Translations under genes and position numbers: made by a program
Shown: one piece after another, positions 1-64,000 of the stretch
Numbering within the stretch: position 1 is the stretch's first letter
Layout: each line of letters opens with the position of its first letter
Source: Quercus robur
Taxonomy: Eukaryota; Streptophyta; Magnoliopsida; Fagales; Fagaceae
DNA: 64,000 nt
Assembly: GCF_932294415.1 (NCBI RefSeq)
Contig: NC_065536.1
Coordinates: 34,716,354 to 34,780,353 of the forward strand
Reading direction: 5' to 3'
Notes under the pieces: generated by a model
Databases searched by the model: none
What the model saw: only the letters and a program-made list of their open reading frames with translations
Told to the model about the DNA's origin: nothing

Positions 1-3000
1 CAATTTGTTCAAAAAATTAATCCATTATAAACATTTGACCATCATAGATTCATAATTTTTCATAGGGTTAGGTTAAATTTCTATCTTGTGTAACTTTTCT
101 CAATATTACACCACTTAAGAGCTTTCTATATATTGGATGGCTTTTTTTACAATCCCACTATTGTATTTGTATTGCATTGTCTCTTTATAGTTTATACCAT
201 CTATGCTTGCAAATATCAACATGATTGAAGATCAATAACTATTCCATCTTTCCATCAAAAAAAAACTATTCTATCTATAAAATGCTTAAATTTCAAGGTT
301 TTTTTTTTTTTTTTTTTTCTTTAAATTACATATAAAACTCACATTTATTAGTAAATTTTCTCACATTATGTACTGATTTAGAGGCGTATGATTTGGTGGC
401 TTCAGGTCTAGTATGGGCACATTAATTCTCATATACTTCACGCTCGCAATTAATAAAACAGTTTGATATTTGGAGGGTTGGTATGAAGCATCACTGATAT
501 GAATGTCATCGGATGAGGAAAAAAAACTGAACTATAGATTATCGTTTGCAATTTTAAGTTCTTGTGCTATTTCGATGGTGGAGTGGTGCTGCCTGCTGGT
601 CACTTCAACTACTTTGCTGAAAGATGAAAGATCAACAACATTATGGATACCATGCCATATGAAAATTTTTCATTCTCATTGGTCCAGCCGTTACTATTTG
701 CTCTTTCGTTTTCATTTTTAATCTTCAGGTGCCACAATCTTTGTAAATTATATAGGACACTAATGCTTGAAACTACAATTCGTTGTGATATAAAGTTTTG
801 TAAGGTCTGTATATTATGGATTATGGGAAGGTGTTGCATACATTAAAATTTTATCTCAAGCTCTACGCAAGATTTTTTTTAGATATAGTTTCAACTTATA
901 ACGTCCGAAACTTTTCACAAATTAGTAGAATGCAAATGGGTTTAAGTGACAACCCAATAGTCATGGGGTAGCTCCACTTGAAGCCCCCAAATTGGGGAAA
1001 AAATTATATATAATAGTTTTTATTTTATTATTTTTGTTTGACTCATTAAAATAAAATTTTGAACACTTAGATCCTAATTTTTTAAAACCCAGCAAAAATA
1101 AGTTTGAATTTAATCATCTTAATTATATCTTAACATTTTTAAACACACAAAAAAAAAAAAAAAAAAAAAAAAACCTTAATATCAAACTAATTTGATCTAA
1201 AATCTTTGAGAGGGGGGGGGGGGGGGGGGAGGGGGGAATAATAAGTCCAACAACAAAAGTAGAAATTTGTTAATATTAAACTTTAGAAAAAACTCGTTTA
1301 GATCTTAACATTGAAATATATCAATCAAATGGGAGATCAGTAGATAAATGATTGTTTGTCTGTGTATATTGAAAGAGATGTAACTCATAGGATTAATAAT
1401 GAAGATATCATGAAATAATTTCAAAATATGAAATATCGTAGAAGGCAATTGTAAAACTTCATGAATTTGGATTTTTATTTCTTATTTTTTTTTCTTTTTG
1501 GTGATGTCAATATATTCAAGTTCTCTTTTATTTTAAATTTTGTATAATTTATGTTTCTTATTAACCATCTTAGAAAATAGTCCTGGAGCCGCCATTGCCA
1601 ATAGTAATGGTATTTTTTATAATGTCCCATGTTTGTGATTTGAACTCCACTTCTCCCTCTACCATTATCTACCTATAAAAAAAAGGTTAGTAGAACATAT
1701 ATAAATGAAAATGTCAAAAGGTAATTTTTCAAATATGGTATGTTGCTATTGGACTTGATAACCATGGTTTTGAAATCCAAACCATTCAAATTAAGAACTG
1801 AAAATGGAGAAGTTCAAGATTTTTGAGATCAGATTAGGGTTGAATCGAGGTCGAACTAGGATTGAACTAAGGTCAAACTATGATGAAATCATAATTAATT
1901 TAATAATTATTAAAAATATAAATAAATATATTAATTATTAAAAATAGAAAAAATGACTAAAATAGTCCAAATAAATATAGAAATTTATCTTTCAGATGTA
2001 TTTTTCATATCATAAGTTTATAAATTTCATAAGGCAAATAAGAAATAGTAAATCCTAAGCAAACATAAATAGATATTAAGTTTCTCAGTCTTTAGAAATA
2101 CAAAGTACTATTGCATAAATAAGCAAATAAATTCCAAGTTATATATTGTTTCTTACAAAAACATTCAACTTCTTTCTCAAAAAAAAAAAAAATATATATA
2201 TATATATATATATCTTTTATATCATAATAGCGAGAAATATATAAGTAAATCTATTTAATAAAAACCTTCTTTTATTTTTTATTTAGAAAATTAGGGATAT
2301 GGATTTTTTTTTTCTTTTAGAAGAAAGTATAAATGTAGATTTCATGGTTAGGAGTTAAAAATCCTTTAGTTTTTATTTTTATTAATGTTATAAATATACT
2401 TGATGTCAATACTTTGTTATACACAAGAAAATAACATTAAAAAAAAAAAAAAAAATCATGTTATGAACATATTTTTTTATGTGTGTGTCTATATATATAG
2501 CTTAGCCCCCTTCCCCCCGAAGAAATTTTCTAACTCCGCCATTGGGTGAAAGTAGATGGGGAGTGAATATGGTGGCAGACTTTTTGTGCATATGTGAATT
2601 TGGGGTACTGATGGAATCAATCAAGAACTTTGACTCAAACTGAATTGTAATCGACTAACTTGACTGATCTAATCACCTGCTAAAGAAGAAAACCCTACCA
2701 ACAAAGGCCACCCAAAGGGGTGTGATTGCCAACACTATATTTTGTCCACCCTCAAATTTTGTGAAAATTTTCAAATTGATCCTAAAAATATCAAAAATAC
2801 ATTTTTAACCCTGAGATCGAGGAAATCATAATGATTGAGTTAATTTGTCCCACTTATATGTTCAAAATGTTCAATAGACCAATTTTATGAATTGAGAGGC
2901 CAAATTATGAAATGCCTGCCTTCTCCCAAACTTTGACAAAAGTCTGATCTGGTTCGATCAATTGTCAAACAAGCTCTTTCTTTGGAATACCAAATTCTAA

Positions 3001-3797
3001 TTTTTTGGTCAAGAAAAATTCAAGCTCATATGAAAGATAAATGAATTCCCTTTAAGGTGACTACTAGTAAGTTAGTTCAAACTTAAAATGAGCATGAGAT
3101 CGAAAAACATTGATAAACCAGCCAAAATGCTTAGCCATTTTTAAAGAGTGTCATTAAGCTTGATCACAATTTTTTTGGGATCAAATAATGTTCAGACAAT
3201 GTATGATTGAAGCAAATGAGATTTCGTTAGAGAATATTATGACAAGCTTTGATTTTAGAGCCTTGGAGAACAAAAATTCCACAAGTAAAGAGAACTAACG
3301 AAAATTCTAAAAGTGGAATTTTGGGCAAAATCTTGTGTTTTGTACCATATTCTCATGCTCATAGTTTGCCAAATCCAAGACAAAAGGCTACAAAGCTAGA
3401 ATATTTATAAAAAAGGAAGAGAAGAAACATTCTCTCCTCCTCAAGGAAACATAACTTGGGTTGTTGACAAGGAAGAAAACCCACTCTTGGAATTCTTGTT
3501 GTTATTGAGGTGAAGGCTAAGGAGGTCTCAAGATCAAGAGGTGTTGGAAATTCTATTTTGTTTTAAGATTTAGTGCATCTAGGTAAGATTTCCTAGAACC
3601 CTAATCTAAAATTCAAAGAGAGTATGCATTCTTTTAACATAGAAGTAGATCTTAATTAATCTTTCCCTGAACATTGTCGTCGCTAGATTTCAAATGAAAG
3701 ACCCCTCCTCCAAACACTTCATGAGTGTTGGACTTCGGAGGGTTTTATTTGGAGAAATATGTGTGAGTTGTGGATATTTAAATAGTGTGAGTGTGCG
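1..3797. other. Gene-free AT-rich repeat region
   Basis: I see no coding exon on either strand; the short open frames are stop-poor AT-rich noise without recognisable protein motifs. The stretch holds an A-run at 1149-1173, a G-run at 1212-1236 broken by one A, an (AT)n microsatellite near 2193-2213 and several T- and A-tracts. Two short related phrases built around CTCCGCCATTG (about 1585-1605 and 2520-2545) suggest scraps of one dispersed repeat. About 3380-3660 has a TATA-like block followed by purine-rich leader-like DNA that could be an old LTR, but no paired LTR is visible. Confidence 0.55.
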
Positions 3798-3803
3798 CAT
3801 TAG

Positions 3804-4162
3804 TGGGCCAAAATGGGGATATACCCCTTTTGCCTAAAAGTTCCAGCAAAATGCCCATTTTTTGAAACTATCTAGTGATATGCCCTTGTTTTGAAACTTA
3901 ATTTGTTTAAAATAGAGTTTCAGTAAGGAACTCGAGTTCCTTGAAAATTTTCAAGTGAAACTCGAGTTCCACAAATTTTTATTTATTTTTTATTTAGTTT
4001 GATTTGCCTATAACCCAATTTTCTAAAAATCGAGTTTTACATTGAAACTTAATTTTTAGAAACTCAAGTTTCAAAAACAGGGGTGTATCGCTAGATAGTT
4101 TCAGAAATGTGGCATTTTGCTAGAACTTTTGGGTGAAAGGGATATATCCCCATTTTGGCCCA
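3804..4162. mobile_element. MITE with ~75-bp terminal inverted repeats
   Basis: The ends form long imperfect inverted repeats. The left arm starts TGGGCCAAAATGGGGATATA, the right arm is its near-exact complement, and the similarity continues inward about 75 bp, through a block containing GAAACTATCTAG in both arms. A 6-bp direct repeat CATTAG abuts each side (3798-3803 and 4163-4168). The interior is AT-rich, has two CTCGAGTT motifs and no coding capacity. This is a non-autonomous DNA transposon. The superfamily is uncertain because the TSD length fits none of the common classes cleanly. Confidence 0.75.
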
Positions 4163-4168
4163 CATTAG

Positions 4169-5863
4169 TGAGTCCATTCATTATTTTTCCCCCTTTTTTA
4201 GAGTCGCCACTACCATCGGTTTTATAGGTGTGATTGATCACTTATGTCTAATCCATGTAGTACTTAATTAGCTAAGGCTTACCTTAAAAGTTCCTAAGCT
4301 AAATGGTAAGGAAAATGTCTTGCATTAAAAACATGGACCTTGCTCTTTATCCATCCACCGCATACCCAATTATCCATCTCTACAATCACCTTCTCAAATC
4401 TTGCACACTCATCTCACCCCAACAATCAAGTGGAAGACCCATGGATTAAGGAGTAGAGAACATCAAAATATTCCATTTCCAATAGTAGAAATCCGCCCTC
4501 ACGTAGGTGTTTAAGGCTAGCTACTCATCTTTGAATCTCTCAAAACTAGTTCAATCCCTAATCCCCATCTCTAAATTAACAAACCCTTCCTTCTTTTACC
4601 CCATTTTAAACACAAACCCAAATATGAAAAACCCTAATTCAAGTTGACCCACACCTCCTCTTTTAAACTTGTTCACTTGGTCATACCCAAACACCATCTT
4701 CACCGAGATGGCCTCCAACACCAAAATCCACAACTTGGCCGCTCTTCCTTTGATCTTTGATTCTATGGTCGTGTTTTTCATGATGATGAAAGTCTCAATA
4801 CCTCTGGTTGTGGGTTTTTGTGAAGTATCTAGAAGAAACACTAAGAAAGTAACAAGGAGAGAGAGAGAGAGAGAGAGGTAAAAAATAAGTGAAGAAGAGA
4901 AGAGGAGAAATAGACATAAAATATAATGAAAGAAAAACACATTTAACCCTCTTTTTAAAGGGAAAAAGGGGGAGACGGGTAATGACTCTTTGATAGAGGT
5001 CACTTCAGATGGGTAAAGTGGTAATTTTTCAAACCACAAGTGACAAAGAGATTTCTGACCTAACCACATGTAGGTAAACTACAATTACTCCATCTTAATT
5101 TATATATCACATAATGAGCATATTTTATTTTATGCATTTCATGCATAAATTAAATGATTGGATGAAAAAGTTCATAACATAACATAGCAGTTAATATCTC
5201 AAAGACTGATCTACGGATTAGGTGGAAGGGTGTTTAACACCTTTCCATCTTCTTAACCTAGTCTCTGTGAGCGACCGCGACCTCGACACACCAGTTTTGT
5301 TCTCAAACTAGGCCTAACCCGCGCAAACGGGTGGGATCGTGATGCTCAAAATGTCGAATTCACTGTAAAATGTACTCCTCTCTAGATTGAGGGTTTTACT
5401 CGTCATTTATTTAATTTAAATGGAAAAATAAGAAAACCTTCACTATAAAAAAATGCTTCTGTTGTATTATTATATATGACTATTTACATCAATTTCGTAA
5501 CAAAAATTTACAATGCTTTTTTAGTCCTAGATATAATCTAAGAAAGTAAATTACATTACGTTGTTTCCTAGTTACATTCTAAAAAATGTAAAATTGCACA
5601 TACAAGAGCCTAGTCTAGAACCCTCGATGTTGGTTTGAAAGCTAATTTATGAGATGGGAAGAGATTAAGCACCCATCTCACCTGGAAAAACCAGTCTCCT
5701 AGGTTAAGGTGGCCAATATCATGTCATGTCAAACAAATACAAACAATATATCATATAACATGTTAATTTGTAGGAATTGTAAACAGATATGTGTTGGGGA
5801 ATTTGACATAAAGAGAAACAAAAAGTGAAATTTGTTAGATAACAATTTAAGTGTAAAGAAAGC
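4169..5863. other. Gene-free interval with retroelement-leader-like debris
   Basis: No gene is supported. A phrase GAGTCGCCACTACC (4201-4214) and the block around 5215-5345, with a GTGTTTAACACCTTTCC motif and CG-rich ACCGCGACCTCGAC, resemble the untranslated leader of plant LTR retrotransposons. A related block lies at about 5655-5715. No LTR pair, primer-binding site or pol domain can be made out, so these are remnants at best. An (AG)n tract sits at 4857-4877. Confidence 0.35.
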
Positions 5864-5869
5864 ATGAAA

Positions 5870-6575
5870 GTAATAACATGTTCATCCAAGAAATTAATGT
5901 AAGCAAGGAATTCCTAGCCTAGACATGTTCATATAAGCATGTGATGGATAACAAAATCGTCATGTTATTTGTCATTAACATAATTGCAAAAGAAAAATTA
6001 CTTTTATACCTACCAATCATCCAAGCAATCATGAGAAGAACAAAGAAAATCACTCAGACATGTTCATCCAAGTATTTAAGCGAAAACCATAATGTTAATT
6101 AGACCTGTTCATCTAAGCATTCAAAAAAGAGAGAAATAACTACCTAGATAGGTTCATCTAAGCATGTTATGAAAAGCAAATAATAACTTAGAAGTGTATA
6201 TCTAAGCATGTGAAGGTTAATAGAGAATTGTCATGCTATTTGTCATCCACACAATTGCAAAGAGAAAAACAAAACATTTAAGCATATTTGATCATCCAAG
6301 CAATTATGAAAAAAAAAGTAAAGAAAAATTCCTTAGACATGTTCATCTAGAGAAAATCAAAATACTTATACATGTTCGTTTAAGCATTTAGAAAGGTAAA
6401 ACAACTATCTAGACATGTTCATCTAAGCATTCCAGAGAAATTTGCACATTAGCCTAGAAGTATTTGTCTAAGCATGTAAAAGGAATATCGATGAGATATA
6501 TAGACATGTTCATCCAAGCATGTTATGAAAGAAAAAAAATAATGACTTGGAAGCATTTATTCAAGCATGTGAAAA
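5870..6575 (+). repeat. Degenerate ~45-bp tandem/interspersed repeat
   Basis: About a dozen units share a core close to AGACATGTTCATCTAAGCAT, recurring roughly every 35-60 bp (for example near 5923, 6056, 6104, 6146, 6334, 6412, 6501), separated by A-rich spacers. Copies differ from one another by substitutions and small indels, so this is an old array. No open frame runs through it. It could be the decayed interior of a retroelement leader or an abandoned minisatellite. Confidence 0.7.
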
Positions 6576-6825
6576 AACTTAAAGAACATAATTAACTACT
6601 AACCAGCACAGAGCATAAATTAAAAGGGGAAGTGATCACTTAAAGGGCTAGGGAGAAAACAAGGAAGTACTAAACTACAACCAAAGTAAGAACAATGGTT
6701 GCACAACAACTTTTCTTTTCTTCTTTCTCCTTAGCTCTCCAGAGGGAATTGGGGTGCAGAAAATGGAAGAGGTCTTCTCTATTTATAGGGGAAGGGATGG
6801 CTTAACTTTAAAGCTAAGTTATTAG

Positions 6826-7560
6826 CTTTCTTCTGAAACTGAGGGAGGAGATAAACTTGTTTAAATAAGCTGAAACGAATTTGGTGTTGATCCCTATTTG
6901 AATTTTGAAAGGAAGTTGAAGATGATGACGCTGAACTTGTGTTATCTTATGTACCTGTTTCATATTTTAGCTCTAAATTTCTGCTCAAAATTCCAATTGA
7001 TTCGGGATTGGTGATTTTTGAAAGAAAATTCAATTCTCTACAACTTTTCCAGAAATAGAGAAAACCAAATTTCAACATTTTCTAGGCCAAAAAGGCGATT
7101 CAAGTTACTGCTAAAATAGTAACGTCTTGTGAGCATTTTTTTGTTTTTTGAAATCTTTCATAGAATGTATCTGTTTCTCTATCCAACTTATTTTTCAAAA
7201 GCTTTCGTCTGAAGTTAAGGGAAGGGATAAGCCTATTAGATAAGCTTGAACAGATTTGATGTTGATCCCCATTTGAAATTTTGAAAGAAAATTGAAGATG
7301 ATGCTGAATTTGTGTTATTTTTTGCACTTGTTTCGTATTTTGGCTATAACTTTCTGCTAAAAATTTAAATTGATTCGGGATTGGTGTTTTTCGGAAAGGA
7401 AATTCAATTCTCTACAACTTTTCTAGAAATAGAAAAAAATCAAATTTCAACGTTTTCCTTGCCAAAAATGCGATTCAAGTTGCTGCTGAGAATAATAACC
7501 TTTTTTTGACCATTTTTTTGTTTTTTCTGAATTTTTTCATGGATCATATCTTTTTCTATC
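6826..7560 (+). repeat. Diverged 373-bp tandem duplication
   Basis: Two copies lie head to tail, about 6826-7190 and 7199-7560. The anchor GATTCGGGATTGG occurs at 6999 and again at 7372, giving a 373-bp period. Both copies share, in order, a GTTGATCCC block, a GTGTTAT block, the anchor, CAATTCTCTACAACTTTT and GCGATTCAAGTT. The copies are well diverged. No coding potential is seen. The flanks (a TATTTATAGGGG box at 6780-6791) look like LTR or leader sequence. Confidence 0.8.
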
Positions 7561-8298
7561 TCCAAATTTTTTTTTTTTTTAAAGAGTAGATAAGATGCCA
7601 TAAAGGAAAACATTTTTTATTATTTCTTTAAAAAAATGAAGTAAAATGAAATCCAATAAAAAATCACACTTAATTAATTTTAAATTAATTTTTGTGAGAA
7701 CCAACCAAAATTAGGTGTTTAAAATAGGACATAGGGCCTCTTGTGTAGGTGTGCCATGATCATTGAAAATTGTTTGTATGATAATTTTTGATCAGGTGGT
7801 CCGATCAAAGTCCATGACATACCATTGTGATTGTTAGAGCATCAAGATTTGTTTTACATCACAAATCTGAAGATTTACTTGTTGAAATTACGATCATGCC
7901 CTTGGTGCAACATTAATGTTTTCCCCTTAATATTGGTTAAATGCAAGTTGTTAAGTGGAGTGTCTAGTGTCTACAGCCTCTAGATTCAAATCTCAAATTT
8001 GTAGACTGAGTCCTTATCATTTTGATTTCTTTTCTTAGATTATAAATAAGTAAGAAAGCAATGTATCTATTTCTTTCTTTATAGTGTAACTAGGACCAAA
8101 ACCTTTTTATTATTTATTATATATATATATATATATTTAGATTGTATCCATTCGCTCCATGACAATTGTTCTTTATCATCAAATCAAGATACCAATTAGT
8201 TTTTAGCGTAGACAGGGTTCGATTTCCATATTTTTTATTCAGCAACAAGAAACTATCAAAATGCATATTAATTATGTTAGGATGAAAAAATAGAAATC
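7561..8298. other. Gene-free interval
   Basis: AT-rich DNA with no supported gene. It contains a T-tract near 7567 and an (AT)n microsatellite at about 8118-8137. I see nothing else that can be named. Confidence 0.5.
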
Positions 8299-8399
8299 CT
8301 AATTCCATTGTGTTGCTCTTGCTCTTGCTAAATTTGCTTAACACTTATTAATTATTATTATTATTTTTTTGAGATGCAAGAGCAACACAATGGAATTAG
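8299..8399. repeat. Perfect 24-bp inverted repeat (hairpin)
   Basis: The arm at 8299-8322, beginning CTAATTCCATTGTGTTGCTC, is the exact reverse complement of 8376-8399, with a 53-bp AT-rich loop. A transcript would fold into a long perfect stem. No coding frame or TE terminus is evident next to it. It may be a young snap-back duplication or a small-RNA-like hairpin; the sequence alone does not decide. Confidence 0.85.
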
Positions 8400-9238
8400 A
8401 GATGCAGTTTTTTAGTGATTTATTTATTTATCTAAAAAAATGGATAAAAAAATACTATTATATAGAAAAAGTGAGATTTTTCTGAAAAGTATACATTAGC
8501 AAATAAGTTTTTATTAAAAAAATCAAACATACACTGAAAATGAAATTAAGAGAAAAGAAAGAAAGTAAACAATGAGCATTAGAAGAGATAGATAGTACAA
8601 ATAAAATCCAAATAAAACATATTCTAAAAATGAAATAAAGAAAGACTATACCGGTACACCCATTATGTCATCATATCTTGTATAAAAAAACAAGAATCAA
8701 ATAAAGTAAAATAAAAGTGGTAAAACCAAAAAAAAAAATAAAAAAGAGAAAGAAATAAAAATAGTAGGTATAGTTGAAAAACAAATGAATGAATGAGCAT
8801 AGAAAGCAAAGCAAAAAGGAAAGGTGGAGAGTCCACAATAATTGGCATCAAATGCTTATTGGGATTCGCACTGTTGCTGAATTCCAAGATCTGCTACAAT
8901 AATAAAAGTTTTTGTATATTTTATTACTATTTCGGACTTTTTTGTTTTTAGTAGTAGTACTAGACTACTAGTTGTTGTATAATAGAAAAAAGGGGGTCTC
9001 AAATGAAACCTTTTATGGTTCCCCCCCTTACTTTTGTTTCAGCTTCCTATTGGCGGAGCTCTGAGCAATCTGTTTGTCTCTCTCTTCTTTACTTTACTTT
9101 ACTTACTTTACTTTACTATACTATTCTCCATTACTACTACTACTAAATTAAAAAAGACTAGTGACTCCTGCGTAGTGTGAATGAAATAGAAGCTAGAAAG
9201 AAAGAAAGAAAGAAAGAAAGAAAAGCTATTACTATTGC

Positions 9239-9245
9239 TATATAA
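9239..9245 (+). promoter_or_regulatory. Candidate TATA box of the SANT/DUF3755 gene
   Basis: TATATAA lies downstream of a GAAA microsatellite (about 9198-9222) and upstream of a pyrimidine-rich CTCTTTCTCTCTC stretch at 9360, typical of a plant 5' leader. It is about 530 bp before the chosen ATG. The transcription start is inferred, not seen. Confidence 0.35.
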
Positions 9246-9496
9246 CCATAAGCTGGGTAGAGTCGAAGTGAAAGAGAGAGAGGAAAAAAAAAAAAAAACA
9301 AAAGGCTCAACAGCCAATTAGGTCTTCGTCGGAAAGTTGCACACAAAAAGGTAGCGCCTTCTCTTTCTCTCTCTTACTCTCTTACCACCATTTCTATTAT
9401 AATATTAATATTATTATTATATATTGCTTATTCTTTGCCATTTGGTTTTCCTTTTAGAGCTTCTTCGCTTCTATACCTCTAAACCGAGACGACTAG

Positions 9497-9710
9497 ATGC
9501 TTCAGCTGAGTTGAGCTTTAGGGTTTTGGAGCTATGGAGTGTGGAATTTTGAGTAATTTGGTTTATTGGTGAGGAATTATGGACGATATGATTCTGGGAA
9601 TTTCATGAGTTTGAGTTGAGGCCAAAAAAAAAAAAAAATTTTTTTTTTTTTTTTTTTCTCAATTTGGGTACCAAATTTTATTTGAGGTTTTTTCTAGGGT
9701 AACGATGTGA
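9497..9710 (+). promoter_or_regulatory. Cluster of four upstream ORFs in the 5' leader
   Basis: Ahead of the main ATG at 9773 there are four short ATG-initiated frames: 9497-9514 (5 codons), 9534-9572 (12 codons), 9579-9608 (9 codons) and 9705-9710, a minimal ATG-TGA start-stop. If transcription starts upstream of 9497, as the leader composition suggests, ribosomes must pass or reinitiate after each of these. That would lower translation of the main frame and make it conditional. A 5'-UTR intron could remove some of them; long A and T tracts at 9624-9658 leave that open. Confidence 0.5.
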
Positions 9711-9772
9711 AGAAGTTGAAAAGCGTGGAAAGATTTTTTGGGGAAAAAAAAAGAAGAAGTGGGGGTTGTAGT

Positions 9773-10260
9773 ATGAATCGGGAAGCGGGGGCGTCGGCGA
9801 TATCATTTCAGTGTGATTCAGGGACAATGAATAGCAGCAACACTTCTGAAATGATTCAGTTAGGGAATTACTTTGTGATGAACACTAACGCTAATACCAC
9901 CGGTGTTGGAGGTGGAAACATGCTATTTTCTTCTGGGAATTCTTCTAACAATCATCCCCTCATCACTCACCAGCCATTAGCTTCGTCTCTTCTTCTCGAT
10001 TCTGTGCCCGGCCTCGGCCTCAAACACGACACCGGATTGGCTGTCGAGTGGTCCCTTGAGGAACAGTACAAATTGGAGCAAGGCCTTGAAAAGTATCTTA
10101 TTCATAACTCCTCTTCTTTTAATTTTTTTAATTTTTTTTTTGTTCGTATACCATGTTTTTAGTTATAGGAGTTGAATAGCAAACTGTATACTCGTCTTGT
10201 CTCTACTTTTTTTATTTCTTGCTATTTTACTTCATGCTGTTCTGGTTCTATATTTGCTGC

Positions 10261-10292
<32 letters not shown>

Positions 10293-13200
10293 CTGTTTTT
10301 GCTTTTGTTAACCATTTGGAACTGTTCCTTTCGAAATTTTGAGGGGGATTGATCTCATCAGTTTGTTGAATACTTGTACCTTGTAGTCTTTGATTCGGAT
10401 GTTTTAAAGTTTACAGATGACATACACATGATTAGTTCAATATTTGGCAAAAGCTTCAAACATGATAACTTTTATTGTGGATAAAAAATTCATATGATTT
10501 GCCTCTTGTGGAATGAATTTGCAACCTCAGTTATTATTGTATATTCATTATACAGTGCCGTAAAATTCTTAGAATTCATCACGTTGATTTTTTTTTTTTT
10601 TTTTTTTTTTTCATAGCTTCAATTCTTGCTTAAGATGTTGTAAAGTCTTGTTGCTCTTTGCCAATTTTATGAACATTTTTTAGATTTTTTTTTTTTTGCT
10701 TGAAATATTAATATTGGGTAAGCTTTGCTATGGTCGCTTTGTTTCTATACATCTGTTGGATACTTGTCATAGTAACTTCTTATAATTTGGTATCTTTTGA
10801 ACTTCTTCCACTCCTATATCTTTGTTTTTACTTTCTCCATGTTTTGGTGTTTGATATTCATTATTGTTGGTGGTTTAACTCTACAGATATGCTGATGAAC
10901 CTAGTATAATGAGGTATATCAAAATTGCCGCCACATTGCGGGAAAAAACTGTTCGTGATGTTGCTTTGAGGTGTAGGTGGATGACGGTAAGCTCTTCATT
11001 AAATTGATTTGTCTTAAGTATTGATAGGTAATATTTGCATCTTTGCTATGTATGTATATAACTTTGGGTGCTTCTATGATGAGAGTATGTTATTTTCTCC
11101 TATCATCATATGCAATCATGTGGTTGGTTCTCCGGAGTCCATTCAACTAAAAGTTTTTATTAAAGGGAATTATTCAGTGAGAGTCAAGAATTATGAAATT
11201 TAATGGGCTACAGTCACTCCCCACCCTTCCTCATCTTGTAATACACGTTGACTTACAAGTGTCACTTGTCTCCTAGTAACCACATTTATGCTTCAAATCC
11301 ATTTTTAATGTTTTAAGTTTGAACATTAGGCTGTAATCCACTAATCCTTTAGTAATATTTGTTCACACTTAAAACCAAATGATTAAGAACTATAGTGACC
11401 AATGATGAATCTGCTCTTGTTTGTTCATGATTTTCCACATGTGGATAATAGTTGAGGGCATGTTGCTCTTAGCTTTAATCATTTTTGAACCATGCATGTG
11501 ATGCAGGCAGCTAGAAACCAGTTTTGTTTTATTTATTGGGTTTTATTTGAGTTTAGAAATTTGGTTTGGGCTTAGTTATTGAGGCCTAAGGAGTCCAACT
11601 CCTAGTGTGAAGTTAGTATTAGTCATATATTTTGTGCTATTAGGAATGCATGAAAAATTGAGAATGCAAAAAAAAACCCTAACATTAAGTGTTAGTTTGG
11701 ATAGCGCGTTTCAGTGCGGCTGTGTTTTTTTAGTGGGTCCATGGGCACTGTTCATGGGACCCGCAAGTACGGAAAAATGCAAACAGATCCTAAGTGAAAT
11801 ATTCTGATAGGCATTCCGAGGGGGCTGATAGAGTGTCTATCAGCATTCCCATGGCAGAATGGGGGCCAATTTTCTATGGCAGCTCCTTACTCCCATGCAC
11901 GTGATTCAACCCTAAGATGGTAGTTTGGAGCTCATTTGTATGAGATAACAAGAGTTGCACATGTTAGGGTTAGTCAGTTATGAGGATATAGACCAGTTTG
12001 AGTTAGTTAGGGATGAAGCACATGTAGCACATTAATCATTTGTAAATCCTTTTGAGCACATGTAGAATTAGTAAGCCAATGATATTGAGCCATGTGGGCC
12101 AATTAGAATAAGGCAGGTGATGTATAATTAAATGTTTGTATTTGTAACTCTCATTTAGGACTTTGAATGATGAATTGCACACTTTTGTGCTTAGACTAGT
12201 GATCAGTCTTTCTTGGAGGGAGAGGCTCTCTCAAAGTAGTTTCATTTAGAGAAGGTGACCTTTTTAACCACTAATCTTCATGCATTCCATTCATTCAAGA
12301 ATCATCATCAAACACTTGCACCATCCTAATTCCTAAGCCACACCCAGATTCCCCAAGGCCTAAATACCTAAACCTAGCCTTCAGCCCATCAAGCATTCGT
12401 ATCCCACTCCAAGATTCACTTGTAACCGAAACTTTAAAATCCTTTAAACTCAAAAATTCCACCTTTTATATCAAGATTCCGCTTAAATCTCAACCCCTTG
12501 GGGTTGGCTCAAGTGGTCAGGGCCTTGGGCTTGGTGGTATGCTCCATCCAAGTCTAAGGTTCAAATCCCCAGAGTGCAAAAAATTTCTAGGGGCCACGTC
12601 CCATTGGCGAAGCCGATGACTTACCAGATTTGTGTGATGTGGGCGCGTTACATGGGTCTGGGGTTTAACGGGGTAAAAAGACACTATGCTCTGCACAGTC
12701 TCTGGGGTTCCTCATCATCAAAAAGATTCCACTTAAATCTCCTTAAGAACAACAACCCCCAATTGTGTCCTTATCAAATGTTATTATAGTAGCTATCCCC
12801 AATGGTCAAAGGTACAATTGTACAACTTGCCAACACGATTTCAAGCCACCAAAGTCCATTGACACCATCATCATCCATTTAGACAAGATTCCAGGAACTT
12901 TGTTTGGCATTGATGAGCTAAAAAAAACCGTGGCCATCCTTATGAATGATCGTTGAGGACCACAACGAGAAATCATAGTGGAGGAAACTTAAGCATTCAA
13001 TGCCTAAAGCCGATCAAGATCATGTTTTTTAAGTTCCATTCCTTATTGGATTTACAAGGCCTGCTGATTCTTTCATTACTATCACACCCTGATGCACCAA
13101 AGAATCTTCACGGCCTTATTTTATATGGAGGCAGAAGCTTTAGTGTGGTTCCAAGATGTGGAAAGCATAGGCTTATTGATGGATTGGGAGATTTTTGTAG

Positions 13201-16200
13201 ATGCCATGCAAACTCAATTCAGATCCACAATCTATGACGACTGATGGAAGCACTTAATAAACTAAGACAGATATTGATGGTGGCCAATTACTTGGAAATT
13301 TGAATTTCTATCCAATTGGATCAAGGGTCCTTAAGTGGGGCACAAGTTGAGTTGCTTCTTAAGTGGCCTAAATGATGAAATCTGCCTACCCGTTCAAATT
13401 GTCTTACCAAGATGAGGAGTATACCCTATGCGACAAGAAGGTGACTCTCTCAAAGTAGTCTCAATTGGAGAAGGTGAGACTAAGACAAACATTGACGGTG
13501 GCATTACAAGGCACAATTTGAATTTTAATCCAACCGGATCTAGGGTCTTTCAGAGGGGCACAAGTTGAGTTGCTTCTTAAGTGGCCTAAATGATGAAATC
13601 CACCTACCCATTCAGATCATCTTGCCAAGATGAGGAGTATACTACCCTCTGTGGCAAGAAGGTGACCTGCTCAAAGTAGTCTCAATTGGAGGAGGTGACT
13701 CTCTCAAAGAAGTTACAACCCTTTTAAGAACTCATCTTCATGCATTCCATTCTTTAGACAATGCTGAATGGCATTGTTGAATGGCATTATTGTAAATATT
13801 TAGAAAATTGTGGGACCCATTGAAGTGACAAGGCACCTTATTTTCTTTCTCTCTCCGGCTGACTTTTCTTTTCTCTCTCTCTCTCTTGCACCCTGTTATT
13901 CTTTTTTCTTCCTCTTCTTCTTTCTTTCTTTCTTCCTTCTTTCCTCTTTCTCTTGTGCTACGCTCTCTTCTTCTTCTCTTTCTTTTTTTTCCTCTTTATC
14001 TCTTGCACGCTGTCTTCTTCTTCTTCTTTTGCCTTTTTTTCCCTTGCATGCTCTCTTCTTCTTCTTCTTCTTCTTCTTTTGCCATCTTTCAGCAAATGAC
14101 TCTCTTCAATTTTCAGATTTGGTGCGTTGGGTTGTTTTATGGGTTTTGTAAATTGGAATTTTGTGAACTATTTTGAATTTCTTTTGCAAATTTGTGTGTT
14201 AGTGTGTTCAGATTGGAAGGAAAATAGAAGGCCAAACCCACTGTTGGGTCTTGTAACGCAAAGAGGGTGAGAGGGGGAAGAAGAGGGAGAGAGGGAGCTG
14301 GCTATGGCTTAGTGGAATGCGTGTTTCTCTCTCCTTAAATTAAAAACATTGCTTTTGTTAGAAAATTTTCCATTTTTTTTTTAAAACATATACACATACA
14401 CATACCAAATACACAATTATGCTTTTTCACATTTTAAAATATGTTATTTGAAATATAGTACCAAAAACATTTTCTGCATTATGAGTACTTTAACACTTAT
14501 TCTCACAACACTTTTTAACCACAGTTTTCACAACACTTTTTAAACCACTGTTTCACATCATTTTGAACAACAATACTTAAAAGCCGCTACTAAACAGGCC
14601 CTTAGTCATCTAATTTATGAATGTAATGCTTTCTTTTCAAAGGAGAGAAGAATAAATGTTCTAAAGTATTCAATAGCTATGAAGCTTTGTTTGAAGTTTG
14701 TGCGATACAACTTGCTTTGTTTGAGGTTTGTGTGATACAACCTTCTCTAAGTTCAAATGACATCTCTTCTCTTTGTAAGGCTCCAACAGTCAAGGCCTTG
14801 GGCTTGGTGGCATGCACCCTTCAAGTCTAAGGTTCGAATAAACTTGGTGGAAACAATTTCTTGGGGCCACGTCCCATTGGTGACCTGAGTGATGTGAGTG
14901 CATTACATGGGTCTAGGGTTTAACTAGGTAAAAAGACACAATGGTCGACACAGTCTTCGAGGTTCCTCGTCAGTGTTGTTAAAAGCGCACTTAAGTGCAA
15001 AGTGCAGAGTGCACATGCCTTGGGGCTTTTTCCCTCTAAAGCGAGGCGCCCTCACAAAAGTGTGCCTTAGGCGCTTTTTAGAGATTTTTTATTAAGTGCA
15101 AAGTGCGCTTTTTTGAGCTTTTGTAATTCTTTTTTTTTTTTTTTAAATCCTGATTTGATTTTTAGCCATTAGATCTAAATATGTTTGAAATAAGCCATTG
15201 ATGTAATATATAAAAACTAATAATGTGGTGTGCTACCATAAACCTAAGTCTACCTCTTTAGATATTTTAGAACTTTTGGACCACGACCACGCAAACAAAC
15301 ACTCAAGTCAGACAATTATGATGGTCCCTTGCTTAATGAGGATGATGATTATGTAGATTAGGATTGCATTGCATATTTGCATTGATTTTGTTAGGCAAAG
15401 ATAACATTACTTAACATTCAAGTACTTTTTCACCTTTGCCTTTCTGGTTCTATACTTCTATTTTGATTCTATGATTTTTTGTAATCATGGCCATCAAATG
15501 TCATGTTTGCATATATTTTGTAAAGCACAAGAGAATTATAAAATGTTATATAAATTATATAAAAATTGTAATTTATATGATTAATTGATCACTTGATCGT
15601 TGTATTGACCATTAATAATTTTTTATAAATTTGTTATTTTATTTATTTTATTTTATTTTTTTTTAAATTTTAAATATGCGCTTCACATCGATCAGGCTTG
15701 CGCTTTGCACCTAGGCTCTAGGAGGCCTTTGCGCTTAAGTGCGCTTAGCGCTTTTAACAACACTGTTCCTCGTTGTCAAAAAGGAGTAAGGTGGAGAGTG
15801 AGGTCATGAGTTCAAGATCTACACTGTGTGTATAACTTACAATCAGGGAAAAGATAACCATTAGTTCTTAAATGAAGAGTAAAGTGGATAATAAGGTTGT
15901 GGATTCAAAAACCATAAGTTGCACGTGGAGTGTACTAATCAGGGGGGAAAAAAGTAACTGTTGGATCTTAAACCAAGTAAAATTTTTGATATTGATTAGT
16001 TATACCAGCTCTATTATTACAATATGTTTTCCCTTAGGTCTTATCTAGTGCACAAAGTTCTCACTTTTGCAGGGCTTGGAAGATGTAATCAGTAGGCAGC
16101 CTGACCCTCCCCTCTCCCCCAAATTTGATTTATTAATATTATTTTTTCCAGGAAAAAGGAAACCACAAACAACATGACACTCAAAATAAAATATATATGA

Positions 16201-19200
16201 AAATTTGAAAGACATCAGGTTCATGAGTATTCATTCTGTTTGCTTCAATTTCACCCCTAAACAAAGCACTAATTTAGTTTTCCTGGATTCAAGGGATCAC
16301 ATTATCCTCCCTCACCCCCCCCCCCCCCCCACCTCCCTTCTTCTTGGTTTTTTTTTCCCAGGGAAAAGGAAACCACAAGCAACGTGACACTCAAAATAAA
16401 AAATATATGAAAATTTGGAAGACACCATGTTCAAAACAGGGTATTGATTTTGTTTGCTTCAATTTCAACCAAACAAAGCACTAATTTAGTTTTCTTCTCT
16501 CTTTCTTTTTTTAAACAATTAATTAGTGGTTTGATAGCATAGTAAAACTAAATATTTAGTGGTTTTATATTAAGGGTCCATTTATTGTAGAAAAATGTCA
16601 ACTTATTTTTATCATTAGCTTATGTACAGTTTTTAAAAGCCTAACTTTTTCTAGGTACAGTTGTACTTTTACATATTTTATTTTTTTAGACAAAATAGCT
16701 CATTCAAAACACATACTCTAAATATTTTACTTATCATTATTTAAAAGTTTACTTATTTTGCACTTTGCATTTTGCACCTAGGGTTCATAAATCTTTGTGC
16801 TTAGGTGTGCTTGCACTTTTAACAGCACTGTTTGGGAGTTAGCATTTGCTGAGATTGTGTTTGGTTTATAATGCTCTTACTTCGTCTTGTCCGATTTCTT
16901 TTTTATATGCTAAGAGATTCCAGGCCTGCCAGAAACATGGACCATTGCAGCATGTGCTAGCTTCAGAATTGCAGAAAATTTGGCAATTGAGAATTTTTGG
17001 AAGAGAGTGTGAGACAATAGATCACTCGTTAGTACATTTTACTCTGGCAGGTGGGGTTCGTTGCCTGTAGGTTTTACGGGCTAGATATGAGTCCAAAGGG
17101 CTCTTCTTTAGAATGGTTCCCTACGTTAAAATAAAGTCGTGTCATAGGTTAGGAGGGAATAGCCATTTGATGGATTTTCTTGTTAAACAAGCCATATGAG
17201 ATAGATTATGACATCAAAAGGCATGATGATGTTTGGGCATGCGTCCTTAGCCAGCATTTCTAAAAGAAAATTTCGGTGTCTGCTCTTGTTCAAACGTTAG
17301 CATAGAGCCATAGAATTTTTTTTTGTCATTTATCTGTACTTTGTGATTATTGAAAGCCTTTTGAGTATTATGGGTTTGTTCTAATTGTGCATAATATTAC
17401 TTCATTCTGTTTTTCTGTCTTAAAATTACACATGAAACCTTTTGCAGAGAAAGCGAAGAAAATCTGAAGAACATAATGTGGGAAAAAAGCTGAATAATCG
17501 AAAGGTATGTTAGTGCATTTTGATGTAAGTTGTGTATTTGTTTATTTTAAGTATCTGTTATATTCTGAAGATAATCTTAAGTTATTTTTACTAAAGATCT
17601 TCAATGTAAATTAGAATTGATTCTTATCATTGAAATTAATGCCACTTTCAAGATTGAACCTTTTCTTGTCCTAATATCAATCTTGCCTTGCCCTAATGTG
17701 TTTAACTTGGCCTTTTGTATCCCACTCTGCCAATCTGCATTGCCAATCACTGTTATTTACATTAAATACAAGATTTGCATATATCCTGTTACCAATCAAC
17801 ATATATGTGCTTTCTCTTCCCTGCCACCCCCCCCCCCCCCCCCCCCTTCCTGTCACAAACTCTTGATAGTATCAACATGCTTGCAGTTTCATCTGATGAA
17901 AAAGACTTTTCTCATGGTCGCTTGCAGTATATATTCATAGCTAGGTTTATGCTACCTAATAGTTAATATATAATTATGTATCATCACTGGACTAGTGATA
18001 AAAGTTCACATATGGTGAACTTAATTTTCTTACAACTCAACTTAAATATGAAGCGATAGATGCATCCTGTTTTAATTTATTGTATCAATTAATGTCTTTA
18101 GGATCTAGTGTTGATAGAGGAACCAGTATTCTAAAGATCATGCTTCTTCAGGATAAGCTGGTGGAGTCATCCTCAAAGATCAATATACATTCAGCTCCGC
18201 CTCTGAACATTGCTGCATATTCCATTATGATGCACCATATGGATCAGAATGAGCGTATGCCTTATGAAGGTTAGTGTTCTTAATATGATATTTATTTGAT
18301 AATAATATTTTTTGTCTTCCTATTATTAATACTTAAAATTATTCAGTTGCCTATTCCTGTTAGTTTTTAGACAGTTGCCTATTCCTGTTAGGTCTTTTAT
18401 CATTGCACATTCCAGACTACTGCATGAGCAGTTAAGTATTATGCAAAATGAAGTGATTGCTGTACAAACAGTGACCTCGTTGGGAGCAATGTACCTATTC
18501 AAAAATAATATGAATTTCTCACTATTCACTCAGTTTCTGGGCCATAATCATTATGTAAGAGAGAAGATTAAGTAGTTGAAGGTGTAGCATTGGAACTGCT
18601 ATGAATTTCTCACTTTCATCACAGTTGCACAGATGTATTGTCATCACTGTTTGTTTATTTATTTATATGTTTTGTTGGTTGCAGCTTGGCCAGTTTTTAC
18701 TGAAGTTATATTTTTCTTTGGTTGTTGCAGGAATAAGTGGCCCAACAAAGCTTCTCTTGGAACAGAATGCTCAAGTTTTTAGCCAAATTGCTGCTAATCT
18801 TTCTGCATACAAGGTGAATTCCTAATTCCCTAGTTTGAATAAAGAAAAATCCTTATACCCTTATTTCCATGGCGGTTCTTTTCGAGTGAATTTGCAAAGG
18901 ACGTTGATACAAACAATAAAATATTAGCTGTAGGGAAAGAAACAGGGGATGTATTCTAACTTTCTTATTGTTATGTCAAATTGACATACCCCTTTTTTGG
19001 CATTTTGCCTACCTGTTGATTAGTTAAATTGATTCAGTATCCGAAACAAATCAGCCTTAGCTATTTAAAAGACCCCTAAAGGGATGCAAGAGTACTAGCT
19101 CTCATTGTGCAGCCCATAGGTTTAAAGTGCCTCTGATTGACCAATATGACAGCTTGGGTATGGTACAAATGTAACATTGCCAATGCAAAGAATGACAACA

Positions 19201-20450
19201 CATAAAATTATGCTGATTCTGTGTACCTGCCATTTAATAGCCTTCCCCCGAGGGATCATCTGTGTTAGCTTATTAGTTTCTTAATTTTTTTTTATTTTTT
19301 TATTTTTATTTTTTTAAAATAAGGGGAGTTGGGGGGAAGAGAGGGAGATAGAGAGAGATTCTTGTGTCCGCTTATCTGTTCCACAAATTGCAATTAGCTG
19401 ATTCTATTAGCTTTTGATGGAACACCTTAAACCCATGTGCTCAAAAGTTTAGATTATCTTGCTCTTATGCTCAACTCAGTGATCCAACCTGTCAACCCAT
19501 GTTTTCCAGCAATAAGATGCAATAGATGGTCATACTTTAGCCTAATGAAAGTTATTAGAAGGAAGTTTAGGTAATTATTAGTAGAATGAAAATATTTCCT
19601 AACCACCATGGATAAGAAATTTGAATGATGACATTAGATTTTATATTATATCTCTATTTAATTAATCAATTTAGCTTAGCAGTTTAAGCACACTCAACTC
19701 AACGATACAACAATATATTTCGAGTAATATACCCAGATACGTATCAAACAATAGTTTGTAGATATTGAATTTATGGATATAAAGCTTCTCTGTCCTTTTA
19801 CATCCAAAACAATTTTTTGCTCTTGTGAGTGTATGTATGAAGATGGATTCTGGATATAGAAAAATAAAATCTAGAATTAAAGAATTATTTGTACATGTAT
19901 CATTAAAGGAGCAAAGTTTTGCATGGTAATATTAGACCGCCTGACCTTTTCTTTCACCTATTCTTTATTGTTTTGGCTTCTGTTAGGATATAATAAAAAT
20001 TAGTTACTATGCAATTGCCATTCATTTGTTCTTATTTAACTTCTTATTCTTTAATCTGAGAACTAGCATGCTGGTTATGGCACAAATTGAAAAACTCTTG
20101 TACCTTGTTGGTTAAGATGGCCTTTTTTCTATTGTTTTTCTTGTGAGTTAGAGGAATCTCTTTTTTTTTTTTTTTAGTTTTCCTAAGTAGGTTCCCGGTC
20201 CCTAAATGTCGGAGCATCAGAGGATACTAAAACAGCTTGATTTTCCCTCCCTTACCATGCACTATTTAAGATATTGGCTGAATTATACTTTTCATCCCTT
20301 AAATTTGGTTCAAGTTCGATTTTTGTTCCTCAAATTTAAAAGGTTACAATTTCATCCCTGAAAAATTTTTGAATCATCACTTTCATTCTTCCATTTGTAT
20401 TCCTTTAAATTTATTCCAGGCCACGTCAACGCTCTATCTGCCACCATATG

Positions 20451-20486
<36 letters not shown>

Positions 20487-21452
20487 GTAAAACTGAGAGA
20501 AAATCCAATTAAGTTTTAAAGTTCCAATTGTTATCTAATTTTGCGCCACGTGTTCTATTTAAGATTTTTAATTTTAATTTTTTTTTTAATAATTTTTGTT
20601 CTAAGTGAGTTAATGAGGTGCAAAAGACGAAAGGTTTAATATAAATAAATCATAAAAAACTCAATAAACAAAAAAAGATAAAAAGAAAGAGTAAACTCAT
20701 GTGTATATCTAAAAGAAATTAAAATAAAAAAATAAAATAGAGAGAGAGAGAGAGAGAGAGAGTATAATTTGAATCCATATATGTGTGTAATTGTAATTTT
20801 TTTTAATTGTACTGTGCATATGTACAAGTTATACACTAGTTTATTTAATGGATGATGGATGTAAGAATGAAATTGATACCTAGAAGAAATTTTTACTTAT
20901 ATAAAATGGATACTTTTTATATTTTTAATGAAATTACATCTTGTTAAATTTGAGAGACAAAAATCAAACTCAGCCCAAATTTCGGGGGTGTACAGTGCAT
21001 TTTTAGCCTATTATTTTTTTCCTCCATAGTTTTCTGTGTGTGTAGATCTCATTTATATTACTTTCCAGATGATGTAAAATGCCTTATCTTCTCAATATTA
21101 GTCAGATAATAATAATTGCAGTTTTGTAGTTATCAAAATAATTTTATACTTCTATGAACAGTTGGAGGATAACATCAATCTCTTCTGTCGGACGAGAACC
21201 AACATTTCTGCTATCCTCAATGAGTATGTGGATACTCTTATTTATCTTAATTTTATCTTAATTTTAACATAAACTCTATTGTTTCATGTCCTGATTTGTA
21301 TTAGGGTTTGGCGTTAAGAGTTCACTTTATGTGAATGCTTTTTCAATCTTTGCAGCATGAGAGATATGCCTGGCATTATGAGTCATATGCCACCACTGCC
21401 TGTATGCATAAATCAGGATCTTGCAAATAGTATTTTGCCTAATACAATTTAG
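9773..21452 (+). CDS. SANT/Myb-like protein with DUF3755-type C-terminus (7 coding exons)
   Basis: Exons: 9773-10092, 10887-10986, 17448-17504, 18152-18269, 18731-18813, 21162-21223, 21356-21452. All introns are GT-AG, and the exons sum to 837 nt (278 aa plus stop). Residues 1-80 are Ser/Asn/Gly-rich and probably disordered. Residues 90-140 form one SANT/Myb-like helical domain (AVEWSLEEQYKLEQGLEKY, then KTVRDVALRCRWM). A basic patch RKRRKSEEHNVGKKLNNRK follows at 141-159 as a likely nuclear signal. The C-terminal half (KLVESSSK..., LLEQNAQVFSQIAANLSAYK, RTRTNISAILN, MPGIMSHMPPLPVCIN) matches my memory of the plant DUF3755 family. Role: nuclear, DNA- or chromatin-associated by inference; no biochemical function is claimed. 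I start at 9773 because the frame extends upstream only from a GTG. The frame looks intact. Intron 2 (6.46 kb) and intron 5 (2.35 kb) are enlarged by transposons. Confidence 0.88.
10093..10886 (+). other. Intron 1 of the SANT/DUF3755 gene
   Basis: The donor GTATCT follows the Lys codon of the SANT helix, and the acceptor CTCTACAG precedes the Tyr-Ala-Asp exon. The intron is T-rich with several long T-tracts (around 10267, 10591, 10687). I see no other feature in it. Confidence 0.8.
11900..13760 (+). mobile_element. Ty3/gypsy retrotransposon remnant (gag) in intron 2
   Basis: About 13100-13420 translates in pieces to gag-like protein: a MEAEALVWFQDVES stretch followed by WEIFVDAMQTQF, typical of the capsid region of plant gypsy gag, then an LSNWIKG-like segment. 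The block 13257-13460 is repeated at about 13480-13690; both copies have GGGGCACAAGTTGAGTTGCT, giving a tandem duplication of ~225 bp. Motifs TCTCAAAGTAGT and CTTCATGCATTCCATTC recur at about 12230-12290 and 13670-13755, so LTR- or leader-like sequence brackets the gag piece. Frames are broken throughout. SINE 1 is inserted inside this remnant. Confidence 0.6.
12492..12722 (+). mobile_element. SINE 1, tRNA-derived, with 19-bp target-site duplication
   Basis: The 231-bp unit has a pol III A box (TGGCTCAAGTGG, ~12507) and B box (GGTTCAAATCC, ~12559). It ends in a short TCATCATCAAAA tail. Direct repeats of 19 bp with one mismatch flank it at 12473-12491 and 12723-12741 (AAGATTCCRCTTAAATCTC). This is a complete SINE insertion by target-primed reverse transcription, in the same orientation as the host gene. 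It needs LINE machinery in trans. Confidence 0.88.
13800..14100 (+). repeat. Pyrimidine-rich (TTC/TCTT) low-complexity tract
   Basis: The stretch consists of TTCTTC, TTTC and CTCT repeats. Two overlapping Ser/Phe/Leu-rich open frames in it are products of the composition, not genes. It sits in intron 2, between the gag remnant and a 3' block (14480-14603) whose end, CTACTAAACAGGCCCTTAG, resembles a MITE terminus. Confidence 0.7.
14776..15790 (+). mobile_element. SINE 2, same family as SINE 1, split by a hAT MITE
   Basis: The 5' part at 14776-14970 matches SINE 1 closely (GGCCTTGGGCTTGGTGG, GGGGCCACGTCCCATTGG, GGTAAAAAGACAC). The A-box region is degraded, and the B-box region reads GGTTCGAATAA. 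The 3' tail TTCCTCGTTGTCAAAAA resumes at 15766 after the hAT insertion. The SINE therefore predates the hAT element. I could not define its own target-site duplication. Confidence 0.75.
14971..15765. mobile_element. hAT-type MITE (CAGTGTTG termini), 795 bp
   Basis: The 18-bp terminal inverted repeats are perfect (CAGTGTTGTTAAAAGCGC at the left end). The 8-bp target-site duplication TTCCTCGT is at 14963-14970 and 15766-15773. Eight-bp TSDs and CAG-starting ends are hallmarks of the hAT superfamily. Sub-terminal AAGTGC/GCACTT repeats are abundant. There is no transposase frame, so it is non-autonomous. It interrupts SINE 2. Confidence 0.92.
16137..16500 (+). repeat. Direct duplication with 210-bp period
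   Basis: Two ~150-bp copies (about 16137-16290 and 16347-16500) share GGAAACCACAA, CGTGACACTCAAAATAAA (CATGACACTC in the first copy), GTTTGCTTCAATTTCA and CAAAGCACTAATTTAGTTTTC. Between them is a C-run at 16316-16330. The duplication is modestly diverged. It lies in intron 2, with no coding content. Confidence 0.8.
16755..16830. mobile_element. Truncated end of the CAGTGTTG hAT MITE family
   Basis: TTTGCACCTAGGGTTC through CACTTTTAACAGCACTG parallels the right end of the complete element at 14971-15765 (TTTGCACCTAGGCTC... GCGCTTTTAACAACACTG). The matching left end is not present, so this is a fragment or a much-decayed copy. Confidence 0.65.
16905..17000 (+). mobile_element. Scrap of gypsy integrase zinc-binding region
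   Basis: The frame at 16846-17070 includes QACQKHGPLQHVLASELQ, which resembles the Cys-x2-Cys half of the H2C2 zinc finger and the following linker of Ty3/gypsy integrases. The first Cys is replaced by Phe, and nothing else of pol is recognisable. Confidence is low because of the short match. Confidence 0.35.
20276..21008. mobile_element. MITE with ~75-bp imperfect inverted ends in intron 5
   Basis: The left end GGCTGAATTATACTTTTCAT and the complement of the right end (GGCTAAAAATGCACTGTACA) align onward for about 75 bp through GATTTTTGT and CTCAAATTTAA. The interior contains an (AT)n microsatellite (~20452-20481) and a (GA)n microsatellite (~20740-20761). No transposase is encoded. A 4-bp TATT flanks both sides, too short to assign a superfamily. 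Confidence 0.65.
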
Positions 21453-22066
21453 GTAAGCTCTTACGTGAGTTAACTCAATTTACATACTCTGGTTGTGTGT
21501 AAGAGAGAGAGAAAAGAGAGAGGAAGAGGCTTTCCACTTGTGTGGGTGGAGCATTCTCTTTCTCTGAAGGCTTTTCATATGAACTATTATTCTGGACTTC
21601 TGACCTCTATTTAAATTGTGTGCAAATGATTATATAACTTCAAGCTTTCATTTTTCTCACTATTCTTCTGTTAGAGGTATATTTATATATTTTATGTTTT
21701 TATCTTTGTTCAGTGCTCTGATGGCTGAATAGATATGCGCAAAATATGGACATACAAGATTGATTGTTTCCTTTTTTGCCAATTCAAGCAGACAAATCAA
21801 TGATGCTGTAGGACTTCCTTAATGTCTGAACTCACCAGTGTACAAGTTCTTTTTCTTTACCAGGAAGCCGTGTTGCATACATTTTGGTGTGACATCCACT
21901 TGAGGAGCCTAGCTTATTTAAGAACCACACCTGCCTCTTCAATTTTGGGCTTCTACATGTCTTTTGATTTAGTGCTTCCTGGTTTGTTGTGTTTTCTCTC
22001 TGAAGGCAGAACTTGTACTGTTATTGTTGTATAAATAAAATTATTTTGTGCAAAAAAAAAAAAAAA
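21453..22066 (+). terminator. 3' UTR (with intron) and poly(A) signal of the SANT/DUF3755 gene
   Basis: The TAG stop is followed at once by GTAAGC, a good donor. The matching acceptor TTCAAGCAG ends at 21791, so the last intron is in the 3' UTR, or just at its edge. The terminal exon runs from 21792 to a canonical AATAAA at 22034-22039, followed by an A-run at 22052-22066. A stop within a few tens of bases of the last junction should avoid nonsense-mediated decay. Confidence 0.65.
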
Positions 22067-22810
22067 TGATATATAAGTATAGTTTGAGATGGAAGGCACT
22101 CCATTATTTTCAAATCTTGATTATTAGTTGTACCACTTATGTTGTGGACCACCATGTTTCTATTTTTTAGTACGCTGGTTCTGACTTTGATTGAAGATCC
22201 GAAATTTTAGTTCTAGGTATTAGCTCCGGTAGGAATATTTTGGATCAAGTTCAATCATATTCTAGAGATTTACTAAGTACATTGTATGCTCAATCTGTGG
22301 GAGTACCGAATATCAGGATCATAGTTTTCATATAAATGTCCTATGCTATGCTGAGCGTTATTGGTAGCATGTGCATGTTAACTACAGGGCAAGTTGATTA
22401 CATTATTGAGTGGTTCGAGTTGGTCAAGAAACTTATCTGAATGGCCATGATACATTGGTGAAAATTCTTTGACAAATATATCAATTTTTTTCTTTTTCAA
22501 ATTGCATATATATATATATATATATATATATCAATGTTGTATTAATAAGATATTTCCTAATCGTTATTGTATAATTGAGTGTGTTTTTCTTAAACGTCCA
22601 ACAGGATGAATGAGAAACGAAAATTGTTATTGATGGCGCTATTGGTAGTAACATGATTCCTTGGAAGATTGCTAATATTATTTAACATTTTTTTTTTTGA
22701 AAAAATTACGGTAACTATGGCAACTTTGGCATATTTATTAAGCTAAATTTCAAATTACACCTCTAAAATTTGGAAATGTTTGGATTTTACACTTTAAAAT
22801 TTTAGAATTT
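22067..22810. other. Gene-free interval
   Basis: AT-rich DNA with an (AT)n microsatellite at about 22506-22532. No supported gene or mobile element is visible until the LTR fragment. Confidence 0.5.
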
Positions 22811-23036
22811 GCAATAAATGCGTAACGCTTGCCCGGATCGTCATAGACACGGAGTAACGATCTTGTGTTATTTTCGGCTCATCAGGGTGTATCCTGGACT
22901 ACCTTGACAACACTAGCTCTCTTATCCCCAAATGTCCAAACCCTGAATCCCATGGCAATTACAGACCTATTAGCTTCTGCAACACATTGTATAAGATAGT
23001 GTCGAAGATCATCGTGGCTCATATTAGATGGTTTCT
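22811..23036 (+). mobile_element. LTR-end + TSD + LINE junction fragment
   Basis: 22811-22884 is the last 74 bp of the LTR of element A (GCAATAAATGCGTAACGC through GGCTCATCA). The next five bases GGGTG equal the target-site copy of element A. From 22890, LINE reverse-transcriptase sequence follows in one open frame (ILDYLDNTSSLIPKCPNPE, NYRPISFCNTLYKIVSKII). By eye it differs from the right LTR of A at about 5 of 74 positions and from the left LTR at about 8. The same junction exists at 45317/45318, but there the LINE sequence beyond TATCCTGG is deleted. Confidence 0.88.
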
Positions 23037-23038
23037 TA

Positions 23039-23715
23039 TGCTCCGTTTGTTTTGATGTATAATATTTATTAGAATTTTTTTTTCCAATTTTTAGGTATTT
23101 GTTTCCATGTAAAATATAGTCAAACTTGTAAAATATTTTCTGTTGACTGTAAAATCCTTTAGAAAGAGTTGTACCTTTGAAAATTTGGTAAAACATTTTC
23201 CAAAAACACACAGTGGCTTCGCCTCTGCAATCTAGTCGCTAGGTCACCACTCCGCTCTAGCGATCGGTGCTGGCAGTTTAGTGGCAAGAGACCCCTCACT
23301 GGCAATCGGCACTAGTCGTTTGATGGTCGAAGATGCCACAACGACAATTGGTGGCGGCGGTCCAGTTGCCAAAGGCGCCACATCGCAATTGGTGTTGGGG
23401 GGTCGGTAACCAAAGAAATTGTTTTGAATAAAGGTTTTGGCGGTCAGGTCATTGGAGATATTGCTCCGATGGTGATTTTCGGCACTCTGGTCATCGAAGC
23501 CTCCGCTCTGACTGTCAGTTCCAATGGTCTGGTCACTAGACCTTCGGCACCAACGACTTCAGTGTTGAGCCATCGATTTTGGTGGTTTGCTTAAAATTTT
23601 TTACTTATCATCCCAAACACCTGAAAGTATTTGTACTAAAAATGTTTTACTTGTAAAATTATTTACACATAAAATATTTTACATCTGAAAATATTTTACC
23701 TCAAAACAAATGTGG
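23039..23715. mobile_element. MITE-like element with CCGTTTGTTTTGA termini
   Basis: The left end ATGCTCCGTTTGTTTTGATG and the complement of the right end (ATGCCACATTTGTTTTGAGG) are imperfect inverted repeats. They are followed inward by TAAAATATTTT-like sub-terminal motifs on both sides (GTAAAATATTTTCTG, GTAAAACATTTTCC). The centre (23213-23580) is markedly GC-richer than its surroundings and has repeated GGTCNCTAG/GGCGGT-like phrases but no open frame. No clear target-site duplication was found. A Mutator- or hAT-type MITE is possible. Confidence 0.6.
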
Positions 23716-23840
23716 CATTAATAACTTAATTTTGACTGTCTAGGTGCCTTTATGCTAGTGAGGAAAGCTCTGGTTGACATTTAACACATGTTGGAAAGCT
23801 CATTTTAAAAGAATAGATAGGAAATCTTTTTCTTAGGTGA

Positions 23841-23880
<40 letters not shown>

Positions 23881-23924
23881 CAAAAGAAGTAAAAGGTGCA
23901 ATAAATAAAAGATGGGGTGAATAA

Positions 23925-24085
23925 GTAAAATACCCCTAAAACCTAAAAATTGACCAAAATACCCCCCTAAACAAAAAAAAAAAGACATAAATACATCTCA
24001 AAACCTAAAAAACTGATAGAAATACATCACAAAAACAAAATAAAATTACCAAAATGCCCCCGAAACCTAAAAAATGAGCAAAATA
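23925..24085 (-). repeat. Short inverted copy of the GGTATTTTGGTCATTTTTAG minisatellite
   Basis: On the minus strand the tract reads as units of GGTATTTTGGTCAATTTTTA and GCATTTTGGTAATTTTA, matching the longer array at 27040-27400 in the opposite orientation. An (AT)n microsatellite at 23845-23877 precedes it. About four units are recognisable. Confidence 0.65.
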
Positions 24086-24462
24086 TTGGTGGGTTTCATT
24101 ATTTGCTATTGTAAAGCGTAGACAAACATGTCGCCTATGCTAATTTTACAATTTTGGTAGAATTTACTGGAGTTTTCCCCCTTTACTAACAGAAGTATTC
24201 ACTTTGGTTACATGATAAGATGAACATATTTCAGGTGGCTAATAGCGTGCCATTTAAAACAAAGAAGTTAAGATGATATACAAAAGTAAAATAATCTTGT
24301 CTTATACAATAACAAACGATAATTAATTAGTGGAGGAGAAAGCACAAAAACTAATAATAGTACAAAAGTTGAAGTATATACAGGAGAGTTCTTAGCAACC
24401 TTGCATTAAATTAGTTAATATTAGTTGAGTAGTTTCAATGGTGTGGAACCCAAGTATTGAAG

Positions 24463-24470
24463 TATAAATA
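24463..24470 (+). promoter_or_regulatory. TATA box of the exopolygalacturonase gene
   Basis: TATAAATA lies 74 bp before the ATG at 24544, consistent with a transcription start near 24495 and a leader of about 50 bases. The A-rich leader around the ATG (AACAAGATGGG) is typical of plants. Confidence 0.65.
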
Positions 24471-24543
24471 GCTTCAAACCAAATGGGGTTACCATCATTT
24501 CGTACAACAAACTGGCAATAAAAAGAAAATAAAGAACAACAAG

Positions 24544-26657
24544 ATGGGAAAGAATTTAAGCATTGCAACAATTTCCTTGCTATTGGTGTTGGCATCCACC
24601 AAAGCCCAGCAGGTCTTTGATGTTAAATCATATGGAGCACAACCTAATGCTGATATAACTCAGGTATAAATACGTAATTGGCAAGAAGAGTGTGTTCCAG
24701 TTAACATCACTAGTAAAGCCTTTTAACTTTAACAAGAGAACTTAGGTTCAAACTCTATTTACACTAGAAACAGATCGATGTCATTACTAGATGATAAAAC
24801 ATTAACCTGCAAAATGATTATTATATACTGATCTTGATTTTTTTTTTTTTTTTTTTTCGCATTGTGTTTAGGCTTTGACAAAAGCTTGGAAAGCTGCGTG
24901 CGCAGTAGCAGGAAGTAAAGTTGTGATTTCAGCAGGGGTATACAAACTAGGTTTAGTGACTTTGTTGGGTCCATGCAAAGGTGCAATTGAGTTTAACCTT
25001 CAGGGAACCCTACAGGCCCCATCAGATGTTGCCTCCTTCAACGGTAAAGATGGTTGGGTTGCTTTTGAACGTATCGACAGTCTCACTGTGTCAGGTGGTG
25101 GAGTTTTTGATGGCAAAGGACAACAAGCATGGCAAAAAAATGAGTGTGACAAAGACAAAAACTGCAGCGTACTTCCTATTGTAAGATTTCAATCTTAATT
25201 AATTAGCATTTATATTCCATCATTTTCTATTAGATATACATAAACACTACAACTTTACAAAATTTATCCATTAAAAAAAGAAATCAAACATTTATATGTT
25301 AAATGATGTTTTACTAATAATTTGACAAGTTTTGTATAGTGATGTGTCACAACTCAAAAAAGAATTTATTTTAAAATTTATATATGAGAAAGTTTATGGA
25401 GTACTTTTTGTGCCACAACACTAACGTGTGCGACTATAAGCGATATAGAAAAAACAATGGTTAAATATAAAAGCGATAATTCACCAATCACAATCGCACA
25501 TGTAATCTTTTGATAAAGCTTGTGGTCTCTGAAGAATTGTTTATATAATATAATATTATTGAAGTAGTACCAACCACGTTCATAGAAATATTAATTTGTA
25601 AGTTTTTATGTAATAATATTTGCTACAACTTTACCATTTTTTTATATTGATTTAATGATCACGTTTGTTTCCAAACAATTTATTTATTTATTTTTGTATA
25701 ATTCAAAGAATAGTTACCATTTTACTAATTAAAATGTTTTTAAATGAAACTCGAGCGCTCATATTTAGCTTTTTAATTTATCTAACTTGTAAACATGAAC
25801 AAAATATAAGGTTCGACTACATCACAAATTCAAAAGTCCAAGACATTACATCGAAGGACAGCAAATATTTCCACATCAACCTTTTGGAATGCAAGAAGTT
25901 GCAATTCCAACATGTTACCATAACTGCACCTGCAGATAGCCCCAACACCGATGGAATCCACGTGGGACGTTCATCTCAGATCACCATTACCAATGCCAAT
26001 ATTGGAACAGGTGATGATTGCATCTCCTTTGGTGATGGAACCCAAGATATTACTGTTAACCAAGTAACTTGTGGACCTGGCCATGGTATCAGCGTTGGAA
26101 GTCTTGGAAGATACCAGGACGAAGAACCTGTTTCAGGAATCAGAGTTACTGGTGCCACACTTAGCAATACAGATAATGGTGTTAGAATAAAAACATGGCC
26201 TGCTTCCTCTTTTGGAGTTGCTTGTGATATACATTTCGAGGATGTTGTCATGAACAATGTTGCCAATCCTATCATCATTGATCAAAACTACTGCCCAAAC
26301 AGTCAATGCACAAACCAGGTTATTATAAACATCACAAATATATACACAAATTTTGATGTTAAAAAAAAGTAAAACTACTAATATCGAATTCTTGGGTGCG
26401 TTTTTTTGTTTTGTTTTCAGTCTCCCTCTAAAGTTAAGATCAGCAATGTTAGCTTCAAGAAAATTAGAGGCACTTCTTCGACAAAGGAAGCTGTGAATCT
26501 TATTTGCAGTAAAAGTGTACCATGCCAACAAGTAGTGCTTTCTGACATTGATCTCGTGTACAAGGGAGGTGGAGGATCTGCTACTTCCACTTGTACTAAC
26601 GTCCAGCCTGCAATTTCGGGCAAGCTGAACCCTCCTACTTGTACCAATAAACATTAA
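24544..26657 (+). CDS. Pollen-type exopolygalacturonase (GH28), intron-2 acceptor apparently lost
   Basis: Exons: 24544-24663, 24872-25180, about 25803-26318, 26421-26657; roughly 393 aa, the usual family size. Residues 1-21 (MGKNLSIATISLLLVLASTKA) are a signal peptide, so the enzyme is secreted to the cell wall, where the family hydrolyses alpha-1,4-galacturonan from the end. All four GH28 signatures are present in exon 3: SPNTDG, GTGDDC, GPGHGISVGSLG and RIK. The catalytic Asp residues and His are therefore kept. Cysteines of the C-terminal disulfides are present (CPNSQC, CSKSVPC, CTN). Introns 1 and 3 are normal. Intron 2 has a perfect donor (GTAAGA at 25181), but no AG precedes the conserved Ile-Arg-Phe codons in the required phase. 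The nearby AGs (25785-25786, 25809-25810) both give a frameshift. A CTAAC branch-like motif sits at 25782-25786. It is either a recent pseudogene or uses a splice site I cannot identify. Confidence 0.82.
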
Positions 26658-27039
26658 TGAAATGCCTCCCAAGCTGTTAAAACTAATGTAGAATGTACAA
26701 ATACAATTAGCAGATAGGTTATCGGGGTTCTATTCTAAATAGAATCCCATCTAACATGTTCCCTTTTTCTTTATTTAAATGAAATTGGGTAATTTTTTTA
26801 GTTGTTTAAGTTCAGCCCTTTGTTGAAATCTACTATGATCTGTAGTGTTGTTGTAGATAGTAATTGTTCTATTATTGCAATTGAGATCATTCTTAATTAA
26901 AATCAAAAAATTTATTCAACTCTTCCTAAATGCTTTTTATTCTTAAGTAATATTGTACACCAATATTGTTAAGCATCTACTACCAATCCAGTTTAGTACA
27001 CAATCGGGTAAGTAAACAAAAACAAAATGAGCAAAATTT

Positions 27040-27400
27040 TAGGTTTCGATGGAATTTTGATCGTTTTTTAGGTTCTAGGGGTATTTTGGTCATTTTTGGG
27101 TTTTAGAGGTATTTTGTTCATTTTTTAGGTTTAGGGGGGTACTTTGGTTTTTTTTAAGGTTTCAAGGGTATTTCGGTCATTTGATGGGTTTAGGGAGTAT
27201 TTTGGTCATTTTAATGTTTTAGAGGTATTTTGGTCATTTTTTAGATTTAGGGGGTATTTTGGTCATTTTAAGATTTCGGGGGGTATTTATTTCATTTTTA
27301 GGTTTAGGAGGTATTTTAGTAATTTTGGAGGTTTTATGGGTATTTTGGTCTTTTTAGTGGTTTTGGGGTACTTTAGAGTTTGGTAATTTGTAGAAATGAT
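27040..27400 (+). repeat. Minisatellite, ~30-bp units GGTATTTTGGTCATTTTTAG
   Basis: About eleven units of GGTATTTTGGTCATTTTTAGGTTTAGGG type with substitutions and small indels. Some units read as an open frame rich in Phe/Gly/Arg, an artefact of the repeat. It lies about 380 bp past the stop of the exopolygalacturonase gene, with an inverted partner at 23925-24085. Confidence 0.85.
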
Positions 27401-27414
27401 ATTTGGGCTTAATT

Positions 27415-27595
27415 GGGTACCTAGTTAAAACCCAATTAACATTAGTTATAATTGGGTCTAATTGGGTTACTACCCATTTAACCCAATTAATAATTGGGTG
27501 GGTTTAGGTCGTATTTAAGTTGGTGGGTTTGTGTGGGAAAATGGGCATGGGTTGATTTTGCCAACTCGACTCGACCCATGGATAGCCCTGGGCAT
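27415..27595. repeat. AATTGGGT-rich palindromic tract and probable MITE end
   Basis: Repeated AATTGGGT and ACCCAATTAA motifs form nested inverted repeats at 27418-27505. The tract closes with GACCCATGGATAGCCCTG, a phrase I associate with hAT-type MITE termini. No matching left end or target-site duplication was found. Confidence 0.35.
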
Positions 27596-27742
27596 TACCA
27601 TCATCAACCAAAACCAAAAGCCCATTAAATTGTATCTCTTTCACAGAGTCACTAAATTACATGCCAATCCTTCTGTAAAAAAAAATATTTTGAGGCTGCT
27701 ACATTTATCCATTTAGCTTGGTACTCACACACCCAACACGTA

Positions 27743-28230
27743 TCTATAGTACTATTTAAGTGTATTGCCTGTTTGGGATCATCTATTTAGATGCCCAAAA
27801 TACCCTCAAATTCATCTGTTTCTAAGGCTTAAATCATAGGGTTAGACATGAAAAATTAGTATTTCAAAAACACCTAATTTTTAGCTAAATTTAAAAAATA
27901 AAAAACACTTTTTTCTCCCAGCTCCACATTTTTCTCTCACGTTAGTTGTCAAGTACTAATACAACTTCTTCTTTTAGAAAAAATATAAAAAAAAAAAAAA
28001 AAAAACAAAACAGTTTTTACCTTTTTCCAGAAACGTACCATTTTTTATTATCACTGAACTGTTTTTATCCCACCTCCACATTTCTCTCTCGGATTAGTAG
28101 TCAAGTACTAATACAACTTCTTCTTAAAATAAAAAATAAAATAAAGCTCCCATGAGTAAAACGTGTAAACCCAAAAAATAAAAAATGAAAAGCATCATCG
28201 CACGTGCAAAGCGCATGTGATAAGGCTAGT
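27743..28230 (+). mobile_element. Non-autonomous Helitron-like element, 488 bp
   Basis: It starts TCTATAGTACTATTTAAG, close to the 5' ends I know from plant Helitrons, and ends CTAGT. It is inserted between A (27742) and T (28231). Just before the end is a stem-loop with 9-bp arms, one mismatch and an AAA loop (CGCACGTGC / GCGCATGTG). It creates no target-site duplication, as expected. Inside, a ~75-bp block (about 27903-27980 and 28060-28130, sharing TCAAGTACTAATACAACTTC) is duplicated. No Rep/helicase is encoded. Confidence 0.68.
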
Positions 28231-31200
28231 TACTTTTAATCAAGCTTATGAGAATCATTTCTAACTTAAAGAGTTAAGACTAAAAGCCAGGCCAAGCACC
28301 CTACCGTTTCAGTAAATTGCATGCTAGTGTTCTCATACGCCATAACTAATAAGAACATCAGGTGATATAACTTGAATAGAAACAGCATCACTAGCACTAA
28401 TGCCATATAAACACCATGCTTAAGAGGCATAGTGCTAGAATTTCTAACCTAAGAACATCTTTAACAAGTTCCTAAGTGTCAACAGTAGTCTTACAAAATA
28501 TTCAAACAATTAGAATATTCATATAATCTGAAAAAATAACACAGGTTTGTAGCAAGGTTCTACTAGACAAGCTAGAAGTCATAGATTATGAGAGGATTTA
28601 CAATTCCCTACATTGTAAGTACAATATTTCTTAAAAAATATTTTTGTATGAAGATCCTTTAAACCTCTTGATCTTGACAATATTTAAGCAATGACGCCAG
28701 AAAGGAATTGGAAGCTCTCCATGATTTCTGTGTTCTTGTTAAAATATTTCTCTAGCCTTGTTTCCTCTGCCTTTAGAGTTTCTTTATCTGCAGCAATCCT
28801 AGAGTTTTTAGTTATCACAGACTTTAGGCAATGCCTCCAACACGGAACTGGAAGGAGTTTGCAACATCTAGGCTTTTCCCCTCTAAGAATAGGCTTTTCA
28901 TAGGAGAACTGAAATCAAGTAAAGAATTGGTAACACTATCAAAATGCTAAAAAAAAAAAAGTTTAAGAGATTGGATGTTGTTAAATTAGTCTACTTTTGT
29001 GACAAAATGAATCATATTTATCAAATTATGAACTAGTGACAGTTATTGGGAAATATTTATTTTTATAAATACACTCGTTTAGAATACCATGATTATAACT
29101 TTTAGCATTGACTCCAAGAAACTAGCAAATTAGGTATAATAGGAGATATATAGGACATATACAAACTTCCAAGATAGTAAGGAAAATGATAGAAGTCTCA
29201 TCATCATAACCTTCTTTCGCTCTAGATATATGGTAGTTTCAATGATATGATTTGGAGTAATAGTGCATTCTAAGCCTAACAAATAAGGTGGTTCATGAAA
29301 GTTCAAAAATGTGTATAAACACCCTTGAACGTTTAGACCCCCAATTTACAAATTAACCAATTCAAGCATTATGTCAAACAACTAGTGTGCGGAAAATGAA
29401 CATAAGCTATAATATAAAATTGGAAAAACTATCTAAGCCAAATTAAAATCACAACCCACAGCAGATAATAAAAGGCGAAGATAAAAGGGAAGGAAGATGC
29501 AAACACAAAGACAACACGCGATGTGTTATCGAAGAGGAAACCGAAGCCCACGGCGTAAAACCTCTCCGCCGCCCTCCAAGTGGTAAACAATCCACTAGAA
29601 AATGTGTTTGGGATACATGGACAGCAATAGACCCTCCAAGCCTAATCTACCCAGTGCACCTAAGCCCTCCAAGCTTCTTGCTCCAACGAGGTTGCGCCGA
29701 ATCTTTTTCTTTTCTAGCTTCCCGGATTCCGTTACTAGACCGTAGCATCAACCAATGTAGATTGGTTCCTTCCTAACTGTTTCCCAGAACACCAAACAAC
29801 CCTCTCACAGTGATGAATATGGTGAGAACAAGGTTTTGGTAAAATGCATCTCAAGGGTTTGACAATGGAGAGGAAGAGAGTTGAGGAATTTGAAGAGACT
29901 CTAATGTATAGATTGTAGGTGAATCAATCTCGTTTTACTCTAGGGTTTCTCTCTGGAAGCCCTCTTTCATTTGTGGGTATAAGGGGTATTTATACTGGAG
30001 TGAGAGAGGAATGTGCAATGTCAGGTTTTACAAAACAAGGGTGGCTCGTGGCTTGGCCTCGCGACTTGACTAAGTCGCGAGATAACCGTATGGCCAGTTG
30101 TCCTATTTTGTCCTGTAGTGCTCCAGCTAGCATGACTGTTCACCTTCTGGAACGCTTGGCACGTGTGCTGCATCTGACGGCTTACAGCCGCGAGCCACCC
30201 GCGAGATCAAGTCGCGAGTCACTGTTTTCTTGCACACTCTTAAGCAATCAACACTCCATCTCACTCACTACCCTTACAACAAACCCACCTAAATACAGGG
30301 TTACTAAATGCTGAAATACAAGCAAATTTGGCACGGAATAAAGCCAATAAGATGGTTAATTAAATTCAACCTTACAGTTCAGAAGAGGTGGTGATACTAA
30401 GCCAAAACCCAACATAAAGGTGGTTCAAAAGTAGACTATCTGCAGGGAAGAACTATGCCTCTAAGAGAGTCATGGCAATAGAAGGGGCTATAGCTCTTAC
30501 CAAGCCAAGCCGTTGGTTGTTGAGGATATGACAGAATTTAAGACCAATAGCAGATAGTATAGTTGAGTGGAGGAACCATTCCCTAATGACATGCTATTAT
30601 CAGCTTTACACTTAAATTTTTTTATTTCCATCGTTCTTTACTCAAACTGCCATTTACATGTCTTTTTATTTACCCTCCTATGCTCAAACAAGCCATAATT
30701 TCCTATCCCCAGAAAAGGGGGGAGGGGGGGGGGAGGGGGGGGGGGGGGGGGGGGAGGAAGAAGAAGAAACACTTGTGGGATGATAGATTTGCATATTATT
30801 TGAAACCTTTCTTAGCATCAAGTTTTGCTAGCCTTACAAGCTTTTTTTAGCACTACTACTACTACTACAACATTTTTCTATTATGCCCTACCAAAAATAA
30901 TTGCTAATTTATCTTGACACTACTTGTGACTTTTACCCTAAATGTACAAACAAATATGAATCAATATGTTGTCACAGAGTGCTTTTGTAGTTTGATAATT
31001 TGGCTTTCAAAATCTATAGCATAATAGAAAAAAATTACGTGCATGAAGCCATGAAAGTCTGCCCACAGATATTTGGTTGCAACTAAAGTGAAACTCAAAC
31101 TAAATGATTGATTTAAGAACAATTCAACATGTTATTTCAATGAAAACTTGAAAGAAGTGCTGAAATTTTTTTATCAGCTTAACTATATCAAGATTGTGAT

Positions 31201-31440
31201 GGTGTCTGTATTGTTGTCATATTCTTGACTCTCTTTGAGTTTTGACTTTTTTATTTATTTATTGGTAATCTATATACATGCATATGTTTGAAGATGGTAG
31301 ACCCTTTCTCAATCTTTTTGGTATAACCATATCCTTTACAATGAAAAATTCCAGAAACAGTTTTAAAAGATATGTGAATAAATGATGTACAGAAATAACA
31401 AAGATAAGGAACAAGATATCAAATCAGAGAAAGCAAATAA
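28231..31440. other. Gene-free interval with LTR-like remnant and G-run
   Basis: No gene is supported. About 29460-30330 is GC-richer and has TATTTATACTGG at 29987-29998 and repeated CGCGAC/GTCGCGAG phrases (30060-30085, 30190-30220). It looks like an LTR-retrotransposon LTR or leader, but I cannot place its ends. A G-run occupies about 30717-30756. The open frame at 29919-30314 crosses this remnant and resembles no protein I know. Confidence 0.4.
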
Positions 31441-31444
31441 TACC

Positions 31445-32652
31445 TTGGCTGAGTTCGTTGTCAAATTCAATAGTTTGGAATTTCTCAGCTTTGCGAGGAA
31501 TTCAATCTCTTCAACATTCTAAGGGGCAATGTCCTGCATCTGGTAGGTAACTTCCGACAAAGCCAAGGCATTTGACGAGAATGGTAGTAAACTATGCCCA
31601 CATTATGTGAATTTGCATAAGTTGGGAGTGTCAATGAAAACTTCAATCAAACTGCCCCAGTGCATTAAGTACAATGTCTAAAGACGAGGACTTGAAATCT
31701 TCAGTCCTTCTAGTGTACGACAATGGTCTACACTCAAGTACTCGATTAGTGGAAGTTGAGAAAAATGATTACGGAACGACTTCTCTATTATGTTTGGTGC
31801 ACTAAATTTTAGCATTCTTAGATTATTACAAGAGAGCAGATTGATCTCACATTGTTTAGGCTAACGTGTAATTACTGGACAAAGATTTGATGCTTTCAAC
31901 TCAACTCTCTCAAGATCATCGTTGAGTTCCACATCAATCGACTTGGCTTTAATAAGACCGGAGAACTTTATACTTTGCAATTCATGGCACTTCATAAATT
32001 TCATGTCTTCTATCACATGACTCCCAGCAACTAGTTTTTGAATAGTTTATCATCTGCATCAATGCAAGCTAAAGACAATATTTTCAAAGAGGATAAGTTT
32101 ATATTACCACAGTTTGTTTCCAACTTACACCAACATAGATTCAACACAGTTAGGTATTTTGCAACCAAAACACTTTTAAGGTAATTGATACCTTTCATTA
32201 TAGTAATATTGATCAAAGATACAGTATCCTAGAACAAAGATCAGGGACAGCTTTTTGACATCACTCCTAACCACATATTTAATCCAACGATCAACAAGAG
32301 AAAATGATTTACGATTACCCAAGCAATGAACAAGTTAAAATTCCTTTATACTTAGCCTCTGCTTACAATGCCTTCCTAAAGTTTTTTCCGCAGAAACATA
32401 AAAGTCTTTTAACTTTCTCTAGATATCTAGATTTTTCTTCACCTCGAAAGAACCAAACAAGGTTGTGTGAACTTTCAAAATTGGGACTACAGTCCACACA
32501 TGTTTCCATCTCTTAGACAGTATAGAGGATTGAAAAACTTCATTGATGGAAAGGTAAGACATAATATGTTGTTGAAGATAGTCTAGTAATTCAGACACCC
32601 TGTCCACAACTATGTTGTTCTTGTGATCCATAACGTGGAAAGCTTCCTTCAT
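31445..32652 (-). pseudogene. F-box/LRR protein pseudogene
   Basis: On the minus strand, from an ATG at about 32631 (or 32652), the frame opens with an F-box: VDRVSELLDYLQQHIMSYLS, then SSILSKRWKHVWTVVP, the standard helix pattern that binds SKP1 in SCF ubiquitin ligases. Leucine-rich-repeat-like segments follow in other frames: WIKYV/DVKKLSL near 32270, then LKSVLVAKYLTVLNLCWCKL and SLKILSLACIDADDKLF at 32031-32216, and FLAKLRNSKLL near 31480. The segments are separated by frameshifts and stops within what should be continuous exons. The F-box is intact but the LRR part is broken, so I call a pseudogene. An intron-rich functional form is less likely given the mid-domain breaks. Confidence 0.7.
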
Positions 32653-32829
32653 ATGTATTAACAAATAATACAAGACTTTCTATTGTGTTTACCAATGAAA
32701 TAGGAATAGTATTCCTATAGCTATAGGAAATAAAATAGTTTTTTTTTTTTTTTTTTTTTTTTTTTCAATACAATTAGTGTATATTTCCAAAATCATAGTT
32801 GGGTCATAGATTGAACCCAATTAATTAAT

Positions 32830-35667
32830 TCAATTATCCAAGATGATTAATTAGTTCAAATTACATGCAAATCGTGGAAGCGTACACAAATCATCAATTT
32901 AGAGAAGCCTGTGATTAATATAGTTTATTTTGTTCATATGGTGCAATAGGTACTTTATGAAGGCATCTCTTTTCTGCATTTTTGTTGTGGTCGCCCTAGC
33001 CATAAAAAGGAGCATTGTTGTTACCGCATTCAATAGGAGGAAAAACTTAAGGAGGATGGTTCCTCTTCCTCTTCTCTAGATTGCCAAACTGAACCTCAGT
33101 CTTAATCAAATTTTGGTGCTTGGATTCTGGTGACTAGAAAGAAAAATCTAGTTAGAAATGGATGAGCCCGGTTCCCCAATCGGCCAGGTCATCAAGCTGA
33201 TAGGACCCCTAAAGGTAAAACAGAAATTTCAGGTAATAAGGTGAGAGATTTGACTCATGAGGAGATTTATGTGCCTTTAGTATTGCATAGGGATTTGCGA
33301 GTAGAAGATTTGGCTGCTAGCTCCCCTGTCCAGTCATGTGATGAGTCTGAGAATTTGGAAAAATCAGAGGTTGAGTACACGATGGATATTTGTCAAGGTA
33401 ACCCAGAAAGCCTTTTAAAGAATTAGATTGCCGTTAATACTTTCTAGCCCATTAAAGTGGTTAAAAAGAAAAAAAACATAAGGTTCCAAGGGTTCAATAG
33501 CCTTTAGGAAATCTTTTGGACCTAGAAGTAAATCCTCCCCTTATAAGAAAAATCTACCTCAAGTAGTGTTGTGAGTCTCTCTAATGGAAACAAATAGTTT
33601 GGTTTAGCTACTCTTGCCCCTATCAAGATGGGCACTGTGGTACAGGAACAGGATTATTCCAATACCAGACAAGACGATAGGTCAAATCAAGATATCTCCC
33701 ACGAACATGATGGGTTGGTTCGGGGAGGACCTGTACATAGCCTAGAAACAAATGTTTCCAATCACTCTAACCAATGTGAGGACTAGGAATCTCAATTTGG
33801 ATCATTCATCTTGGGGTATAACTCCAAACCGTGGTGAAAATTCCTCAGCAACACCTCTCTAGTAACCAAGGCAAAATCAAAAAGCCTTGAGTAGGCAGTG
33901 AAGGCCATTAGTGGTGCCACACTTGGATGAATTAGGTTGGCTAATTCACGAAAGGAAGGTGGTGGATTTCAAAGGCATGACAACTGTCTATCTGGGGAAT
34001 TACCCAAACTTAAACCTTATCCAGATCCTTATGCTTGTTATAAGATGCGACCTGCAAATTTGTTGCAGAGAGGACATAATAGGGATTTTGAAGTACATGG
34101 TGATTTGGAAACTGGAGTGGGTGGCATCCAAGGAGCCGTTGAGGAGTTTGGGATGGAGTATTATAAACTCAATGATGGTGAATCCTAGTCCAATGGAAGT
34201 CCCAAATGGTCATTGTGTCCTAATGAATATTCTAATATGGAATTGTAGAAGCCTTGAATGTAGATTTCTAGAGAAGAGTGCTAGAAATAGTTGCTAATCA
34301 CTGGCCTTCTATTATGGTGATCACGGAGACCAGAGTTGGAGGTGATACGGTTGTAGAATCATTGATGACCTTCCATTTTATGGTTATATCACTACTGATA
34401 ACATTGGATTTGCTAGGGTCTTTGGCTTCTCTAGAAGAAGGATAAGGCACATTTTTCTTCTTCTTTCATCTTCTAAACAAGAGATTCATGCCACCATGAA
34501 AGTACGTGCTTTTAACCTTTCTTGGTTTATCTCTATAGTTTATGCTAGTCCTCGTTTAGTAGAAAGGAGAATTTTATGCTCTAATCTTTGTCAAGTAGCT
34601 TAATTACATGATCTCCCTTGGATGTTAGTGGGTGATTTTAATGAAGCTTTATGTGGTGAATATAAATTTGGTGGTAGACAAGTAAATATTAATAAACCCC
34701 TTAAGTTCAAAGATCGATTGAATTCTTGCAGTGTTCTAGATTTAGGGTTCTTAGGTCTTAAATTTACTTGTTTAATCCTTAGACAAGTCTCAAATCTCAT
34801 CTTAGAAATGATTGATAGATGTTTGGCTAATCTTAAATAGAGACTCATGTACCTAAATCTACTATGACTTATCTTTTGAGGGTGTTTTCGAACCATTGTC
34901 TGATGTTGTTGGAGTTGCATCACAAATCTCCTTTACAATTGAGCAAGCCTTTTAGATTTCAATCTGTGTGGCTTCATCATCCTACATTTCCCCTTGTGGC
35001 TAAAAAAGTCTTGCCCATGGGGAATCCTTTTGGCTTTTGTGATATTGGACTTTATTGTTCTTGTGAGGAAGTGGAATGTTAATGTTTTTGGAAATCTATT
35101 TACTAGGAAGAAAAAGGTTCTAGCCAGGCTTAATGGAGCCTAGAAAGCATTGTCTAAAGATCCAAACACTTTCTCATTCAATTGGAGAAACAACTTATTG
35201 AGTATACGTTGATCATGCTACAAGAAGAGCGCTTTGGGCCTTAAAGTCTTGGTTGAATTGTGAAACCTTTGGTGATCATAATTTTGCTTTCTTTCTTTTT
35301 CAACTATTGTGGGGAGTTATAGGAATAAAATTCAATGTATTAAATAAAATTCAAGAGATTGGATTTCTGATGAAGGTGGAGTGAGTAATCATATTCTAAC
35401 AAGTTTCAAAACCTCTATTCTATAGGTCTCACCTTGTGTACGTTGCAATTAGAAGTTTATGAACTTTCTTGTTGTTTCCTTTCTAATGAAAGCATGAGAG
35501 GCTTGATAGAGAAGTCAAGAATGATGATATCAAAGAAAGTTTATGGGCATTGAAGCCTTTTAAAGCTCCTAGGATGGATTGGCTCTATGTTAGTTTTATC
35601 CAGAATTTTTGGTTAGATGTGAAATGCTCAGTTTCCTCTAAAGTTAAAGAAGTGTTTTTAAAGGGTG
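32830..35667 (+). mobile_element. L1-like LINE, 5' segment (ORF1 zinc knuckle, endonuclease, start of RT)
   Basis: About 32880-33040 encodes the end of an ORF1-type protein: an INLEKP-like motif, then YEGISFLHFCCGRPSHKKEH, a degraded CCHC knuckle. From 34228 an apurinic-like endonuclease is recognisable (ILIWNCRSLE at its start, then WMLVGDFNEALCGEYKFGGR and ILEMIDRCLANL), split by stops. Around 35540-35667 the RT entry motif survives (ALKPFKAPRMDWLYVSFIQN, KVKEVFLKG), and there element A interrupts it. Frames contain many stops and shifts, so the element is long dead. The 5' boundary is approximate. The rest of the same LINE resumes at 45318. Confidence 0.8.
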
Positions 35668-36133
35668 TGATGATGCAAACAATCACCAAGTTGAGGACCT
35701 TGTCTCACTAGATGGATGATCCCGTGATGGGTCGTGTCTCCAGTCCAAGCCTGTAAGAAAGCTTGAGAAAGAAGTGTGATACACCAGTGTAGTGTTTGCC
35801 AAAAACACTCTGATGCTTAAGTTAGAAAGGAAGAGAAATGGTTCAGAGAGCAAAAATGACTTGGAATGGTTTTTAGGTCAGTATTTGTGTGCCCCTTTGG
35901 ATTATATTGTTCTCTTCTTTTATAGTTGTCTTCCTGTCTTTATGGATAATGAATGCTGGCATTTATGGGCAACAACTATTGTGTCATGAATGGGAGCTCT
36001 TGAAGTACACAGCTATATTGTTACCATTGCTCTTCCATTACTTTTTATCATCAATGCACGCAATAAATGCGTAACACTTGCCCGGATCATCATAGACACA
36101 GAGTGTCGATCCCGTGTTATTTTCGGCTCATAA
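35668..36133 (-). repeat. 3' LTR of element A
   Basis: This is the left LTR in window coordinates and the 3' LTR in element orientation. It starts TGATGATGCAAAC and ends GGCTCATAA, where the partner LTR has CTCATCA. Just beyond it (36134-36145), the minus strand carries a purine-rich AGGGGAGCAGC, the probable polypurine tract. Confidence 0.9.
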
Positions 36134-36670
36134 GCTGCTCCCCTGTTCGTGTTCTCATCTTTAAGATGAGGCAAGAACATATTCATCCGTTGCTTCATGT
36201 TCCATGTTTGGCGCATTTTTTGCGAAATGATGTCTTGTTTGCTGCACGCCACGTGTATGATCTGGATGTCCTCGTCGTGCCAATTTTCCTGCGCACGATC
36301 CCCACTCATTTAGTGTCTTTTCCCTCCTTTTCTTTTCATTCTTTGTTTAGTTTTCTTTTCTTTCCTTGGCGTTTCATCTACTTTGGAGTTCTCTTGAACT
36401 TTCCTCGTTTCCTCTCTATTTTTCTGGTAAGTTTTTCGTATTCCTCGTTTCCTCTGCTTTTTTTCTTTCTTGGTAGATTATTCTTTAGTATGGTCAGATT
36501 GCCCCTCCATTTCTTTTTTCTTTGCTCGATTTTGTGGCCTGCTTGGGATCATAGGTAGAAAGCGTCCTAGGGTTGGGTTGTTCATAAGAAGGAACTGGCC
36601 ATATAGGTTTGTTTTGCTTTTTCTTTTTCCCTTAGTTCATCGTTCCGTAGGGATTGCTTAATCTTTGCTA

Positions 36671-38577
36671 ATGTCAGGGGAAGGTGAGGTTAGGTCTAGC
36701 GAGCTTGAGACAGGTTTATCTTCGTCTGAGGATCATGGTATCCTTGAGGTCACTTCTCCTTCTACTCCTCATAAAGCTTGGGGTATATGTTGTTCCCTTA
36801 GGGAGAAGGACGAGAAAAGGATTAGGGATAGGTTTCAATTTCCCTCTTCTATTAAAATTAGGATCCCTAATGGTGATGACAGGACTTGTCACTTCTATGC
36901 TGATGAAGTATGCTTTTATGAGGCTGACTTCATCAGTGGGCTTCGTTTTCCCATTTATCCCTTCATCAGGGAGCTTTTCTTTCTTTTTCGACTTGCCCCG
37001 ACCCAGTTAGAGCCAAACTTGTGGAGGATAGTGGTAGGTTGCATGGTGGTGTGGATGTCTGCTTAAGGTTATTGGGAGTTTAAACCGTGGGGTAATAGCT
37101 CAAGGTTAATTCTTGACTCCCCCTCTTCTCTTCGGAATTGGAAAACCAATTTCTTCTTTGTCTCTGGTGAAGGTTGGGAGTTCACTTCGGGTGAGAGCCT
37201 AAACGATGCCCCCAAGCTACTTCGTAGTTGGGGAACTCTTGTGTCTGGTGCGTCTTTTTATTTATTTTTACTTGCAAGTATTTAATTTTTCATATGGGTG
37301 TGATGTTGATGTTGATATCTTTACCTTTTCACAGCTTCTACTCGCCCTTATCTATAGAAGAGGTACCATGCTCGCGTTGAGAAAGTTAGAGAGTACCTTA
37401 GGATGGTTAAAGACTTTGACGAGCTTATCTCTCCCTAGTCTCTTTTCCTCCATTTCCTTGGTCCTAAGCCCTCCTAACACGTTCGGAAGAACATTGACAT
37501 TGTTAAGAAGAGTGAGTTTGTCTTATCATCTTTTTCACAATTGAGTCTGATGTGCTTGTACTTACATCATTCCCTTTTTTTCTTTTTTTTTCTTTTTTTT
37601 TTTAGGGATGGCGACCAAGTTCAATAAAGCCAAGCTGGCCAAGATTCAAGAGAGAAAGGCCAAAGGAGGTTTGACGGGCAGCCTTTTGACGAGGAAATGT
37701 CAACAAGATAATTAGCCACCTAAGGATGATCCTATGGTGACTTCGCTTGTTGCAAAGGTTGTCCCTCAGTGTCCATCTTCGCCTACCTCCTTTGTGGAGA
37801 TAATCATTGACGATGCTCCCAAGCTCAAGTGGAAGGATAAGGTGTCTAAAGGCTCTTTCTGGGACGATGCGGGGGTTGCGGCGTTGAAAGCCCAAGAGGC
37901 AATATCAGTTGATGACTTTACACCTCTGGGGGCAAGGTCGTCTCATAAGCTGATGTCTTCTCATGTACAAAAAGTTATGTAGGTATGAACTACAAGTGAA
38001 AGCTTTTTTCTTCTTTCTTTGTGTTCTGCCATCTCATGCATCTTTCTTCTTTTTGCAGGTGTTGGGTGAATCCTTGTATATTTCGGGGAAATACTTAGAC
38101 TATGAGGAGAAGTACGTGAAGGCCACGTCCAAGGTGGAATCTCTTTCTGCTGAGAATGAATCACTCAGAGGTCAGATTACTACTCTTGTTAACAAAGCTC
38201 AGAAGGACAAAGATCGTTTGATGGTTTTAGAGAAGAGCATTGACATTGAGAAGGCCTTCTTAAAGCTGAAAGACAAGCAAATTTACAAGGCCCTTTCAAA
38301 AGTTAAGAAGGTAGGGATAGAGGCGGTGGAGATGTTCAAGGATTTCGACGAGTACTTAGACAAGTTGTGCGACTACTATGTGGAGGGTTTTGAGCTCTTT
38401 AGAAAGTACTTGGCCAAACGTCATCCAGAATTGGAATTTGCCAACCCTAATATGGAAGCTATTGAAAAGGAGGTGTCATCTGATCGTCGGTTTGCGAAGG
38501 GGGTTGGAGATGGTGGTGAGATGGATACTGTTGATGAGGCTGTATGCGTTGACCTGTCATCTTCTAGTTTGCCTTAG
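36671..38577 (+). CDS. Antisense spliced ORF (aORF) of element A, Transposase_28-like with coiled coil
   Basis: On the strand opposite gag-pol. Exons by GT-AG and homology: 36671-37247, 37335-37511, 37606-37982, 38059-38577. Exon 1 (MSGEGEVRSS...) holds YADEVCFYEADFISGLRFPI and, later, NFFFVSGEGWEF, the pattern of the plant 'putative gypsy-type transposon' family (Transposase_28). Exon 2 has RVEKVREYLRMVKDFDELIS. Exon 4 is open throughout, with a predicted coiled coil (YVKATSKVESLSAENESLRG) and a C-terminal YVEGFELFRKYLAKRHPELE motif. In-frame stops at 37064-37066, several in exon 2 and at the end of exon 3 (TAG at 37980-37982) show decay. Function unknown. Element B carries a counterpart with matching exons, so the gene belongs to the element. 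Confidence 0.72.
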
Positions 38578-38814
38578 AAGGATCCGTTCTTTTTTTTTTT
38601 TTTTTTTGTAAGATAAAAACACTGTTTATCTTTAGGGCTCGTTGTTTGAGCATGTTTGCTTGTTTTTTTTTTTTTTTTTTTTTTTTTTTCAACGATCTTT
38701 TGGATAATTTTCATTTTGGGCTTGCCTGTTTTGAGTTTCTTTCTCCTTGAACATATTTGGTGATCGTGGCCATGTGCCAAACAATTTCCTAACAAAGTTG
38801 TACATATTATTAGG

Positions 38815-39560
38815 TCATGTGTAAATGACAAACTTGTTTTGTATTAACAACTTTATTTTGAATCATGTATGAATGAAGAATTTGTACTAATAACTTTGTT
38901 GGATGACGATGTCATTATACGTAAATAGTTTTATTTAGTCATGTATGAGTGACAATCTTATAATGTTTTAATAGCATTATTCTAAGTCATGTATGAATGA
39001 CAATTTTGTTATGTATAAATAACATTATTCTAAGTCATGTATGAATGACGATTTTGTTATGTATCCATAACATTATTTAAAATCATATGTGAGTGAGGAT
39101 CTTGTTATGTATTAATAACTTTATTTTTAGTCATGTACGAATGAAGATCTTGTTATGTATTAATAACTTTATGTTAAGTCATGTATGAATGGCGATCTTG
39201 TTATGTATTAATAACATGTGTAAATGATGATTTTGTTATGTATTAATAACATTATTCAAAGTCATATGTGAATGATGATCTTGTTATGTATTAATAACTT
39301 TAATTTAAGTCATTATGTATTAATAACATTATTCAAAGTCATTATGTATTAATAACTTTACTTTAAGTCATGTATGAATGATGATTTCGTTATGTATTAA
39401 TAACTTTAATTTAAGTCATGTATGAATGATGATTTCGTTATGTATTAATAACTTTAATTTAAGTCATGTATGAATGACGATTTTGTTATGTATTAATAAC
39501 ATTATTTTAAGTCATGTATGAATGAAGATTTTGTTATGTATTAATAAATTTATTTCATGC
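38815..39560 (+). repeat. ~47-bp minisatellite inside element A
   Basis: About fifteen units read AAGTCATGTATGAATGAYGA followed by TTTTGTTATGTATTAATAAC, with point changes and a few truncated units. The array lies between the end of the antisense gene and the 3' end of pol, in the element's hypervariable 3' region. Tat-lineage elements are known to build such tandem arrays there. Confidence 0.9.
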
Positions 39561-39799
39561 ATGAGTGGTGTATGTTAATATGTATTGATACTTTTCAACA
39601 TCATGTATTAATGAAGATTTGGCCAATAGTTCGTAATGTAAGAATCTGGTACATATAATTCTTGAATAGTACGTCTATGTATATTTTATTGATAGAGAGA
39701 CAAAACATTCCTTCGTCTATGTAAAACAGATAACAATAAAAGGAAGAAAAATAAAAGTAAGTACTATAAACATTTTGGAATACTTGGGGACAGTTCTTA

Positions 39800-42700
39800 C
39801 TAGTAGTATCCCTTTAAGCGTTCTATGTTCCATGGACAAGGTAGTTCCTGGCCGTCCAAGGTCTTCAGGTAGTGTGATCCTTCTTTGGAGTGGCAAATGA
39901 CTTGTTAGGGTCATTCCCATGTTGGACCTAGCTTCCCTTGGGACGAGTCCTTTGTTGCCTGTGAGACCTTCTTAAGGACGAGATCACCTATGTTGAATCT
40001 TCTCACCTTCACCTTCTTGTTGTAATATCTGGCCATTGCTCCCATGTATTTTTCCATCCGTTTCGAAGTTTCATCTCTCACCTCGTCGATCAAATCCAAA
40101 TTATTGTTGAGTTCTTGGTGGTTCCTTTGCTATGCTTTGACCCGGATGTTCGTCAATCCTATCTCCACTAGTATGACAACTTCAGTTCCAAATGTCAGTC
40201 TAAATGGTGTTTCTCCTGTTGGCACTCTTGTGGTCGTCCTGTATGCCTATTGAATGTTAGGCATCTCTTCTAGCCATGCCCCCTCAAGCCGAGTTTTGAT
40301 AATTTTGAGTAGACTTTTGTTTGTCACTTTTGTTTGACCATTAGCATGAGGGTGTCTTGGAGAAGAGTAGTGGTTTTTGATGCCTAAATCTTGGAAAAAT
40401 TTTCAAAACTTGGGGTTGTCGAATTGCTTCCCATTGTCTGATATGATTACGTTGGAATGCTGAACCTACAAACTACGTTCTTCCATACAAAGCTGGTAAT
40501 CTTGGCTTCTGTGATCGTCGCTATTGGCTCGGCTTCGACCCACTTCATGAAGTAGTCGATTGCGACAATGAGGAACTTGTACTGCTTCCTTCCTATAGGA
40601 AGAGGCCCCATTATGTTGATCCCCCATTGGGTAAAAGGCCACAAAACAGTTATCGGCGTCATTGGCTCACTTGGTCTCATTTGGATGTTCGTGAAGCGTT
40701 GGCACTGGTTACATGCTTTGATGAGGTCATATGCATCCTTCTGTAGCGTTGACCAGTAATATCTTGCTCTAAGTATTTTTCCCGCCAAAGATCTCGCTCC
40801 TGCGTGGTTGCCACAGACCCTTTCGTGTATCTCTCAAAGTATGTAGTTGGCTTCTTCCTTGTTAACACAACGGAGATAAGGGAGAGAGTATCCTCGCCTG
40901 TAAAGGGCGTCATCAATAAGAACGAAATGAGCAGCTTTGATCTGTACCTTTCGTGCTTCCTTCCTGTCTTCTGGGAGTTGACCTTCTTTCAAGTAATGAA
41001 TGATGAGACTCATCCATTCATTCTATTCTTGTATTTTCATCACCTGCTCTCCCTCTGTGCTAGGCTACCCCCTTGTTTCCAAGCACAACTTTGGAGATAT
41101 GTCGTGTTTGTTTGACGAGGCTAGACGTGCTAAGAAATCAGCTTCAATATTCTTTGCACGAGGGATTTGCTAGAACTCGACATTGTCAAAGTGTTGTAGG
41201 AGTTCTTTGAAGATCTTCAGATACTTTTGCATTCTTTCCTCCTTCGCTTCGTAATCTCCTTTTATCTGGCCAACTACAAGCTGAGAATCGGCTTGGATGA
41301 TGAGGGTTTTGGCTTCAAGGACTCTTGCAAGACTCAATCCTATTAGAAGTGCTTCATACTCGGCTTCATTGTTGGTTGTTGGAAACTGCAATTTGACCAC
41401 GTACTTCAAAATTTCTCCTTCAGGTGATATGAGGACCACACTTGCTCTTCCGACCTTCTTGGTGACGGACCCATCTGTTTGGACTGTCCATGTCTCCTTT
41501 TAGGGCTCTTTTTCTTCTTAAGGATAAGAGAATTTCGCAATAAAATTAGCAAGGACCTGGGCTTTGATTGCTACCCGAGGTTGATATTCTATGTCGAACT
41601 AGCCAAGCTCTATAGCCCATTGGACGAGGCACCCTACTGCGTCTATCTTGTTCATCATCTTTCTTATCGATTGGTCTGTCATGACAACGATGGGATGTAC
41701 CTGAAAGTGGTGGTGCAGTTTTCTAGATGCAACTACTAGGGAGAAAGTGATCTTTTCTAACCTTAGGTAATTTGCTTCAGCTCCCTGAAATGCTTGGCTA
41801 GTGTAGTATACCGGCCTCTGCACATTTTCCTCTTCTCTGATCAGTGCCGAGCTTACTACTGTGTTGGATACTGCCAAATAGAGTTGCAACTTTTCTCTTG
41901 TTACTGAAGGGCTTGACAATGGTAGTTGCGTTAGGTACTTGTTTAACTTCGTTAAGGCTTCCTCACATTTGTTTGTCCCTTGAAAGGTCTTCTTTAAGAC
42001 CTTGAACAAGGGTAGGCACTTGTCTGTCGCTCGAGAGACGAATTTGTTTAACACCGCAACTTTTCCTGTTAAGCTCTGTACTTCCTTGACTGTTTTAGGG
42101 AACTTTACCTCCAATATTGCTTTTATCTTATCTAGATTAGCCTCTATGCCCTGTTAAGATACTATGAATCCCAAGAATTTCCCTGATGAGATAGCAAAGA
42201 CACTTTAAAGGGTTTGTTTCATTTTGTACTCACGTAGTGTGTTGAAGGTTTCCTTCAGGTCATCCAAGTGGTCTGCTTTGTCATTGCTCTTTACCAACAT
42301 ATCATCTATGTACATTTCCACATTTCTTCCTATCTGATGAGAGAACATGCAGTTCACCAACCTCTAGTACGTGGCCCCTACGTTCTTCAATCTGAAAGGC
42401 ATCACCTTGTAGCAGCATAATCCTTGGCTAGTGATGAATGAGGTCTTTTCTTGATCTTCCTCGTCCATCATGATCTAATTGTAGCTGGAGAAGGCGTCCA
42501 TTAAGCTTTATAGCTTATGCCCAACAGTTGAATCCACTAGTTGGTCGATCCTGGGTAAGGGGAAGCTGTCCTACAGGCATGCCTTATTGAGATTTGTGAA
42601 GTCGACACACATTCTCCATTTGCCGTTGTTCTTATTTACCATCACTACATTGGTTAGCCACTTAGGGTAGAACACTTCCTTTATGAAACCTGCCTCCAGG

Positions 42701-44830
42701 AGTTTCTCAACCTCCTTTGCTATTGCCTTATTGCGTTCAGGCACAAATATTCTTCGTCTCTGCTACACTGGTCTACACTCTAGATTAACATTGAAACGAT
42801 GTTGGATAACTCCTTTGTCGATTCCTAGTATACCCTCGTGCTTTCAAGTGAAAACATCCTGGTTCTCTCTCAAGAAGTTTGTTATCTTCATCTTTTCTAA
42901 GCTGAAAGTGTTGATCCTATCTTCAAGACTTTGGACAGATCTCCAAGGACGACTTCAACCTCTTGTGGAACTTCTATTGGCTCAGGGACTGGTTCAGGTT
43001 CGTCTATCATCCATGTTTGGTTTTCCCCTGATGTTAGGGCAGCTTGATAGTATTCTCTTGCAAGGGCTTGATCTCCCTTGATTTCCCCTATGCCATGGGC
43101 TGTAGGGAATTTAACCTTTAGATAATAGGTTGACGTTGCCGCTTTCAACTCGTTGAGCGTTGGTCGTCCAAGGATGACATTGTATGTCGATGGGCAATCC
43201 ACCACTAGGAAATCAATCTTATGGTTAGCTTAACAATGCCTTTGGGAATAACCCTGTCCCCGGTGGAACTTACCAATGGGGAAGTGAACGATCATAACCT
43301 TTCCTTGTTCAGCTTCATTTGTTGGAAGGTTGGCAGATAGATGGTGTTTGCTGAGCTTCCATTGTCTATCAATACCTGATGCATGTTGAACTCTTCCATC
43401 TTGAGCATTATAACTAGCGGATCGTCATGGGGCTGTCTAACACCACGAGCGTCCTTCTCGGAAAAGACAATGTTTGGTTCACTGTATCTAGACATTTTTC
43501 AAGGTGGGAACCGTAAGTGTACGCTGTTCACTTCTCGGGCATGCGCCTTTTTCAGTGATTTGGAGGATCCTCCTACTACCAATCTTCCTGAGATTATCCT
43601 TATTTCTCCTATGGGGGTTTTATTGCCCCCTATCTCTGGCTCCTTTTCCTTCTCGTCCCTCTGTTGTCTTCTGTACGACTCCATTCTTCGTACAAACTTC
43701 TGCAATTTTCCTTGACGAATTAAAGTTTCTACTTGGTCCTTCAGATGTTTGCATTTGTCAATGTGATGCCCGTGGTCTTGGTGGAATTTTCCATACTTGC
43801 TTTTGTCTCTTACTTTTGTTGGAGTGTGAATAGGTTTAGGTCATTGTGACTGGTTCCTTCGTCTCTTTTTCTTTTAGTCGTCACTCCTTTGGCCATTACT
43901 GCATCCTCTACATTCATATATTTCTGGGCCTTGTGAAGTAATTCTGCCACTGTTTTTGGCGGACACTTGGGGATTAAGAAGAAGAAATCTCTTAGTAGCA
44001 ATTCTACTTGGAAGGTCGTTAGGACTACTGGGTCTTCCACTTCGTCCACCTGCAGCAACTCTTTGTTGAAGCGCGTCACGTATTGTCTCAATGATTCTTC
44101 CTTTGCCTGGCGTATGTTGAGAAGATGCCCAGTTGGCTTCTTGTGTCGTTGTCTGCCAATGAAATGACGAACAAAACCTTTGCTAAGTTGATCGAAGTTG
44201 GCAATGGTGCCAGAAGGCAGTTTGCCAAACTACACCCTGGCCGTGCCCTTCAGCGTTGTTGGGAAGACCCTGCACATTACTTTGTCTGGGGTCATCTGTA
44301 AGAGCATCAAAGTCTTGAACGACTCAATGTGATCCAAGGGATCACTTAAGCCGTCAAAGGATTCCGATTGGGGAAGATGAAACTTCGTTAGGAGTGGACA
44401 GTTCAACACTTATGTTGTGAATGGCAAATCCGTCCTTTAGATCATTCCATCCAAGTTCTCCACGGCTCTGTCTTTTACCACATTCTTGAGTTCGTCCATC
44501 TCCCTCATCATGTTACGAAGCTCGTTCTCCATTCTGGATGAGTTTTTTTTTCTGGCGTTCTCGTCCTTCTGTTTGCCTGGCTATCCGATCCTTCCTCATT
44601 ATGGTTTCCTTCAATCCTCTGACGCTCTTCTTCATTCTAGTTCTCTAGGATCCGCTGTCGTTCCTCATTCTAGGATTCAACGACTCTCCTCAATTCTTCA
44701 TTCTGACGAGTCACTTCTTCCAAGGTGGCTGTCAAAGCTTGGATTTGCTGTGCAACTTGTTCATAATCTATCTCATGATACGAGGTTCTCTTTTGTCACT
44801 TAGGGAAGATGGCTTTGAATGATCAATATT
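39800..44830 (-). pseudogene. gag-pol of element A, broken
   Basis: In element order: gag (VTRFNKELLQVDEVEDPVVL at 44091-43810, preceded by gag N-terminal scraps), aspartic protease with [13 protein letters not shown] near 43340, reverse transcriptase with YIDD at 42301-42312, first RNase H at about 41950-41600 (YLAVSNTVVSSALIREE), second RNase H at about 41500-41150 (TTNNEAEYEALLIGLSLARV, QADSQLVVGQIKGDYEAKEE), integrase zinc finger and core about 40900-40300 (DLIKACNQCQRF, WGINIMGPLP), and the integrase C-terminus RRFNIGDLVLKKV, ending at 39800. Numerous stops and frameshifts fall between domains, so no functional polyprotein is possible. The second, archaeal-like RNase H before integrase is diagnostic of the Tat lineage. 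Confidence 0.87.
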
Positions 44831-44848
44831 CCCCACAGACGGCGCCAA
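44831..44848 (-). other. Primer-binding site of element A
   Basis: Three bases inside the 5' LTR, the minus strand reads TGGCGCCGTCTGTGGGG, a primer-binding site type common in plant gypsy elements. It fixes the direction of the element. Confidence 0.85.
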
Positions 44849-44850
44849 AC

Positions 44851-45317
44851 TGATGATGCAAAAAATCACCAAGTTGAGGACCTCATCTCATTGGATGGAT
44901 GATCCTGTGATGGGTCGTGTCTTCGGTCCAAGCCTGTAAGAAAGCTTGAGAAAGAAGTGTGATACAATGATGTGGTGTTTGCCAAAAACACTCTGATGCA
45001 TAAGTCAGAAAGGAAGAGAAATGGTTCAAAGAGCAAAAATGACTTGGAATGGTTTTTGGGTCAGTATTTGTGTGTACCTTTGGATTATGTTGTCCCCTTC
45101 TTTTATAGTTGTCTTCCCATCTTTATGAATAATGAATTCTAGCATTTATGGGCAATGACTATTTTGTCATGAATGGGAGCTCTTGAAGTACATAGCTATC
45201 TTGTTACCGTTGCTCTGTCCATTACTTTTTATCATCGATGCACGCAATAAATGCGTAACGCTTGCCCAGATCATCATAGACATGGAGTAACGATCCCGTG
45301 TTATTTTCGGCTCATCA
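44851..45317 (-). repeat. 5' LTR of element A
   Basis: Starts TGATGATGCA and ends GGCTCATCA in window orientation, 467 bp. On the minus strand it carries TATAAAA at 45101-45107, the likely promoter. The last 74 bp also occur at 22811-22884. Confidence 0.9.
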
Positions 45318-45978
45318 AGGTGTATCCTGGGGTATTTAATTTATAAGGAATGTGCTGAGGGTAATTGGACACCTATGAAGGCATCTCGTCTAAATGTTGG
45401 TGTATCTTATCTATTCTTTGCGAATGATTTAATCCTTTTTTCAAGGCGAATGAAGAGAGCAATGAAGCCAGCAAAAAGGTGATGGATATATTCTATCAAG
45501 AGTCTGGGTAGAAAGTAAGTTCTAATAAATCTCATGTCTACCTTTCCCCTAATGTAAAGGCTGAGATGAAAATTAAGGTGTTTGAGGAGCTAGGTATTCA
45601 GGTCACTTCAACCATTGGAAAGTATCTTGGGTTTCCTCTTAAACATAAAGTGGAAACCAGGAATCAATTTAATTTTATTAATGAGAAATTTACCTGTAAA
45701 ACTCTCTAGATGGAAGTCCAAATTCCTCTCCTTTGCGAGTAGGACCACTCTATGCAATCTGTGTTGTCAGTTATCCCCAACATATTATGTAAGGTGCAAC
45801 TTTTCCAGTGAACCTTTGTGATGAGTTAGATAAAATAAGCATGATTTATTATAGGGTTCCTAAGAAGAGAAGAGGAAAATGCATCTTGTTGGATGGAATA
45901 AAATTGTGAAACCCAAAGATGAGGGAGGCTTGGGTATCCAAGTAGGGAGAGCAAAAAACATTTACCTATTATAAAAAC

Positions 45979-46577
45979 CTATGAAGCACGGGTGTGTTTC
46001 CAGATTTGGGTACGGGTGCGGGTGCGGGTGCGTGTGCGGGACTTGGCAATTTTTGAAAAAGTATGGTGCAGGTGTGGTGATTAAAAAATTATTAAAAATA
46101 TTTTTATTTATATTTTCTATATATTTTTACTATTAAAATATTCTTAAAAAACACATTACTATGGCCTTGGTTCACAAAACAAAGAAAGAAGAAGGCAAGA
46201 AACACAAAACAAAAAAGAAAACACAAAAGAAGTAACGAATATTCAGAATAAAATTGAGGAAGGATAGATTTAGGATGTTTAGGCCTCATTCAAAGCCGAT
46301 TTCGACTGTTCCAACATGATTCAAGGTTGATTTTAGCCGCCAGCCGATATGATCTGATTCGGCTGATACGACTCAATTCTGGCAAAATCAGCCCAATTCG
46401 GCGCAAATTGAAGCTGATTCATCGCGAATCGGAGCCGAGTTGGCGCAAATCTTATATAAAAAAAAAACACTCAGACGTAGCACCAACGCACAAGCAACAG
46501 TGTTAGTTGTCGCACCCCGCATCGAGCCATGTCGGACTCCAGTGCAGCACCCTCCTAGCCGCGTCGGTGCTTCCTAG
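45979..46577. mobile_element. hAT-type MITE (CTATGAAGC termini), copy 1
   Basis: Ends are CTATGAAGCACGGGTG and, as reverse complement, CTAGGAAGCACCGACG. The flanking octamers ATAAAAAC (45971-45978) and ATAGAAAC (46578-46585) are an 8-bp target-site duplication with one change. GGGTGCGGGTGCG sub-terminal repeats occur at the left. LINE coding sequence resumes after removal of the element. No transposase. Confidence 0.88.
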
Positions 46578-47320
46578 ATAGAAACTGAATTGGAGAATTC
46601 ATCAGGAGAAATTATGAGCAAAGGTTATTACAAAAAAGTAGTGTTCTCAGTCTAGGATGAATTCTAAAGATCCAGATAACTTTCCCTGCTCTCCTACCTG
46701 GTCTTCCTTTAGGCTTGGATTCCCCACCTTCACTAAGGGTGCTTGCTGGGGAGTGGAAATGGTTCTAATTTGAATGTCTGGTCAGATAAATGGGCAAAAG
46801 GAAATTCCTTAAGGGAGCTCAGTGAAGGACCTCTAACCCTAGAAGAAGCCTCTCAATTTGTTATTGATATTTTCTTTAAGAATGGTAGGGGATGGGAAGC
46901 TCTTTCATTTGAGCTACTTGAGGACATCAAAGGAAATATTAAAGCTATCCCAATCCAATTATACGGGAACATGAAGGACTCTCATTTGTAAACACTTTAG
47001 AGATTGAAATTTTAACACTACTTGGGCCAATCTTGTGGCTGTAAATGAGTCTGTTGCCACATCTCTTCTTCAAGGACAGTGGATATGGAAGTTAGATACT
47101 CTCCCTAAGATATCCAGTTTCCTTTGTTTATGTCATCATAATAGTGTTAGAGTAAAAGAAATTATAGCCCGCTAGGGGAATTGATTGCCTGGCTACTTGC
47201 CCCTTTATGTAACAGTCACAATGGGTCTATCATTTATAGGTTATGGGATTGTAGTTTTGCATTAGAGTTCTAGAACAAGATTTACATTCCTGGTTCCCTT
47301 AATCATTTGGATTTGTTTTA

Positions 47321-47690
47321 TTAACTTGGCTGAAGGCCAACTGTATGTCCAGCCACTTTGTACATCCCAACAGTACCCCTTGGAACATGTTGTTCACCTT
47401 CACAGTTTGGTCCTTATGGACACACAAAAACATGGTTGTTTTTCAGAATACTACTTTGAATCCTAACCTTCACGTTTTATGTGCCAATAAAGCTCAATCA
47501 TTTGAATGGGATTTATTAACTTGGTTGAAGGCCAACTGTATGTCTAGCCACTTTGTGCATCCAAGCACTACCCCTTGGAATATGTTGTTCACCTTTGCGG
47601 TTTGGTCCTTGTGGATGCACATAAACATGGTCGTTTCTTAGAACACTACCTTGAATCCTAACATTTGTGTTTTATGTGCCAATAAAGCTC
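47321..47690 (+). repeat. In-frame 195-bp tandem duplication within the LINE
   Basis: Two copies of a 195-bp unit (starting at 47321 and 47516) encode the same 65-codon stretch twice (MSSHFVHPNSTPWNMLFTFT and MSSHFVHPSTTPWNMLFTFA). The period is a multiple of three, so the frame is kept. The copies have diverged by about a dozen substitutions. The segment is the linker before the LINE RNase H. Confidence 0.88.
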
Positions 47691-47708
47691 TTGGGTACTT
47701 CTTCTATG

Positions 47709-48259
47709 CTATGAAGCATGGGTGCGTTTTCGGATTTGGGTGCGGGTGCGGCGATTAAAAAATTATTAAAAATATTTTTATTTATATTTTCTATATATTT
47801 TTACTATTAAAATATTCTTAAAAAACACATTATATGTCCTTGGTTCACAAAACAAAGAAAGAAGAAGGCAAGAAACACAAACAAAACACAAAACAAAAAA
47901 GAAAACACAAAAGAAGTAACAAATATTCAAAATAAAATTGAGGAAGTACAGATTTAGGATGTTTGGGCCTCATTCAAAGCCGATTTCAGTTGTTCAGGTA
48001 GGATTCAAGGCTAATTTCGACCTGTTTTGGCCATTTTGGTCAGTTTCGGCTGCCGACCGATACAATCCGATTCTAGCTGAATCAGCCTGATTTTGGCCGA
48101 ATCGGCCCAATTTGGTGCAAATCAGAGCCAAGTCGACGCAAATCCATATAAAAAAATTTAAAAAAAAAAAACCTCAAATGCAGCACCGACGAGCGGGCAG
48201 CGATGTCGCTGCATCAAACGCGGTTGTGACGCCCATTTTGCCGCATCCACGCATCATAG
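47709..48259. mobile_element. hAT-type MITE (CTATGAAGC termini), copy 2
   Basis: Ends are CTATGAAGCATGGGTGCG and, complemented, CTATGATGCGTGGATGCG. A perfect 8-bp target-site duplication CTTCTATG lies at 47701-47708 and 48260-48267. The interior matches copy 1 closely (AACAAAGAAAGAAGAAGGCA, CCTCATTCAAAGCCGATTTC). Both copies sit in one LINE, about 1.1 kb apart. Confidence 0.92.
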
Positions 48260-48934
48260 CTTCTATGTAAGGAAAGTCCTGTATGCTAAAGGAGAAAGTT
48301 TCAATCCCAGTTTTCTGGAATAAGCCTACTACTAGATGGAGTAAGTTGAATACTGATGGTGCTTCTTTGGATAATCCAGGGAAAGAAGGTGGTGGGGGTT
48401 TAGTGAGGGACTCCTTTGGTAATTGGATTAAGGAGTTTTCTAGTTTTGGGTCCTTCATGACGGTCTGATGCTTCCTCTTCAACTGGGTTTTAGCTGTCTA
48501 GAAGTATAACTTGATGCAAAAATTGTTGTTGACCTAATCAATTATGCATCAGATACTAATCTGGTTCTCTCTTGAATGATTGCATGTCCTTGCTCACCAG
48601 GCTTCAACAAGTCAGAGTGAGCCATGCCTATCGGGAAGCGGATAAATTTGTTGATATTCTCGCCAAGAGGGGTTGTTGGATTTTTATTTTATTTTTCTTA
48701 ATTCCCTCCCACCCCCCCAATTGTTGAACTCTCTAGCACTTTAAGTTCAGATGCTTCGGTCTGTACTATTATCGACTTTTTGCTGCTATTTTGCCTAGAT
48801 TGGCTTAGTTGGTTTCTTAATGAATTCTCCTTTTAACCCACAAAAAAAAAAAAAAAAAAAGGATATATCTAACGGCTATTCTAATATGGTTATATGTTAT
48901 AAAATATCAATTAAAAAAAATTAAACATTTAAGA

Positions 48935-49055
48935 AATGAATATTTCTCCCACTTTTGGAAGGAATGGAGTGGAATGGGCTTTTCATCGTGGTCATTCCAT
49001 TCCTTCCTTCCAATCTCTCAAACTGAGCAATGGATGAAATATTCTCCAATTTTTT
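48935..49055. repeat. Imperfect palindrome, possible small MITE
   Basis: TGAATATTTCTCCCAC...GGAAGGAATGGAGTGGAATG is followed by CATTCCATTCCTTCCTTCC and, further on, GGATGAAATATTCT. The two halves are roughly complementary over 45-50 bp, giving a fold-back structure. No target-site duplication was identified. Confidence 0.45.
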
Positions 49056-49137
49056 TTTTTTTTTAAATTAATCTATTCCATTCATTTGCCCTCCCAAAAG
49101 AATTGTTAGAACTATCTTCAATACAATAGTTGTGGGT

Positions 49138-49225
49138 TCTAATTAGCTCAACTGGTAAAGTTTCTTATAGTTGAATAAGAGATCTGGGGTTCAATCTCCA
49201 TCTATACTAAAAGCTGATTGATGTT
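49138..49225 (+). mobile_element. SINE fragment, tRNA-related head
   Basis: An A box TTAGCTCAACTGG (49144) and a B box GGGTTCAATCTC (49187) lie 43 bp apart, the pol III spacing of tRNA-derived SINEs. The text after the B box (CCATCTATACTAAAAGCTGATTG) belongs to a SINE body, then similarity ends. It is not a tRNA gene: the cloverleaf does not close. Confidence 0.6.
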
Positions 49226-49876
49226 AGGCTATATTAGCCAAACCTTAAAATTAGAAAATATTTCTAAGTGGATTAATTTTTTAAAATATGCTTGATGCGA
49301 GAGGGTCAAAATCTTGTTTCGAAGACAATATTATCATTCTCCAATTTTTTCAAATCAAATACTATTCTTACAAATTGTTAAAATTACACATTATTTTCTC
49401 AAAAGCCTCCAAGAATATTATAGAAGTTTAGATTTGAGGAGTGACAAGACACTTTATTTTCATTCAATTGAATCCTTTAGGTTTCAAATTTATTCAATTC
49501 AAGTCTTCTATCCAATTTTGTTAAAAAAAGTGCCATTAAAATTGTTATTTTCACATGAAAAAATCTATGAAATTAATAAAAATATTTTATAGATTTTTTA
49601 TGTGATAATCTTTTTCCAAAAAATATTTTTTTCATTAGTTAATTGCATATTTAATGAATTTTTTTAACGGAGTTGGACAAAAGGTCTAAATTGAATAAAT
49701 AAATTTGAAACTTAGGAGACTTAATTGAATGAAAGTAAAATTAAAATATTAAAATGAATTTCAGTCAATCTTAGAAAGTGCAATTTGCATTTTAGACAAA
49801 AAAATTACTAAGCTCCTAGAAGAGTAAAAAAAGAAAAAAAAAATTTAGTGTGGACATCTTGCTTTGAGATCTTCTC

Positions 49877-50460
49877 TTATTTTTTTGATGAACATAAAAT
49901 TTAATTAACAAACACAAAGAAGCAGAGACTAATCAGCAAATACAACATAGAGTTGTTCTGAATTAATTACATCCATAAAAGGGCTAGGAGCATAACTCTA
50001 AACAAAACAACCAGACAAATTTTTCTTATGGCACCAAGAAGCTAGAACATGGGCTGCTTTGTTTGATTATCTTGGACTTCACCTAAAATCAAATTGTTGG
50101 CCACAAGATGCCCAAAAAAGAGTATCGGCAGATATGATTGAGATTCTCCAAGGCACGGCATCAGTAGAGTCTTTGAGAGCTTCAATGCAAGTTTTGGCAT
50201 CACTCTCAACCACTACATTCTCAAAACCTTGTTCCACTACTAAACAAGTCGCCAAATTTATGGTCTCAACCTTTGCTTGGAGAAGGAGGTTGGTTTCCAC
50301 TTGTTAAAAAAAAAGGAGAAAATCAACCCCTCCCCCCCCCCCCCCCTCCAATCTCTAGCCACAATGGCAATAAAAGAATAGTCCATCCCCACTGCCGCAT
50401 TACAATTTATCTTCACAGCTCCTTGCTCACCTATTTAAGAAAGAAACAATTGGTCTAAGG
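49877..50460 (-). mobile_element. 5'-truncated LINE tail with RNase H domain
   Basis: On the minus strand a broken frame carries RNase H motifs: KINCNAAVGMDYSFIAIVAR near 50420, AKVETINLATCLVVEQGFEN, and VVVESDAKTCIEAL at about 50190-50230 with the ESD acidic pair. It then runs through AHVLASW-like sequence to an A-rich end near 49877. A C-run (G on this strand) at 50333-50347 expanded inside the domain and breaks it. This is a different LINE from the one ending at 48859. Confidence 0.7.
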
Positions 50461-50485
50461 GGCACTAGGGGACATCAGTGAGCAC

Positions 50486-51012
50486 TAGGGGTGTTCGCGG
50501 TGCAGTACAGTTTTGGGTTATTTTTATCACCGCACTTTGCTGTGCGGTTTAGATAAAATCATAACTACACCGTAACTTATTTTTGCAATCACATGTGCAA
50601 TGTGGTTTAGGGTTTAGCCAAAACCATAACCGCACCGCACCTCATTTTTGCAATCACATGTGCGGTACAGTGTATAAGATGCGGTTTGAATGATTTGAAG
50701 TCGGTATATATTTCAAATTTTAAACTATTGAGCTAATTTTTCTTTATTTTGGCTTGACTTTCTTAGTCAACACTTGCTAGGGTTACCAAACTTTTTTTTT
50801 TTTTTGAAAACTAGGGTTATTAAACTATTAATAATATATATAATATTAAAAATAAATAAATATATTAATATATAGAGAGGGTGCAATGCAGTGCAGTGCG
50901 GTTTTCTTTTTATAAAACTGCACTGCACTATGCGGTGCGGTGCATAATACAGTGCATATGCCATTTTGCGGGCGGTTTTGGTACAGTTTTTGGGGTTTGG
51001 TGAACACCCCTA
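50486..51012. mobile_element. hAT-type MITE (TAGGGGTGTTC termini), 527 bp
   Basis: The ends TAGGGGTGTTCGC and GGTGAACACCCCTA are inverted repeats. The target-site duplication GTGAGCAC is perfect at 50478-50485 and 51013-51020. Sub-terminal repeats of GCGGTGCGGTTTT type occur on both strands, as in transposase-binding arrays. No coding capacity. Confidence 0.93.
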
Positions 51013-51384
51013 GTGAGCACTAGGGAGATCTTCTCATATGTGTATTGTATTATATATATTAAATCGAAATTCAAAAATGATTACCACTTTTTTTTTTTTT
51101 TTGTTGAGAAAAATTACCACTGAGAGACGTTTGGAAAAGAATACCAATTAACTCTAAAATCAATCTCTAAACACCAAGCTTATATGATTGAACCATCATC
51201 GGTCAGTAATCCTTTGATTTTGAAAATATGATGGTTGCAGTCAATAAAAACCATTTACAGCTAAAGTAAAGACGTCTTAGGATGTTGGTGTGTATACAAC
51301 CAAAGCAAATATGTACAAGTTGATAAGTGTCTATGACATTGGGAGATCAATGTAATCATCAATAAGGCTTGAAGCTCATATTTC
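51013..51384. other. Interval downstream of the PsbQ-like gene
   Basis: AT-rich DNA with a T-tract near 51090, holding the 3' UTR of the minus-strand gene in its right part. No other feature is seen. Confidence 0.5.
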
Positions 51385-52350
51385 TCAAGGCATCTGAGCC
51401 ATCACTTCCTGTAAGATTACTGCAGCCTCATTGTATCGATCTTGGGTCAAGGGAACACTTCGACTTTTTACTGCATGATCTAACTGCAAAGGTGTAAAAC
51501 ATTGTGTCAACCAACTAAAAGATAGGAAAGCATAGAAAATTTTATCATGGAAAATAAAAAAAGATCCTATTCAGGGGAAGTACACAAGTAGTGTATGAAA
51601 CAACCTTATCATTAATAGTAATGCAAAATTCTATAAAGAGACTTGTAGATAGTGTATTACTTGGTCTCCTTTACAAGGAGAATTAGGGTTCAAATCCTCC
51701 TTCCCCACTTGTTGTAATAATTGAATTATCAAAATATTGACGCACTTTTCTACAGTACCACTATACAATTGATGCACCCACTAAAGATGGCTTAAAAGCT
51801 TGAATCAATCCACCAGAAGGAGTTAGGCAATATATCTATATATGATTCTTCATTTTATCTTTCATGATTTTAAGCAGTAATGTGGATCCTAAATTAGGCC
51901 AAAGAGGATCATTTTTCTGATATCTAGGTATCCTAAATAATGTGTATTTTGGTGCTAGTTTTCCTACACTAACTTCAAGCGAATGGTTTTTTTTTTTTTT
52001 TTTAAATCTCAAACCTTTTTCATCTACCAACCATTTCCTTAGTGTAATATAGGAGTGGAATGAAGTTAACACAACATAGATAAGAACAATATCATTACCT
52101 CTTCAATGGAACAAAATAATTTGTTTGCAAGTTCTGTCAGAGGCTTCTTCTGATCCCTTGGAGCACTAGAAATCATCCTGTTGAAATCACAATACAAGAA
52201 TGTAGATTTGAGGCGTAGATCATTTCCCATCAAATCCCATGAGTCATCATCATCCACAAGATCACCGCCAATTGACAGTAAATCACAGGCACACTTCTTA
52301 ATCCGGTGGGCACTTCCCCTCAATTCAACATCTACCATTTTTACTAAGGC
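51385..52350 (-). CDS. PsbQ-like protein, PNSL3-type NDH lumenal subunit, C-terminal exons
   Basis: Two minus-strand exons joined by a GT-AG intron: 52350-52099 (84 codons, ALVKMVDVELRGSAHRIKKC...) and 51483-51385 (LDHAVKSRSVPLTQDRYNEA... EVMAQMP, stop). SWDLMGNDLRLKSTFLYCDF and KKPLTELANKLF match the four-helix PsbQ-like fold of PNSL3, a thylakoid-lumen subunit of the chloroplast NDH complex that carries cyclic electron flow. Family members are about 220 aa with a bipartite plastid/lumen transit peptide. Here the first in-frame ATG (52338) gives only 112 aa and no targeting signal. A good 30-nt upstream exon candidate (54057-54028) has an in-frame TAA. It is either N-terminally truncated, a pseudogene, or has exons outside what I can recognise. 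Confidence 0.72.
51633..51735 (+). mobile_element. SINE-like fragment in the last intron of the PsbQ-like gene
   Basis: TTACTTGGTCTCCTTTACAA followed by GGGTTCAAATCC (B box) and an AATTGAATTATCAAAA tail resembles the 3' part of a tRNA-derived SINE. The A box is not clear. It lies antisense to the host gene. Confidence 0.45.
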
Positions 52351-54027
52351 CTACAGACAGTATGACAAAAGGAGAATTAATAACAAATTCAAGCACACAG
52401 CAAGGTAACAGTCTACTAGGCCACCAAAAGTTGAAAAGGTTGGATAGAAGACGTTTATCTCATTTCACAAGAAAAGCATACACTGATCAAAACCTTTGGA
52501 ATTACGAAAAGCTAAATAGGTAAAGGTATAATGCCAAAAAAATAATGCTTAAAAGCATCTTGACAAGAACACAAAATCTTCTTCCAAACCCGGATTTTAA
52601 AGAAATAATTAATATTATACGCATATCAATAAAATATTCAGAGTTTAGAAGTTAAAAAATTCTTACAAAAGTATCTTACAAAACAAATACTAAAACATTT
52701 GATCATCAACCACAACCATTTATTAGATGTGAGTTTCTCTTGATTCTTTTAGGTAGTCAACAATCCAAATGGGATGGTACCCAAAAGAGAAAAAATGATC
52801 CAGATCTCAGACCTCAGCAATGACCTGAATTATTTGGCCAGCCTGATAAGGACAAAAGAATGTGACTAGGAAATGCACAAAAAAATATCTCTTTTTTAGT
52901 ACATGAAAATTTATGTTTTTTTGGGCTAATATACACCATAAATATTCTTTTCTTGTGACATGCTGGCAGTTCATATAATGAAATATTAAAAAAAAAAAAA
53001 AATCCCACCAAATAGAAAGGTACTTTTACATTTTCCTACTTTATATTTTAATTGTGTGCTTCTTTCACCACTGTTCTGTCTACGCAGATAGATTCATCCT
53101 TTTCATTATAACAGCAAGCCTTATTTTAATAGTACCTAGTCTGCCATTAATTTCTAGCCACAAATAATCAATTACAAACACCAGGATCCCAACTTCCAAA
53201 ACGACCTCCTCAGTTCAAGGATTAAAAAAAGGAGGAAAAGTATAATAAAGGACTAATGGCCAAAAAAATATGAACATATAAATGCCAAAGTTTCATCAAT
53301 GATCATAATAATAACAACATGCACATGTTGTTGAAAAAAGTATATACATATTTAAATTCTGGATCACAGAGATATTTCCTTCATTAGTACCTTAGCTCAA
53401 AAAAAAAAAAAAGGCATCTACAGGAGTATTCATTAGCCAAATTAAAGTCCTTTTACCCTATTGCTCTTCTTTTTGTTATCTTTTTACTCTGTTTGGTTCC
53501 TCTAAAGCAAACCAAAGGAAAATTGTCAAAGGTGTTTATTACTGGAAGTAATTTTTTAAACCATTCAAATAATTTTCCATCGGATTGTGGACTTAACAAT
53601 GCTTAAGCCTTTTTTTTTTTTTTTTTTTTTTTTTAAGAGAGGTTTCTGTTCTCTCTTATTAAGTTGTTTGATCAAAGCCTAAATAACAACAAAAGCAAAA
53701 GCATACCCAAAAAAAAAAAAAATCCATTTTTTCTCCAAGTAAGACTCTCTTTGAAAATTCTAGAAGATGAACACTCACACAAACAAAACCCATGAGAAAA
53801 ATAAACTAAATTACTTTCTGAAATATCAAGACTTGATCAAAATTCAATATTATCGAAGTAAAAAAGAAAGAATGTAGAAAATAGCATACGTTAGACCAAA
53901 GCCCAGAAAAGATGGATAAATAAATTTAGTGTTAAGAAATAAAGGAGCATTCAAAGAAGAGACAGCCAAGAAAACAAAAAATATATACTAAAAAAGAAAA
54001 AGAAAAACAGAGACAGAGAGGACTAAC
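52351..54027 (-). other. Intron or upstream region of the PsbQ-like gene
   Basis: AT-rich, with several A/T tracts (52989, 53400, 53610, 53707) and no recognised exon on the minus strand between 52351 and 54027. I see no mobile-element ends. Confidence 0.45.
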
Positions 54028-54057
54028 CTTGATAAGGTTCTTCAATTATCCGTACAC
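54028..54057 (-). other. Candidate 30-nt exon of the PsbQ-like gene
   Basis: On the minus strand, a strong acceptor (TTTTCTCTTTAG) and donor (CAAGGTTAGT) bracket 30 nt. In the phase required by the next exon the end reads LKNLIK, plausible before ALVKMVDVEL, but a TAA precedes it. It is therefore either untranslated or the site of a nonsense mutation. Confidence 0.45.
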
Positions 54058-55285
54058 CTAAAGAGAAAAGAGAGTCACTGGTTAAATGCTTATATTGATT
54101 ATAGACTTGAAATGATACAAGTACCCTGAATTATCGGGGTTTATTTACACGATCTTCACCCAAACTATTATACCCAAAAAAATAAAACGAAAATATTCCA
54201 TTTAAAGTAGTATTTTTGTTTTATTTTGACATATTGTAAGAGGTTTAGTTTAGTTTAAATAGGTTTATTCAGCCAAAAAAAAAAAAAAAAAGAGTTTTAT
54301 GAATTAAAGGTAACGCAAAATAAGAACCCGTAAAATTCTCTTGTTACAATGCTTTTACCGATTTTTACTCTGTATGTATGTTTGTTTGTTATAAGAAATA
54401 AGAGAGAGAGGGGAATATGCATGTGTGTGTTGTGGCTTTGTGGTGTTAAATTCTGTTGTTTTAGTTTCATTTGGGTGACAATGAATTATGAATGAAGGAG
54501 TCACACTCATAAAATGCAAATAGGGAGAGGCCAAAGGAATAATACCTCTAATTTGCTGATGGTTAGGATTTATGGGAATATTAAAAGAGAGAGAGAGAGA
54601 GAGAGAGAATAGGTTGGGTGGGACAGCTTTGTTGGCAATTTTGTTGCGACGGAGAATGGATATACATAAATATGATCTGAGTTGATAGTGGCTGAAGCGG
54701 TGACCCACTTTCGCTCTCTTCTCGAAAACTACTTCTTTGTCCGATTACGAGTTTGAGTTTTTGCGACGCTTCGCCACAATCCTAAACGTGGTCCTTAGTC
54801 CTTACTCGTTTACTCTCTCTACTAGTTGCTACTAGTTGTGATAGGAAAACAGGAATTGTCACAATTATAAATAAGGATCTAGTGAAAATCTGGTGATATT
54901 TTATTGTGTTTTTAGTTTAGTTTAAAAAGAAAAAGAAAACTAAAATAAAAATAGCACCTTTTAAGTTTGATTGAATTCATTGCATAATTTTTCCTTTACT
55001 CGTGTTGTTATTTAGAGGATTGAAATAAATTTAAGATTTAAATAGTGTAATTTACGTTTTAGCTATAAAAAAATATTCATTACAACTCACCAAAACCACA
55101 AGTCTTATAATTTTTATATTAAAAAGAAGGTATACTTTAGCATTATTTATTGGTAAGTAATTTTAATTCATAGTGGAGAATATAGTATTTGAAGTGGGTT
55201 AATTGCAAAATTTATCCTAAATTATAGGTATTTGTATTTTGTATTCCTAAATTCTGAAAGCTTGTATCATCGCCTCAATAGAAAT
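54058..55285. other. Interval upstream of the PsbQ-like gene
   Basis: Contains a (GA)n tract at 54586-54608 and a GC-richer, CG-containing part at 54700-54800 that could be the promoter and first exon of the minus-strand gene. No transit-peptide frame starting with ATG was found. The block at 55200-55285 (ATCCTAAATTATAGG) looks like flanking repeat DNA. Confidence 0.4.
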
Positions 55286-55939
55286 TGATAGGGGAGCAGA
55301 AAATTAGTCTAACTCTGGTTCGTCCAAATGTGTCGTCCAGATCCAATTAAGCAAGTTCAACCTGGAATCACCCCAGAAGAAGTAAAAGTGTTTATGGACA
55401 ATAATACTACTCTTGATCAGTGAAGTCTCCCATGGACGATAAAGTCGTCCATGATGAAGGTCGTCCATGGACGACCTTCAGATGTCCATGGACGACCAAA
55501 CAGTCCTCCACCAGACGGACGACTACGCAGCACTTAGAACTTTTGACTCTCTGTAGCGGTTACTAAACCCGCAACTATCTCGACGAATCCATCAAATAAG
55601 TTAACTTCCGTTAATGGTTACAATTTTAGTAGCCGTTGAGGAAGTTAACTCCGGACTCGTTGGCTTCCACAAATCCTGGGGAGGTTATTGGACAAATAAC
55701 CGTCCCCAGGGTCCCTATATAAAGGATCGGTCTGAACCCGACAAAGGTAAGAATTTCTCTGAGACAGTACTCCCAAATACTTGGAACTCCCTTCTCTGCG
55801 AGACTAACTTCTTCATCGGAGAGGGTTTGGTCGGTATTCTCCAGTCTCCTCTTTGACTGTTTGTTTCTTGTAGGCCTTCCACCACTTCAGTAGCCCACCA
55901 AAACCAGATCATCCACCTTACTGATTCGGAGCGATATCA
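55286..55939 (+). repeat. 5' LTR of element B
   Basis: Starts TGATA and ends TATCA, perfect short inverted ends, 654 bp. A TATATAAA box at 55716-55723 is the likely promoter. A cluster of GTCCATGGAC motifs lies at 55425-55500. The start was chosen from the inverted ends and the change from flanking AT-rich DNA; it needs the 3' LTR for proof. Confidence 0.75.
55455..55480. promoter_or_regulatory. Perfect 26-bp palindrome in the LTR of B
   Basis: The centre is GTCGTCCATGGACGAC, extended symmetrically to 26 bp. Two more half-related copies (CCATGGACGATAAAGTCGTCC at 55430-55450, GTCCATGGACGACC at 55484-55497) lie within 50 bp. The position, about 240 bp upstream of the TATA box, suits a dimeric regulator-binding site or an enhancer-like module. 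Confidence 0.6.
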
Positions 55940-55941
55940 GT

Positions 55942-55959
55942 TGACGTCGTCTGTGGAAA
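55942..55959 (+). other. Primer-binding site of element B
   Basis: TGACGTCGTCTGTGGAAA begins two bases after the LTR. It matches the site of element A (TGGCGCCGTCTGTGGGG) with four G/A or C/T changes, two of them in CG contexts. Confidence 0.75.
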
Positions 55960-56002
55960 AGAGATTGTTTTGCAACTTTCTTTTCTGCGACAAAAGGTTA
56001 GG

Positions 56003-59000
56003 ATGGTCAGGACCAGGTCGAGGGCTACGAGCCCAAGCCGTCAAGAAAGCAGAGGCGCTTCAAGTGATCCCCAACGCGACCGCCAATCCGCATCAGTCAT
56101 GCAGACGTCGTCTGTTCAGCATGTGCAATCTATGACGACTGCAATGGCGGAGTTGACTCGCCAAAACCAAGAGTTAAGAATGGAGATCAATTAGAGAAGA
56201 TAGACACGTGAAGAACGTGAAGGACAAACACAAGGTCATGGCGATAGAGAAAATCCTGAGATTGGAAGTCAGTTAAGAGGCACCACTTCACGGACGGTAC
56301 CACACTTGAAAGAAGAAATGGACCAAATGAAGAGAGTCATGGAGGAAATGAAAGAGAATATGAAGAGGACGAATCCTATAGAAGATTTGGTCCATAGAAC
56401 CGACTCTTCCTTTACGGCTTCCATCAACGGTCATCCTCTACCATCAAAAATCAAACTGCCTTCCCTGGATTCGTACGACGGAACGCGTGACCCGTTCGAC
56501 CACATTGCTACTTTCAAGACAACTATGCACCTTCAAGGGGTCCTTGATGAAATCATGTGTAGAGCCTTCCTTACCACCCTTAAAGGCCCGGCGCGAGTTT
56601 AGCTCAGCAAAATACCTCCAAGTTCTGTAGGTTCTTTCGAAGAGTTAAGCAAACTGTTTGTTAACAACTTCATCGGGGGACAAAGACACAAGCGTTCTTC
56701 GTCTAGCTTGCTGACCATAGAGCAAGGGGAGAACGAAAGTCTGCGGTCATTCATCACTCGCATCAACAGAGAAGCCCTTAGTGTGGACGAGGTGGACGAC
56801 AAGCTTCTACTGGCAGCCTTCCACAACGGGATTAATTCTGATTTATTTGTCCACAAGCTATATGAGAAGGAGCCTCAAACTATGGCTGAGCTTGTCCATT
56901 CGGCTCAGAACTTCATGAATGCAGAAGATGCGATCATAGCCAAGAAGAGGAAAAGAGCTAAAAGGATGGAAGCGCATCCAGCACGCCATTCAGAACAAGG
57001 CCCTCGTCCAAAGAAGGGACGGACGGAAGATAAGAAGGAACGAGATAGCAAGAAGACGGGTCCTTTAGGAAGAAGCCAGAACTATACGCCCCTGAATGCT
57101 CCACTCGATCAAGTGCTCATGTAAATCAAAGACGACCCTTCCCTAAAATAGCCAGAGAAGATGAAGGGAGATCCCAATAAGCGCAATAAGAATAAATATT
57201 GTCGCTTCCACAGGGACCATGGGCATGACACGGATGAATATTATGACCTGAAGCAGCAGATTGAGAATCTTATTAGACAAGGAAAGCTGAGGCACTTCGT
57301 TGGAAGGGATCATAGAGATGAGAAGTTGAAAGGAAAAATGGAGGAATCGTCCCAGCCCCCACTAGGAGAGATAAGGATTATCGTTGGAGGAAACTTGATG
57401 GGGCAATCTTCCAAGTCGAAGAAGACATATCTCAAAGTGGTGCAAAACGTCCAGCTCTCTGGACGATCACCAAGGACGAGATCAAGGGACGAGCCGGCCA
57501 TTTCCTTCACCAACAAAGATGTAGAGAGGATCCATCACCCGCATGACGATGCGATTGTCATTACTCTGCTTATTGCGGATTATACGACCAGGAGAGTGTT
57601 AGTTGACAATGGAAGCTCAACAAACATATTGTACTACCCTGCCTTCCAATAGATGAGGCTTGGGCGGGATCAACTTCGTCCAGTTTGCTCACCACTGATA
57701 GGGTTCGGAGGAATGAAGGTATAGCCCGTAGGCACCATTACATTACCAGTAGTGGTAGGGTCATACCCACAGCAGATAACTAGGGAAGTCAATTTCCTTG
57801 TGGTGGACTATTCGTCTTCATACAATGCCATTATTGGAAGACCAACTCTGAACAGTTGGAAGGCGATAATATCTACCTACCATCTATTAGTCAAATTCCC
57901 TACGGAGTACAGGATAGGGCAAGCACAAGGAGATCAGTTGGCAGCTAGAGAATGCTACTTAGCCATGATGGCTCTGGACGAATAGGTGCAGACAATGAGC
58001 ATCGAGGAAAGAAGGGTTATTGCAGAGCCCACAGAGGTATTGGAAGATGTTCTTTTGCAAGAAGATGATCCCGAGAAATTCACCAGAATTGGAACATGTA
58101 TGAAGGAGAAGGCAAGAAAAGACCTCATCCAGTTCCTGAGAAAGAGTATTGACGTTTTTGCATGGAGTCATGACGACATGCCAAGAATCGACCCAAGTGT
58201 GATCACTCATCGATTGAATGTGTACCCCTTTTTTAAGCTTGTTCGTCAGAAGAAGAGGGTATTCGCTCCCGAGCGGGATAAGGCGATCAAGGAAGAGGTT
58301 CAGAAACTGACCACGGCACGGTTCATTAAGGAAGTCTATTACTCGGATTGGTTAGTCAATGTGGTGATGGTGAAGAAAGCAAATGGAAAGTGGAGAATGT
58401 GCGTAAATTTCACTAACTTGAACAAGGCATGTCCCAAGGATAGTTATCCTTTGCCACACATTGATCAATTGGTGGACTCTACGGCTGGCCATCAGTTGCT
58501 GAGCTTCATGGACGCCTTCTCAGGATATAATTAGATCAAGATGGATGAAGCTGATCGGGAAAAAACTTCCTTCATTACCAGCCAAGGCTTGTTTTGCTAC
58601 AAAGTGATGCCCTTCGGTTTGAAGAACGCAGGGGCAACTTATCAAAGGTTGGTAAATCACATGTTTCATCCACAGATAGGACGGAATGTGGAGGTTTATG
58701 TCGACGACATGCTTGTGAAGAGCATAGACGAGGGAAGCCATCTAGACGACCTACAGGAAACCTTTGAAACACTTCGGCGATATAAGATGAAGTTGAACCC
58801 AAGTAAGTGTGCATTCGGAGTATCGTCGGGAAAGTTTCTGGGGTTCATGGTTTCGCAAAGAGGAATCGAGGCGAATCCAGACAAGATCCAAGCTATATTG
58901 GACATGGAGCCACCGAAGAGTATCAAGGAAGTCCAATCCCTCACAAGACGGCTACTTTGAACAGATTTGTTTCGAAAGCCACAGACAAATGTTTACCTTT

Positions 59001-61224
59001 CTTCAAAGTCCTCAGGAAGGCATTTGAATGGACAGACGAATGTCAAAGGGCCTTCCAAGATCTGAAGGACTATCTCACTACTGCCCCATTATTAAGTCCG
59101 TCCGTGCAAGGAGAAGAACTGTACCTATACTTAGCGGTGTCCCCACACGTCGTAAATTCAGCTTTAATCAGAGAAGAAGGGAAAGTACAAAAACCTGTGT
59201 ACTACACTAGCCAAGCACTTAGAGGAGCAGAGGGAAGGTATCCGCTTATAGAGAAATTGGCTTTTGCACTGACAACAGCTTCTAGGAAGTTAAGACATTA
59301 CTTCCAAGTTCATGTCATCAATGTCATGACGGACCATCCGCTTAAGAAGGCAATGAACAAGCTAGAAGTCGCAGGACGGCTGATTCAATGGGCGGTGGAA
59401 CTTAGTGAATTCGACATTCGGTACCAACCAAGAAATGCGATAAAGGCTCAAGCCCTAGCAGATTTCATCACAGAGTTCACTCTGAGTCACGAAGATCTTG
59501 GGGAAGGAGAGTACAATAACAAATGGGTCGTCCATGTAGATGGATCATCTACATTGTATGCTGGAGGAATAGGAGTTGTTTTGCAGTCGCCAGAAGGAGA
59601 CAAATTAAAGTATAAGGCCCGTTTGCAATACCAGACTACTAACAATGAAGTGGAGTATGAAGTCCTTTTAAAGGGGTTGGAGTTGGCCAAGTCTGTAGAA
59701 GCAGACTCAATACTTGTCTTGGGAGACTCTCAATTGGTCATAGGACAAGTAAATGGGACATGCGAAACGAAGGAAGATAGAATGAAGAAATATCTAAGGA
59801 AAGTAGTACACCTTGTAAAGAAATTCAAAAAAGCTGATTTTGTTCAAATCCCGAGGGAAGAGAATATGGAAGCAGATATTCTGGCGAAGGAAGTATCTAC
59901 GAATGAAGCGTTGGACGAGTTGGATGAGGTACACTACATGCCAAGTATAGACCTTCCAAAAATGCTGCAGATAGAGGGTGACGGAAATTGGATGACCTCA
60001 ATAGTGTCATACTTGAAGGACGGAAGGCTTCTAGAAGAGAAGGACGAAGCTAGGAAGCTCAAGGTCAAATCAGCCAGGTATGTACTTATGGACGAAGTGT
60101 TATACAAAAGAGGTTTTTCTCAGCCTCTCTTAAGATGTTTGGCTCCGGACGAAGCAAACTACATGTTAAGGGAGGTTCACGAAGGAGCATGCGGAAACCA
60201 TTCGGGAGCCAGATCACTCGTCCATAAAGTCATCCGTAGCGGATTCTATTGGCCAACCATCCAAGCTGATGCTAAGGCATATGTCAAAGTATGTGATCAA
60301 TGTCAATGCTTCAGCAACATTCCCAGACAGCCAGCAGAATATCTCACACCAATGATGGCCCCTTGGCCTTTCGCGCAATGGGGACTGGACATTTTGGGGC
60401 CCTTTCCGACTGGAACTCGGCAAATGAAGTTTCTGGTGGTAGGAATAAATTACTTCACAAAATGGGTGGAAGTCAAACCCTTAGCAAAAATTACGCAGCA
60501 GAATGTCAAGAACTTCGTCTGGAAGAACATTGTATGTAGATTCGGGGTACCTAGAGTACTAGTGTCTGACAATGGACGACAGTTTGACAACACACCTTTC
60601 AAGGAATTTTGTGAACAGCTTGGAATGAAGAACCATTACTCCTCACCCTCCCACCCACAGGCCAATGGCCAGGCAGAAGTAGCGAACCGATCCTTGTTAA
60701 AGATCATCAAGACTCGGTTTGAAGGGGCAAAGGGAGTATGGCCGGATGAGTTACCAGGTGTTTTATGGGCTTATAGAACGACAGTGAGAACTCCAACAGA
60801 GGAAACTCCTTTTAAACTAGCCTATGGAAGTGAGGCAGTTATACCGGCAGAAGTACACATGACGAGCCACAGGGTGAAGGAGTATCAAGCTGAAGAAAAC
60901 GAAGAACAGCTCCGTCTTAACCTTGACCTTATGGACGAAGTCAGGATGGATGTAGAACAGAGGACAGCGAGGTACAAAAATCTCATGGCAAGGCAATATG
61001 ACGCCATGGTGAAGCCTAGGCGTTTCAACATTGGGGATCTCATCCTAAAGAGGGTTACCTTGGCAACAAGAAACCCGGCCTACGGGAAACTTGGGCCAAA
61101 TTGGGAAGGACCTTATAGGGTTATCAACTACAAGAGGCAAGGATCCTATTATTTGGAAGCTTTGGATGGGCGGAGGCTGGAGCACCCTTGGAATGTTGAG
61201 CACCTAAGGAAATACCATCAATAA
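56003..61224 (+). pseudogene. gag-pol of element B: one frame with nine stops, then one frameshift
   Basis: A single frame from the ATG at 56003 (MVRTRSRATSPSRQ) runs to about 58945, interrupted only by in-frame stops at 56192, 56201, 56600, 57122, 57149, 57650, 57722, 57983 and 58532 (eight TAG, one TAA). A small deletion at about 58948-58952 shifts the frame, after which it is open to 61224. Domains: gag with FDHIATFKTTMHLQG; a zinc-type CRFHRDHGHDTDEYYDLK at 57198 with a Cys lost; protease VLVDNGSSTNILY; RT with YVDD at 58697-58708; first RNase H about 59110-59440; second, archaeal-like RNase H about 59524-59905 (VDGSSTLYAGGIG, GDSQLVIGQ); integrase with an H2C2 finger and Asp (60388), Asp (60568), Glu (60676), spacing D35E. 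All catalytic motifs survive, yet the reading frame is broken. Confidence 0.9.
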
Positions 61225-61536
61225 GTGTTGACTCTTGACAAAAGTGTCCTTGGACGAGATACCTGGACGAGCAGAAGTGTTTGTTTACTACTATTGTGTG
61301 TTTTAAGTATTTTAATAATCCCCTAGAACGTACATTAGTGTTTTCACTTTTGTGCTATTCATGGACGAGTTGGTTTGTATTTTTAATTCAATAAGGCACT
61401 AGCTCACGAGCATGTGCCATGCCTGTGGACGAATGTTTACATAAGTTTGGATTTTCAAATATATATATATATATATATATATTGTTTTTTCAAGTATATT
61501 ATTGGAATCCTTTGTATGTTCATTCAGATTGATCCA

Positions 61537-61575
<39 letters not shown>

Positions 61576-62381
61576 TAAGCATGGACGAATGAAATCCTTG
61601 GACGCAAGGATATGTCGTCCATAAGCTTTCCTCCAAAGGAAAAATGAAACAAGGTACATCCGTCCAAAGCATGAGACGAGATGAAACCTAAGCTAAAAAT
61701 GAAGCTAAGGTCCATCCGTCCAAAGCATAAGACGAGATGAAACCTAAGTTAAGGGTATATCCGTCTAAAGCTCAAGACGAGATGAAATCCGAGAAGTGTC
61801 CGTCCGAGACACGGACGAGCAAAGACCTCAAAACTAGCTTAACAATCCATTGCATTGGACGAGAAATCGCTGGGAAGTCTAATCATCAAGGACGACAAAA
61901 TGATCGTCCATAATTTTGAATGATGAAAAAATCTAATAAAAAAGGAAGTCATTCATAGACGAACTATACATAAGCTGAAAGGAATCAATTTACTCTATCT
62001 TGGTGATGTAATAAAAAATTCACCCCCATACTCAAGACGAGGCGAACTGAATTCCTGAGTGGACGAACCACATAGTCTCAAATGGTATGACTTATGAAAA
62101 TAAAAATTTCATGCATAAAGTTGGAAATGTATATATTCAAACACAAGGGAAGATGAAAATAGAAGTATTCATTTTTTCATGAAATTTAAAGAAGGGTGGA
62201 CGACCCACATCCAAAAACCCCTTAAGTTGTGAAAATGAAACTGTATATAAAACTCGTCCACAATCTTGGACGAGACAATTGTACTTATATGAACTGGAAT
62301 AAATAAAAAAAAAAGAAACAAAGCCAAAAACAACGGGCACTTCCAGATAAAAGTAAAACAAATTTTCAAGGAAATTGCAAA
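61225..62381 (+). repeat. Hypervariable spacer of element B with short tandem repeats
   Basis: Non-coding. An (AT)n tract lies at 61459-61482 and an A-run at 61539-61573. From 61655 to 61800 there are about three units of ~50-57 bp reading ATCCGTCCAAAGCATGAGAC then GAGATGAAACCTAAG. TGGACGA or its complement recurs through the whole stretch. This is the counterpart of the minisatellite of element A. Confidence 0.75.
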
Positions 62382-64000
62382 TCATTTGGGCAAACTAGCC
62401 TTGGGGTCGTCTTGAGTGACTTCAGTATTAGCGTCGTCCATTATGTTGACGTCCTCGAAACTCGTCTGTAACAAGAAACTCTCTGTAGCAAGGGGAAGCT
62501 TGAAGGAGTTGAAGTCCAAATCAGGATATGCCTTCTTAGCATCAGCACGGAAGTCTTTATAGCCAGCTGCATAATGACTGTCTAGACGATTCTTATACTC
62601 GTCAGACTTCTTAAAGGCCGCAATAGCTTCTTCATGTGCCTTCTCCAAGGACGAGGTAAGCTCTGAAACTTGTCCTTCAAGATGGACGATGCGGGTATCC
62701 TTCTCTAAGTTGTCAGCCTTAAGCTCTTCCACCTTGTTCTTCAGCTTCGTCTCACTTCCTTATAGACGATTAAAATCCTCGGTCAACCTAAGGACCTTCC
62801 CCTTCTTTAGCAGAACTTCATTGTTCAACTCCTTGGCTTTATCATTAGCCGTCTTAGCCTCTACAGCGAGCTCCTTGGCTTGGCAGGTTGCTGTATAAAA
62901 TTTTGACATAGCCTGCATATGGACAAAAGGGAGTTAGACATCCTACTCAAATTAAAATTAAAAAAAAAAAAAAAATTTCACAAGGACGAGGGAAAGACTT
63001 ACTTTAAAAAGGTCATGGATGCCAGAATGTTCAAACTCCTTCACTGACATGTTATATCACTCATTCACTTCACGATTAGTGACGATTCCTTTGAACGTCC
63101 TCCACGCATAACCCTCGTCCAGAACTAGATTGGAAGGACGATCAGAGGTCTCCGACAAGCTGGGCTTGCGAGAAACTTTGGGTGGAGGGGGAGGATCGCT
63201 CTGGACGGGATGGACTGTTTGGACAGGCTCCACATCCACCAAAGGTTCGTCCAAGTTCACTGTTGGAGTACAAACTTGGGGACCTTGGGAAGGGAAGTCT
63301 TAGCAGACTTTTGCTTCTTAGGACCTCGTCGGCTTGGGAGGTCGTCCAAGTCTACAGTACTGGATATTGATTTAGACTTCCTTTTTCCATCCTGGACAGA
63401 AGCCACTTGGACAGACGGAGGTGCGACAACATCCTCGTCCCCACTAGTCACAACCTTCTCCTTGTTTTCCCTCATTGTAGTTATTCCTGCAACGAGGAAA
63501 GCTAATTAAAAAAAAAAAAAAAAAAAGAGAAAGGTAAGTGAAATGAAGTGGACGATACTTACTTCGACGAGTAGTCTCCTCGTGACTAAGGTTTTCTGCA
63601 GTAGGCACTGGGCCAAGTCCCCAAGCTGCTAGACGACTGAGAGTAACCAAATCGTGGAAAGTCCTCCCAGGGAAGGCACGAACCACGTCTATCTGGTCCA
63701 GGTAAAATTTGTCCAAGCGTGGACGAGCAATAGCTGCATCAACAAAGAAAAAGAGTTAGACGATTGAAAGATAGGAAAAAAGTAAGGAGAAAGGAAATAA
63801 AATGGAAAGAAAACATACCCTCAGGACGAAGACGACCTAGAGGGCTGGTAAAAGGTGGGAAGGGGGGACTACCCACATCAGTTGGGTCCCCAGTCCAATT
63901 TCCATAAATAATAAAAAATTCTTTTTTCCAAAGCCGGTCAGACGAGTTACGACCCTTAATTAAACTGTAATAAGAGCCCCTGGACGAGAACTGGTAAAAA
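62382..64000 (-). CDS. Antisense spliced ORF (aORF) of element B, partial at window edge
   Basis: Minus-strand exons inferred from GT-AG sites and likeness to the aORF of element A: from past 64000 to 63819, then 63733-63563 (57 codons, LDKFYLDQIDVVRAFPGRTF), 63486-63003 and 62912-62382. The first visible exon holds SSDRLWKKEFFIIYGNW, the counterpart of the FFFVSGEGWEF segment in A. The third is Lys/Ser-rich, nuclear-signal-like (GKRKSKSIS, RRGPKKQKS). The last is a coiled coil (EELKADNLEKDTRIVHLEGQ) ending with a YAAGYKDFRADAKKAYPDLD motif that parallels the C-terminus in A. Breaks: a frameshift near 63260, a TGA near 63057 and a TAA near 62760. Family resemblance is to plant Transposase_28-type proteins; function unknown. 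Exon sizes (171 and 531 nt) are close to those in A (177 and 519). Confidence 0.72.

Follow-up and report, generated by a model that had tools for sequence, protein, structure and literature searches.

Judged by comparison of its many copies, an intron-containing gene that lies antisense to gag-pol in two retrotransposons of Quercus robur is, with a probability of about 95%, a genuine accessory gene of Ty3-gypsy elements of the Tat/Retand type, one that is spliced and codes for a protein. The window (the whole stretch of DNA that was analyzed, 64,000 nt of contig NC_065536.1, forward strand positions 34,716,354 to 34,780,353 of assembly GCF_932294415.1) contains one copy of the gene in each of two element families, termed A and B.

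Two Tat-type elements with a gene opposite to gag-pol

Both elements are Tat-type Ty3/gypsy retrotransposons. Element A (35668–45315, minus strand) has an LTR pair that is 91.2% identical, and element B (55283–65610, plus strand, with its right end beyond the window) has one that is 97.4% identical. Their parts were located as follows.

35668–36131, minus strand: 3' LTR of element A (left), 91.2% identical to 44851–45315; the antisense gene begins just inside it
38930–39555 (about 38857–39649), no strand: tandem array between gene A and pol, unit ~48 bp
40447–44229, minus strand: gag-pol remains of element A (Pfam), with gag at 43810–44229, RNase H at 41599–42153 and the integrase zinc-binding domain at 40447–40833
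44851–45315, minus strand: 5' LTR of element A (right), pairing with 35668–36131
55283–55940, plus strand: 5' LTR of element B, 97.4% identical to the 3' LTR at 64953–65610 (outside the window, from locus L027)
56204–61224, plus strand: fragmented gag-pol of element B (gag, a reverse transcriptase fragment, RNase H, an RVT_3-type second RNase H and integrase)

The gag, RNase H and integrase pieces lie on the strands expected for each element, and both A and B have, between pol and the 3' LTR, a gene that is read from the other strand. The RVT_3 domain of element B (second RNase H, residues 245–362) lies between RT_RNaseH and Integrase_H2C2; for element A only pieces were tested. Within the Tat clade, Ogre and Retand elements are marked by an archaeal-type second RNase H, placed after the first RNase H and ahead of integrase (PMC6317226), and element B carries this mark. 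The presence of the antisense TRP28 gene favors Retand over Ogre for both A and B. Tandem arrays near the antisense TRP28 ORF, such as the one in element A, are a common Retand trait (PMC11963269). Outside the two elements, the window contains a tandem repeat with a unit of ~29 bp (27037–27397), and positions 22785–22882 are 76% identical to part of the element A LTR, perhaps as the leftover of another copy.

Gene models of the two families

Gene A is made up of a TRP28 exon, a short exon, a basic linker exon and a coiled-coil exon, separated by GT-AG introns.

36470–37247, plus strand: gene A exon 1, TRP28; start-codon place at 36470
37248–37334, plus strand: gene A intron 1; GT in 32/38 and AG in 30/38 copies
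37335–37511, plus strand: gene A exon 2, 177 nt; three in-frame stops in the window copy; family dN/dS 0.13
37512–37605, plus strand: gene A intron 2; GT in 36/38 and AG in 27/38 copies
37606–37982, plus strand: gene A exon 3, linker; two in-frame stops in the window copy; family dN/dS 0.23
37983–38058, plus strand: gene A intron 3; GT in 35/38 and AG in 32/38 copies
38059–38577, plus strand: gene A exon 4, coiled coil and terminal motif, 519 nt including the stop; open in the window copy; family dN/dS 0.21

The exon lengths were 577 (counted from 36671), 177, 377 and 516 nt, the last becoming 519 nt with the stop. The junctions 37247/37335 and 37982/38059 proposed in the first-pass annotation were exact to the base, as were the exon sizes it had matched between A and B (177/171 and 519/531 nt), and there is a third intron at 37512–37605, in addition to those at the two junctions it had named. 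Its start at 36671 was wrong; this position is an internal Met, and the A-family start is placed ~200 nt upstream at 36470. The column of 36470 reads ATG in 29 of the 38 aligned A-family copies (TTG in the window copy), and the N-terminal peptide that follows has a related stretch in most A copies and recurs in other families. Exon 1 of the window copy measures 577 nt versus 643 nt in its relative L029, a gap that is common to most relatives. The window copy of gene A carries 1, 3, 2 and 0 in-frame stops in exons 1 to 4.

Gene B has the same organization on the other strand of the window.

63819–64000, minus strand: gene B exon 1, part within the window; extends to the ATG at 64632 (from L027)
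63734–63818, minus strand: gene B intron 1; GT in 19/21 and AG in 18/21 copies
63563–63733, minus strand: gene B exon 2, 171 nt; family dN/dS 0.32
63487–63562, minus strand: gene B intron 2; GT in 21/21 and AG in 18/21 copies
63003–63486, minus strand: gene B exon 3, linker; length change and stops in the window copy; family dN/dS 0.24
62913–63002, minus strand: gene B intron 3; GT in 21/21 and AG in 17/21 copies
62382–62912, minus strand: gene B exon 4, coiled coil, 531 nt including the stop; one in-frame stop in the window copy; family dN/dS 0.14

Here the exon lengths were 814, 171, 484 and 528 nt (531 nt with the stop), exon 1 running from 64632 to 63819 with the portion past the window end taken from L027. 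In-frame stops in exons 1 to 4 of the window copy numbered 1, 0, 4 (after the length change) and 1. Both window copies are pseudogenes, broken by stops. Intron phases, obtained from the exon lengths of the B-family copy L050 and of six further loci, were 1-1-0.

Splice sites and introns across family copies

Splice sites were compared in an alignment of 38 A-family copies (the window copy and 37 loci; L048, which spans exon 4 only, was left out) and 21 B-family copies. The splice dinucleotides were largely retained in both families, in line with the spliced antisense gene proposed in the first-pass annotation. Departures from GT/AG numbered 48 across both families; 36 of them were single G-to-A changes, the kind by which methylated DNA usually decays. 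As a background, a GT anywhere in copy A's gene was kept in a mean of 48% of A-family copies, with 11% of sites reaching 85%; the corresponding mean in the B family was 85%, so the B splice sites are by themselves weak evidence. The T content was 52% in the introns of both families and 29% (A) or 26% (B) in the exons. Indels with a length that is a multiple of three accounted for 47/124 in exons and 23/103 in introns of the A family, and for 7/19 and 6/26, respectively, in the B family; the excess in exons is only moderate, as expected for copies that have decayed.

The apparent introns could instead be frameshift or decay artefacts within one old ORF, an outcome that the first-pass annotation had itself named as fatal to its gene. 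Such an origin would agree with the decayed state of both window copies and with the finding that 2 of the 12 introns tested in open copies can be read through in frame. However, the breaks fall at the same place and in the same phase across families, with GT-AG ends, and retention of the intron breaks the frame in the other 10 of the 12. Furthermore, an intron was absent in none of the 59 aligned copies, the shortest remaining stretch being 28 nt. A single uninterrupted ORF, as in the published aORF-3R, was not encountered, and four exons were present in every locus modeled. The conserved splice ends, the frame-specific dN/dS described below and the 1-1-0 phases in other loci together rule out the artefact reading, to which we attach almost no credence.

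Selection on the spliced reading

Values of dN/dS were obtained from pooled pairwise comparisons (Nei-Gojobori counting with Jukes-Cantor correction, omitting codons that contained gaps or stops) of 30 of the 38 A copies and 20 of the 21 B copies; eight A copies and one B copy were dropped because of poor alignment. In the predicted frame, dN/dS was 0.19 (A) and 0.24 (B), in a setting where pairs are not independent and A-family synonymous sites are near saturation. The shifted frames yielded 0.83–1.23 for all exons together and 0.72–2.06 for single exons. Each of the four exons was far below 1 in both families (exons 1 to 4: 0.16, 0.13, 0.23 and 0.21 in A; 0.37, 0.32, 0.24 and 0.14 in B), which agrees with the long selection on an exon-conserved antisense gene that had been suggested from the window alone. 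The values near 1 that had been foreseen as the result speaking against such a gene were sought in the predicted frame and not found.

The ratio dropped as divergence grew, from 0.39 to 0.17 in the B family and from 0.26 to 0.17 in the A family, and the slope of dN on dS was 0.10 in both. This pattern is the one predicted for neutral decay of inserted copies on top of a constrained replicating lineage. Among the closest disjoint A pairs (7 of the 38 copies left out), a third-position transversion bias was significant in exons 1 to 4 (p = 6.6e-10, 7.1e-3, 5.5e-8 and 4.0e-8, respectively). Among the closest disjoint B pairs (1 of the 21 copies left out), codon-position bias was hardly visible, and the transversion bias was significant only in exon 3 (p = 0.017; p = 0.55–0.80 in the other exons). 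We also considered a sense-strand ORF as the source of the constraint. In the four copies tested, every sense frame of exons 1 and 4 contains stops, so a sense ORF does not account for the constraint on these two exons; for exons 2 and 3, which are short, some of the four copies have a sense frame that is open. The conclusion that the spliced protein was selected while the elements replicated, with inserted copies decaying, is well supported by these comparisons.

Other TRP28 loci and the relationship of families A and B

A profile search of the genome (785.7 Mb) with PF04195 provided 4149 first-look candidates, and all 150 of those that were scored exceeded the Pfam cut-off. Many of the matches share a score of 45.3 bits and have open frames of ~330–378 codons; equal scores combined with long open frames suggest a recently multiplied element family in the genome. 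Seven further TRP28 loci, picked for diversity and long open frames, were fetched, and the exon order shared by A and B was found in all seven. Six of them were modeled (L071 was left out of the splice model), each with phases 1-1-0 and a 180-nt exon 2. The spliced frame was fully open in four of the six (L070, L072, L073 and L074), which are not independent because L073 and L074 belong to the same family, and an early stop interrupted the spliced reading of L069 and L075. Within the two window families, all four exons were open in 1 of 21 B copies (L050) and in 0 of 38 A copies. In six of the seven further loci, an integrase C-terminus could be recognized by eye downstream of the gene and on the other strand.

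Comparison of the A and B families by hhalign revealed homology of exon 1 (E = 1.8e-18) and of exon 4 (E = 9.3e-10). Of the prepared rows, 45 of 57 were used for exon 1 and 29 of 50, together with the window exon, for exon 4. For the linker exon 3, no direct similarity between A and B was detected in the pair tested (z = -0.2). Exon 3 of A and exon 3 of B each resemble that of L073 (z = 5.6 and 17.8, respectively), and A and B are linked in this exon only by that route.

The predicted protein

Counted from the start codon used, the product is about 640–670 residues long in open-frame copies. TRP28 (PF04195, Pfam cut-off of 26.2 bits) was recognized in exon 1 of window copy A (27.9 bits), L050 of the B family (31.9 bits), L073 (43.1 bits) and L070 (41.9 bits), and it scored only 15.6 bits, below the cut-off, in L043 of the A family. 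DNA binding has been predicted for TRP28 (PMC11963269). The AlphaFold2 model of exon 1 was poor (mean pLDDT of 51.5), and a search with it for the TRP28 fold returned no useful PDB match at E 0.001. Exon 3 contains clusters of lysine and arginine that, read by eye, likely form a nuclear signal. The model of exon 4 (mean pLDDT of 83.7, good local confidence) comprises a 93-residue helix and then two helices. The terminal motif Y-x2-G-[FY]-x2-FR...P-[DE]-L, noticed when the window was first read, was present in exon 4 of both A and B, and its Y-x2-G portion sits in the first of the two helices that follow the long one. HBZ of HTLV-1 is produced from a spliced antisense transcript and is of the bZIP type. 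A HBZ-like bZIP domain was not detected in exon 4, for which bZIP_1 scored 13.9 and 14.4 bits, far below its cut-off of 27.6 bits.

Promoter and leader

In the B family, a TATA box (CTATAAATAG) is located at 64770 in the orientation of the gene, 138 nt before the ATG (64632) and between it and the inner edge of the 3' LTR (64953); it is ~99% conserved in the aligned copies. No such box turned up with this simple search in four other loci, and in the A family the search gave scattered matches only, with no TATA box at a constant place. The A-family leader contains GTAAGT ~45 nt upstream of the start codon (window 36405–36445) in 29 of 38 copies, within surroundings that have diverged. This sequence looks like a splice donor, and no acceptor was found at a plausible distance from it. 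Loci L072, L073 and L074 have a donor-like GGAGGTA[CT]GT roughly 150–200 nt upstream of the start codon, a possible sign of an additional intron in the 5' untranslated region of these families.

Proposed function and rival explanations

These findings suggest that the elements make an extra, probably regulatory, protein. The gene would have a promoter of its own, near the inner edge of the 3' LTR, that drives antisense transcription, and the transcript would lose three spliceosomal introns by splicing. These introns would persist through replication because the RNA packaged as the genome represents the other strand, where their sequences do not act as introns. In the predicted product, TRP28 is joined to a linker that is basic and probably directs the protein to the nucleus, and then to a long coiled coil whose terminal helices are conserved. 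We consider the odds about even that it is a nuclear coiled-coil regulator acting on the element's own DNA or transcription; such a protein would enter the nucleus, act on the element and work like a retroviral antisense accessory factor. The DNA binding predicted for TRP28 (PMC11963269) and the nuclear localization and own promoter reported for maize Grande gene23 (PMC7264820) speak for this role; the poor TRP28 model, the failure to find a B-type TATA box in the A family and in four other loci, and the faint codon-position bias of the closest B pairs speak against it.

A protein with the same anatomy and under the same selection might alternatively serve the nuclear pre-integration stage, by import of the cDNA complex or by chromatin tethering via the coiled coil. 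Nuclear entry has been suggested for proteins of antisense ORFs (PMC7264820), in keeping with this role, but an antisense promoter uncouples expression from that of gag-pol, an arrangement that suits a component of the particle less well, and we regard this alternative as unlikely. Regulatory antisense RNAs are known in other LTR elements (PMC7264820, PMC12786077), and the antisense RNA might itself act, as dsRNA with the genomic RNA or through transcriptional interference, leaving the ORF as a by-product. The dN/dS values are, however, low in one frame only and in every exon, which shows that the protein was selected and makes a purely RNA-based function improbable; a role of the RNA in addition to the protein is possible. 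An intron-containing gene looks host-like, and one might suppose a recently captured host gene or copies domesticated by the host. Against this supposition, the candidate places number in the thousands and every one that was scored passed, the constraint is weakest in the closest pairs, and nearly all examined copies are decayed, as fits selection on a replicating element. Copies kept intact at fixed places by selection, the sign of domestication, were not seen among those examined. We therefore hold recent host origin to be very improbable, whereas ancient capture from the host is possible.

Relation to known antisense ORFs

The first-pass annotation had stated that extra antisense ORFs are known in some Tat elements. 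Antisense TRP28 ORFs are indeed known, and "some" understated their occurrence: Vicient 2025 (PMC11963269) reported them for 97% of the Retand clusters with recent activity. Those ORFs resemble the gene described here in their place between pol and the 3' LTR, their antisense orientation, their PF04195 match and the tandem arrays nearby; they were described as separate ORFs, whereas we find a four-exon gene with phases 1-1-0 and measured selection. The same study labeled further antisense ORFs Smc, topoisomerase 2, polIII and TolA (PMC11963269). These labels look like matches to the coiled-coil and linker exons, and the published separate TRP28 and Smc-like ORFs are probably exons 1 and 4 of one gene. 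Neumann 2019, in which ORFs of at least 250 codons were required, reported Transposase_28 in 23% of Retand elements (PMC6317226), and the 97% of Vicient 2025 was obtained with shorter ORFs allowed in a study that differs in other ways too (PMC11963269).

Vicient and Casacuberta 2020 review antisense ORFs and call for a search of antisense and spliced transcripts (PMC7264820). The word "intron" is absent from the main texts of PMC11963269, PMC7264820 and PMC4093653, and no description of introns in antisense TRP28 ORFs was found in the literature searched; the subscription literature, which lay largely outside this search, may have one. The antisense TRP28 kind of gene is already known, and its conserved spliced anatomy and protein-level selection were not found in print. 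Gao 2014 described antisense ORF2 proteins of 211–939 aa in 15 bean Ty3-gypsy families (PMC4093653). They too are antisense and occupy the interval from the retrotransposase ORF to the 3' LTR, an SMC (coiled-coil) domain occurs in some of them, and ORF2 of pvRetro13, at 631 aa, is near the size of the spliced product here. In contrast to the present gene, TRP28 is not named for them in the portion of that paper drawn on here. Because ORF2 was predicted with FGENESH and GENSCAN (PMC4093653), joined exons may be implicit in it. Gene23 of maize Grande is reported to be an antisense ORF with its own promoter and nuclear localization (PMC7264820); it is alike in its antisense place in the 3' internal region, and its own promoter and nuclear protein match what is proposed for the present gene.

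We tentatively propose, at slightly less than even odds, that a single ancestral gene, with a promoter of its own and three introns in phases 1-1-0, underlies the various antisense ORFs (TRP28, "Smc" and others) reported from the pol–3' LTR interval of Retand elements throughout the flowering plants, each such ORF being one of its exons. If true, Retand would be a retrotransposon lineage that has conserved a spliced regulatory gene on its antisense strand; reverse transcription, however often repeated, would have left the introns in place, as the genomic RNA does not present them as introns. The gene would be a plant counterpart to HBZ, which is named in PMC11963269, in working only (an antisense, spliced, nuclear, coiled-coil regulator). 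Antisense Retand ORFs have so far been catalogued as single ORFs with function and origin unassigned. If these ORFs are exons, every single ORF falls far short of the real protein in length, and scans that demand a minimum ORF length would miss a gene whose protein is split in this way. The spliced model supplies a defined protein and exact junctions to seek in RNA data, and an intron-bearing gene is hard to explain by capture of a spliced host mRNA. A spliceosomal intron is likewise found in Ogre elements of the Tat clade, there on the sense strand (PMC6317226).
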